From: Miscanthus floridulus
Lineage: Eukaryota > Streptophyta > Magnoliopsida > Poales > Poaceae
Length of the DNA stretch: 64,000 nucleotides
Assembly: GCF_019320115.1 (NCBI RefSeq)
Contig: NC_089591.1
Coordinates: 61,823,798-61,887,797, forward strand
Reading direction: 5' to 3'
A model generated the notes under the pieces. It saw only the letters and a list, made by a program, of their open reading frames with translations, was not told the DNA's origin and did not search any database. A program made the translations under genes and the position numbers. Position 1 is the first letter of the stretch. The number at the start of each line of letters is the position of its first letter. Shown piece by piece: positions 1 through 64,000 of the stretch.

Positions 1-46
1 ATCATTCATAGGCTTAAAGGGTAGAGTCCATAATATGATCCTGGAC

Positions 47-453
47 TCAGGTAGCTGAGGTGTCGTTTGCAATGCCAAGCCCGCGCTCCACCAATCTGCA
101 AAAGAACCATTTGAGAACCATTTGGCCCAAGAGGCAGTGAGGCACGCTCGCGGCATTGGAGAACCATTTGGGCTGCTCAAGGTGCACTTTTCCTTTAATG
201 TTCCATTCACTCCTCTGATTAATCCTCAACAAGTTTCTATCCAAGCGTTGTTGCCCAATGCAATTTGCTGCAATATGTCCCTCACGCAGGCACTTGTGAC
301 ATCTAATCTTGGATTTGCAGCCACTCCTTGAAGACTGTTTGAGAGGCAACGCGAGCAAATCCTGGAGCTTTCTGTCCATGATAGATTCGGAGCAGGGTGA
401 AAAGCCGAGGGAGGTTGACTCGTCCCAAGGCCTAAATTCAAATTCAAATCCAT
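47..453 (-). pseudogene. Zinc-knuckle (CCHC) protein fragment, frameshifted
   Basis: Read on the minus strand, a Met-Asp-Leu-Asn-Leu-rich N-terminus (from 453) overlaps a second frame (from 379). The second frame carries a classical CX2CX4HX4C zinc knuckle (CHKCLREGHIAANC) and ends at 47. The two frames join naturally only if one frameshift near 380 is assumed. Such single CCHC knuckles are common in plant DUF4283-type ORFs, many of them derived from LINEs or other retroelements, but I see no reverse transcriptase nearby. I read it as a short broken remnant. Confidence is low because only the knuckle is diagnostic. Confidence 0.35.
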
Positions 454-1876
454 CAGAGAAGAGTCGGCTGCCTTTCTGTGCTCACTGTTGACTGTCTTCT
501 CCCTGTTGACCAGGTTCTTACTAACTGAACTTTGCGCCTGGCCATGGAAATGTCAGTCAGGAGGGACTGCACAAGAACCCCAAACATCTTTTGGGAAAAT
601 CAGACGATCAAAAACCGATTGTTTGCTGGGAAGTCTGTTTGATTATGCCAAAATACCGAACTTTTGCTTGATCGGAAGGCTGTTTGCTCTGCATAACTTA
701 AGTGCTTCGGCCTTTGCTGATGACCTTTAGCTGACACCCAGGAATTATCTTCTTCTCTGTTGAAAGCTGCAACCTCAAGATCCCAACAAGGGCCTCCGTT
801 GCCCCAAAGGTGAAAAAAGATCTTATAGCTAGAACATTCAAAGCTGACCAACTTGAAGATATGGAAGTCCACACTTTTAGAAGAAACCGAAAAGCGAAAC
901 ACACGAGGACCAAGCCGGAGAACACAAAAATCCTGAGCAACACCTCCAATGGTGACTTGGAGGAGGAGACCCACCGAGAGAGGGCAAAGACGAAACTTTC
1001 AACGACCAAAGGAAGCGACCAGAAAAAAAAAACATCAGAAGAAACGCCAGCTGGAGAGACCGGAAGCCCAAACCTCTGGTCGATGGCGGCTTGGACTCCA
1101 ATGCCCGGGCGAAAATTGAGCCCTGGGAGCTCCATCAGATGCTGGATGGGGCTTACTTAGCGACGCCCTGGTAGGGCTTCTGGAAGGGAGGGCACCGGGA
1201 GAGACGAGGAGCCATTCTGACTCTGCAGCAACATCTGGAGAACTCTGGACGGAGACCACAACAGCCTCAGGCGGTGAGAGGCCGTGACGGGAGCAGCACG
1301 ACACTCAGCTCAGTGTCGGTGGGGCAGCCCGAGCGATGAGCAGCCGTAGTTGGAGCTTTCCCGACAATCCATTGAGTTGGAGGGAGAGCCAGGAGGGCCA
1401 CGGCGACTGAGGCGCTCAGGAGCTCCGCCGCGCCCAGCTTCGAACACACTCTCCGACAGCCAGAACTCCGGCAAAACGTCGAACAGCTTGCGTGCGAGCT
1501 TTGCAGGAACCAACTCTGGCTTCAGCAAGCGGCAAGCGCGGACTTCGCAGACATTTGCTTGAGGCAGGGGAGAGGGCGCCACTGCCAGAGCAGCCAGCAG
1601 CGGCTTCCGGCGTTGGCCGCCGGGGGTCGGGGTGGCCGCCGGCGCTAGCTCGTAGGCAGGCTCTCAGCGGGACGGCGACCACGAAGCATCCATCCTCGCG
1701 TCGGCAGCCTTGCGCGCTGGAGAGGCGGGAGGCGAGCCGGCGAGGCGAGGGGCGGCGCCGACGAGGACGGGGGCGGCGCTCACGCGAGGCAAGGGGCGTC
1801 CCTTTCGAACTTGTGTCCTAAACAAGAAGATTGTATATGAGAGTTTAAAGCCTAAGGATTGGACTAATTTTCCTTT
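454..1876. other. Unassigned sequence
   Basis: No recognisable gene, RNA or complete repeat was found. The segment from about 1080 to 1800 is GC-rich and has several overlapping open frames on both strands with no known motif. It may be the upstream or 5' part of whatever gave rise to the zinc-knuckle fragment at 47-453. Confidence 0.3.
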
Positions 1877-1885
1877 GTGAAAATT

Positions 1886-2066
1886 GGGCTTTTTACGTAT
1901 TTAAGATGGTCACTTACAGGAATCGCACTCTTAGAATGACGCTTACAAATTTAACCGTTTTAGTTCGCGCTCCTTTCATTTTTACCACTTTCGCCTATGT
2001 GGCACGCTAGCTCGTGCTAAAACGCTGGCACCGGCACGGGAAATGACCCCGCTGTCCCCGGCCATC
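1886..2066. repeat. Left terminal inverted repeat of the Pack-MULE
   Basis: Outer end GGGCTTTTTACGTATTTA. It aligns with the reverse complement of 3867-4057, sharing for example TTACAGGAATCGCACTCTTA and CACTTTCGCCTATGTGGCAC. The outward flank is the 9-bp target duplication GTGAAAATT (1877-1885). The inner edge supplies the stop codon of the F-box copy ending at 2065. Confidence 0.88.
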
Positions 2067-2879
2067 ATTCAGCATCTAAAAGCTTGACGATCATGAGCAG
2101 TTCGCCACGGGACTCCACCAGGTACCGACCAATGACCTCGCGATCATAATGGTTTGGGGTCACGAAGTAGAACGTGTGCCCCACTTCAATCTTTAGTTCT
2201 CCGTTGGGAAGCAGCACCGGCTTCATCTCGTGCACATACTCAGCTGGTGTGAGAAGGTAGAAGGCCCCATCGAAGTGGATGATGTCCTCCACTTCGGCCT
2301 TTTGCATCTTGCCGTCAAAACATGTGGGTCAACAGCGTGAGAATCACCATCCCTCCAGAAGCACAGCCGGCGTTGATTCGGCGCGCCGGGCGCACCGTAG
2401 ACGATGGCGGCGCCCACGCAACCGTCCTGCTCCGGCTCTGATGAAAGTGTGGTGGCGACCATCACCACAGGATAGGTCGTGCTGTCGTAGAGCCTCGAAG
2501 ATGGTCGCATCACGGCGTAGTCCGGGAGGACGCGTGGCTCGCCGGTGCGCAGGTTGAACAGAATGTTTCCTCGAGCACCGCCGTGGGCGACGAAGATGTA
2601 CCGGCCGTCGTACGAGCCGAAGCACCTCGCGCCGCGCACCTCGTCTGGTACGCGCCAGTGGTGGATCCTCGTGGCGTCGCTCGCTCCGAAGCCGCAGAGG
2701 AGGCAAGAGAGCTCTAGCCCGCCAGCGACAGGGCGCACAAGCCACGGGAGGCGTGGCGGCATCTCCAGCTTCCCAAGCGCGCGGCAGACCTCGGGCAACC
2801 TGGCGCGGTCGACCTCGCACGGGACGCGGCCGATGATCTCGTACAGAACATGTGCTGGAAGATCTCCGATCGTGCTCAT
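2065..2879 (-). pseudogene. F-box/DUF295 protein, copy B, frameshifted and 3'-truncated
   Basis: Begins at ATG 2879 (MSTIGDLPAHVLYEIIGRVP, an F-box) in frame with copy A, so the two could be read as one fusion. The DUF295 propeller follows (CFGSYDGRYIFVAHGG, ILFNLRTGEPRVLPDYAV, LCFWRDGDSHAVDPHVLT). A frameshift near 2308 then moves the reading frame to the ORF 2307-2065 (DIIHFDGAFYLLTPAEYV, then YFVTPNHYDREVIGRYLV). The last residues diverge from copy A just after GELLMIV, and the TGA at 2065-2067 lies at the edge of the left inverted repeat. The gene is cut off by the transposon end and lacks the last 60 or so residues of the family. Probably non-functional. Confidence 0.8.
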
Positions 2880-3683
2880 GGGTGGGGGGTTGGGGAGTAT
2901 CCAGGTCGGAGAAGAGTGGCTGGAAGGGCCGTTCTCCGGGAAGAAGAGCGTGACATTGGAAGGCGGCCCTTCCGACCACTTGCCGTTGTCGTTGCAGAAG
3001 TACAGCCTCTCACTGACGCCGCCGAAGATGGTGTCGTCGTTGTAGAAGCTTCGATTGTCTGAGAAGTAGACGCCATCCTCGAACCCAGGGTAGTCCGCCG
3101 TTTCGTAGGATCTGGAGCAGCCTCGCCCCACGAACAGCATGCGGCCACCTAGCGTGTCAAGCTTCCGCCAGGAGTAGGGGTACCCAACCGCGCCGCCGCT
3201 GCCGTCGTCCTCGGGTTGCTGCGGTCCAACCACGCTGAACACCTTGAACGCCGAGGTAGACGAATCAGGATCTGGGGCGTATCTTACAACCATCAGCAGT
3301 TCGTCGCGCGAGTCCACCAGGTACCGGGCACGCATCTCCGACGTCTAGAGATTCAGAAGTCGATGATGCTGGTTCTGTTTCATGGCGAGGAAGAGGTAGG
3401 CGCCATCGTACGAGCCGAAGTAGCGCATGCCGGCCCGGTCCTTGCACAGGTGATGAGTTTGGCCGTCGCTGAGGATGCAGGCGAGGTGTGTGACGTCGCT
3501 GGACGTGAGTAGGAGCATTGGGAGCTCGGGCGGCGGGGGCGGAGCTGCGAGGACCCTAGCACGCCATGCGCGGCAGGTGGCGGCCATGCGCACGCTTTCC
3601 CATTCGCACGGGACAAGGCGGGCAATCGAGGATATGATGCCCGGCGGGAGGTCCGCCCAGGATGAACTCGAGGTAGGTGCCAT
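2880..3683 (-). pseudogene. F-box/DUF295 protein, copy A, internally deleted
   Basis: Starts at ATG 3683. The N-terminus has an F-box (WADLPPGIISSIARLVPCEW, then a conserved W/CRAW region), as in SCF ubiquitin-ligase substrate receptors. It is followed by the FGSYDGAYLFLA segment of the DUF295 (KIB1-4-type beta-propeller) domain. At 3345-3347 there is an in-frame TAG after HRLLNL. Three codons later the same frame resumes in the C-terminal part of DUF295 (ARYLVDSRDELLMVV, then YPGFEDGVYFSDNRSFY). About 200 residues of the usual propeller are therefore missing, so an internal deletion is the simplest reading. There is no stop at the C-terminus: the frame runs straight into the Met of copy B at 2879. 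It lies inside the Pack-MULE and is unlikely to give a functional protein. Confidence 0.8.
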
Positions 3684-3782
3684 GGAGAGCAGGGATTGGG
3701 GGGTTTGCGAGTTGCTAATGGCAGAAGCGAGGAGGAAGACGACGAAGTTCCCTTTTGTTTTGGAAGAAGGAAGTCAGGCTGG

Positions 3783-3789
3783 TTTTATA
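3783..3789 (-). promoter_or_regulatory. TATA box of F-box copy A
   Basis: The minus strand reads CTATAAAACC here, about 95 bp upstream of ATG 3683 and inside the right inverted repeat of the Pack-MULE. The element therefore seems to have taken up the promoter together with the coding sequence. Confidence 0.5.
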
Positions 3790-3866
3790 GCGGACTAGCG
3801 GTGAGTTGGTCCCAGCTATCGCCCCTCCCCATTTCGTTCGCCGCCATCATGCGCGTCTAATTGAAA

Positions 3867-4057
3867 GATGGCCGGGGGCAGCGGGGTTATTTCCCGTGCC
3901 GGTGTCAATGTGTCAGCACGAGCTGGCGTGCCACATAGGCGAAAGTGATAAAAAATAAAAAGAGTGCGAACTAAAATGGCTAAATTTGTAAGCGTCATTC
4001 TAAGAGTGCGATTCCTGTAAGTGGCGATCGTAATAATGGTAAATATGTAAAAAGCCC
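3867..4057. repeat. Right terminal inverted repeat of the Pack-MULE
   Basis: Reverse complement of the left repeat, with a roughly 9-bp longer stretch near the outer end (around 4030-4040). It is followed directly by the second copy of the target duplication, GTGAAAATT (4058-4066). Confidence 0.88.
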
Positions 4058-4066
4058 GTGAAAATT

Positions 4067-4373
4067 TGTATACACATGCATTTTAAATATGATTTTTTTT
4101 GAGCGGAATAAAAATCTGAACATTTTTTTATTGACAGTGAATTTATCTGTGGCTTCAGATGATTGCTGCTCGGTTGACGATGCATGCAGTGTAACTATGG
4201 TAAGATGGAATCAAACAATCTTAATGGCTGTTGTTAATGAGGAAAAAAATAAGATGAGAGCCCTCAGGATGTACATAATCTACAGGAACCAACAAGGTCA
4301 TATTATTTAACTGCAAGTCATCAGCCTCAAGTTGCACCTAATGTGAATCCGAGATCAAGCAAAGCTAAACTCG
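4067..4373. other. Short unique spacer
   Basis: AT-rich sequence between the Pack-MULE and the first copy of the 5.85-kb duplication. No feature recognised. Confidence 0.3.
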
Positions 4374-4961
4374 ATCTAATCAATCAACAACCATGGACTG
4401 AATCAAATAGTCCTGACCATGGACTCAATAAACAGTTCAATACATGAGTAATCCGAGTCCCTTAGAAAGCCTTTTGATTCAATCAATAGCTCAAAACATG
4501 ACTGAATCAATCAACACCTGACCGGAAGTATATATTTGATCTTGGAAAGCCTTTTGATTCATGCGGCAAGAACTGAAAAAATAAATTACTGAATATAAAG
4601 ACCAACCTGCAGAAGGTCACATTCCACAATGTTGGTGTCACACATCAGTTGGTGGCAGCCGCCAAACCAGCCCTCTCCCTTGGGCTGGCTGCGGCCAAAT
4701 GCATAATAAGAGTGTTTACCGTTTACCGGAGAATGCCAGGAACCAATGTTTCTCAATATTCTTCACTGGGAAAAAGAGGAACTCACCTTTATTTGCGTCA
4801 TAATGCTCAACAAATTAATGTTCAAACAGCTGCCATATACATCTCCACACTGATCTTGATCGACTGTTTGAACTCACCTTTAAATGCAGAAACCAAAATA
4901 GACACTAAGGATATGGAAAACATCATGACCCCTTAAAAATATGTTATAGAAGCATAACTTA

Positions 4962-5080
4962 GGCCATGATCGCTTGTCTTATGAGTTGTACTATTTCAGT
5001 GAATAAACAGTGTTTTTCTCTCACAATAAATTAATGAATAGTACTTTCAACCATGACTTTTCAGCAAAGCGAACAGGGCC
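4962..5080. mobile_element. Short MITE (GGCC..TGTTCG family), in duplication copy 1
   Basis: Starts GGCCATGATCGCTTG and ends AAAGCGAACAGGGCC, with the central TTTTTCTCTCACAATAAATT typical of an abundant grass MITE family. The same element is present in copy 2 at about 10817-10935. The superfamily is not fixed from sequence alone. Confidence 0.5.
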
Positions 5081-6079
5081 TTTGTATTTGTAATTGTAGT
5101 ATAAAATGCACTAGAGTCCAATAACTTTTGAGGAAATATCATTAACTTTTGGGTACCTAAACTTTTTTAATTGATTCATTATAGGTCCGTACCCTTTTGT
5201 TTATATTTGTATTTTACATAAACCTTCCTATATTTCTTCTTCGTCTTCTGATCGAGAGCACGGCGGCGTGCAGCGCGAGCAAACAGGACGGAGGCTGGAG
5301 CGGCAGGTACGTGGGCGATGGGCGCAGATCCCCGCTGCTAGCGGTATGTGCGGGTGCGCAGGTCGTCTTCACGCCGTGGGTTTGGAGAGCTGAGCATACG
5401 GGTGTTGGCGGCTCGATTTCCATCCAGAATATCCGGCGGCGAAACTGAGCCACATCAACGAAAGTATTTGTTCATGTGAGCTCCAATGAATATCAGCTGC
5501 ACGCAGAGTTCAGTCTTGAGCCTGATGCCACACAGTTCTAACCTTAGGGCTTCGTTGTATTAGGCCGTACTAAATGTGAAGGTTTCGTGCTTTGTTAAAA
5601 GAGGTTTAGTGACTAAACTTTAGTCGTTTAGAGTTCATCAGCTGATAAAAAATCGCAACGAGTTTCTGTTCTCACTTGTGCACAGATATCGATTTCATAA
5701 CGTACAACCAGGAACAATTACCACACGTGATTCGGAAATATGGAAAGAAATAGTTGCTAAATGAATCATATTTTGTGATTGTTACAAATAAGCCTGTGCA
5801 TAATCCCTGGTGTATCGAAAGGTAACCAGTGATACACATGGTTATTGTGAAAATGGGATTAATCATGACCGGGGATGAAACGCCGGCGACCATGGACGGG
5901 AAAATGATACATTTTTGTGTGATGCGACGACGGGGGCTGCGACCGTGCGGCGTGACAGCAGAGGAGAAAAGGATACGAAATGCGGCATGGTGGAAGCAGA
6001 GGCAGGTTCGTGCTGGGTGCGCCACCGCCATCCGTCGTCCGCGCAATGTAGCACGATGGAGGAGGCTCGGTGTTTCCTA

Positions 6080-6231
6080 GGGCTTAGTTCGCTGAAGAAC
6101 AAGCCAAAAACGGTTCTGGCTGAAGAACAAGCCAAAAACGGTTCCGGCTGATTTATTGTGAGAGAAAAATATTATTCCGATTAAAAAAAACAAGCTGAAA
6201 AATATAGATTATAAGACAAGCAAACAGGGCC
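6080..6231. mobile_element. Short MITE (..AGCAAACAGGGCC family), in duplication copy 1
   Basis: Ends AAGACAAGCAAACAGGGCC and starts GGGCTTAGTTCGCT. Inside it is a 28-bp direct repeat built on GAAGAACAAGCCAAAAACGG. The copy-2 counterpart is at about 11935-12085. One of the two single-base differences between the duplicates lies in its A run. Confidence 0.45.
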
Positions 6232-6690
6232 ATATAAATAATTTTCTCGTGAAACAAACCAAACCAGAGTCGTGGCCTAGATCCACACATCTCGGTTTGG
6301 GGCTTTGGGCTAGGGCTGGATTTGGTTTGGCACAGTTAGGGTCGGGCCCATACATTACCCATTACAAAATTAATTAAAACAATAACAGCTTGCTTTAGGA
6401 TTCGTGCAAACTTCATGGAAAGGTCCATTGAACCAAGGAATGAGACATCTTTGTCCAAATCATTTGCTCCTTTGCACATACTTTTATGCAGAGGATAGAT
6501 CGTCTCCGACAAATGTACTACTGCTAAAGATTGAAAGGCATTTTACTGTTTGTCTCGCTAGGCAATCATAGATAGGGTGCAGGTTAGCACATTTTATTTT
6601 AAGTGCGGCATGCATGATACTTGCTCCTCACAAGCAACACATCTACTGCATATTGTCTATATTGACTTATATTCCTGCATCCACTGTCAG

Positions 6691-6696
6691 TTTATT
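6691..6696 (-). terminator. Poly(A) signal AATAAA, ALDH3 copy 1
   Basis: AATAAA on the minus strand, about 45 bp downstream of the ALDH3 stop codon at 6742-6744. Confidence 0.4.
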
Positions 6697-6741
6697 GGGT
6701 CCAATCCCTGTGCAATCCTTGCGTTGATGCTGGAGTAGAGT

Positions 6742-8328
6742 TCATCTCCTGAGCCCGAGGAAGGAGAGAACGAACGCGAAGTAGTTGAAGCGGTAGAGGT
6801 AGCGCATCAGGGTGACCTTGCTCTCGTCCCACGGAGGGTACCTGAGTGTCAGCTCCACGAGGTAGCCCCGCTTCATGACCGCCTTCTTGTGGCTGAACAT
6901 CTCGAACGAGTACTTCCCATGGTACTGCCCGAACCCGCTCTGCCCGACGCCGCCGAACGGGAGCCCGTCGATCGCGTACTGCGAAGAACACCAAGTCAAC
7001 CACCAGAAGAACAACCATAGCTACGTGATAAATTTCTGCCTACGCTACAGCTACGCCTAGTAGGAGGGAGTACCTGTACTACCGCGTCGTTAAAGGTGAC
7101 GCTCCCGGACGACGTCTCGTCCACGATCCGTCGCCGCAGCGCGGCGTCCCGGGTGAACGCGTAGATGGCGAGCGGCTTCGGCATGGCCTTCACGAAGGCG
7201 ATGCTGTCCTCGATCTTCTTGACCTGTGTGTACTCAGCGCCTCAGTTCACCAGCCGGTCACCGGAGCAAAATTAAAGGCGCCACCTGCCACAGGCTTCAC
7301 GAATTTACCGTGATGATCGGGAGCAGGGGGCCGAATATCTCCTCGGTCATGATCGCGGAGTCCAGCGGTGGGTTTAGCAGTATCGTGGGCTCAATGTACC
7401 TGGGACAGTTTTGTCAGAACAATGACCCTGTCTTCACACAGGAAGCCAGTTGGCAAATCACTGAATGTTCAGAAACTCACAAGTTCTTGGCATCCATGGA
7501 GCCGCCATGCAGGACGGACGGTGCCACGGATCTGTCTTCCAGAAGGTTACTCAGCCTCTCGAAGTGGCGCTTGTTCACGATCCGTGCCATGTGATCCGTT
7601 TCCTGGAAGAACCTCTTCAGCGTCGACTTGAGCACCTTGATCTTCAGAGCGGGCGAAAACACAAGGCATGCACGACGAGAAACCCACGTCAGTTGCAAAC
7701 ATTCTCGGAGCATGATCAGCGACAAGCCGGGGGTTAATTAATACATAGTTAATCAAACAGTAGGCGGCAGCAGTGCACCAGGATGGGCGCGAAGCGCTCC
7801 TCGACGAGCACGTAGTCGATGGCGATGCAGGCCTGTCCGGCGCAGGACGACCACTTGCCCGCGATGATGCGGTTCACCGAGATCTGCAGGACCCGGGCAC
7901 TGCCCATGGCGTCGAAGATGCACGGGCACTTGCCGCCCAGCTCCAGCGCGACGGGCGTCAGGTGCCTGGACGCCGCGGCCATCACGGCGCGCGCGATGCG
8001 CGGGCTCCCTGTACGTGGGGGCAATGGACAGTGTGCTGAAGTGACCGCCCTGAACTTGTGCTTCCGGAAACGCTTTGGTTGCCACCATCAGGACATCGGG
8101 TAAAAAACTTGGGTAGCTTACCGGTGAAGAGGACCTTGTCCCAGCGGTGTTCCATGAGCTGCTCCCCGACCTCCGGGCCGCCCTGGACGACCTTCACCGC
8201 GGAGGAGTCCATGTACCTCCCGATGTTGTCGGCCAGGAACCTGGAGGTGCACGGCGAGAGCTCCGACGGCTTCAGGGCCACGGCGTTCCCGGCCGCTATC
8301 GCCCCGATCAGCGGCTCCAGTGATAGGC
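6742..8328 (-). pseudogene. ALDH3 partial duplicate: exons 4-9 only
   Basis: Carries the same six exons as the intact gene, at 8328-8122, 8008-7779, 7641-7481, 7399-7309, 7223-7074 and 6978-6742, with unchanged splice sites and no stop codons. It encodes the C-terminal about 358 residues of a class 3 aldehyde dehydrogenase, including the catalytic Glu (LELGGK) and Cys (GQAC) and the PFGGVGQSG motif. It lacks the first 130 residues: the DNA upstream of exon 4 is a copy of intron 3 that runs directly into the 3' flank of the downstream gene copy at 10230. There is no promoter or start exon, so it should be silent unless readthrough transcription reaches it. It is a product of the tandem duplication, not an ageing pseudogene. 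Confidence 0.88.
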
Positions 8329-9654
8329 CTGCGTGTGGAACGTAACCAACGCACGTGACATGACTGAGTACGTATCTATGTCCCGTACTTGCAACACTGT
8401 GCGCCTATGGCTATCATAATGCGATATTGCTGGTTGTAGGCAGTACTAGCACTTACTACCACAGACGACAATCAGTACTCGAACAATTTACGACCGAGTA
8501 CGCCTGCGGAGTGGTAAAATGATGAACGTACAAACTCCTACTAATCTTGGAGTGGTTACTGCAAGGACGATATTTTGGACAATTTCAGCTGGCCGGAGCT
8601 GGAGTGCTGGACAGGACAGCTGGTAAATTGGCTAGTCGCCTGTACAGAAGGAACCAACCTCACCAGGCCACCATGCTAAATTGCTAATTTTATACTAATC
8701 TTGCTAGCTAGCATAAGATTAGCAGCCACGGTAATTTTACACCAGTTCAAGCTCTGCGCATTGAAACCACTCTCTGGCGCTCTCGCTCAGCATGTGGGCC
8801 GCTGAACGCCTGATTGCCTGAATCGATGTCTTATGCCACCGCATTCAGGGTGTGCTGCTGAAAGCCTGAAACCTTCAAAGTAGACAGCCGATTGGAAGGA
8901 CGGGACGGGTATTGCCCCCACAAGTCAGAAAGGCACATGGAGCCTCTGAAAGAACATATGAAAGGCTGTTCACTGTGTTGCCCCTGCCCTGATCGGTTTA
9001 GTTTGCTTCAGAATTATCAGAGTGTATCGATCTATCGGGCTCTTGGTGATGCTTGCAACCATTTTCCCATCGGAGTGTTCTTCTCAGTTTAGTTTGCTTC
9101 AGAATTATCAGAGGTCAATAGGTCATGTCATGTGGTTTTGAGTCGTTTGACCTGTATGCAAAACCATTTGCTAGAAACATCGTTAAATCTCTTGGTGCAG
9201 TTTCATCAAACGATCAGATTGCATCATTAATTCTGATAGCTTTAGGGAAAGAGAAGGAAAACATGAAGTGAGGACTTCCAATCACTATACTATATCCTCA
9301 CAGAGTGTGCCTGTGATAGGCTAATTTGTGTCCCATGGACAACTCGAGTGTTTGTGTTTTCTCAACTGCTGGACTGAGGTCCGTCCAGCGGGATGTTGCA
9401 TATGCAACTCAAAGTTATCTTATAGCATACTCATTGTGGGATTCAGACTTTTTTTTTCCTGATGGGTTTTGTGAAACAAATTTTCTCCTCAAGTAAAACA
9501 TTTTTTCTTTTTGTTAGCTGCACACTATGATTTGAAATTCTTTCTTTTTGTGAAATTTGTTCTTTCTGTACTAGCAACATTTTGTTCTTTCTTTTTGTAC
9601 TCAAGCAAAACATTGCTTTCCTAAACGACTAGCAATACTTAGTCAAGTGTTGTA

Positions 9655-10112
9655 TTCCCTTCGTCCACAAATGAAAGGACTTCTTGAATCTATAAGACAA
9701 TTTAAGTCAAATGAGAAAATACTCCCTGTGTCTTGGAATACAAGGTATCCAAGAAATTTCAGGGCATATTATGTGGTAAGATAAATGACATATATAACCC
9801 TCCCTAATTATCATATTAGGGTTGATGATAGACATTAATGGTAGGTATGCATTTGAATGTTGTCTTTTGTAGTGTTTGTTCACCTAGAGCTAGAATTTCC
9901 TTATAATTTGGTACAAATTTTGAACTCTTGATCTTTATATTTCAGGACGGAGGGAGTAGGCTATTGTCCCTCATTAAAGCTAAAGGAATAGCTTCTGATT
10001 GTTGCAATTAAAGAGCGACTACCTCCTGATTGGCACAATTAAAGGGTGTTCTGCTCCTGAATTATGCAATTAAAAAGTCAGTACTCATAACTCCTTATAT
10101 TTGTGGACAGAT
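9655..10112. mobile_element. Stowaway-like MITE with a second Stowaway nested in it (copy 1)
   Basis: The left end CCCTTCGTCCACAAATGAAA and the right end TATATTTGTGGACAG form a degenerate Stowaway inverted repeat. It is interrupted by a complete Stowaway (9722-9956). The right arm contains three imperfect repeats built on GCAATTAAA. The same structure is at about 15509-15966 in copy 2. Confidence 0.5.
9722..9956. mobile_element. Stowaway MITE, in duplication copy 1
   Basis: Begins CTCCCTGTGTCTTGGAATAC and ends GGACGGAGGGAG, flanked by TA on both sides (9720-9721 and 9957-9958). About 235 bp, the usual size for Stowaway. Confidence 0.75.
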
Positions 10113-12544
10113 TTCAGATGGTGTATTGGTGTGTCCTACTCAAGGTTGCTGATGGTCGGAGGGTTGGGGGAACAAATGGATCGAGTCAAAACATGGCTGG
10201 AAGATTTCAAAGGGCCCCGACAAAGGGTAATCTAATCAATCAACAACCATGGACTGAATCAAATAGTCCTGACCATGGACTCAATAAACAGTTCAATACA
10301 TGAGTAATCCGAGTCCCTTAGAAAGCCTTTTGATTCAATCAATAGCTCAAAACATGACTGAATCAATCAACACCTGACCGGAAGTATATATTTGATCTTG
10401 GAAGCCTTTTGATTCATGCGGCAAGAACTGAAAAAATAAATTACTGAATATAAAGACCAACCTGCAGAAGGTCACATTCCACAATGTTGGTGTCACACAT
10501 CAGTTGGTGGCAGCCGCCAAACCAGCCCTCTCCCTTGGGCTGGCTGCGGCCAAATGCATAATAAGAGTGTTTACCGTTTACCGGAGAATGCCAGGAACCA
10601 ATGTTTCTCAATATTCTTCACTGGGAAAAAGAGGAACTCACCTTTATTTGCGTCATAATGCTCAACAAATTAATGTTCAAACAGCTGCCATATACATCTC
10701 CACACTGATCTTGATCGACTGTTTGAACTCACCTTTAAATGCAGAAACCAAAATAGACACTAAGGATATGGAAAACATCATGACCCCTTAAAAATATGTT
10801 ATAGAAGCATAACTTAGGCCATGATCGCTTGTCTTATGAGTTGTACTATTTCAGTGAATAAACAGTGTTTTTCTCTCACAATAAATTAATGAATAGTACT
10901 TTCAACCATGACTTTTCAGCAAAGCGAACAGGGCCTTTGTATTTGTAATTGTAGTATAAAATGCACTAGAGTCCAATAACTTTTGAGGAAATATCATTAA
11001 CTTTTGGGTACCTAAACTTTTTTAATTGATTCATTATAGGTCCGTACCCTTTTGTTTATATTTGTATTTTACATAAACCTTCCTATATTTCTTCTTCGTC
11101 TTCTGATCGAGAGCACGGCGGCGTGCAGCGCGAGCAAACAGGACGGAGGCTGGAGCGGCAGGTACGTGGGCGATGGGCGCAGATCCCCGCTGCTAGCGGT
11201 ATGTGCGGGTGCGCAGGTCGTCTTCACGCCGTGGGTTTGGAGAGCTGAGCATACGGGTGTTGGCGGCTCGATTTCCATCCAGAATATCCGGCGGCGAAAC
11301 TGAGCCACATCAACGAAAGTATTTGTTCATGTGAGCTCCAATGAATATCAGCTGCACGCAGAGTTCAGTCTTGAGCCTGATGCCACACAGTTCTAACCTT
11401 AGGGCTTCGTTGTATTAGGCCGTACTAAATGTGAAGGTTTCGTGCTTTGTTAAAAGAGGTTTAGTGACTAAACTTTAGTCGTTTAGAGTTCATCAGCTGA
11501 TAAAAAATCGCAACGAGTTTCTGTTCTCACTTGTGCACAGATATCGATTTCATAACGTACAACCAGGAACAATTACCACACGTGATTCGGAAATATGGAA
11601 AGAAATAGTTGCTAAATGAATCATATTTTGTGATTGTTACAAATAAGCCTGTGCATAATCCCTGGTGTATCGAAAGGTAACCAGTGATACACATGGTTAT
11701 TGTGAAAATGGGATTAATCATGACCGGGGATGAAACGCCGGCGACCATGGACGGGAAAATGATACATTTTTGTGTGATGCGACGACGGGGGCTGCGACCG
11801 TGCGGCGTGACAGCAGAGGAGAAAAGGATACGAAATGCGGCATGGTGGAAGCAGAGGCAGGTTCGTGCTGGGTGCGCCACCGCCATCCGTCGTCCGCGCA
11901 ATGTAGCACGATGGAGGAGGCTCGGTGTTTCCTAGGGCTTAGTTCGCTGAAGAACAAGCCAAAAACGGTTCTGGCTGAAGAACAAGCCAAAAACGGTTCC
12001 GGCTGATTTATTGTGAGAGAAAAATATTATTCCGATTAAAAAAACAAGCTGAAAAATATAGATTATAAGACAAGCAAACAGGGCCATATAAATAATTTTC
12101 TCGTGAAACAAACCAAACCAGAGTCGTGGCCTAGATCCACACATCTCGGTTTGGGGCTTTGGGCTAGGGCTGGATTTGGTTTGGCACAGTTAGGGTCGGG
12201 CCCATACATTACCCATTACAAAATTAATTAAAACAATAACAGCTTGCTTTAGGATTCGTGCAAACTTCATGGAAAGGTCCATTGAACCAAGGAATGAGAC
12301 ATCTTTGTCCAAATCATTTGCTCCTTTGCACATACTTTTATGCAGAGGATAGATCGTCTCCGACAAATGTACTACTGCTAAAGATTGAAAGGCATTTTAC
12401 TGTTTGTCTCGCTAGGCAATCATAGATAGGGTGCAGGTTAGCACATTTTATTTTAAGTGCGGCATGCATGATACTTGCTCCTCACAAGCAACACATCTAC
12501 TGCATATTGTCTATATTGACTTATATTCCTGCATCCACTGTCAG

Positions 12545-12550
12545 TTTATT
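12545..12550 (-). terminator. Poly(A) signal AATAAA of ALDH3
   Basis: AATAAA on the minus strand, about 45 bp past the stop codon at 12596-12598. A plausible near-upstream element for 3' processing. Confidence 0.4.
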
Positions 12551-12595
12551 GGGTCCAATCCCTGTGCAATCCTTGCGTTGATGCTGGAGTAGAGT

Positions 12596-14182
12596 TCATC
12601 TCCTGAGCCCGAGGAAGGAGAGAACGAACGCGAAGTAGTTGAAGCGGTAGAGGTAGCGCATCAGGGTGACCTTGCTCTCGTCCCACGGAGGGTACCTGAG
12701 TGTCAGCTCCACGAGGTAGCCCCGCTTCATGACCGCCTTCTTGTGGCTGAACATCTCGAACGAGTACTTCCCATGGTACTGCCCGAACCCGCTCTGCCCG
12801 ACGCCGCCGAACGGGAGCCCGTCGATCGCGTACTGCGAAGAACACCAAGTCAACCACCAGAAGAACAACCATAGCTACGTGATAAATTTCTGCCTACGCT
12901 ACAGCTACGCCTAGTAGGAGGGAGTACCTGTACTACCGCGTCGTTAAAGGTGACGCTCCCGGACGACGTCTCGTCCACGATCCGTCGCCGCAGCGCGGCG
13001 TCCCGGGTGAACGCGTAGATGGCGAGCGGCTTCGGCATGGCCTTCACGAAGGCGATGCTGTCCTCGATCTTCTTGACCTGTGTGTACTCAGCGCCTCAGT
13101 TCACCAGCCGGTCACCGGAGCAAAATTAAAGGCGCCACCTGCCACAGGCTTCACGAATTTACCGTGATGATCGGGAGCAGGGGGCCGAATATCTCCTCGG
13201 TCATGATCGCGGAGTCCAGCGGTGGGTTTAGCAGTATCGTGGGCTCAATGTACCTGGGACAGTTTTGTCAGAACAATGACCCTGTCTTCACACAGGAAGC
13301 CAGTTGGCAAATCACTGAATGTTCAGAAACTCACAAGTTCTTGGCATCCATGGAGCCGCCATGCAGGACGGACGGTGCCACGGATCTGTCTTCCAGAAGG
13401 TTACTCAGCCTCTCGAAGTGGCGCTTGTTCACGATCCGTGCCATGTGATCCGTTTCCTGGAAGAACCTCTTCAGCGTCGACTTGAGCACCTTGATCTTCA
13501 GAGCGGGCGAAAACACAAGGCATGCACGACGAGAAACCCACGTCAGTTGCAAACATTCTCGGAGCATGATCAGCGACAAGCCGGGGGTTAATTAATACAT
13601 AGTTAATCAAACAGTAGGCGGCAGCAGTGCACCAGGATGGGCGCGAAGCGCTCCTCGACGAGCACGTAGTCGATGGCGATGCAGGCCTGTCCGGCGCAGG
13701 ACGACCACTTGCCCGCGATGATGCGGTTCACCGAGATCTGCAGGACCCGGGCACTGCCCATGGCGTCGAAGATGCACGGGCACTTGCCGCCCAGCTCCAG
13801 CGCGACGGGCGTCAGGTGCCTGGACGCCGCGGCCATCACGGCGCGCGCGATGCGCGGGCTCCCTGTACGTGGGGGCAATGGACAGTGTGCTGAAGTGACC
13901 GCCCTGAACTTGTGCTTCCGGAAACGCTTTGGTTGCCACCATCAGGACATCGGGTAAAAAACTTGGGTAGCTTACCGGTGAAGAGGACCTTGTCCCAGCG
14001 GTGTTCCATGAGCTGCTCCCCGACCTCCGGGCCGCCCTGGACGACCTTCACCGCGGAGGAGTCCATGTACCTCCCGATGTTGTCGGCCAGGAACCTGGAG
14101 GTGCACGGCGAGAGCTCCGACGGCTTCAGGGCCACGGCGTTCCCGGCCGCTATCGCCCCGATCAGCGGCTCCAGTGATAGGC
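12596..14182 (-). CDS. ALDH3: ALDH3 exons 4-9
   Basis: The C-terminal three quarters of the enzyme. It covers the NAD-binding and catalytic segments ([38 protein letters not shown]) and the C-terminal region through [12 protein letters not shown] to the stop at 12596-12598. Introns are short (about 95-140 bp) with normal GT-AG ends. Duplicated without coding changes at 8328-6742. Confidence 0.92.
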
Positions 14183-17100
14183 CTGCGTGTGGAACGTAAC
14201 CAACGCACGTGACATGACTGAGTACGTATCTATGTCCCGTACTTGCAACACTGTGCGCCTATGGCTATCATAATGCGATATTGCTGGTTGTAGGCAGTAC
14301 TAGCACTTACTACCACAGACGACAATCAGTACTCGAACAATTTACGACCGAGTACGCCTGCGGAGTGGTAAAATGATGAACGTACAAACTCCTACTAATC
14401 TTGGAGTGGTTACTGCAAGGACGATATTTTGGACAATTTCAGCTGGCCGGAGCTGGAGTGCTGGACAGGACAGCTGGTAAATTGGCTAGTCGCCTGTACA
14501 GAAGGAACCAACCTCACCAGGCCACCATGCTAAATTGCTAATTTTATACTAATCTTGCTAGCTAGCATAAGATTAGCAGCCACGGTAATTTTACACCAGT
14601 TCAAGCTCTGCGCATTGAAACCACTCTCTGGCGCTCTCGCTCAGCATGTGGGCCGCTGAACGCCTGATTGCCTGAATCGATGTCTTATGCCACCGCATTC
14701 AGGGTGTGCTGCTGAAAGCCTGAAACCTTCAAAGTAGACAGCCGATTGGAAGGACGGGACGGGTATTGCCCCCACAAGTCAGAAAGGCACATGGAGCCTC
14801 TGAAAGAACATATGAAAGGCTGTTCACTGTGTTGCCCCTGCCCTGATCGGTTTAGTTTGCTTCAGAATTATCAGAGTGTATCGATCTATCGGGCTCTTGG
14901 TGATGCTTGCAACCATTTTCCCATCGGAGTGTTCTTCTCAGTTTAGTTTGCTTCAGAATTATCAGAGGTCAATAGGTCATGTCATGTGGTTTTGAGTCGT
15001 TTGACCTGTATGCAAAACCATTTGCTAGAAACATCGTTAAATCTCTTGGTGCAGTTTCATCAAACGATCAGATTGCATCATTAATTCTGATAGCTTTAGG
15101 GAAAGAGAAGGAAAACATGAAGTGAGGACTTCCAATCACTATACTATATCCTCACAGAGTGTGCCTGTGATAGGCTAATTTGTGTCCCATGGACAACTCG
15201 AGTGTTTGTGTTTTCTCAACTGCTGGACTGAGGTCCGTCCAGCGGGATGTTGCATATGCAACTCAAAGTTATCTTATAGCATACTCATTGTGGGATTCAG
15301 ACTTTTTTTTTCCTGATGGGTTTTGTGAAACAAATTTTCTCCTCAAGTAAAACATTTTTTCTTTTTGTTAGCTGCACACTATGATTTGAAATTCTTTCTT
15401 TTTGTGAAATTTGTTCTTTCTGTACTAGCAACATTTTGTTCTTTCTTTTTGTACTCAAGCAAAACATTGCTTTCCTAAACGACTAGCAATACTTAGTCAA
15501 GTGTTGTATTCCCTTCGTCCACAAATGAAAGGACTTCTTGAATCTATAAGACAATTTAAGTCAAATGAGAAAATACTCCCTGTGTCTTGGAATACAAGGT
15601 ATCCAAGAAATTTCAGGGCATATTATGTGGTAAGATAAATGACATATATAACCCTCCCTAATTATCATATTAGGGTTGATGATAGACATTAATGGTAGGT
15701 ATGCATTTGAATGTTGTCTTTTGTAGTGTTTGTTCACCTAGAGCTAGAATTTCCTTATAATTTGGTACAAATTTTGAACTCTTGATCTTTATATTTCAGG
15801 ACGGAGGGAGTAGGCTATTGTCCCTCATTAAAGCTAAAGGAATAGCTTCTGATTGTTGCAATTAAAGAGCGACTACCTCCTGATTGGCACAATTAAAGGG
15901 TGTTCTGCTCCTGAATTATGCAATTAAAAAGTCAGTACTCATAACTCCTTATATTTGTGGACAGATTTCAGATGGTGTATTGGTGTGTCCTACTCAAGGT
16001 TGCTGATGGTCGGAGGGTTGGGGGAACAAATGGATCGAGTCAAAACATGGCTGGAAGATTTCAAAGGGCCCCGACAAAGGGTAACTAGGAAGATCTAATG
16101 TAATGGATTTTGTTGGTAGATGTGTTACATCTATAGCCAGTAGGCACTGGTTTAGTTTTTTCTACTCCCTCCAATCTTCGTTCCAAAAACAATGCAAACT
16201 AATTCAAACCATCTCAATAAAAAGCTTAACAATTATAATATCAAATAAGTATAATTAGATCATTATGAAGTATATTTTTATACTGTGCCTATCTGATATC
16301 ATAAATATTGGTAATTTTTTTCAACAGATATGGTCAAACTTAAAATATTTGGATTTAGAACAATTCTAGAATTATATTGTTTTTTAGGACGGTGGGAGCA
16401 GTCATTAGGTGATGATGAAAATAATGGTTTGGGCCCATTTGCCACTGATGGAAGGAGAAAGGAGAAGCGGCCCTACAACAGCGCCAGGTACTGTCTGTTG
16501 GAATGTAATTGGGCTCGTGGGCCTGTTTATCATGACTCCCCACTTAGCCTATATATGTACACTGACTATGCCTGAGTAATACATTGAGTATTCCCCTAAT
16601 CATACTCTTTCATGGTATCATGAGACGGTTCGCTTCCGCGGCCTCTCGCTTCCGCTAACCCTAAATCGCGCCGCCGCCGATCCTCACGGTCGACCGGCCG
16701 GCTGCTCACCACCGTCGCTGGGTGCCTACCACTCGCCGGCCATATCCCTTGCGGACGCGCGCGCCCTTGCTCCTCGCCAGCGCGCCGCGATCCCATCCCG
16801 CCACCGCAGCGCATCGCACGGTCGGCCCCGTCATCGCGCGAGCTACGTCCGTGTGCAGACGCGAGGACTCCGATCGCTCGCGGGGTCTGAACCGCCACGC
16901 GACTCGCGTACAGCAGCGAGGACTCCCGCACGCGCGTCTCCATCGCGCGATCCGTCCGCCGCTAGGACGAGCAGCACTTCTTCGACAGGGATCCGCTACG
17001 TGCTGTACGTCTACGTCCTGTACGTCTACGTCGCCAAGCTGCTGCACGGATCTTCGCCAGGCACAACTGCACGTGATCTACATCAAGCCAGATCGAGGCC

Positions 17101-20100
17101 AGCTCGTTCGTACGTCTACCCGAGGAGCTCCGACGCCGGGTCTGAATTCCATGGCCGAGACCGAGGAGGAGCGTCAGGCGCGCGTCGCGCGCGAGCAGGC
17201 CGCCGCCGCCCGCACCGCCGCCCTCGACAAGTATGAGGCCGACCACGCCGACGTCCACGCCGCCGCCATCGCCGTCCTCAACATCAAGGTGCTCGTCCCT
17301 GTGATCCTCGACCGCGCCTCCAACAACTACACCCGCTGGCGTGCCCTCTTCCTCGTCGTCTTGGGCAAGTATGCCCTCACCGATCACGTTCTCAAGGACG
17401 TGGTCAATGACGACCGGCCAGCTTGGGTGCAGATGGACTGCACCGTCCTCACGTGGATCTATGGCACGATCCACCCCGACTTGCAGCAGTCAACGATGTT
17501 GAAGGAGCCGAACGCCCGCGTCGCTTGGGTGCACCTCGAGGACGAATTCCTCGGACAGCGCGAGTCGCGCGCCCTGCTGCTGTCCGCGGAGTTCCGCACC
17601 GTCAAGCAAGGGTCATCGTCGATCACGGACTTCTGCCGCAAGCTCGAGACGATGGCCGCCGCTCTACGTGACTTCGGCGACCCGGTTGGCGAACGCACCC
17701 TCGTCCTCACGCTCCTCCGCGGCCTCAGCGACAAGTTCCGTCCCATGGTGACGAACATCAAGCTGCGACAGCCGTTTCCTACCTTCGCGGAGGCACGCAC
17801 TCTTCTGCTGCTCGAGGAGATTGACCTCAACGACATCGCCGGCGATACCGGCGGTACGTCTACCACCACGCCGCCTCCTGCGCCCACGGCTCTCCTCACC
17901 GGCTCGTCATCCTCCGCTGCTGCCCCACCTCCTCATGGCCGTGGCCCCGGCGGTCACCCTGCCCTTGCTGGCCAAGGCGGTGGCCCGGTGGGTATCCAGG
18001 GCCAGGGTCAGCGCTCCGGGCGGCGCCGTGGCCGCGGCGGGAACAAGCAGCAGCAGTCCCAGCAAGGGCGGCATGCCTCCGGTGTGCCTCGTCCGCCGCA
18101 GATGCTCTACAACCCGTGGGCGGGCACGGTGCAGTTTTGGCCGCACCCCCCACCCACCCACGGCGCGCCCTACCGCCCCCCTCCGGCGGCCTTCACGGCT
18201 GTACCCCAGCCGCCGCAGGGCTACAACTTCGGCGCCCCTCCAGGGTTCGGCGTCGGATACGGCTACGGGCAACCGACCCACTATGCCCCGCCACCATCGC
18301 AGCAGCAGACGTGGAACCCCATGCACGGGGGGAGCTTCGACACGTCCACCCTCTCCAGCAACTTCAGCACCATGACGCTCACTCCTCCCGGGTCCGACGA
18401 ATGGTATGCTGATTCGGGTGCTGGCTCCCACATGGTCAACAACGCTGGTATACTTTCCACCTCTCATCCTCCTTTGTCATCGCATCCTTCATCTATCATT
18501 GTTGGTAACGGGGATTTACTTCCTGTTACTTCCGTTGGATCACACTCCTTTTCTACATCGCGTCGTCCGTTAGTTCTTTCTAATGTTTTAGTTTCCCCAA
18601 ACATTATTAAGAATCTAATCTCCGTTCGTCGCTTTACTACCGATAATAATTGTTCTATCGAGTTTGATCCTTTCGGCCTTTCTGTGAAGGACCTTCAGAC
18701 ACGGAGCGTGATCGCCAGGTGCAATAGCACGGGTGATCTATACCCGTTCTTCCCGCCAGCGCCACCCAGCACCACCGCCCTCACTGCTGCTGCATCCTCC
18801 ACCACCCTATGGCACCGTCGTCTCGGTCATGTCGGTCATGAGGCTCTGTCCAAGCTTATTAGTTACAATGCTATTTCATGTAATAAGCGCCATGATAGTC
18901 ATGTTTGCCATGCTTGTCAGCTCGGCCGCCACGTGCGCCTTCCCTTTAGCTTGTCAAACTCCCGTGCGCCAAACCCATTTGATTTAATACATTGTGATCT
19001 TTGGACATCCCCAGTGGTTAGTGTGTCTGGTTACAAATACTATCTTGTTATTTTGGATGATTGCACACACTACACATGGACGTTCCCTTTACGCCTCAAG
19101 TCTGACACCTTCGGTGTTCTTACTCACTTTTTCTCGTTTGTGCGCACACAGTTCGATTCCTCCATCAAGGCAGTCCAGTGCGACAACGGCCGCGAATTTG
19201 ATCATTCTTCGGCCCGCACGTTCTTCCTCACTCATGGCGTCGTTCTTCGTATGTCCTGCCCATACACCTCACAGCAAAATGGGCGGGCTGAGCGTACTCT
19301 TCGCACCATTAATAATATTGTGCGCTCCATTTTATTCCAGGCTAATCTTCCTCCGGTTTATTGGGCTGACTCTTTACACACCGCCACCTACCTTCTCAAT
19401 CGTCACCCCACAAAAACCTTAGACGGCCGCACTCCTCACTTTGCTCTATACGGCACGCAGCCCTCCTACGATCATCTTCGTGTCTTCGGCTGTGCTTGCT
19501 ACCCTAATTTATCATCCACAGCTCCACATAAACTTTCTCCTCGCTCCTCTCTGTGCGTGTTCCTGGGGTATTCTTCCGAACACAAGGGCTATCGGTGTCT
19601 TGACCTCCACTCTAACCGGATCATCGTCTCCCGTCATGTCACATTCGACGAGACGGTGTTCCCTTTTGCCGATATGTCTACTTCGCCCCAGGATCCCACC
19701 ACACTTGAGTTCTTGGATGCTGCTGATGATTCCTCTTTGCCCATTGGGTCAAGAGCTGTGCTTGCAGGTACACGACTTCCTGGCGGCATGGATGCCGCCC
19801 CGGGGAGCACTCCCGGCACTGCCGGCCACGGTGCAGGCGGCACTACCGGCTACAGCCAGGGCGGCGCTACAGGCCACAGCCCAGGCAGCGCTGCCAGCCT
19901 TGGCGCGGGCGGCACTTCCGACTCCACCCCGCCCCACCACCTGGCCACGGGCGGCCCCCGCGACCGACGCCTCGGGACCCTCCGGTGCTGCTGCCCCTGC
20001 GGACACTTCGTCCCAGGTTGCTGCCAGCGCCGCCGGACGTCCCACCGGTCGCACCACCGCCACAGCGCCTCAGCCGACCACGCCCGTCGTCAATGCGCAT

Positions 20101-23100
20101 GGCATGCGCACACGTGGCAAGGATGGCGTCCGCCACCCCGTCGACCGTCTGAACCTCCACGCAGCGACACTTTCTCCGGTGCCCACATCCGTCCGCACCG
20201 CTCTGGCTGACCCTGCCTGGCGCCTTGCCATGCAGGTGGAGTTTGATGCTTTGCAGGACAACAACACCTGGACTCTGGTGCCCCGACCTCCTGGAGTCAA
20301 TCTTGTTACCGGCAAGTGGGTGTTCCGTCATAAGCTCAAGTCAGATGGCTCGCTTGACCGCTACAAAGCTCGGTGGGTGCTTCGCGGTTTTACACAGCGT
20401 CCAGGCATTGACTATGATGAAACCTTCAGTCCTATGGTCAAGCCAGCAACCATTCGGGCAGTTCTCACTCTGGCACTCTCTCGTTCATGGCCTATCCATC
20501 AACTTGATGTGAAGAATGCATTTCTACATGGCACCTTGACCGAGACAGTATATTGTGCTCAGCCGACTGGGTTTGTTGACTCCTCCAGACCAGATTATGT
20601 GTGCCGTCTGAACAAGTCTCTCTATGGGCTCAAGCAAGCTCCACGGGCCTGGCATACTCGGTTTGCCTCTCATATCACCTCTCTTGGTTTCACTGAAGCT
20701 AAATCCGACACTTCACTGTTTATTTACTGCCAAGGCTCCGATGTGGCATTCCTGCTCTTATATGTTGATGATATTGTTCTGACTGCTTCCTCAGCGAGTT
20801 TTCTTCAGCGGATCATCACTGCTCTCCGCCAAGAATTCTCCATGACAGACATGGGAGCCCTCCACCACTTCCTTGGAGTCAGTGTGCAGCGCCAGAATGA
20901 CAGTTTGTTTCTCTCGCAGCGTCAGTATATGTTGGATATCCTGGAACGTGCTGGTATGCTCAACTGCAAGCCGTGCAGCACCCCTGTGGATACTCATGCC
21001 AAGCTCTCTGCCGATGGTGTCACAGTCGCCGACCCTTCACACTATCGCAGTATTGCTGGTGCTCTTCAGTATCTCACTTTCACTCGTCCGGATATTGCAT
21101 ATGCTGTTCAGCAGGTCTGTCTCTACATGCATGACCCTCGGGAGCCACACCTAGGCGCTATGAAGTGCATTCTGCGCTACCTTCAGGGTACTCTGGATCT
21201 CGGTCTCCATCTTCACCGGACCTCACCGGCTGATTTGACTGTCTACACAGATGCTGATTGGGCGGGATGTCCTGACACGCGCAAGTCTACGTCTGGCTAT
21301 GCGGTGTTCCTCGGGGACAATCTCATCTCCTGGTCGTCTAAACGTCAGCCTACAGTGTCCAGGTCCAGTGCTGAGGCGGAGTATCGGGCTGTGGCAAATG
21401 GTGTTGCTGAGGCTTGCTGGTTGCGGCAACTTCTGCAAGAGCTTCACCATCCTCTTCGCCGCGCCACTGTGGTCTATTGTGATAACGTCAGTGCCGTCTA
21501 TCTCTCCACCAACCCGGTCCAGCATCAGCGAACCAAGCATATTGAGATTGATTTGCACTTCGTCAGAGAGCGAGTCGCCCTCGGTGAAGTCCGCGTTCTG
21601 CACGTTCCCACTACGTCCCAGTACGCCGACATCTTCACCAAAGGTCTGCCGACGTCAGTCTTCATGGAGTTTAGGTCCAGTCTTAACGTTCGCGTTGCTC
21701 CCAGTTTCGACTGCGGGGGAGTGTTGGAATGTAATTGGGCTCGTGGGCCTGTTTACCATGACTCCCCACTTAGCCTATATATGTACAGTGTACATATATA
21801 GGCTAAGTGGAGAGTCATGGTAAACAGGCCCACGAGCCCAATTACATTCCAACACTGTCAACATACGCGATCCATCGGAGGACAGAAATTAAAGCATCAA
21901 GCTAATGGGGTCTTTGTTCCACGATCAGTAGCTGTCAGTAGGGCGAGTGATTAGTGCTCTGATAAGCCATGGCTAAAAGTACTGTTGACTGATTTGTTGT
22001 GAGAGAAAGATACTGTTCGTTGGCTGAAAAAATACGGCTTATAAGCCAAGCAAACAGGGCGTAGCACCAGGGCACCACTCTCGGAGGTATCTTAACTCCT
22101 TAGGAACGTGATGATTGCCCGATTGGAGTGCTTCGGCTTATCAGCCAGATTTAGCCCTACTTTTCAGTCAGAATCAGCGCTACTTTTCAGCCATGAAAAC
22201 AGTGTTTTTCTCTCACAACACATCAGCCCTACAGCTGCCGAACCGAGCTAAAACTGCAGTCTTGTAGCATCAGTCACTGTCAGTAGGCTCCGTTATTAGC
22301 ACCAGTTGCGTTGCACCACTCTTGGAGGTATCTTAACTCGCAAGTAGGAACTAGGAACGAGTAGAGTGCTTCGTTTGGCTGTGGCTTGTCGTAAATGATT
22401 GTAAATTTTCAACTGAAACAGTATTTTTCTGTCACAAAAACTATCTAGTAATATTTCTTCGTGAATCAGTAACCATACGGATCAGCCAATCCAACGGGCT
22501 GTTGATCGCCACCCAACACCAAACCAATTAATAACGTAGCTGAAGCAAAACAAAACCGGACAGGTAGATGCAGGCATGCAGCACAGCAGCAGCAGCAGCT
22601 AGCATCACTACAGTGGAGAGAAGTAATTGGAGCCCTACGTGCCTAGGACACGTACAGACAGGCGCTGTGCTAAAATAAAGAGAAGTAATTGGAGCCCTAC
22701 GTGCCTAGGACACGTACAGACTGGCGCTGTGATAAGTAAACGTAGGCCCTGTTCGGCTTTAATTTGTTTTTAGAAATATTTTTCTTTCACTATAATTCAA
22801 CTTTATCTTGTTTTTTTAACTAATTTCAGCCAAACCAACGGGGCGCAGTCCTGGTTTATGGTCTGTTCGTTACGCCAAAAGCATTGCCGAAAGTACCGTT
22901 CGCTGATTAGCGGACAGGAAAATACTGTTCGTTCACTTGGAACAGTGTCATATATCTGCAACGTGTCGGGGCCTGAATCTTCTAGGTGCGCCGAACGCCG
23001 GAACTAGGTGAAATTAAACCGTGACATCTCGAGTGCAAGGGAGCTGTTTAACTAACATGAATGCAAGATTGCGATTTTTCCTCTGAAGAGAAGAGGCCGA

Positions 23101-23765
23101 TAGATATGATTAATAGTTACCCAAGGGGACGTTCCAGCAGGAGAAGACGAGGACGACCCCGAGCGGCTCCGGCACCACCTGCGCGGTCGCCGGAAAAGCG
23201 ATCAGCGGAACCCACACCTGCGTTCGCAGACACAGCACAGAGGCGTCAGCAGCAGAGAACAGGCCGGCCAGAGCAACCCCTGCTCGAGCTCGACCGATCG
23301 ATCGTCTATTCTGATTTCTGAAGCATTTTGCCGTGGCTTGCCTTCTCCGGCGTCATCCATTTGCCGAGCTGCCGCAGCGCGCCGTTGGTGGACTTGATGA
23401 GCAGCCCGACCTGACAAAACCGAGAGAAACCCCAAGACAATGTCGATACACAAATCAAACAGAGCGAAGGCACGCACGCACGAACGCACTCAGAAAAAAA
23501 AAGAAGAAGCGATGGTTGAATGGCGACGGGGGGGCGCGACCTCGTCCCTGTAGGCCTCGGCGTGGTGCTTGCCGAGATCCGTGCGGAGCGCCTGGAACGC
23601 CTCCGCCTCCTTCTCCTGGAGGAGCCGGAGGAGGCCCCGGAGCTGCGCCTGCCGCCACGCCACGCTCCGGGTCCTCCCGCCCTCGTACGCCTCCCGCAGC
23701 TCGCGCACAGTCTCCCCAAGGTCCAGCAGCGCGCCGGCGCCATCCGCCGCCTTGGTGGTGCCCAT
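12596..23765 (-). CDS. ALDH3: Class 3 aldehyde dehydrogenase, nine exons, intact
   Basis: Oxidises aldehydes to carboxylic acids with NAD(P)+. Exons (minus): 23765-23541, 23410-23342, 23217-23121, 14182-13976, 13862-13633, 13495-13335, 13253-13163, 13077-12928, 12832-12596. They total 1467 bp, 488 residues plus TGA, the usual ALDH3 length, and every junction keeps frame. By the spliced numbering, FTG is at about 198-200, the general-base Glu at about 222 (LELGGK), the catalytic Cys at about 260 (AGQACIA), EEIFGPLLP at about 349 and PFGGVGQSG at about 417. The tail ([15 protein letters not shown]) is hydrophobic, suggesting membrane association as in other ALDH3 proteins. All introns are GT-AG except intron 2, which uses a GC donor (GCAAGC). 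Intron 3 is 8938 bp and contains a Copia element. The closest family I recognise is the monocot ALDH3E group; the subfamily is an inference. Confidence 0.93.
15576..15810. mobile_element. Stowaway MITE, in duplication copy 2
   Basis: Identical counterpart of 9722-9956 with the same TA flanks. Lies in intron 3 of the ALDH3 gene. Confidence 0.75.
16165..16398. mobile_element. Stowaway-like MITE in ALDH3 intron 3
   Basis: Begins CTCCCTCCAATCTTCGTTCC after a TA and ends TTAGGACGGTGGGAG. About 234 bp, AT-rich. The right flanking dinucleotide is CA rather than TA, so the duplication is decayed. Confidence 0.6.
16496..16613 (+). repeat. 5' LTR of the intronic Copia element
   Basis: Starts TGTTGGAATG and ends CTCTTTCA, immediately before the primer-binding site. 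The first 66 bases recur at 21722-21787 with one or two substitutions. Confidence 0.85.
16614..16627 (+). other. Primer-binding site (initiator-Met tRNA type)
   Basis: TGGTATCATGAGAC directly after the LTR. It resembles the usual plant PBS TGGTATCAGAGC, with a small change. Confidence 0.65.
17151..21801 (+). pseudogene. Copia gag-pol polyprotein, one frameshift
   Basis: The start is taken at ATG 17151 ([13 protein letters not shown]). The frame is open further upstream, but this is the first good Met after the leader. Order: gag of the UBN2 type ([19 protein letters not shown]), then a Gly/Pro/Gln-rich stretch with no CCHC knuckle; protease ([14 protein letters not shown], about 18403); GAG-pre-integrase ([14 protein letters not shown], about 18810); integrase core (HCDLW..., [16 protein letters not shown]); a low-complexity Gly/Ala linker. 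The frame shifts near 19945. Reverse transcriptase ([28 protein letters not shown] at about 20761) and RNase H ([27 protein letters not shown]) follow in the second frame. The second frame reads through the polypurine tract into the LTR. Apart from the frameshift no stop breaks the domains. Confidence 0.88.
21713..21721 (+). other. Polypurine tract
   Basis: GCGGGGGAG immediately before the TGTTGG that begins the 3' LTR copy. This is the normal plus-strand priming site. Confidence 0.65.
21722..21854. repeat. Snap-back palindrome replacing the 3' LTR
   Basis: Forward arm 21722-21787 is the first 66 bases of the LTR. It is followed at once by the inverted copy (21788-21854), ending CCAACA, with one mismatch between the arms. 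The turning point is TGTACA, itself a palindrome. The rest of the LTR (the part ending CTCTTTCA) is absent. The target duplication CTGTC follows the inverted arm directly, so the palindrome is the real integrated end. Confidence 0.88.
21940..22060. mobile_element. Short MITE (..AGCAAACAGGGC family)
   Basis: Contains TGATTTGTTGTGAGAGAAAG and ends GCTTATAAGCCAAGCAAACA followed by GGGC, the hallmark of a very abundant grass MITE. Related decayed copies follow at about 22120-22260 and 22860-22945. Confidence 0.5.
22618..22734 (+). repeat. 62-bp unit, two tandem copies
   Basis: GAGAAGTAATTGGAGCCCTA... repeats at a 62-bp interval (22618 and 22680) with only two or three substitutions. Each unit contains GTGCCTAGGACACGTACAGA. 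Confidence 0.8.
22745..22844. mobile_element. Short MITE (GGCCCTGTTCGG family)
   Basis: Starts GGCCCTGTTCGGCTTTAATT and ends GCCAAACCAACGGGGC. About 100 bp, AT-rich centre. Confidence 0.45.
23121..23765 (-). CDS. ALDH3: ALDH3 exons 1-3
   Basis: Exon 1 (75 codons) starts at ATG 23765 and ends at a GAG|GT donor. Exon 2 (23 codons, [19 protein letters not shown]...) ends at AAG|GCAAGC. Exon 3 (23217-23121) encodes [20 protein letters not shown] and the FSCWNVPLG segment, ending in phase 1 at G|GTAACT. The phase-1 end fits exactly the GC at the start of exon 4 (14182), completing the Gly codon before [14 protein letters not shown]. The region upstream is the gene's promoter side. Confidence 0.9.
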
Positions 23766-23857
23766 CCTCTCAAACTGGCGAGCTCACTCTTCTACAAAGC
23801 GAAACTAGCACGGTGAGAGAGGCTGAGACTGAGAGCGCGTCCCGGGGTTTGGGTGGC

Positions 23858-23864
23858 CCATTTA
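23858..23864 (-). promoter_or_regulatory. ALDH3: Possible TATA-like element of ALDH3
   Basis: The minus strand reads GCAATAAATGG about 95 bp upstream of ATG 23765, just 5' of a GC-rich leader. A weak match to TATA, listed only because of its position. Confidence 0.3.
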
Positions 23865-23865
23865 T

Positions 23866-25944
23866 TGCACCTGGCGCGCCGCGCAGCTGCGTGCTGACAC
23901 GACGCTTCAATGTTTGTTGCCGCAGTAGCCGTAGCATGCAGCACTTGATTTTGCAAAAATTTTCATGTATAAAGCATTAAATATAAATAAAAAATAAAAT
24001 TAATTACACAGTTTAAACGAAATTCACAAAATGAATCTTTTAAACCTAATTAGACTATGATTAAATACTAATTGTCAAATAATAACGAAAATACTACAGT
24101 ACCATTTCGTCAAAAATTTTGCCGGCTAAACAAGGCCTTCGTCCGAGCGGTTGGGATGGATGAACGAGCCTTCAATGCATGTACACGGGTAGTTCGCCGG
24201 AATTATCATTCTTCAATCCAACCTGCTGCTGTTGTTTTGCTGTTTTATTACGAAAAAAAAATATTATATTATAATTGATAAACATGACTGATAGGATAAG
24301 ATAAAGAAACACTACGGGAATGGGATTTATTAGAGGTGATTTTCTGACAGGAGTGGCGCGTCGTTCTGTTTATCTTATCAGTCGTACTTTTTTAATTAAT
24401 AAATAATATTTTTTTATATTAAATCAGTCTAGAGTACTTTGAGTCCGCGCTTATGCCAAGCGAACTGCGCAAATTGTCGTGGCCATGCCCTCGCGCGTCC
24501 ACCGATCGGCTCATGGGCTCATGGCTCAGGCAGTCAGGCAGCAGGATCTAGCGACTAGCGAGGCACCACTGTGAGCATAGGCATGTGTACAAGGCTGGCC
24601 TATCCCTAGCAGCCTAGGTAAAGCAACGTGGATGGTACCGTACGTCACATTCATTTCCACCGCTGACGCTAGCTGCAAGCCTGCAACTGGAAACAGCAAT
24701 GCCAGCGCGGAAGGCACAACACAGCCACACCCACCGTATGGACCGTGCGCTCTTGCAATCTATACGGAGCACATGTAAGAGCATGGTTAATAAGCCAGTC
24801 AGCAGCCAGCGGTACGCTGAGCCATGTCATCTTAAGATAGCGTATGTAAATATGCGAATAATAAGTTGGCGTTTAGGCTGGCTGTTAGTTTTTCTTTATT
24901 GAATACTTTATTTGCATGTGTATCTCATCTCATCTCTCGTGGCTACATCTTTGTTGCCCCTTGCAATGCCAGGCAAGAAAACAGACCTGGTGGGAGCATA
25001 GGATCCAGAGGAGGGAACGGGAGGCCACCAAAACAGCAGCTCTGTCGCTCGTACAGGATGGGAGCAGGCGATTGTGTCTTGGGAAGTGCCCTTCAGCCGG
25101 GCGGCAAGGCTACCGCCCGCTTCCTTCTCTCTCATCTGTTCTCCCTCCTCCAGCTCAGATTCTGTTGACGTGGACTCCCTCGCCGCCGGCTTCCAGTCGA
25201 TCAGTATACTTGCTCTAAAATTTATAAAACCAATTACATAGATGGAGGCTAATTTATGTCACATCAAATATTTAGATACTAATAAAAAATATTAAATATA
25301 GATTAATTATAAAACCAATTACATAGATGGAGGCTAATTTATGAGGCGATTTTTTAAGCCTAATTAATTTGTCATTAGCACATATTTACTGTAGCAACAC
25401 GTTGTCAAATCATGGACTAATTAGACTTAAAAGATTCATCTCGCAAATTAGTTGCAAGTTGTGTAATTAGTTTCATAATTAATCTATATTTGATACTTTA
25501 TGCATGTGTCCGAACATTCAATGTGATAGAAATTTTAGGAGGCATGGCAGGAACCAATCAGGACCTAAATTCAGGCAAGGGAAGATCAAGACTGCCTGAC
25601 ATGTGTGTGAGGATCCATGAAAAAAAACTGTACATATGCTCCTCGCAGAAGTGGTTGAACTGAGCCGCGCCCGTGCGCTCACGCAGATTATACAGATGTT
25701 CATTTCTAATTGAGTACTGTAGATGGGGAGAGGTGCGTAGTAGCTTTTTTTCTGATCTGACATGGGCTTAAGCAATAGGCCGTGCTGCTGCGTGTGACCA
25801 ATATGCGGAGCGAAAGCCTGCTATCCACGGATTTTCCTCTACTTTTTCTTTGAGCAAGTTTCGCTCTGCATGTGGGCACACGGTTGCTTGACATAATAAT
25901 GGGTTTATGCCATGTTCGTTTTTGCTGAAAAATCATGAGTGCTA
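23866..25944. other. Intergenic region upstream of ALDH3, MITE-rich
   Basis: No gene recognised. It holds arms of a GTTTAG-type MITE at about 23960-24130 (ending GCTAAACAAGGCC) and at about 25225-25510. The latter contains a 30-bp direct repeat (AAAACCAATTACATAGATGG... at 25227 and 25313). There is a possible element from AGAGCATGG (24778) to TTGCTCT (25216). At 25913-25944 a MITE end (GCCATGTTCG...GCTGAAAAATCATGA) is cut off by the SIRE-like LTR. Confidence 0.4.
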
Positions 25945-26144
25945 ACCTAGTTTATCAAAGTGATTATGAGATAGATAGCACCACTCCAAATAATGAAGAA
26001 ATGGCAAAGATCATGACGATGGCGATGGCATGGTGATGATCAAATGCTTGAACTTGAAAAGAAAAAAGAGAAAAACAAAAGACTTAAGACAAAGATATAA
26101 ATAGTATGAGCCATTTTATTTCGGTGATCAAGATACTTAGCGAG
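25945..26144 (+). repeat. 5' LTR of the SIRE-like element, first piece
   Basis: TAACCTAGTTTATCAAAG... to CACTTAGCGAG-type sequence, matching 49621-49822 in the 3' LTR at roughly 90 percent or better. Interrupted at 26145 by the TGTGG end of the second-level element. Confidence 0.85.
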
Positions 26145-26543
26145 TGTGGGGGTATGGCCCCCGATATCCACAAGACAAGACATGGGCCGCACCATCAGAG
26201 GTGGCCCGGCCTACAAGGTCAAAACGTGCACGACGCTGCTCGGCGTGCACCGCAAGCTATTGTATAGTACCAAATAGGATACTTTACTCGTAACCATACC
26301 CCTCCAAAGTATATAAGGAGAGGCAGGGGTCCCCTGGTGGACAGATCTATCTACTACATCTCAATACAATACACCAAAGATACAGGACATTGGGTATTAC
26401 GTCGATCAGACAGCCCGAACCTGTCTAAATCGCTGTCTCTGCGCCTTGTGTCACCATCCGGTTTCTAATTACGCGCACCCCCACCGACAAATCTACCATC
26501 GCAGGATACCCCTCGGTGGACTGCCGATGATATTCTGTCGACA
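26145..26543 (+). repeat. 5' LTR of the non-autonomous element
   Basis: 399 bp, with a TATA-like AAGTATATAAGGAGAGGCAG about 150 bp in. Aligns end to end with 41769-42167. Confidence 0.85.
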
Positions 26544-26565
26544 GTTGGCGCGCCAGGTAGGAGTG

Positions 26566-29500
26566 TGTGACAGAACCGACCAATTATACGAAATTAAGTA
26601 AGAAAATCATCCACCAGAGCAGACGATTGAGCAAACTTAAGCCCGTATAACCCGGTAGTCCGTGAAATCACGAAGGATTTCAAACCAACTCGTGTCCCAG
26701 CCATGATCGTAGTAAGTTTAGCGGTCACCATCACATATTACGTAAAAGTTCACATAACAGATACATCAGAGTTTCAACATAGTTATTACAAACCAGTTCG
26801 AATAAAAAGTAGCGGAAGTCTTTTGTTCAAATCACACACACACACACAGAGTTGAAATATAGTGCCAGCGGATGATCATCTCCAATCAAAAGCATTAGAT
26901 GAGACGTAAGGAATGACCATGCCCATGGTCCTAAGCATCACCCATCGCAGGATACAGGCAGTTGATACAGTAGCCATAGTACATCTGCCCATCTGCAACA
27001 AGTGGGAATAAAACCCTGAGTACGAGAATGTACTCAGCCAGACTTACCCGACATAACCGAAAATAATGACACCAAGGATTATGAAGGGCTTTATAGTAGG
27101 GTAGCTGACTCATTTGCAAAAAGAAGCATTTTTAGCAATTCAAGAACCTGTCTAAAAGCATTATTGCCAAGTTAATTATTATTAACCTGTCAACTAGGTT
27201 TGCACCTATGCTAGAGTAAACAGGTGATTAAGCAGATAATGATAACCAATGATCATTAAACAACTTCCATACTGTCATACTCACTATAACTGTCCAAGTG
27301 TTCCATAGCATTTACTACGATGAAGTAACTCAAGTCAAGTGCTCACTATCCAGGAGCGATGGCGATTCGAATCGATTCCTAACCAGCTGGTGATTTATTC
27401 CTTACACAAACCTCACTCACCCGCTAAAGTGAGATATTGATCACCGAGTCAACTTTCCAGGAATCTCGAGTTTGCCAGGAACCACATGTACCCGGGGGCC
27501 GACCGACTGCACTTTGGTCTTATCATCCCGCCCCCGTGTCCTACCACACCTGCTCCGGTACAGTGCGTTGCGGGCAATCTACTCGGCCCGAAAAATCTCC
27601 CAGCTTCGCGGTCGGAAGGTACTTTATCCGGCCAGCTAAATGTAAGGCATGCGTTCAACATGACTCGAGGCCCAACAACGGTCGGTCCTTAATCGACACA
27701 AACGGAAACACTACAGTCCAAAACTCTGCAAGTCTCCGTCCGGTCTCAACTTTATTTAACACTTAGTTATACTATGACTTCATAGTCATCCAAGCAGATC
27801 CAGGTAACCACCTATAGCTCGCAGGTGACAGGAAATCACCCGACTTCTACCGGTCTAAGCCAGCTAAGCATTGACTCGACTGCGGATACCAGGGTAACAA
27901 GGATATAGTATAACAAAGGTAAACAAGGTATAATGCAGCAACGGTTGCAAACAACTCCTGAACGTAATGCATCAATTAAAGTAAAGCATTTAATTAATTA
28001 ATTGCAAACCGGGAGAAAAATGCTCCGGGGCTTGCCTCTCTCGAAGGAGCTCGGACGGTGATCGGGGCACTCCGGAAGTTCCTCAACGTCCTCCTCGTTG
28101 ACTTCTGGCACTTCCTGCTGCTGCACCTCGAGCTGCTCCTCGGGCTCCTCGGGGATGACGACCGGGTTCTCGGTTTGCGATCCTGTATGATGCAATGCGC
28201 GTAAGTGATTATGCAACGGTGCATCGAAGGAGATGCATGCAAGGGATATGTTGAAATGCAAGGTAGTCAACATCATCTAAGAACTATACTACAAGCACAT
28301 GTCATCTACTGCATTCTCTTCTACTACTAATATGTTAAGTTAACCTATCTTATGAAATGCTTCAAAGATACACCAAAGCTTTACTACTTTCTTAATCACA
28401 CTTAAAGCAACACTTGCTTAAACCCTAATTAATAATAGGTTTGAATAGCAACCTATATTTCTGATGCTCATAAAAATCTGAGAAAATTGCAGTAGCATAC
28501 TACTACCCTCAAAAGACTACCATAAAAATTTCATGGCATTTGGATAAGTAAACTATCCTACACAAAAATGACAAGTTATAGCATAAAAATGATCATGAAA
28601 TTACTTTGTACTATGAAAAGTGTCAACCAATAGATTTAGTATTTTTCCTAAGTTCTAAACAGTCAATAATAACTGTACAAAAATTACCACATGCATGTTT
28701 TATACAAATTTTGCTCTCTAGCAAAAATAACAAAATTCAGCCAGTAAAGGTACTTGAACTACACCTCAAAATTTTTCCACAGCACATGCATGAAATATAT
28801 TTTTCCTAGGAAGTACATTACATAATAAGATTAACAACCTTGAAATCATATTTTTCTGAAGCCTATAGATTTTTCTACATATTTTTCAAATTATCAGCAA
28901 TATCCATGATTAAATAAAATCCTACAGAAAAATATCTCAAAAATGACATGCAATAAATTTTCCAAGTAGATCTGTTGATAAGGAACCTAGCAAAATTTGT
29001 TTCAACAAATTTGGAGCAAGTTTGAGTATCCAAACATTTTGCAAACCATTTCTGTTTTCAAATAATAAAGAATAAATGGAAAACAATTCTTTAAAACTCT
29101 ACTGGGCCGGCCCGCTGGAAACGAACTGGCCCACTACTGTGCGCACACACACATGGCCCAGAACGGCGCAGCCCAGCCTGGCTCTCCTCGGCTCGGCGAC
29201 GGGTGGCGCCACGCGGCGGTCGGCTTCTGCCGGCATCAGGGCGCAGGCGCGCGAGTGCGGGCGAACGGGGGCGCGGCGTGGGCCTGGGCTGGCGAGGCGG
29301 CTGCTGGGCCAAGGCGGAGCGCGGAAGCAGGCCAGCGCGGTGCGGGGCTGGGCTGGCTTCGGCTGGCGGGCCAGAAGCGAGGCGCAAGGCCCACGAAGGT
29401 AAAACCAGATTTTTCAAATTAATTTGAATCCCTTTTTCATTCAAACGAATTTTTGGACTAAATTAAAGCAGTTTCAAACTTTGGACCAAAAATGAAAGTT

Positions 29501-29920
29501 GCTCAAAATTTTATCCTCTACAACTTTGATTACATGACCAAAGTCCAATTTCTTATAGATTTTGAATTACAAAATCAAAGTCAAATTTTAACTCAAAACC
29601 CTAATTTTGGGGAATTATTTTTAAAGCAAAATTTGGCAATAATTCAAATACAAACCTTGCTCCAAAAATTATGCTAAACAATTCTAGCTGATTTACAATC
29701 ATAACCAAACAGTTTCTACTAAACTAGCAAGCAAAATCAGGGCAAAACAACTATAATAAGTGTATGTACCATTTACGTTTCACAAACATGTTTCGTATGT
29801 TTCGAAGTAATGTGTCAGTTGTTATATGCAAGATTATGCATGTATGATTTGGATGCTTGATGATGCATGATATGCGTGATTTGCAGTGCCTAAATGCAGG
29901 CATAACACCGGGGTGTTACA
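26566..29920 (-). repeat. 3' LTR of the chromovirus
   Basis: Plus-strand ends TGTGACAG and GTGTTACA. Contains a (CA)n run near 26837, an acidic minus-strand ORF at 28276-27998 present in both LTRs (92 codons, Glu/Pro-rich, no known domain), and a GC-rich patch at about 29100-29400. Confidence 0.92.
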
Positions 29921-29933
29921 GCCCTCCCCCCTT
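29921..29933 (-). other. Polypurine tract of the chromovirus
   Basis: Minus strand AAGGGGGGAGGGC directly before the TGTAACACC that starts the 3' LTR. Confidence 0.8.
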
Positions 29934-32900
29934 ATAAAAATCTCGTCCCGAGATTTGGGTTACGAACCATTTGTTATAAAATTCTTCATAAGCTTTTTGT
30001 AGATACTCTCCTGTTTCCCAAGTTGCATCTCCCTCATCATGATGATCCCACTGTATCTTGTAAGTTTTCACCACACTATTCCGAGTAGCACGTTCCTTAG
30101 TGTCTAACACTCGGACTGGTTGTTCCCGATACACCAAATCTGATTTGAGTTGAATACCTCGAGGTTCTATTCTTTCCTCCGGAACACGCAAACATTTCTT
30201 GAGATGTGATACATGGAAAACTGGGAAAACTGTACTCATTGTCTCAGGTAACTCTAACTTGTAGGCTACCGGACCTCTTTGTTCCAAGATCTTGTATGGT
30301 CCTACGAATCTTGCGGCAAGCTTTCTTCGGATTTCAAACCTTTTCTTCTTCATTGGTGTAACTTTCAGATAAACATAGTCTCCAACTTCAAACACAAGGG
30401 GTCTCCTTCTTTTGTCTACATAGCTTTTCTGACGTGATTGGGCAGCTTTCATATTCTGCTGAATAATATGAACTTTCTTCTCGGCTTCTTCTACAAAGTC
30501 AATGCCATAATACCTTCTATCACCAGGCTCGATCCAATTCAATGGTGTTCTACATTTTCTGCCATATAAAGCTTCGAATGGGGCCATCTTGATGCTTTCT
30601 TGATAGCTATTATTATAAGAAAACTCAGCTAACGGTAACCATGACTCCCATGATCCCTTGGAAGACAATACACAGGCTCTCAACATATCTTCCAAAACAG
30701 CATTTACTCGTTCAGTCTGACCATCTGTCTGAGGATGATAAGCGGTACTGCGAATTAAACTAGTTCCTAAGCCTTTGTGTAAATGTTCCCAAAAATGAGC
30801 CGTGAATTGTGAGCCTCTATCAGATATTATGGTCTTGGGTATACCGTGCAACCTCACAATTTCTGCGATATACTTCTCAGCATATTGAGGTGGTCGATAA
30901 TCTGTTTTGACAGGCAAGAAATGAGCGGTCTTGGTAAGACGATCCACAATTACCCAAATTGAATCATGTCCTTTTTGAGTAGTGGGCAAACCCGTGATAA
31001 AATCCATACTGATATCGTCCCACTTCCAACTAGGGACTGATAAAGGTTGCAACATACCGGCAGGCTTCATGTGAATGGCTTTCACTCGACAACATGTGTC
31101 ACATCTGACAACATATGCTGTAATTTCTTTCTTCATTTTGGTCCACCAATAGCGAGATCTTAGTTCTTGATACATCTTACTACTTCCGGGATGGATAGAT
31201 AGCTTAGACAGGTGAGCTTCATCCATGAGTTTATTCCTAAGCTCTCGATCCTTGGGAACCACAAGACGGTTGTCAAACCACAACACGCCCTGTTCATCCA
31301 CTTTAAAGTGTTGAGACGGCTTTTCTTTTATTTTCTCTTTGATGTGGAATATTCCCTTGTCAGTTTTCTGACCTTCTATTATCTTACTCTCCAAAGAGCA
31401 ACTAATCTGAATACTATTTAACACAGCAGGATGCATTAGATCGAATCCATCTTCAAGTAATGGCTGCACAGTCAAGTAATGTGACTTCCTGCTCAAAGCA
31501 TCTGCCACTACATTGGCTTTGCCAGGATGATATTGCACATTCAAGTTGTAATCTTTGATCAATTCCAACCATCTACGTTGTCTCATGTTTAGCTCTGGTT
31601 GGGTAAAGATATACTTAAGACTCTTGTGATCCGTGAAAATATTGCACACATTACCAAGTAGGTAATGTCTCCAAATTTTTAGGGCGTGCACAACTGCAGC
31701 AAGTTCAAGATCATGTGTTGGATAGTTGATCTCGTGCTTTCTCAATTGACGTGATGCATAAGCTATGACTCTCCTTTCTTGCATAAGAACACAACCCAAT
31801 CCAGTCTTTGATGCATCGCAAAACACATCAAATGGTTTCTCTATATCCGGTTGTGCTAGAACAGGAGCAGTGGTCAACAGTTTCCGCAAAGTGTGGAAAG
31901 CTGCTTCACACTCCTCTGTCCACACAAACTTGTGATCCTTCTGTAGGAGACTCGTCATCGGTTTGGCGATCTTTGAGAAATCTGGTATAAAGCGACGGTA
32001 ATAACCCGCTAGTCCTAAGAAACTTCTAATCTCAGGAACTGTGGTCGGTGCTTTCCAATTCATAACTTCTTGCACCTTACTTGGATCGACTGAAACTCCA
32101 TTCTCTGACAGAATGTGACCCAGGAAAGGGACTTCCTTCAACCAGAATTCGCATTTGCTAAACTTAGCATATAATTGATGATCTCTCAGTCTGGTCAAGA
32201 CAATTCTCAGATGCTCTTCGTGATCTTTCTCATTCTCGGAGTACACCAGAATGTCATCGATGAATACTACCACAAACTTATCCAATTCCGGCATGAAAAC
32301 TGTATTCATCAAGAACATAAAATATGCGGGAGCATTTGTCAAGCCAAAAGACATGACAAGATACTCATACAACCCGTATCTGGTGGAAAATACAGTTTTT
32401 GGTATATCCTGTGGCCTAATCTTGATCTGATGATAACCGGATCTCAAATCTATTTTTGAGAACACCTTGGCCTTGGATAATTGGTCAAACAGAACATCAA
32501 TATGTGGCAAGGGATATTTATTCTTGACGGTCACAGCATTGAGTGGCCTATAATCTACGCACATTCTCAACGTGCCCTCTTTCTTTTTCTTCACAAACAA
32601 AGCTGGACATCCCCATTCAGACTTGGTTGGCCGAATAAACCCCTTTTTCGACAAATCTTCTAATTGCTTCTTTAGCTCAGCTAACTCGTCTGGAGGCATC
32701 CGATAGGGCCTCCTTGAAATCGGAGCTGTTCCAGGGACTAACTCAATTCCAAACTCAATCTCTCTATCTAGCGGAAGACCAGGTAGCTCATCCGGGAATA
32801 CGTCCGGGAATTCACACACTACCGGAATCTGATGAATAGGAGTGACTGCCGTAGCGCATGTAACACTTATAAGGTCTGTTCTTCGAGGCAATGGTACTTG

Positions 32901-34454
32901 GAAAGTACCCTCACCCAGGGGATCCTTAAGGGTAAGTACTCGACCTCCAGTATCTATGACTGCTCCCCAATCCTTCATCCAATTCATCCCTATAATGACA
33001 TCCAAGACTAACCCAGGCATAACTATCAAGTTCACTCGGAACTTTCTGCTACCTAATTCAAGGGTTGCCCCTCGAACCATCCGGTTGGTCAACACATCAG
33101 CCCCTGCTGAACTTATACGGTAACCATAACCCAATTCTGTGCATAGTTGTTCATATTTCTGTGCAAATGCTTGACTCATAAAAGAATGCGATGATCCGGA
33201 ATCAAATAGAACAACTGCAGGGTTTTCATTGACAGTAAACTTACCAGCAGTGATGGGCTCTCCCTCTGGAATTTCATCCACTGTTGTACTGTGCACTCTA
33301 GCATTATAAGTCTGCTGCTTCTTCTTGGGCGGGTATGGACAAAACCTCGAGAAATGACCGGGTTGATCGCAGTTATAGCAGGGTCCTCTCACTGTCCCGG
33401 CAGATCCCACAGCTCCCTTAGAACTGCCTTGTACCGCAGTTGCGGCTGCTTTGTTGGGCTGTACTACCATCTTGTACGGCTTTTGAGGTCCACGGAAATT
33501 CTGGCTTCTTGGCTGAGGTGGCCTGAATCTAGCGCCAGGTGCCGATGGGCGATAAGGAGGACGACCTCCCATAGGTGCTCTAGCTTGAGACGGCCCACCT
33601 TCGAAGGCTCTCTTGCGTGTCTTGGCTGCGGTGCTGGCGTTGTTATTCTTCTCCTGCTTCAGACAGTCACTGATGAAATCGTTGAATCTGACGCGGTTGT
33701 TGGTACCAACATGCTTCATCATTTTTGGATTGAGACCCCTCTTAAAGCTGGCTATTCTCTTAGCATCTGTGTCAACCATGTCGGGAGCATAGCGACATAA
33801 GTTGTTGAAAGCATGCAGGTATTGCGTCACGGTCTTGGTACCCTGGTTCAATGCCAGAAACTCTCCCAACTTCATCTCTGTCAGCCCGGGTGGAATATAG
33901 ACTCCGTGGAAGGCCTCAGCAAACTCTCTCCAAGAAATCTGAGCATTTGGAGGGAAGGTGGTGCGATGGTGCTTCCACCACATTCCCGCCGGTCCTTGCA
34001 ATTGAAGTGCAGCATACTCCGTTTTTAGCACCTCAGTCATTCTCAACACACGGAATTTATCTTCCATCGTGTTGATCCATTCCTCAGCATCAAGTGGCTC
34101 TGTTGCTTCCTTGAAGACTGGTGGCCTGGTGTCCATGAAATCTTTGAAGCTGCTATATTGGTTCACTCCCATGCCACCACCTTGATTGTTACCACGTTGA
34201 ACGTTGTTGGCGATGGTTCTGAGAAGATCCTCCATGTTCTTCTGAGATTGTTCTGTGTTGCGCTGACTCCCGAGTAGCTGTGCGAGGAACATTTCGGGGG
34301 TAAATGGGGGCGGAGGTGGCAAATGCGGTTCATGGGGAGGTTCATTGTTGTTGCTGTGGTTTCCACCACCACCACCACCACCACCGGTCCCTGCACCGTT
34401 GGCACCGGGCTCAGCGGCCTCATACGTGGTTCGGCGAGTGTTTGTCATCTGCAT
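29934..34454 (-). CDS. Chromovirus gag-pol polyprotein, intact, 1512 aa
   Basis: The frame runs from ATG 34454 to a stop close to the polypurine tract (about 29916). Approximate order by residue: Gly/Asn-rich N-terminus; retrotransposon gag ([16 protein letters not shown], about 125); CCHC knuckle [14 protein letters not shown] (about 360); aspartic protease [11 protein letters not shown] (about 416); reverse transcriptase with [12 protein letters not shown] (about 730); RNase H ([14 protein letters not shown], about 875); integrase HHCC zinc site (about 1080-1120) and DDE core ([27 protein letters not shown], about 1150-1245); then a C-terminal chromodomain-like part ([17 protein letters not shown], about 1465). 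The chromodomain defines the chromoviruses and is thought to steer integration to marked chromatin. No stop or frameshift: this copy could still be competent. Confidence 0.93.
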
Positions 34455-34815
34455 ATTTCAGCAACAAGTATGATTGAGTGAAGCTGTAATAATTGCGAGT
34501 GAGGGAAAAATTATGCCATACTGAATTTACTGGAGAGAATAAATTCATACAATAAAAACAGAGGCACAACAATCGCAATTCCAATTAAAACAACAGCACT
34601 TAATCGAGTTACTTAAACGGCAAACATCGCGTCCATACAATCACATTGCCAGTATACATACACTGGACTTTTTATGCGTTCAGATATCGCATCCGAAAAT
34701 CAAGTTCCAAACACATGCCAATTCTCATACGTTCGAAGCAACATACGATAGATTACATGCCAACAAAAGAAAGGTCATCGCGACAAGACCTAGATACTAG
34801 CGCAAAGCTACTAGC

Positions 34816-35031
34816 CTACTCCTCGGGGCCATCGTCGGGATCGGAGACGTCACCATCGCCTCCAGGTGAAACTACAGGCTCATCCTGGTTGTCGTCGTCG
34901 ATGTCCATGCTAGCGGCGTTCGGTGGAGCATATGGGCCAACCCCATTGTAGAGCGCGTGAAACTCCTCGTGCAAGTAGCCGTTGTATTCCTCTAGCTCAT
35001 CGACTCTCTGCAACAGAAGGTTTCTTGCGTT
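34816..35031 (-). pseudogene. C-terminal continuation of the accessory ORF after an in-frame TAG
   Basis: The same frame stays open past the TAG, reading NARNLLLQRVDELEEYNGYL, and ends in an acidic tail (DIDDDNQDEP, then DPDDGPEE) before a stop at 34816. It continues the coiled coil, so the ancestral protein was probably about 330 residues and this copy carries one nonsense mutation. The stop codon lies about 360 nt before the gag ATG. Confidence 0.7.
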
Positions 35032-36579
35032 CTAGGCTTCATTCCTTTCCTGAACCAACTGTCCAATCATGCGATCTGCATTGTTGTTGGCTTGAGTCAA
35101 CGTATGCACTCGCTGCATAGCTCTATCACCTCTTTCAACCGCCTGATCTCGCTGTAGATTCATATCAGCCAACTGCTCCTGCAAGCTAGCTATAGCTTGA
35201 GCCTGTCTCTTCTTCTGCTTCTTCCCTTTGAGCTTATCCTCACTACGCAAGCCAGTCAAAGTCCAGTAGGTACTCTCAAGACCCTCATACGCTCTGATGG
35301 CGGCGAACATAGCACTCATTGCCTGGTTGTCGCTAGCCTGTCCCTCAGCTGGACCTCTGACCAATGCGCTTCCTTCAGGCTGAACCCAAATGGCATCGCG
35401 GGGATCATCCCTAGGAAAAGTACCAGCTAAAGCTGCTGCAAGCTCACTGGGAAATCTGCTCATAATGTCCCTGATGACACGGAAGGCTGCTCCCTCTGCA
35501 CCCTCAGCTGGAGTGCGACCCTCAAACTCCAAATGCCAACCATCCCAATCTGGAGCATCACCGAGAGCAGGAACCGTGATCTCCACCACTGCAAGTCCAT
35601 CATCTGCTAACTGGCTCTCATTCCAAGAGTACACCGGCTCCTGACCCTCTGGGTACCCCACATCATGGAGCACTCTCCAAAGCAAAGTCGGCATGCCAAA
35701 CTCGCTCAAGAAGGTGTCCGTGGTGCGGTGCTCCCTCAGGGCCAACGGACGTCGAGGTGCTCTTCCTCCGGTGGACTTACGGGCGGTCTGCTTCGTGCGG
35801 GCCATCTGTAGCAAAAGTTCTCTTATTACCTCGGGGAAATATATTTTAGGTGATACAACTTTTATCAAAATGAGATAATCAATTTATAAGGGGAGGTATG
35901 CATGAGATGAATGAGATGCACAAGTAACATGATGTATGTACGTATCGTACGTTCTCACAAACTTATGAAATAATAATTTCTAACGACGAATTCGGTGGCA
36001 TCACAACGATCTCTCAATTACGTAGCTAATACGTTCTACACGATAGCGTTGTTATGTACCTGCAGAAGATTCATTTCAGCCCAATTCCCAATGAATGCAT
36101 AAAAACAGTAAACTTTTACCTACATGCTCTACACGAATCCCCAGATACGTGTACAATGGTAGTAACTACCCGAATCATCATCCTAATGATGGCATCGCCT
36201 CCACAGACGGAAGACCCTCACATGAGATACCTTGGTAAAACATGCGTAGAACATGTAATTACTCCAGTATCATATAAGCATTCACCCTAGATCGGCGGTG
36301 TATCCGATCATGCTCTCACAACTCACACTTACCGAGGCGTAGAGGCAATTGATCCATTCATTACCACTCAAACAAGTGGCACTCATACAATAGCACGCCG
36401 TATGAGCGACGAAAGAGAAATATGATGCAAGAACCCCAGTCAGTACTTAATTAAGCCACCTAAAGTCCTTAACTGGGCATAAAGGATATGATCACTGGCA
36501 CACTTTATAGTTTTAAAATCACGTTTTCCAGTGCCTTTTTGTTTTAAATACACTTGTGAACAGTAACACGCTAAACCAT
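34819..36579 (-). other. 5' leader region of the chromovirus
   Basis: From the PBS to gag. Besides the accessory ORF, the stretch 35869-36579 has no recognisable gene and should hold the packaging and leader sequences. Confidence 0.5.
35032..35805 (-). CDS. Accessory ORF with histone H3-tail mimic, upstream of gag
   Basis: Starts at ATG 35805 and runs 257 codons to a TAG at 35032-35034. The frame is open 21 codons further upstream, but this Met gives the exact histone start. The N-terminus MARTKQTARKSTGG is identical to histone H3 for 13 residues after Met, and APR and LA also match further on. K4 and K9 are kept; H3 K14, K18 and K23 are Arg; the K27 site is lost. A non-histone middle follows (WHLEFEGRTPAEG, then AFRVIRDIMSRFP), then a basic patch (KLKGKKQKKRQAQ) and a heptad-rich coiled coil (IASLQEQLADMNLQRDQAVE). 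There is no histone fold, so it is not an H3 gene. It lies in sense between PBS and gag-pol, in another frame. The role is unknown; chromatin mimicry is an inference. Confidence 0.85.
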   Translation of the reverse strand: MARTKQTARKSTGGRAPRRPLALREHRTTDTFLSEFGMPTLLWRVLHDVGYPEGQEPVYSWNESQLADDGLAVVEITVPALGDAPDWDGWHLEFEGRTPAEGAEGAAFRVIRDIMSRFPSELAAALAGTFPRDDPRDAIWVQPEGSALVRGPAEGQASDNQAMSAMFAAIRAYEGLESTYWTLTGLRSEDKLKGKKQKKRQAQAIASLQEQLADMNLQRDQAVERGDRAMQRVHTLTQANNNADRMIGQLVQERNEA

Positions 36580-36591
36580 GCTCTGATACCA
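36580..36591 (-). other. Primer-binding site of the chromovirus
   Basis: Minus strand TGGTATCAGAGC, a perfect complement to the 3' end of initiator-Met tRNA, separated from the LTR by GC. Confidence 0.85.
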
Positions 36592-36593
36592 GC

Positions 36594-39500
36594 TGTGACA
36601 GAACCGACCAATTATACGAAATTAAGTAAGAAAATCATCCACCAGAGCAGACGATTGAGCAAACTTAAGCCCGTATAACCCGGTAGTCCGTGAAATCACG
36701 AAGGATTTCAAACCAACTCGTGTCCCAGCCATGATCGTAGTAAGTTTAGCGGTCACCATCACATATTACGTAAAAGTTCACATAACAGATACATCAGAGT
36801 TTCAACATAGTTATTACAAACCAGTTCGAATAAAAAGTAGCGGAAGTCTTTTGTTCAAATCACACACACACACACAGAGTTGAAATATAGTGCCAGCAGA
36901 TGATCATCTCCAATCAAAAGCATTAGATGAGACATAAGGAATGACCATGCCCATGGTCCTAAGCATCACCCATCGCAGGATACAGGCAGTTGATACAGTA
37001 GCCATAGTACATCTGCCCATCTGCAACAAGTGGGAATAAAACCCTGAGTACGAGAATGTACTCAGCCAGACTTACCCGACATAACCGAAAATAATGACAC
37101 CAAGGATTATGAAGGGCTTTATAGTAGGGTAGCTGACTCATTTGCAAAAAGAAGCATTTTTAGCAATTCAAGAACCTGTCTAAAAGCATTATTGCCAAGT
37201 TAATTATTATTAACCTGTCAACTAGGTTTGCACCTATGCTAGAGTAAACAGGTGATTAAGTAGATAATGATAACCAATAATCATTAAACAACTTCCATAC
37301 TGTCATATTCACTATAACTGTCCAAGTGTTCCATAGCATTTACTACGATGAAGTAACTCAAGTCAAGTGCTCACTATCCAGGAGCGATGGCGATTCGAAT
37401 CGATTCCTAACCAGCTGGTGATTTATTCCTTACACAAACCTCACTCACCCGCTAAAGTGAGATATTGATCACCGAGTCAACTTTCCAGGAATCTCGAGTT
37501 TGCCAGGAACCACATGTACCCGGGGGCCGACCGACTGCACTTTGGTCTTATCATCCCGCCCCCGTGTCCTACCACACCTGCTCCGGTACAGTGCGTTGCG
37601 GGTAATCTACTCGGCCCGAAAAATCTCCCAGCTTCGCGGTCGGAAGGTACTTTATCCGGCCAGCTAAATGTAAGGCATGCGTTCAACATGACTCGAGGCC
37701 CAACAACGGTCGGTCCTTAATCGACACAGACGGAAACACTACAGTCCAAAACTCTGCAAGTCTCCGTCCGGTCTCAACTTCATTTAACACTTAGTTATAC
37801 TATGACTTCATAGTCATCCAAGCAGATCCAGGTAACCACCTATAGCTCGCAGGTGACAGGAAATCACCCGACTTCTACCGGTCTAAGCCAGCTAAGCATT
37901 GACTCGACTGCGGATACCAGGGTAACAAGGATATAGTATAACAAAGGTAAACAAGGTATAATGCAGCAACGGTTGCAAACAACTCCTGAACGCAATGCAT
38001 CAATTAAAGTAAAGCATTTAATTAATTAATTGCAAACCGGGAGAAAAATGCTCCGGGGCTTGCCTCTCTCGAAGGAGCTCGGACGGTGATCGGGGCACTC
38101 CGGAAGTTCCTCAACGTCCTCCTCGTTGACTTCTGGCACTTCCTGCTGCTGCACCTCGAGCTGCTCCTCGGGCTCCTCGGGGATGACGACCGGGTTCTCG
38201 GTTTGCGATCCTGTATGATGCAATGCGCGTAAGTGATTATGCAACGGTGCATCGAAGGAGATGCATGCAAGGGATATGTTGAAATGCAAGGTAGTCAACA
38301 TCATCTAAGAACTATACTACAAGCACATGTCATCTACTGCATTCTCTTCTACTACTAATATGTTAAGTTAACCTATCTTATGAAATGCTTCAAAGATACA
38401 CCAAAGCTTTACTACTTTCTTAATCACACTTAAAGCAACACTTGCTTAAACCCTAATTAATAATAGGTTTGAATAGCAACCTATATTTCTGATGCTCATA
38501 AAAATCTGAGAAAATTGCAGTAGCATACTACTACCCTCAAAAGACTACCATAAAAATTTCATGGCATTTGGATAAGTAAACTATCCTACACAAAAATGAC
38601 AAGTTATAGCATAAAAATGATCATGAAATTACTTTGTACTATGAAAAGTGTCAACCAATAGATTTAGTATTTTTCCTAAGTTCTAAACAGTCAATAATAA
38701 CTGTACAAAAATTACCACATGCATGTTTTATACAAATTTTGCTCTCTAGCAAAAATAACAAAATTCAGCCAGTAAAGGTACTTGAACTACACCTCAAAAT
38801 TTTTCCACAGCACATGCATGAAATATATTTTTCCTAGGAAGTACATTACATAATAAGATTAACAACCTTGAAATCATATTTTTCTGAAGCCTATAGATTT
38901 TTCTACATATTTTTCAAGTTATCAGCAATATCCATGATTAAATAAAATCCTACAGAAAAATATCTCAAAAATGACATGCAATAAATTTCCCAAGTAGATC
39001 TGTTGATAAGGAACCTAGCAAAATTTGTTTCAACAAATTTGGAGCAAGTTTGAGTATCCAAACATTTTGCAAACCATTTCTGTTTTCAAATAATAAAGAA
39101 TAAATGGAAAACAATTCTTTAAAACTCTACTGGGCCGGCCCGCTGGAAATGAACTGGCCCACTACTGTGCGCACACACACATGGCCCAGAACGGCGCAGC
39201 CCAGCCTGGCTCTCCTCGGCTCGGCGACGGGTGGCGCCACGCGGCGGTCGGCTTCTGCCGGCGTCAGGGCGCAGGCGCGCGAGTGCGGGCGAACGGGGGC
39301 GCGGCGTGGGCCTGGGCTGGCGAGGCGGCTGCTGGGCCAAGGCGGAGCGCGGAAGCAGGCCAGCGCGGTGCGGGGCTGGGCTGGCTTCGGCTGGCGGGCC
39401 AGAAGCGAGGCGCAAGGCCCACGAAGGTAAAACCAGATTTTTCAAATTAATTTGAATCCCTTTTTCATTCAAACGAATTTTTGGACTAAATTAAAGCAGT

Positions 39501-39948
39501 TTCAAACTTTGGACCAAAAATGAAAGTTGCTCAAAATTTTATCCTCTACAACTTTGATTACATGACCAAAGTCCAATTTCTTATAGATTTTGAATTACAA
39601 AATCAAAGTCAAATTTTAACTCAAAACCCTAATTTTGGGGAATTATTTTTAAAGCAAAATTTGGCAATAATTCAAATACAAACCTTGCTCCAAAAATTGT
39701 GCTAAACAATTCTAGCTGATTTACAATCATAACCAAACAGTTTCTACTAAACTAGCAAGCAAAATCAGGGCAAAACAACTATAATAAGTGTATGTACCAT
39801 TTACGTTTCACAAACATGTTTCGTATGTTTCGAAGTAATGTGTCAGTTGTTATATGCAAGATTATGCATGTATGATTTGGATGCTTGATGATGCATGATA
39901 TGCGTGATTTGCAGTGCCTAAATGCAGGCATAACACCGAGGTGTTACA
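36594..39948 (-). repeat. 5' LTR of the chromovirus
   Basis: Same length as the other copy, offset exactly 10028 bp with no indels. It should carry the promoter for the element's minus-strand RNA. Confidence 0.92.
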
Positions 39949-39953
39949 GAGTG

Positions 39954-41768
39954 TGCGCTTGATCCATGACGAGCCAGATGGACCTCAAATCAACAGCGCG
40001 TTCTCGTCATCAATCTTATGGAGATCCATGCCGGTCCACGACGATGATTCATCGTTGGCTATACTAGCCCCCGCGACAGTAGATCCTATCTTGGAACCAC
40101 CTCCGAGGTTGTCTTCACCAACAACTCACCGCCCGCCAGGAGCTCGCCGTCAACGCTGACCAGATAAAGCCACACGCCGCCGACCAAATGCTCCGTCCAA
40201 AGCTAAGTCACGCTTTAATATTTTTTTAAATATTCTTCAATCTCCGTATATCACCATAATGTTTCTCCGAGCTGTTTTTTCCATATTTGCTCTCCAAACG
40301 ATTTTCCGAACCCTCGAACAGTCACGTTGATGCTCAGAGACGGCCATGTCACGGCTCCTTCCTACACGTGCTACGGGCTCCGCGCTCTACGTTATGGGTG
40401 ATCGGCAGCGGCTCCTTGGTCACACCTGTTCCTCCTACACGTGCACGAGCTCCGCGCTCCACGTTATGGTTAACGGGCTAGCTAGGGCTGGAGACTCAGC
40501 TACACACTAACTGTTTCTGGCGGTTTATATTAAACATAAATATATTTTCACGCTAACTGATCGTCGAACTGCATACGCCATTTCATCACCATTGTTGATT
40601 TTTCTTTGGAGTTTATTTATTTGTGCGTCATGTACTACACGTTCTATATATTTGTATTATAGGATCATCGTCCAGGTGATCGAATCACCTAGTGCTTAGA
40701 CTTCTCCACCGATCAACTGGTCAGACCGCTTGGTTCATGGACTCCATTGCCGACCAGTTGATCAGACTGTTTACCGGTCGCTTCTACTCAATGCTCACTT
40801 CGTCATCGACCAGTTGACCAGACTGTTCGCCGCTCGTGCTTCATCGCCAGCTACGTCGGTTACTCCTCAGCGCTCGGATTCTTCGTGCTCGAGAACTAAG
40901 TGGGCACACTTCACCGCATGAACGTCGCCAAGCCGAAGACTCCTCGGTGCTCGAACATCGCCGCCTACGCCGGGGACTCCTCGGTGCTCGGTCATCGCCA
41001 GCGACGCCGAGGACTCCTCGCTCCTCGGTGCTCGGTCATCGCCAGTGACGTCGGGGACTCCTCGCTACTCAGTGCTCGGACATTGCCACCTACACCGGGA
41101 TCCCTCGCTCCTCGGTGCTCGATCATCACCAGCAACGCCGGGGACTCCTCGCTCCTCGGTGCTCGGACATCGCCGCCTATGCCAGGGACTCCTCGCTCCA
41201 TGGTGCTTGGACATCACCGCCTACGCCGGGGACTCATCGCTCCTCGGTGCTCGGTCATCGCCAGCGACGCTGGAGAATCCTTGCTCCTTGGTGCTCGGTC
41301 ATCGCCAGCGACGCCGGGGACTCCTCGCTCCTCGGTGCTCGGTCATCGCCAGCGACGCTGGGGACTCCTCACACCTCGATGCTCGGATATCGCTAGCGAC
41401 ACTAGGGACTCCTCGCTGCTCCCTTGGTGGTCGGATCTTGCTACGTCTCGTTAGTGTGCTATCAAGCTGCTCCATGCTGTTCGGATCAAGGTGCTGATCT
41501 TGGGCAGCACGTCTGGGGTCTTGATACGCGCATGTCAAACGACATCAGCAAGCTTTTAGACTTCTTTTTCTTTGACCCTGCTATAAGATTCATTCTTCAT
41601 CTTTCAGCAGGCTCGAGGACTAAGTGGGCACACTTCACCTTGCGGTGAAAGTGCTTTTTCTCATCTCGTGGCTATGTTCGGGGACTGGCTGCCTACTCGG
41701 CTAGTCTTCTACTTTCTAACCCTGGCACCACATGACTATGTCACCTACTGTCAGGCTCGGGGACTAGC
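39954..41768 (+). other. Interior of the non-autonomous element
   Basis: Contains no retroviral domain. From 40932 to about 41424 it is a minisatellite (listed separately). The last bases (GGCTCGGGGACTAGC) may act as a polypurine tract. Open frames across the minisatellite are repeat artefacts. Confidence 0.6.
40932..41424 (+). repeat. 44-bp minisatellite, about 12 units
   Basis: Unit of the form GCCGGGGACTCCTCGCTCCT followed by CGGTGCTCGGTCATCGCCAG and CGAC. Unit starts run 40932, 40969, 41006, 41050, 41094, 41137, 41181, 41225, 41269, 41313, 41357 and 41401. The first two units are 7 bp shorter. Two unit types alternate, ending in GCCAGCGAC or GCCGCCTAC. Confidence 0.88.
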
Positions 41769-42167
41769 TGTGGAGGTATGACCCCTAGTATCCACAAGAT
41801 AAGACATGAGCCGCACCATCAGAGGTGGCCCGGCCCATAAGGTCAAGGCATGCATGGCGCTGCTCGGCAGGCACCACAAGCTATTGTATAGTACCAAATA
41901 GGATACTTTACTTCTAACCCTACCCCTCTAAAGTATATAAGGAGAGGCAGGAGTCCCCTAGTGGACAGATCTATCTACTATATCTCAATATAATACACCA
42001 AAGACACAGGACATGGGGTATTATGTCGATCAGACGGCTCGAACCTGTCTAAATTGATGTCTTTGTGTCTTGTGTCAGCATTCGATTCCTGATTACGCGC
42101 ACCCCCACCGACAAATCTACCATCACGGAATACTTCTCGGTGGATTGCCGATGATATTCTATCCACA
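41769..42167 (+). repeat. 3' LTR of the non-autonomous element
   Basis: Same length as the 5' copy. Dozens of substitutions make it much older than the chromovirus inserted inside the element. Confidence 0.85.
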
Positions 42168-43803
42168 TTTAGGTTAGATAGCCATACTATTAAGAGGGAT
42201 GAAACTCGTATTGAAATGCAGTTATCAAAGTGCCACTAGATGCTCTAACTCATTGCATATGCATTTAGGATCTAGTAGAGTGCTAACACCCTTGAAAGTA
42301 TTTGTGAAAGTATGCTAACACATGTGCACAAGGTGATACACTTGGTGATTGGCACATTTGAGCAAGAGTTAGAAACTTCACCAGCGGAGTGTCTATCCGT
42401 AGAGTGCGGATAGTTCGACGGTGCCACCGGCGCCCTATATAGAAAAGATAGGGGTTCACAGAGTGACCGGACGCTGGTGGCACAGTAACCGGACGCTGGG
42501 GTCCTGAGTCTGATCAGTAGCAGCAATGAGCACTCGTCTCGGTCTTATGACCGAACGCTGGCGCGAAGAGTGACCGGATGCTGGGAGTGCCCGATCGAGC
42601 ACGACCGGACGCGTCCGGTCGTGAAATTTCATGTTTGGAACCTTATTGGAAACGATCAGATGCTGGGGTACTGTGTCCGATCACTTTCTAACTAACGCGT
42701 CCGGTCATCACTTTACTGTTGAGATCGGGCGATCGGCGTTTGAAGCTAATGACATATGGCAAGCATCGGGCGACCGGACGCTGGGGTCCTACGTCCAGTC
42801 AAACTGACCGGAGCATCTGGTCACCCTGAGTTGTGCTCAGTGAAGAGGTACAATGGCTCTATTTCGTGGGGGCTTCTATTTAAGCCCATGACTGGCTCAA
42901 GCTCACCCTCTTGGCCATTTGTATTGACAAAGCAACCTTATGAGCTTAGCCAAAGCCCTCCCACTCATCTCCATCATTGATTCATCATCTTTGCGAGATT
43001 GGGAGAGAATCCTAGTGCATTGATTGAGAGATTGCATCTAGAGACACTTGGCATTCGTGTTTCGCTGTGGCATTCACTTGTTACTCTTGGTGGTTGCCAC
43101 CACCTAGACGGCTTGGTGCAGTAGAGGAGGATTGGCATTAGTTGGTGATTGTTTGTGGCCATCTCCGGTGATTGTGAGGGGTCTTGTACCTTCTCCGGTG
43201 GAGCGCCGAAAGGTAACTCTAGTGGATTGCTCATGTCATTGAGTTACCTCACTTGTGGGTAGGTTCTTACGGTGTTTGATTATGTGGACGAGGTTCGTGC
43301 AACACCTCTTAGCCGCCAAACCACCAAGTGTTGGTCGACACAACGGGGACATAGCGTGTTGGCAAGCACGTGAACCTCGAGAGAAAATTGGTTGTCTCTT
43401 GCCCTTTGGTATTCTCCCGGTGATTGATTTAATATTCATCTTGTGATTGGTTCACTCCTCTACACTGTGGTATAATCAACCTACTTACTCATTTATATTC
43501 TTACAAACTAGTTGTGGCGAGCTCTTTAGTATAATTAGAATTGAGAGCTTGCTTTGTTATTAGTTCATCTAGTGGAGCTCTTTAGAGTAGCAAGCTTGAG
43601 AGCTCTTAGTGAGTAGTAACATTGCAAGTTGTGTGTCTAGTAATCATTGCAACTATAATTATTGGAAAGGTGACTTACAACCCTTGTAGAGCTAGAGCAA
43701 GTTTATATTTCGCTATTTATCATACTAATCAAGTTGCTCTAGTTAATTTATAGATTTTTAAATAGGCTATTCACCTCCTCTCTAGCCATATTAGGACCTT
43801 TCA
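42168..43803 (+). repeat. 5' LTR of the SIRE-like element, second piece
   Basis: Resumes at TTTAGGTTAGATAGCCATAC and ends ATTAGGACCTTTCA, two bases before the PBS. From about 42430 to 42850 it carries many copies of GACCGGACGCTGG and related words, plus a 24-bp perfect palindrome at 42600-42623. Confidence 0.85.
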
Positions 43804-43863
43804 AGTGGTATCAGAGCCGTGGTCATCGTTTGATTGAAGGCTTAACAACCTCGGTGTCAAATT

Positions 43864-44778
43864 ATGGCTTAAGTTGTGTTCAACCATGTGGGGGGCAAAC
43901 CACCGTTCTTTGATGGCATATGCTATGATTATTGGAAGAGAAAGATGAGGATGTATCTTGGTTCAATCAATGATCAAGTATGGGAGGTGACCGAGAATGA
44001 CTATACTATCATTGATCCCGATGACCCCACCAACCAAGACAAGACCAACAAGCAATGCAATGCAATGACTCTCAACACCATATACAATGCCATTGATTCC
44101 AAGGTGTTTGAGCAAATCAAGGATTGTAAAAGAGCGAATGAGGTGTGGAGGAGATTGGAGGAAACATATGAGGGCACACCAGCGGTGAAGAGTGCTAAGT
44201 TGTACATTCTCAAGGATAAGTTGACAAGCTTCAAGATGAAGGAAGATGAGAGCATTTCGGAAATGTTTCATCGGTTGCAAGTGATTGTAAATGACTTGAA
44301 GGCCTTGGAAGAGAAGATCAAAGACGATGATGTCTCTCATTGGTTCTTGATGTGTTTACCTCCTAGATTTGAGATGTTGAGATTGCTTATCATAAAAGGA
44401 GGATTGAAGGAGATTACCCCTAACCAAGTACTAGGTGATGTCATGATCCAAGAGACATACCATGTGGAAAAGGTGTGGGATGACAAGGATGATAAGAAGG
44501 AAGAAGAAGAAAAGAAGAAGAAGAGTATAGCATTCAAGGCTAGCTCATCATCATTCAAAAACAAGGGCAAGTCTAAGAAAGAATCAAGTGATGATGATGA
44601 TCTTAGTGATATTGATGATGAAGCTATGGCCCTCTTTGTACACAAGATGGGAAAATTTATAAAGAAGAAGGGCTATGGTGCAAGAAAGAGAAGAGATCAC
44701 ACCAAAAGCAAAGAATATATGAGAAGATGCTACAATTGCAAGAGTCCCGATCATGTTGTAGCAAATTGTCCCCTATAA
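43864..44778 (+). pseudogene. SIRE-like gag
   Basis: The ATG at 43864 is followed two codons later by TAA, and the frame is then open to 44778. It has a UBN2-type gag (FFDGICYDYWKRKMRMYLGS, then EVWRRLEETYEGT), a Lys/Glu- and Asp-rich stretch, and a CCHC knuckle CYNCKSPDHVVANC near the end. The early stop means no normal gag from this copy unless initiation occurs downstream. The capsid-like particle would have packaged the element RNA. Confidence 0.8.
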
Positions 44779-47700
44779 ATGAGACCCTTAAGAAGGAGGT
44801 GAATGAGCTCACTCGTGCCTTAGGCAATGCCTATGGTGGAGATGCCCGCTTGCTAAAGTGCTTGGGTAGTCAAAGGTTTTTTCTCAATAAAGAGAGATTA
44901 GGCTATACCCCCAATAAAGGCAAGGCGGCCTTTGTCACTCCCAAAATTAACTTTGTGACGGGCAATGGTTGGTTTTGCAATAGATGCAAGCAAGTTAGAC
45001 ATGTAGAGCAATATTGCAAGATTAACAAGAACAAGCTACCTAATATATCCTCAATTAAATTTGATTCTTGTTACATGCATGTTAAGGGTGCTAATGGTGT
45101 GAAGGCTAAATTCATTGGTACACCAATTGTGGGCCCAAAGAAGAAGGCCATTTGGGTACCAAAGACTTTGGTAACTAACCTTTAAGGACCCAAGCAAGTT
45201 TGGTACCTAAAAAGAATTGATCTTCTTTTGTAGGTTAATTATAAAGCAGGAGAAAGGCATTAGGTGCTTGATAGTGGACGCACACAACACATGACCGGTG
45301 ATCCAAGAATGTTCAATTTAATCAATAAAAACAAGAGCAATGTGATTAATAGTATTATATTTGGTGACAATGGCAAAGGCAAGGTCAAAGGGCTTGATAA
45401 AATTATAATATCCAATGATTTGAGCATCTTTAATGTGCTACTAGTAGAGAGCTTGAACTTCAACCTATTGTCGGTAGCTCAATTATGTGATATTAGTTTT
45501 AAGTGCATATTTGGTGTGGATGATGTAGAGATCATAAGTGTAGATGGCTCTAACTTGATATTCAAAGGATTTAGATATGAGAATCTATACTTAGTTGATT
45601 TCAATGCTAGAGAAACTCAATTATCAACATGTTTGATCACTAAGTCTAGCATGGATTGGTTATGGCATAGAAGGCTTGGTCATATTGGAATAAAACAATT
45701 AAACAAGTTGATCAAGCATGACTTAATTAGAGGCTTGAAAGATGTCACATTTGAGATGGATAAGCTATGTAGTGCATGTCAAGCTGGAAAGCATGTTGGT
45801 AACACACATCCTAAGAAGAGCATGATGAGCACATCTAAGTCATTTGAGTTGATGCACATGGACTTGTTTGGTCCAACCACATACACTAGCATTGGTAAAA
45901 ACAAATATAGATTTGTGATTGTGGATGATTTCACTAGATACACATGGGTATTCTTTCTTGTTGATAAGAGTGATGCGTTTACAACATTCAAATCATTTGT
46001 CAAGGGCATTTACAATGAGTTTAAAACAACTATCAAGAAAGTTAGAAGTGATAATGGTAGTGAATTCAAGAACATTAGAATTGATGAGTTATGTGATGAT
46101 TTTAGAATTAGACATCAATTCTCGGCCAAGTACACTCCTCAATCAAATGGCTTAGTTGAAAGGAAGAATAAAATTTTGATTGACATGGCAAGATCAATGT
46201 TGAGTGAGTACAATGTGAGTCATTCATTTTGGGCCAAAGTAATCAACACGGCTTGCTATTATAGCAACTGACTCTATTGTCACCCCATGATAGAGAAGAC
46301 ACCTTATGAGCTTTTAAATGGAAGAAAGTCCAACATAGCATACTTTCAGGGTTTTGGTTGTAAATGCTACATATTGAAGAAAGGCACTAGATTGAGCAAG
46401 TTTAAAAAGAAATATGATGAATGTTTCTTGCTTGGTTACTCCACTACTAGCAAGGTTTATAGAGTCTGAAATTTGGCTAGTGGTACTCCTAAGGAGGTTC
46501 ATGATGTGGAGTTTGATGAAACAAATGGTTCCTAAGAGGAAGATGAGAATCTAGATGATATAAGAGGCACTCAATTAGTCAATGCAATGAAGAACATGGA
46601 TATTGGTGATATAAGGCCTAGAGAGGTGATTGATGTTGAAGATGACAAGAATCAAGTGCTCTCTAACTCAAATATGTAAGCTAGTGGTTCTCATAATCAA
46701 ATTCAAGCAAGAACTAGTGATAACAAAGTGCAAGATCAACAACAAGTGGCTAGTTCATCATCTTAACCAAGTGATCTATCAAATGTAAGCAATCAAGTGC
46801 AAGTGTTTCAACCAACTAATGTTGCAAGAGATTATCTCTTGGACACTATCATTGGTGATATTTCAAGAGGTGTACAAACTAGATCAAGATTGGCTTCATT
46901 TTGTGAGCATTTCTCATTTGTGTCATCTATTGAATCTAAGAAGATAGATGAAGCTTTGAAGGATGTTGATTGGGTTAATGCTATGCATGAAGAGCTAAAC
47001 AACTTTACAAGAAATCAAGTATGGGAGTTAGTTGAGAGGCTTAAGGATCATAATGTGATTGGAACTAAGTGGATCTTTTGGAACAAGCAAGATTAAGATG
47101 AGATAGTAATAAGGAACAAAGTAAGATTAGTGGCTCAAGGTTACACTCAAGTTGAAGATCTTGACTTTAGAGAAACATATGCCCCGGTTGCAAGATTAGA
47201 AGCAATTAGGATCTTGTTAGCCTATGCTTGTGCCCACAACATCAAGTTGTACCAAATGGATGTAAAGAGTGCATTTCTCAATGGATACATCAATGACCTT
47301 GTGTATGTTGAGCAACCTCCCGGTTTTGAAGATGAGAAGAAACCCAACCATGTCTACAAGTTGAGAAAGGCTTTATATGGATTAAAACAAGCATCTAGAG
47401 CATGGTATGAGACATTGAGATTTCTTACTCTCTAAGGGATTTCAAAATAGAAAAGGTTGACACCACTCTCTTTACCAAGAAGCTTGGAAATAACTTGTTT
47501 GTAATATAAATCTATGTTGATGATATCATTTTTGGGTTAATAAAATAAGATTTTTGTGAGGAGTTTGGCAAGATGATGGCAAATGAGTTTGAGATGTCTA
47601 TGATTGGAGAGCTTAGCTACTTCCTTGGTCTTCAAATCAAGCAAATGAAGAATAGCACATTTATGAGTCAAGTCAAGTATATCAAGGACATGCTAAAGAA

Positions 47701-48466
47701 GTTTAGAATAGATGATGCTAAAGCTATTAGTACACCAATGGAAACATATGGAAGCTTGGATAGTGATGCTAGTGGCAACATGGTGGATCAAAAGATGTAT
47801 CGGTCTATGATTGGAAGCCTACTCTATGTGACCGCATCAAGGCCGGATGTGATGTTTAGTGTATATATGTGTGCTAGATTTTAAGCCTCACCAAAAGAAA
47901 GTCATTTGAATGCAACAAAGAGAATATTGAGGTACTTGAAGCATACATAAAATGTTGAATTGTGGTATCCCAAAAGAGCAAGATTTAAGTTGATTGGATA
48001 TTCGGACTCCGATTATGCAGGATGCAAAGTTGAGAGAAATAGCACATCGGGCACATATTAACTATTGGGAAGATCATTTATGTCTTGGTCATCAAAGAAG
48101 CAAAATGGTGTAGCACTTTCAACCGTCAAAGTGGAGTACATTTCGACCGGTAGTTGTTGTGCTTAATTATTTTGGATGAAGGCTACTTTGAGTGACTTTG
48201 GAATCAAATTCAAGCAAGTGCCATTGATATGTGACAATGAAAGTGTCGTAAAGCTCACCAACAACCTGGTTCAACATTTAAGAACAAAGCATATTGATGT
48301 CCGCCATTATTTCATAAGAGATCATCAACAAAAAGGGGACATTTACATTGAGAGTGTAGACACCGAATATCAACTTACCAATATCTTCACCAAGCCACTT
48401 AACGAAAAGAGGTTTTGCAAGCTAAGGAATAAATTGAACATACTTAACTTCTCCAATATGTGTTGA
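44779..48466 (+). pseudogene. SIRE-like pol, multiple stops and frameshifts
   Basis: Domains in Copia order: protease (LDSGRTQHMTG at about 45267), GAG-pre-integrase ([11 protein letters not shown], about 45657), integrase core (HMDLFGPTTY, RSDNGSEF, QSNGLVERKN), with a TGA at 46269. Further stops occur before the reverse transcriptase ([32 protein letters not shown] at about 47510), followed by RNase H (GYSDSDYAGCKVERNSTSGT near 47997, then LRTKHIDVRHYF). At least six in-frame stops are visible, so the element is dead. Confidence 0.85.
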
Positions 48467-49574
48467 TGCACCCCTCACTTATATGACATGCCTCTCCTTC
48501 GAGCAATCCAAGGTAAAAGTTGATTGGCATGGCATACATCCTTGCTAAGGGCATGTTTAGTACATCTAGACATTTTTCACATTTGAATAGGCTCATTCAT
48601 GAAAATTAAATGAATTTGATGCTTATATGGTACCACTATTGCTTGTATGCTTGAAATGATCTAGTGATAGCATATGACATGTTTGTGGGCTTGTAAACCT
48701 AATGTTTGATCTAGAAAATAAGCTACAAGTGTTTAACTCAACATGGTACAAGATAACCCTTATTTGGAGGTGTGAAAAAGCTTATCCTTGGATCAAACCG
48801 AGTTAAATATCTTGTGCAAGTAATCTAGATTGAACTAAATTGAAAAAACGATCCTTATTTCACATGGTTTCACCCCAACCTATCTATAATTTGAGCTCAC
48901 CTTTTATGCCAATTGTTGACAAAGGGGGAGAGAAATTCACAAAGATAGTAAGATAGGAGAAGCAAACAAATGAAATGACATTGTAAAGGAAAAAATAAAA
49001 AATGTACAAAAGTAGGGGGAGCAAGCTCATAAACTTGTATGTTGCATTTTGATGTACATTTCATATATTTGCTTGCATAGCACAAGTTCTAAATTTCAAT
49101 ATCTATGCTTGTGTGGTGTATGCTAGTTATATGCTTGAATGGTGAAATTAAAAAATAGCATGCATAGGCTAAAGTAACTAGACTTATGTTCATTTTATGG
49201 AAACTAGACCCTTGCTTGTAATATTGATCTCATGGGGTATTCTAGTTTTTATGTATATATAGTTACTAATGGTGCTAAGGATGGTATATTGGTGCACTTT
49301 GATTGATATCACGCTTTAAAGGTACATCTCTTATACCTTAGCATCATACGATAGAAATTGTCTCATATATTTCCTATCTAAGCATATGTGCAAACTATAA
49401 TCCAAACTCTTAGCACATATGTAGGGGGAGCAATTGCTACCATTTGGAGTTCATGAAACTTGTCTATATTCTTTTACACATGGTAAATATGCTTGGGTAA
49501 GCAACATGAATTCAATTAAATCTCAATTCATATCTTTGTGTAAGGTTGTCATTAATTACCAAAAAGGGGGAGAT
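48467..49574 (+). other. 3' non-coding region of the SIRE-like element
   Basis: AT-rich, with repeated AGGGGGAG-type purine runs (for example about 48925, 49014 and 49422) and the main polypurine tract just before 49575. In SIRE elements this position can hold an env-like ORF. None is recognisable here. Confidence 0.6.
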
Positions 49575-51489
49575 TGAAAGCTCTAGTTTGGTTTTAGTTA
49601 ATTAGTGAAACCCTAAGTTGTAACCTAGTTTATCAAAGATATTATGAGATAGGTAGCACCACTCCAAGTGATGAAGAAATGGCGAAGATCATGATGATGG
49701 CGATGGCATGGTGATGATCAAATGCTTGAACTTGAAAAGAAGAAAGAGAAAAATAAAAGGCTTAAGACAAAGGTATCAATAGTAGGAGCCATTTTGTTTC
49801 GGTGATCAAGACACTTAGCGAGTGTGATCACATTTAGGATAGATAGCTATACTGTTAAGAGGGGTGAAACTCATATTGAAATACGGTTATCAAAGTACCA
49901 CTAGATGCTCTAACTCATTGCATATGCATTTAGGATCTAGTGGAGTGCTAACACCCTTGAAAGTATTTGTGAAAGTATGCTAACACATGTGCACAAGGTG
50001 ATACACTTGGTAATTGACACATTTGAATAGGGGTTAGAAACTTCACCGGCGGAGTATCCACTCGTAGAGTACGGATAGTCCGATGGTGCCACCGGTGCCC
50101 TATACAGAAAAGACAGGGGTTCATAAAGTGATCGGACGCTGGTGGTGCAGTGACCGGACGCTGGGGTCCTGAGTCCGGTCAGTAGCAGCAGTGAGCACTC
50201 GTCTCAGTCTTATGACCAAACACTGGCGCGAAGAGTGACCGAACACTGGCAGGGTGTGTCTGGTCAGTGCTGACATACGCTGACGTGAGGCGCACAGAGG
50301 AAACATTGAGTGACTGGACGCTGGGTGTGTCCGGTCGAGCATGACCGGACGCGACCGGTCATGAAATTTTGTGTTTGGAACATTACTAGAAACGACCGAA
50401 CGCTGGGGTCCTGCGTCCGATCACTTTCTAACTGACATGTTCGATCATCACTTGACCGTTGAGATCAGGCGATCGGCGTTTGAAGCTAATGACACGCGGC
50501 AAGCATCGGGCAACCGGACGCTGGGGTCCTACGTCCGGTCACCCCAAGTTGTGCCTAGTGAAGGGGTACAATAGCCGACTTAAGCACACCCTCTTGGCCA
50601 TTTGTATTGACATAGCAACCTTGTGAGCTTAGCCAAAGCCCTCCCACTCATCTCCATCATTGATTCATCATCTTTGCAAGATTGGGAGAGAATCCTAGTG
50701 CATTGATTGAGAGATTGCATCTAGAGGCACTTGGCATTCGTGTTTCGCTATGGGATTCACTTGTTACTCTTGGTGGTTGCCACCACCTAGATGGCTTGAT
50801 GCAGCGGAGGAGGATTAGCACGAGTTGATGATTATTCGTGGCCATCTCCGATGATTGTGAGGGGTCTTGTGCCTTCCCCGGTGGAGCGCCGAAAGGTAAT
50901 TCTAGTGGATTGCTCGTGTCATTGAGTTACCTCACTTGTGGGTAGGTTCTTACGGTGTCCGATTGTGTGGACGAGGTTCGTGCAACACCTCTTAGCCGTC
51001 GAACCACCAAGTGTTAGTCGACACAATGGGGACGTAGCGTGTTGGCAAGCACGTGAACCTCAGGAGAAAATTGGTTGTCTCTTGCCCTTTGGTATTCTCT
51101 TGGTGATTTATTTAATATTCATCTTGTGATTGGTTCACTCCTCTACATGGCGGTATAATCACCCTACTCACTCATTTATATTCTTGCAAACTAGTTGTGA
51201 CAAGCTCTTTAGTGTAATTAGAATTGAGAGCTTGCTTTGTTATTTTAAGTTCATCTAGTGGAGCTCTTTAGAGTAGCAAGATTGAGAGCTCTTAGTGAGT
51301 AGTAACATTGCAAGTTGTGTGCCTAGTAATCATTGCAACTAGAATTGTTGGATAGGTGGCTTGCAACCTTTGTAGAGCTAGAGCAAGTTTGCATTTCGCT
51401 ATTTGTCATACTAATCAAGTTGCTCTAGTTGATTTGTAGATTTTTAAATAGGCTATTCACCCCTCTCTAGCCATATTAGGACCTTTTCA
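49575..51489 (+). repeat. 3' LTR of the SIRE-like element
   Basis: TGAAAGCTCTAGTTTGG to ACCTTTTCA, uninterrupted, 1915 bp. At about 49829 it shows the undamaged target sequence GCGAGTGTGATCACATTTAG into which the second-level element inserted in the other LTR. It also holds the GACCGGACGCTGG word cluster (50120-50560). Confidence 0.88.
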
Positions 51490-53300
51490 CCAGCCATGTT
51501 CATTAGGCACGTGGGGGCGCCACTGAGGACGCCACCGACGCCGCTGGCCCCGCTCGCGCTGCCTTAGAACGGTGGCGGTGGCTCCATGCCATGTGCTGTG
51601 GGGCCCCTTCGCTCCCCAACCATAGCACCGGATCAAAGATTTGGCCGCCTAGCTTCGCCTACGACATCATAGTCGCGCTTCCACCGCCACCTCCACCGTT
51701 TGGGCCATGCTCCTACACCGACGTGACGGCCAACTGCCGCCATGGCCTGCACCAGAACATCCTCCCACCTGGACATGCCGTCGAAGCCAGGGATGAGCGA
51801 GATCTGCCATGCCGGTCGACCTCCATGGCCAGAGTAAGGGCCTCGGCCTGAACCCACCATGAGAGGAGTGGGAGGAGGAGGAAGAGGCACACGACAACAA
51901 GAGGCATCAGCAGGAGTAGCAGAGGTGTCAGCAGTGGTGACGACAAACGGCGGCGGTGGCTGGAGGTTGGGCGGTTAGGGTTTGGACCACCACCCTTTAT
52001 AGCCCACGGCGGCGGTCGCGCTCACAGGCTAGATCGACGTCCCAGGCCTAGGTTTTGGCTTGGCCGACCGCACCCATGCCGCCTGGTGGGCAGGTCACTT
52101 GCGGCTAGGCCACGCGCCTCACCCTTGCTTACAGCTAGGCCGCACGCCCACCCCTTGGCCGGCTGGGCCACGCGCCTGCGCCCCCTGCTGGGCTAGCTGC
52201 TGCTCTAGGCTTATTTCCACCTCTGTTGGCCTAAAAAATATAGTTTCTTTGTTATTTTCTTTTTCAGCAGTAGTACATCTAATTAGCCTATGCTTTAGCT
52301 AATTTAATTCCCTACAAAACATCAGTTTTTTTGTATTGTTTGATGTTGCTATGTACCTACTGTATATATTGTCATTATATATAAATGTGGTTTGATCTTA
52401 TTACATTATAACGCAATATGTGATTCTATTATTTTTTGGCGTATGTTGGTGCACCCGTAAACCCTATTTTGCACCACATACGTATTACACTTGTGACTTT
52501 GATTATTAAATTGGCGTGTGTTGGTGTACCCAAACCCCCTATTTTGCATTTGTAATTTTATAATAGAATTGGGTATGTTAGTGGCCCTAAACCCCTTTTG
52601 TACCACATACATGTTAAATTAGCAAGTGACTTAGATGCAATTTAACAAAGTTATCAACAAAATTAGAAAAAAAAATAATTATTGTAGGTTTAAAATTGTA
52701 ATATATATCTTGATTATTTTGGTTAATTAACACAAGATAATGGAGTCTATGGCATTGGCTGCGTTTAATTCCTCATGAATTATTCTGTCTAGAGACCATG
52801 CCATAGCAGTGTTTAAATCACCTGTTACTGAGAAGTCTACATCATGTTTCCTCTGAGACTTGATGATTACCTGCATTGTGTTTTTACTCAAAATAATTGT
52901 TTTGGTTTGTTATAAATGGTCTACATCCATGCGATGATTACCATTTTCATCATATTATTTTGCTATTACACAAGATGGTAGAGACCTAAGCAATGGCTGC
53001 ATTTAATTCACTTATGAATTACCCTGCCCAGAGACCGTGCTTATGCAACAATATATTTGCCTACCATACCATAAAGATCTACTCTTTGTCTTTGACTTAG
53101 AGACTATCTGTCTTGTGTATATCAAATTTTTATGATGATTTGTTGTATGATCTACATAGTTTTGTGATTACCAACAACACTCCAAAACTATGATAAGATA
53201 TAAACTTTTAAAATATTGCATTTAGTATTATAACATTACCATATTGATTTTTATTTACCATATGGTAAATTAATTAATCCATGGATATCCACGTAGGATC
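51490..53300. other. Unassigned region between two Copia elements
   Basis: 51490-52200 is GC-rich. On the minus strand a TATAAAG (about 51996-52002) precedes an open frame with a hydrophobic leader-like stretch (LVVVCLFLLLPLLSWW), but the frames are broken and I do not recognise the product. 52438-52615 contains three imperfect repeats of about 60-75 bp (GTATGTTGGTGCACCCGTAA type). 52740-53045 contains two related blocks around CTGC(A/G)TTTAATTC. This could be the remnant leader of the Copia element that follows; no LTR or PBS was found. Confidence 0.35.
52438..52615 (+). repeat. Three imperfect tandem repeats
   Basis: Related units start at about 52440, 52515 and 52572, each with G(T/C)(A/G)TGTTGGTG...CCC(T/C)AAACCC and, in two of them, a CACATAC end. 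Confidence 0.6.
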
Positions 53301-54328
53301 ATGGCCACTAAGGAGTTTGAGAAACTCGCGTTAAATGGCAACAATTACAGTACATGGGATTCTGATATCAAGATAGCGCTTGCATCTCATAGTCTTTTGG
53401 CTATAATTCAGGAACCCCAAACTAGGGTTGTCCTGCAAGATAAGCATACCTATACTACTTTGGCTTTGCTACGGTTTTATATTCATAAGGACCTTAAATC
53501 TGAATACCTTATGATTAAAAATCTTCACAAATTATGGGTTGCTCTTAAAGAGCGATATGAACATAAAAGGAATTTATTTGGCCTGAGGCCAATCATGAAT
53601 GGAATCATTTACATCTCCATAATTTCAAATATGTGGCAGACTATAATCATGTTGTTCATAAGATTTGTTCTAAGTTGAAGTTTTATGAGAAAGAGCCAAT
53701 TGATGCAGACAAGATAGAGAAAACACTCTCCACTATGCTTCCGTATGATAGAGTATTGCAACAGCAATACAGGGCTCATAATTACCAGCTTTATTCCTAG
53801 CTTATTCATACATTGACTCAGGTAAAAAAACATGATGAACTTCTTCTGAAGAATCGTCATAAGCACCCTGTTGGTTCAGTGCCTTTGCCTGAGGTTCACA
53901 ACGTATAGAAAAAAACTAGGAATAAGTTCCATGGATCTTTTCCAAAGAACAAAACTGGTAAACACAAATACAATAGAAGACAAAGACCTAATTCAAACAA
54001 GAGAAAGAGGGATAATGCAAAATCCAAAAATGACAATAAGTATCATAGATGTGGAGATTTTTCGCATTGTGCCAAGAATTGCAATGCACCTAAGCATCTG
54101 GTTGCTTTATACCAAAAGTCCTTAAAAGAGGTCAAGCCAACAGGAGACACAAGATATGAGGCACACTTCAATCTTGCATCTGAGGTTGTCCCGAAAGAGG
54201 GTTGTTCCAATCAAACCCCTAAAGAACAAGTGAACAACAATTCTCTTAACATTGAAGAGAACCTTCCATCGATGGACAACATGCTCCTAGACTTTGGTTC
54301 TGGAGACATGTTTGAAGATTTGGAGTAA
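53301..54328 (+). pseudogene. Gag remnant of the second Copia element
   Basis: Begins MATKEFEKLALNGNNYSTWD, a UBN2-type gag N-terminus, with frameshifts near 53600-53700 and a stop at 53800. A knuckle-like RCGDFSHCAKNC at about 54047-54085 has lost its first Cys to Tyr. Ends SGDMFEDLE then TAA. Confidence 0.75.
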
Positions 54329-54579
54329 TCTCGGTCCAACATTTGATATCTCAGTTGATAAATGTTGTAATAATTTAAGTCATATAAACATATAGTTGTT
54401 TTGGGTTGTATTATTTATTGTGCTTGAGAGTTGTACAAACTTCTTTATATTGTTGCTAAGTTGTACCAACTCATAGATATTGTAATATCATACTATTGTA
54501 CTTGATATTCAATATATTATACGTATAATTCTATATGTTACATTTGAGTATTTTAATTATATTTGTTTTACATATAGAT

Positions 54580-57500
54580 GTCTGTTGATCTCAATCCAAA
54601 GGAGAAAGAATTATGCCTTATGGACTCATGTACCACAAACTCTATACTTAGAGATGAAATATTTTCAGACTCTTAACCATCGCTGGTCGCGATGCGTTAA
54701 TAGTTGGTTCAGGAAGAGCCACTATTACTCTCCATATGGGTACACAAATTATGATGGAGGATGCATTATTGTATTTCGACTCGACTCATACCCTTCTAAG
54801 TTTTAGAGACGTCCGTAAGAATGGTTTCCATGTGGAAATACATATGGATAATAAAGATGAATTCCTTCTCTTTACCAAACTTATTGGATATGGCAAACAA
54901 ATCTGTGAAAAGATTTCTTCACTCGAAATTGGATTGTACTTTACATACATAAAGCCCATAGAACATGTTGCTTATAAGATAATTTTCCAAAATGTTGATA
55001 CATTCCAAAACTGGCATGATCGACTTGGGCACCATGGAATAGGGATGATGAAGAAAATTATCAGCAATTCTATTGGTCATGATATGGAAAATGCAAAATT
55101 TCCCCAAAATAAAGATTTTTGTTGTACTGCTTGTGCAACTAGAAAATTAATTATAAGACTATCATATCTTAAAATTCAAGCTGAACCACTCAAATTCCTT
55201 GAAAGAATTCAAGGAGATATTTGTGGTCTGATCCAACCATTGCCGGGGCTGTTCAGGTACTTCATGGTATTGATAGACGCATCTACTAGATGGTCTCACG
55301 TGTCTCTTTTATCGACACGCAACCATGCTTTTGCCAAAATAATAGCCCAACTTATTAAGTTGAAGGCACATTATCCTAAACATCGGATTCAATCTATTTG
55401 AATGGACAATGCTGCTGAATTCTCATCCCGTGCTTTTAATGATTATTTCATGGCATTGGGAATTCAGGTTCAACATTTCGTTCCATATGTACATACTCAA
55501 AATGGTTTGGCTGAATCGTTAATTAAAAGAATCAAGCTTATTGCAAGACTTTTGTTGATGAATTGCAAATTGCCTACGTCATGTTGGGGTCATGCAGTTC
55601 TGCACGCTGTCGATCTCTTCCAACTACGATCAACTACATATCACGAAACATCCCCTTTGCAGTTAGTATGAGGGAATCCTCTGAGTATTTCCCATTTACG
55701 TAAGTTTGGGTGCGCAGTATACGTACCCATCTCACCACCTCAGTGGACATTAATGGGTCCTCACAGGAAACTGGGGATCTATATGGGATATTCATCTCCA
55801 TCAATCATTAAGTACTTAAAACCTCTAACAGGGGATCTATTTATAGCCTGGTTCGTTGATAGTATTTTTAATGAAGATCATTTCCCGGCATTAGGGAGAG
55901 AATTGTACCAAAAGGAATGCTAGGAAATTAATTGGAATGCAGAAGACATTTCATTTTTTGATCCACGTACTATAGAAACTGAACTACAAGTTCAAAGAAT
56001 TATTGATTTGCAAAATATTGCAAACAATCTGCCAGACGCTTTCTTAGGTTATAAAGGTGTTACAAAGTCTCTCCATCCTGCAAGGAATGTGCTTGAAAGA
56101 GTGGAGTTACCTAATAAAACCACTCACCCCAAATTGAGAAAAGAGGGCGAGAAGCACTTTCAAGAGGCAAGATGCGATTGCTGGCAATCAAAAGAAGACT
56201 AGAAAGGCAACTCAACCTTTGGTTGAAAGACACCTAGAGGACATACAATGTCCTGTGGATAGAAGTGATCCACAATCTAGCTCAGTTATGCGCATGAACA
56301 CTAAGGCTGGAACATCAGAAGATCCTAGATAAATTGTTTTAGGAAATCATGATGAATCTTTAAAGGTAGACGAAATCACTATAAATTTCGTAGAAACTAG
56401 AGTCATATAATCGTAAGTCCATAATAGTTGACATTTATTTCTCTAAAGAAATTGCAAATATCCTTCAAACTGATTCAGATCCTAAGTCTATGATGGAGTG
56501 CAAGAAGCGCTCGGACTAGGATAAGTGGAAGGTAGCAATTAAAATAGAGATTGCCTCGCTTTATAAAAGGGAAGTGTTTTTTGCTATAATGGTAACACCC
56601 CCGGGTACCTTCCCTGTGGGATACAAATGGGTTTTCATCCATAAAAGGAACAAAAACAACGAAGTGGTGAGATATAAAGCAGGGCTTATGGCACAAGGTT
56701 TTACGTAAAGACCTGGCGTTGATTTCAATGAAACTTACTCTCTGGTAATGAGCAGAATAATGTTTCAATACTTAATATCGCTGGCAGTACAAAATTATCA
56801 TTCTATGCGATTGATGGACGTAGTGACCGCATATTTGTATGGGTCATTGAATTCTAATATATACATGAAAGTTCTTGATGAAATCAGTATACCAAATCCT
56901 AAGGCAAATTGCAACATGTATCGCGTCAGGTTGCAGAAGTCATTATATGGCTTGAAACAGTCGGGTACAATCAGTTAAGTGAATTTCTTAAGTTGAAGGG
57001 ATACACAAATAATGATGACTGCCCGTGTGTCTTCATTAAAAAATTATCAACAATTTTTTGTATCATATCGGTGTACGTTGATGATTTCAATATCAATGGC
57101 AACGAACCCAATATTAATGAAGCACGTCATCATTTAAAGACGGAGTTTGAAATGAAAGATTTATGTGAAACCAAATTCTGCTTGGGTTTACAACTTGAGT
57201 ATTTATGTTCTGGTATATTTGTATACCAAGCTGCCTATGTACAGAAAGTATTGGAGAAATTCAATATGGACAAGTCATATCCAACAAAAAACCCCAATGG
57301 TAGTGAGATCCTTAGATGTTGAAAAGGATCCTTTTAGACCATGGGAAGAAGAAGAAGAGATATTGGGACCACATGTCCCATATCTTAGTGTTATTGGTGC
57401 ACTAATGTATCTTGCTAATAGCACCCGATCGGATATTGCATTCGCAGTAAATTTGCTGGCAAGACATAGTGCTGAACCTACCAAACGTCATTGGGTAGGA

Positions 57501-58094
57501 GTTAAAATTGTTTTAAGATATCTCAATGGCACTAGAGATCTTGGATTATTCTATAGTAAAAATCAAGATCTAATTTGGTTAGGATATACATATGCTAGTT
57601 ATTTATCAGATCCCACAATGGCAGATTACAAATAGGCTTTGTATTCTTGCAAGGTGGAACAATAATATCTTGGAAGTCTTCAAAGTAGACTTTGGTGTCC
57701 ACTTCCACCAATCATTCTGAAATAATTTCTTTATATGAAGCATCACGCGAATGCGTATGGCTTCGTAGAATGATAAATCACATAATACAATCATGTGGTA
57801 TTGGTGCACTTGAGACACCGACGATTATCTTTGAGGATAATTCGGCATGTGTTACACAAATGGAATCAGGTTATATTAAGAGTAATAAGACTAAGCATAT
57901 TATTCCTAAGTTATTCTATCCCCATGAGCTCCAAAAGAATGGAGAAACTGAAATCTTTCAAACTAAGTCATGTGATAATCTAGTAGATTAATTCGCAAAA
58001 TCTCTACCATACTCCATATTTCGCAAATGTGTTGAGGGCATTGGTATGAGAAGACTTAGAGATTTGCAAGAATCATGGGGAGAATCCCTCTAAA
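54580..58094 (+). pseudogene. Pol remnant of the second Copia element
   Basis: Protease-like LCLMDSCTTNSILRD (about 54613); GAG-pre-integrase WHDRLGHHGIGMMKK (about 55015); integrase core (ERIQGDICG, LIDASTRWSHV), TGA, then MDNAAEFSSRAFN and HTQNGLAE; reverse transcriptase (GYKWVFIHKRNKNN, then YVDDFNING at about 57076); RNase H pieces (SNKTKHI at about 57880). Several stops and frame changes; not functional. Confidence 0.8.
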
Positions 58095-58499
58095 TATAAC
58101 CTGTTTCAAACATCACATTACACTCTTTTTCCTTTATATGAGTTTTACTCTTCTAGAGTTTTCTCGTATAAAGTTTTTAATGAGGTAATGTTAACACATA
58201 GTAAATGTCATATTATCTATTTTTTCTCACAGAGGTTTTTCGAAGATAATATTTATGACATATTGATCTTTTGATCAAATTGTTTTTAGACTGTCTTTAG
58301 AGACACCTAAAGGGTCTATTAACATTGGAAGTAACATATATATCATGGTGTTTCTCCTTATTTTTTCACTAGGTTTTAAGGAGTTTTGTCTCGTATATCG
58401 GTATACTTTGGTTTTTCCCACAAGGTTTTCCAAAGCTTCAAGATGATGACTGATGAACAAACAACGATGCCTATAAGGAATCAATTGATCAAGGGGGAG

Positions 58500-58735
58500 T
58501 GTTAAGAATTATTATTAGTGATCAATTTATTGTTAATCACGTCATTAGTAGTTACTAATGATGGTTCCTGAATAGGCATAGAGAGACACCTTTTAGGCAT
58601 AGAGAGGCATCTTTTCACTAACAGACAACTGTCCATTGGGCTTATATATATATGTACGACACTGTTCATCAGAAAATAGACATCCGTCACTTCATTCACT
58701 TTTTTCATTCAATAATTTCGGCACATGACATGTTG
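58500..58735 (+). repeat. 3' LTR of the second Copia element
   Basis: Starts TGTTAAGAATTATTATTAGT right after the polypurine tract. The end is uncertain, near GGCACATGACATGTTGACA. A TATATATATATGTACGACAC stretch lies about 145 bp in. No second copy is present to fix its length. Confidence 0.6.
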
Positions 58736-61136
58736 ACACGCTTTTTATGTTAGGTTAGCCTAAACACAACCCTCAAAATATTTTATTTGTTTTCTTTATC
58801 TACTCGTGACATAAAAATATATTTTATATATACCATTTTAGTGACAAAATTTAATGATCTTCATAATCTATTAGAAAATTAAAGAAGTTGATAGTATAGT
58901 AAATACTAGAAAGTTGTATTGTAGCATTGTAGATGTACTTAGTGCTATTTCTGTGTCATGTGTCCCAAGCATTGCCCAAAATGCGGGTTGGGGCATCTAA
59001 CCCATCATGCCAAAATTCTAAGCATGACACAACTCTCACGTTTACGAGATGCCGGCACCAAGGCCGTTGTACGAAACTAAAAAAATGAGGCCCTGTTAGC
59101 CTAGAAAAAAATAGAACTAAAATAAGATGTACATTGTAATAAGATATGTCAAGAATGGTACCTATGTTGCATAATCTTTACTTAATAGCATCATTCTTTT
59201 AGTGTCTTTGAAATGAAACGATCAAACAAATACTGTTGTGCTTAGCTATATGGGTAATGGTACTGCATACTTGGGGGCCCATGAGAATGGGAGGCCCTGC
59301 GCCGTCGCTCAGCCTGCATAGCCGGCACAACTCAAAATATTTTATATTGTGTCGTGCTTTGGACCATGCAAAAAAAAAAAAAAAAAAAAAAACATGCCAC
59401 GGTCTACTCTCAAGTGGGATGATCCAAGTCCCTGCTCAATATTGGTTGAACGAGAGCGTGTTTGTGCCTTGCCTCGCCGGTGCATACGCAGACCAATGTC
59501 CATATCATGAAACCGCACAAGCGCTTCGCGATCTCCAGTGGATGATGCCATCGTGTTTCGTGCCAATGCGTAGCACAGTGTGGTGTTATCTGGTCATCCT
59601 ATCCTACCCGCCCAACAGAAACAGATAACACGCCGTGGTTTATTCAGTTGGTTTGGCATACGGACGTGGATGGGCCGTGGCCTTGGACCTAGCCCTATGG
59701 TCTTAAGGTGGAAAAAAGAAGTGCCTTTGATCTGTCCGTGTTGAATCTCGGTCTGTGTCGATGGAAGTACTTCTCCTTCAACGAGCCAGCCCATCATGGA
59801 CCACCAATTTTTCACACATGGGATACGTGTTCTTCATTTGTATACCGTGCTTGCAGTTCACGATTGTCGTCACCACGCGCATACGCGTAGCAGGTAGCAG
59901 CAGCTACCTTTCTTTTTTATACAAAAGAAAGAAAAAAAGAGTAGGAGCGAGCGGTACCGCAAGCATAGTACCTTTGCCCATCTGCGAAGCTCGCCGGAAA
60001 CTAATCTGCCGCCCCGCACGTGATCTCAACAGAGAGAGCCCTTTGCATAAACAAATGGAGGTGGAGCCGCGAGTCGTCCGCGACACGGCCACATGGGTAC
60101 GTATGAGCAAGAATGCGTCTTTGATAATAGGCCAATCACCAATCAACGGTACTGGGTGCTACCATTACAGAAGTACTTAAACCCACTAATGACTAAGGCC
60201 CCATTGGCTTCGCTGAAAAAAATTAGTCGAAATATCGATTGATTTGTTACGAGAAAAAAACACTACGGCCGAAAAAACACGCTGTAAAATACGGATTATT
60301 AATTCGGAATTACTACTGGTAGTAGTATATTCCTAGAACATGAGGCTGCAATCATTCCACTGGAACCGAACTGGAATGGCAATTCAGCCCTCGTTTAGTT
60401 GGTCAAACTCGGCGCCGCCGAAATTCATGTAGCGAACTGTAGTGCACTATAACATTTTATTTGTATTTGGTAATAATTGTTCAATCGTTGACTAATTAGG
60501 CTTAAAACGTTCGTCTCGCAAAGTACAACCAAACTGTATAATTAATTTTTGATTTCGTCAACATTTAGTATTTCATACATGTACCGTAAATTTGATGTGA
60601 CGGAGAATCTTCTTTTTAAATAGTGCCAAAGTTTAGATTCTGGGCTAAGGCCCCGTTTAGTTGCCAAAAAATTTTGCATAGTAACTGTCACATCGAATCT
60701 TGCGGCACATGCATGGAGTACTAAATATAGACGAAAAAAAACCTAATTACACAGTTGGTCGAGAAATCGTGAGACGAAACTTTTGAACCTAATTAGTCCA
60801 TAATTAGACAATAATTACCAAATACAAACGAAATGCTACAGTGAGCCAAAATCCAAAAAAAAATTTTGATCTAGACGCACCCTAACTAAACACACACTCA
60901 CCGAGGTTTCGCTGGCCACGCACGACACAGCTCAGGTCATCACTGACTACTGACGCAGGAGTTTGTTGGCATCGGTGACTGACAACCCATCTTCAAACAG
61001 GCTCGGACAGGTACGGACAAGCCATGGCCATGACTTCTCCGTCGCGCCTGTGGCTCATCAGTCATCACGCACCTACCACTCGCACCGTACCGCCGCAGGT
61101 CTGCAGCGGCAGTGCGTGCTCTTTTCTTATTTTTAA
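58736..61136. other. Intergenic DNA with MITE fragments
   Basis: No gene recognised. A run of 23 A (59370-59392) follows a GTCGTGCTTTGGACCATGC motif. MITE-like pieces lie at about 60196-60305 (GGCCCCATTGGCTTCGCTG...) and 60390-60645. Open frames between 59700 and 60180 show no known motif. Confidence 0.4.
60649..60893. mobile_element. MITE of the GGCCCCGTTTAGTT family
   Basis: Starts GGCCCCGTTTAGTTGCCAAA and ends ACGCACCCTAACTAAACAC, with the internal GTCACATCGAATCTTGCGGC and CCTAATTAGTCCATAATTAG blocks that mark this very common grass MITE family. A partial related copy lies just upstream (60390-60645). Confidence 0.6.
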
Positions 61137-62096
61137 GGGTCTGTTTGGTTCGATGAACGGAGTGAGATGAGAACAGAACGAGCCCATTTTTGACGTGTTT
61201 GGTTGAGAGTCGAAGAGGTACTGGAACATCCCACTACAGAATATACCTGGCATACTCGCACAAATCGGGGGCGACCTCGCCCCAGAAAAAAGCGCGGACG
61301 GGGGCGTCCCACTGCGATGGCGTGACCATCGTCTTCAGCCTACAGCGATTTCTCTCTCCTCCGATGTCATTCTTCCTTCTCCGGCGCCGGTCAAGCGAAG
61401 CCGAGCGGTGAGATCCGGCGTAGGCCATCCACCGCCACCGAGATCCAGCACGGGCGAGCTCCGCCCCAGCGCGGCGCAGCCCCAGCTTGAGGACCTCCTG
61501 CGCGACGCGGCGTCCGGCGCGGCCCCAGAGCGTCGCGGATCCGGTCGTCTTCTTCCTCGTGAGATCTGGCTGCCTCGTCTTCCCCGCGCTTGAGCTCGCA
61601 GTTGCCTTGTCCGGGTGGCGCGACGGATTGGGAAAGGGCCGCGCGGTTCAGCGCCACCGCGTGGGTCAACCCTGCGAGCGCGCGAGCGGGATCCGGCCTT
61701 TGTGCCGTGTGGCGGAGCTCGCCGGCGGAGGAAGCGCTCAGTGGCTCGCTGCCGAGCTCGGGGCAGAGGAGGTCCATGGTGATGGGCGGCCGAGCTCGGG
61801 CGGAGGATGGAAGAGGCACGGGGCGAGCGGCGTCGGGAGGAAGAGATAAGGAGAGAGAGAGAGAGGAAGAGATAAGGAGAAGAGAAGGAAAAAGAAAAAA
61901 AAAGAAAAAAAAACCTATAAATGGGTCCCACTTGTCGGTAGCTCATCCCACTTTTTATGTCTCTGAACCAAACATAAAATGGGTCGATTCCGTCCCTCGT
62001 CAACTAAACAGAAAATGGAGCTATCCCGTCCCTGTCCCATCCCATAAATTAGAGACAGGACCGTCCCACTCCACCTTCTCCCAACCAAACGCTACC
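61137..62096. mobile_element. Tourist/Harbinger-like non-autonomous element with GC-rich interior
   Basis: Left end GGGTCTGTTTGGTTCGATGA and right end (reverse complement) GGTAGCGTTTGGTTGGGAGA form an imperfect inverted repeat. Both ends are flanked by TAA (61134-61136 and 62097-62099), the usual PIF/Harbinger target. It is 960 bp, unusually long and GC-rich inside (about 61270-61850), with an open minus-strand frame of low complexity (Arg/Pro/Ser) that matches nothing I recognise. Captured host sequence is possible. A GA-rich run is at about 61845-61900. Confidence 0.55.
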
Positions 62097-62159
62097 TAAG
62101 AGTCGTCGAAAATCGCAGTGGTCTTCTAACTTGTTATCAATATCAACATGTTATTTATC

Positions 62160-62416
62160 ACTCCCTCCATCTTTAAACAGCTTGTGGTCTTCTAACGGGG
62201 CCAATAGAAATCACGCTTTCTAAAGAGTTAAACAATCTTAAGATTGACTACGCACATAAAAAATACTATCTATTTTTAGATCTTCAATTAGTTTTATTAT
62301 AAAATATATTTTATGATTAATTTAGTGATACTTATCATATATCGTCAATAGTAATACTCTATTTTATATATTTGGTTAAAATTCATATAGACTTCCATTT
62401 TCTTTGGGACAAATAG
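62160..62416. mobile_element. Stowaway-like remnant
   Basis: Starts CTCCCTCCATCTTTAAACAG and ends near CTTTGGGACAAATAGAGG. AT-rich interior; right terminus decayed. Confidence 0.4.
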
Positions 62417-62524
62417 AGGATTGAAAAAAATATCAGTACTAACCTTTAGAATAAATTTAGGAAAAAATGAGCACCCATGTTAAATTAATTCCACCCTATC
62501 TATCTAGCTCATCTAGTGCAACAC

Positions 62525-62817
62525 CGAGGGCTGTTAATGATTGGCTCCTTTGCACCAAACACGTTCATCTAATAGCCTAGCTAATTATTAGCTGAGTATC
62601 CAACTAACAACTATCTCACTAGTTGAGTCAAACCAGCTAAGAAAAGCTAATAGTTAGCTAGCTAATGTTAGCTTTGTGCTATTAGCTAGCAAAGTATTAG
62701 TAGCTAATGGATCCAAACATTGTCTAAAAACCTGTTTGAATCCACTAGTGAAATAGTTAAGGTGTTAAAATTGGTACCAGTGAATCTGGACGGACCTGCT
62801 AATGCACCAACTAGCTA
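62525..62817. mobile_element. MITE-like sequence rich in AGCTAGCTAAT
   Basis: Repeated TAGCTAGCTAATGTTAGC-type words, with TTGGATCC/AAACA-type ends. A related block continues after the Stowaway, from about 63149 to 63410, suggesting that one element of this family was split by the Stowaway insertion or that two copies lie side by side. Confidence 0.4.
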
Positions 62818-63146
62818 CTCCCTCGGTCCAAATTATAAGTGGCTTTTACTTTCTTTTACATCAACTTTGCTATGTATCTATCTAGATATATCAAGATACA
62901 TGGCAAAATTAAAAAGAGCGTACCCAGTGCAGAGAGCTCCCGCTCTGTGCGGGGTCTGGGAAAAGGTGTCGGTGGCAAGGCTTAACCTCGTCTGTGCAAT
63001 GCGAGGAGACCGCGACTCGAACCCGAGACCTTCCGGTCACAGGCGGTAAGACTCTACCGCTTGCACCAGGCCCGCCCTTCAGATACATGGCAAAATTGAT
63101 GTATCAAAAGCGTCAAAGCGACCTATAATTTAAAACGGAGAGAGAG
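62818..63146. mobile_element. Stowaway MITE hosting a SINE
   Basis: CTCCCTCGGTCCAAATTATA at the left and ATAATTTAAAACGGAGAGAG at the right are inverted repeats. It is flanked by TA (62816-62817 and 63147-63148). The element is interrupted by the SINE at 62911-63080. Confidence 0.78.
62911..63080 (-). mobile_element. Au-like SINE (tRNA-derived)
   Basis: The minus strand begins GGGCGGGCCTGGTGCAAGCG, with a pol III box A-like TGGTGCAAGCGG (63068-63057) and box B GGTTCGAGTC (63023-63014). It ends CTGGGTACGCTCTTTTT. A perfect 17-bp target duplication, AGATACATGGCAAAATT, flanks it at 62894-62910 and 63081-63097. Sequence and length fit the Au SINE family of grasses. Confidence 0.85.
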
Positions 63147-63148
63147 TA

Positions 63149-64000
63149 TTAGTTAGTGGTATGCTACCTATTAGTTTCACTAGCATGTTTGGAGTTACTA
63201 ATAGTAGCTGCTAATAGGTGTAAAGCATGTATTAGCAACATATTAGTAGGTGAATTCAATCATACCCTTACTAATAATTAGCTAGCTAAATATTAGCTAC
63301 CAGTGATTCAAACGGACTCATGCTAATAATTAACTAGCTAACTATTAGTACTAGTACATTCAAACATACACATGCTAATAATAAAGCCAATGCATCAAGT
63401 TTAGACAACAAGAATACAGCACAATTTTTCAGTTTTCTTGGAATACTGCTATAACCTTCGATGCATCGTTTCTATATAATATACAAAGGACGTATCGTTT
63501 GTTGGGACGTCACAGAGAACACCTAATCTGCATCGTTTTCGCGCAAACCTTTCTTATGACCCGTTCGTTTTTCGTGAGGCAGCGATGGAGAAGCATCGAC
63601 CGAAAGCTCAGATCGTCACACAGAGCTCGCGCTCACCGTTGCTCATGGCAGGCTGTGGGCGCTGCCCTTTCCGTTTGGGCATCTTTTCTCGTGGTGGGTT
63701 CAATTTGAAATGTGCAAAGCAGTGGTCAGGATCAGGGAAGTTCCTTTCTTCAGCACAAGGAAAAATCATGAAGGCTAGCTGCAAAAGAGAAAGAGTACTG
63801 CAACATCTTCAGTAAGGACATGTGGGCAAGCTGTTTACATGTAGCACATTTTAAGATCGGATCGTAATCTTTCTCTAAGTTGCGGATCCATCTTAGCTTG
63901 AGGAGTCAGAACTCTCCTTAAAAACAATCTTATCTTTCCTTGGAGTTTTTCCCGATGTTTTCCCCTCTTTTAATTTCTGAACTTGAGGAAACAACAATAC
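63149..64000. other. Unassigned end of window
   Basis: 63149-63410 holds further AGCTAGCTAAT-type MITE sequence. 63410-64000 shows short open frames with no recognisable product. Confidence 0.3.

Follow-up and report, generated by a model that had tools for sequence, protein, structure and literature searches.

The grass LTR retrotransposons Retrosat2, RIRE3 and RIRE8, together with their homologues, carry an additional open reading frame, ORF0, upstream of gag-pol, which has been described there only from grasses, evolves fast, has no established function and has been modelled as hydrolase-, acyltransferase- or transporter-like (PMC3485330). The LTR termini of Retrosat2 and RIRE8 are given as TGTCACACCC...GGGCGTGACA in the same source. 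The words 'histone', 'nucleosome', 'methylation' and 'chromodomain' are absent from its main text, and its available text holds no H3 tail, no dsRBD-like fold and no H3.3 exon origin for ORF0, i.e., the features described here. The term ORF0 is also absent from the available text of a review of additional ORFs (PMC7264820) and of a 2025 review of host factors (PMC12786077).

Histone mimicry has been described in viruses, e.g., the ARSK motif of influenza NS1, where, as in ORF0, a short H3-tail-like stretch sits on an unrelated protein (PMC10208167). ORF0 differs from NS1 in having 13 identical N-terminal residues, apparently derived from an exon, and in belonging to a plant retrotransposon; the words 'retrotransposon', 'transposable' and 'plant' do not occur in the available text of that review. 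A published H3 start of ORF0 was not found in the open-licence literature, where absence is no proof. What is new here is that the H3 tail recurs across diverged ORF0 families, is under protein-level constraint between two of them, and ends at an H3.3 exon boundary.

The element and its ORF0 protein

The window, i.e., the whole 64,000-nucleotide stretch that was analysed, contains a young LTR retrotransposon on its minus strand (26566-39948) with both LTRs present (Table 1). The LTR pair differs by 15 transitions and 0 transversions over 3356 aligned positions (K2P 0.0045), which at a substitution rate of 1.3e-8 corresponds to an age of about 0.17 million years. In layout the element resembles Retrosat2, RIRE3 and RIRE8, with ORF0 upstream of the gag-pol ORF1 and LTRs of at least about 3 kb (here 3355 bp), and its LTR termini, TGTAACACC...CTGTCACA on the element strand, are similar but not identical to those of Retrosat2 and RIRE8. 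ORF0 sits between gag and the primer-binding-site region TGGTATCAGAGC, which we take to be of the initiator-Met tRNA type. Three pieces of the gag-pol frame, with 32016-33254 outside the search, gave Pfam matches to gag, CCHC, RNase H, integrase and chromodomain. For a Tekay chromovirus, the group named in an earlier note on this DNA, a chromodomain is expected at the integrase C-terminus; the match found there is weak and below the Pfam cut-off. The proposal of the earlier note that ORF0 is a retrotransposon accessory protein located between the primer-binding site and gag is supported.

Table 1. Positions of the ORF0 element and its parts within the window
Feature	Position	Strand	Remarks
5' LTR	36594..39948	minus	3355 bp
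3' LTR	26566..29920	minus	3355 bp
Target-site duplication GAGTG	26561..26565	none	flanks 3' LTR
Target-site duplication GAGTG	39949..39953	none	flanks 5' LTR
Primer-binding-site region TGGTATCAGAGC	36580..36593	minus	
gag-pol frame	29916..34454	minus	1512 aa
C-terminal chromodomain	29973..30116	minus	weak Pfam match PF00385
ORF0, window copy	35032..35805	minus	257 aa + stop (translation)
H3-tail segment	35734..35805	minus	Met + residues 1-23; corresponds to coding exon 1 of five host H3.3-type genes
CAG directly before ATG	35806..35808	minus	acceptor-like; kept in most copies checked, also in one tail-less copy
dsRBD-like domain (predicted)	35437..35715	minus	model residues 31-123; helix-strand-strand-strand-helix
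Long helix, probable coiled coil	35035..35328	minus	residues 160-257; basic patch near its start; from model
Stretch matching C-terminal part of longer relatives (rest of helix, acidic tail)	34816..35031	minus	past stop of window copy

The surroundings of the element hold two repeats. A 44-bp tandem repeat of about 10 copies (40977-41421) lies about 1 kb beyond the 5' LTR, and a 399-bp direct repeat has one copy on each side of the element (26145-26543 and 41769-42167; 88% identical), these two copies possibly being parts of an older element that received the ORF0 element.

ORF0 opens with MARTKQTARKSTGG..., the fuller start being read as MARTKQTARKSTGGRAPRRPLALREHRTT. Translation and phmmer agree with the earlier reading of this start, in that residues 1-13 are identical to histone H3, residues 15-17 (APR) and 20-21 (LA) also match, and positions 14, 18 and 23 are all Arg; counted from the initiator Met, 20 of the first 29 residues equal H3. 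Against PDB sequences phmmer returned 136 distinct matches up to E 10 (best E 2.1e-5), the best 60 of which were all H3 sequences or H3 chimeras aligned within query residues 1-31. No match to the histone fold (PF00125) was found by Pfam in ORF0, and with the H3 matches of those best 60 confined to residues 1-31 the body of the protein is, as had been claimed, no histone. ORF0 is a histone-tail mimic in the sense of an H3-tail-like stretch on a protein otherwise unrelated to H3. This start is not a matter of chance, being found again in diverged homologues and in all 30 near-identical genomic copies fetched, the best of 148 scored with a query that contains the tail. Among cellular proteins, PAF15 and Shugoshin 1 have H3-like N-termini, with a match shorter than that of ORF0.

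The frame of the window copy closes early, at 35032. Related proteins extend as far as the point that corresponds to 34816, and of the 148 genomic copies listed most have an open frame longer than that of the window copy.

Structure models of the window ORF0 and of one relative both place a dsRBD-type fold behind the tail. This predicted domain has the alpha-beta-beta-beta-alpha fold of the dsRBDs of DRB7.2, DCL4, TARBP2 (third) and Staufen (fifth), with 12-18% identity to these, but 0 of 101 ORF0 sequences matched the KKxAK-type RNA-binding motif that opens helix 2 in dsRBDs, and therefore we call it a dsRBD-like fold and do not claim an RNA-binding dsRBD. The body is thus predicted to consist of a dsRBD-like fold lacking the RNA-binding motif, then a coiled coil, then an acidic end; coiled-coil-type Pfam matches for the long helix were weak and under the cut-offs, and came from relatives. 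The 'novel domain' previously suggested is better named from its modelled fold. A hydrolase, as modelled in PMC3485330, was not prominent in the structure-match lists shown.

Spread of the tail and selection on it

Relatives of ORF0 numbered 69 by protein search and 1642 by profile search, 120 of the latter being listed. Among 159 proteins, including the window ORF0, 34 were scored as having an H3-like start, for which 6 or more matches out of 14 were required, a criterion that favours tail-bearing proteins. The other 125 mostly begin beyond the tail, the internal Met of MPTLLW being a frequent start, and are therefore uninformative on it; four relatives (P0096, P0100, P0130 and P0158) have an N-terminus but no tail. 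No ORF0 homologues were found in viral and prokaryotic contig collections.

Within the 34 tail-bearing proteins, counted without gaps, K9 is kept in all, followed by S10, A7 and A1 (33 each), R2 (31), T3 (30) and R8 (29). K4 is found in 28, the others having Arg (5) or Trp (1), and Q5 in 19, replaced by Leu in 14 and Lys in 1. At position 14, Arg is found in 27 and Lys in a single protein. The earlier reading that K4 and K9 are kept and K14, K18 and K23 replaced is supported across element families, for K4 less so than for K9.

In the same genome a query that included the tail gave 148 scored copies, and the 30 best fetched, which form clade A, all had the H3 start. To avoid choosing by the tail, a body-only query (P0074), which begins after it, was also used and gave 128 scored places, of which 20 from rank 1 to about rank 105 were sampled, one place already in the set being passed over. 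An in-frame tail lay upstream in 19 of the 20, with 10 to 14 of 14 matches, the exception being L076, where it is out of frame; among the 19, L064 has a first codon other than ATG. These copies are mostly decayed, and K4 and K9 were kept in 19 of 19, partly because their codons are non-CpG. First-look candidate counts for ORF0 queries in the host genome, loose and overlapping, ranged from 8,447 to 13,563 and hint that its ORF0 copies number thousands.

An abundant sister family, clade E, was found with query P0111. No tail was detected in the 20 loci fetched (L089-L108) of 150 places, the best having 4 of 14 matches over three frames; they are mostly decayed and have the ORF0 body with a short tail-less start, MAAPAG..., which may have arisen from the tail by deletion (MA...AP) or may be a pre-capture state, the tree being unrooted. 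Tail-less related ORFs, which the earlier note had named as counting against its reading, do therefore exist, although several families carry the tail and selection on it is seen in two. One protein, P0063, has a tail in front of a body that groups with clade E in the tree, a combination suggestive of tails being moved by recombination. Leader exchange is suggested by the similarity of the clade E leader to the one found in many clade B copies with a tail. Clade D is probably from another plant and was set aside as a family of the host genome, since the 123 own-genome matches scored with P0038 were just 45-51% identical.

Across eight representatives the mean identity of the tail (13 positions) was 0.74 against 0.56 for the body, although pairs that include P0038 or P0147 agree at just 7-10 of 13 tail positions, in several of them hardly more than in the body. 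The 30 fetched clade A copies do not differ in their tail protein up to residue 25 and are too alike to inform on selection. Selection was instead assessed between clade A copy L010 and the 25 best clade B loci from a search with the tail-bearing P0040. Over tail codons 2-14 there were 5.6 synonymous differences at 11.0 sites (pS 0.51) and 0.08 nonsynonymous differences at 28.0 sites (pN 0.003), compared with pS 0.67 and pN 0.195 over codons 15-22 and pS 0.87 and pN 0.155 over a well-conserved body stretch of 21 codons. Four single pairs with the window copy gave Fisher p values of 0.0001 to 0.0008. As synonymous sites in the tail change freely and its amino acids do not, the tail is kept by purifying selection on the protein between these two families, and the conservation at the protein level that the earlier note had asked for is found.

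Possible roles of the tail

The tail bears on how the retrotransposons filling large plant genomes deal with silencing by H3K9me2 and small RNAs. In plants, elements of this kind are silenced through H3K9me2 and DNA methylation, with SUVH, CMT3 and similar proteins acting there, and a decoy is thus what the element would most likely gain from. K9 varies least of all the residues, K4 is sometimes Arg and most acetylation sites have been lost, a pattern that points to writers or readers of K9 rather than to readers of K4 or acetyl-lysine. We tentatively favour a chimera formed by H3.3 exon capture, in which the selected tail would act as an H3K9-type mimic that weakens silencing. ORF0 would be a chimeric accessory protein of a Retrosat2/RIRE8-like chromovirus, probably dimerised by its coiled coil, with its A7-R8-K9-S10 motif taken up by host H3K9 methyltransferases and/or the K9 readers of the silencing loop. 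By competing for or misdirecting these writers and readers it would ease silencing of the element, and with the acetylatable lysines lost the sites still open to modification would be K9 (and K4). The dsRBD-like domain may bind Dicer/DRB-type partners or itself. Such an arrangement suggests an element that imitates chromatin to deal with the plant silencing machinery; it would carry histone mimicry from viruses over to transposable elements, and a selection-kept H3 tail on an element protein offers a concrete, testable route past silencing and a testable function for ORF0.

An element-encoded protein that counters silencing is also known from VANDAL elements, which are DNA transposons. The VANC protein of Arabidopsis VANDAL counters host silencing, as is proposed here for ORF0, but works through particular sequence motifs found in its own elements, and the abstract describing it contains no histone mimicry (PMC5735166).

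The chief rival to the decoy reading is targeting, which we consider rather unlikely. Here the tail would let H3-tail readers, chaperones or remodellers carry ORF0, with the capsid or integration complex, to chosen chromatin, or would bind the element's own chromodomain. Purifying selection on the tail fits targeting equally well, group II chromodomains reach heterochromatin by a mechanism not yet known (PMC12786077), and the gag-pol frame does end in a weak chromodomain match (PF00385; E 0.0019, with 18.5 bits against a cut-off of 25.1). However, ORF0 gives no sign of joining the integration complex and, in a reading of the chromodomain (...KIQWDHH) by eye, Trp is the sole remainder of the usual three cage aromatics, the loss of the other two matching the description of type II chromodomains (PMC6317226). 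Canonical K9me binding by this chromodomain would then be unlikely, which weakens the earlier idea that the ORF0 tail binds the integrase chromodomain in the classical manner.

Returning to the decoy, a wider version would act on two fronts: a captured, K9-methylated H3.3 tail would soak up or mislead the H3K9/DNA-methylation loop, and a Dicer/DRB-like interaction domain would disturb small-RNA silencing. We regard this combination as unlikely; if true, no transposable element would have been credited with a histone mimic before, as far as the searched literature shows.

That the tail is a mere nuclear-import signal or a basic nucleic-acid-binding arm is improbable. It is basic, and Lys at positions 14, 18 and 23 is mostly swapped for Arg or His in the 34 tail-bearing proteins, with the charge retained; against this, the uncharged A1, T3, T6, A7, S10, G12 and G13 are also kept, in 30 to 33 of 34, and K9 is replaced by Arg in 0 of 34 compared with 5 of 34 for K4. 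Still more improbable is a passive passenger, or a constraint on the RNA (splice site or exonic signal) in place of the protein: families share a CAG directly before the ATG that looks like a 3' splice site, and clade E lives without the tail, but 5-6 synonymous differences at about 11 tail sites leave the amino acids unchanged.

Origin of the tail

In all five host H3.3-type genes fetched (L084-L088) the exon ends after K23 (AAG|GT), the next beginning AARKS, and the likeness of ORF0 to H3 stops at residue 23, the same place, which points to exon capture. We assume here that genes with coding introns are of H3.3 type and those with none of H3.1 type; the eight H3.1-type genes fetched match in one piece. 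We infer that residues 1-23 came into an ancestral element with coding exon 1 of a host H3.3-type gene, which would have given ORF0 its H3 N-terminus. Convergence, i.e., an H3-like start without descent from a histone gene, is hardly credible: known histone mimics elsewhere have short motifs (e.g., NS1 ARSK, PMC10208167), but here the match covers 20 of the first 29 residues, counted from the initiator Met, and ends on an exon boundary.

Codon usage was compared between the tail and host H3 genes, as the earlier note had proposed. GGA for G12 together with TCC for S10 occurs in the copies compared from clades A, B and C, one per clade, and in 5 of 5 H3.3 genes, whereas among H3.1-type genes GGA for G12 is found in 0 of 8 and TCC for S10 in 2 of 8. 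Over the whole tail the outcome is mixed, two clade B copies leaning towards H3.3 (9-13 of 19-20 codons in common, 8-10 with H3.1) and a clade A copy being even-handed (6-8 of 19 with H3.3, 7-9 with H3.1), so that the latter does not decide.

All 30 clade A copies have the CAG before the ATG, as do 23 of the 25 clade B copies and 15 of 20 in the body-only sample (three more have TAG). A splice acceptor captured along with the exon was considered, but this is weakened by the tail-less clade E copy L100, which also has CAG, and CAG alone is therefore no evidence of capture.

A protein from the grass Aristida, which counts in favour of the mimic reading, has the same tail and a similar layout, with a body not recognisably related to ORF0 by sequence; homology of the bodies was not supported (hhalign score 18.3, with 2 of 60 shuffles higher; hmmsearch E 0.0084, 2.1 bits, single target). 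Other apparently unrelated proteins also open with the H3 run, most with GGRAPR (P0164, P0174, P0198, P0200, P0165, P0162, P0189, P0172 and P0166/P0167), and H3-tail fusions thus seem to have arisen repeatedly, although R14 in the query favours such matches. P0164, P0174 and P0198 are alike by eye, P0174 is fungal and P0162 is from Armillaria, while P0200 and P0165 carry Pfam F-box domains.
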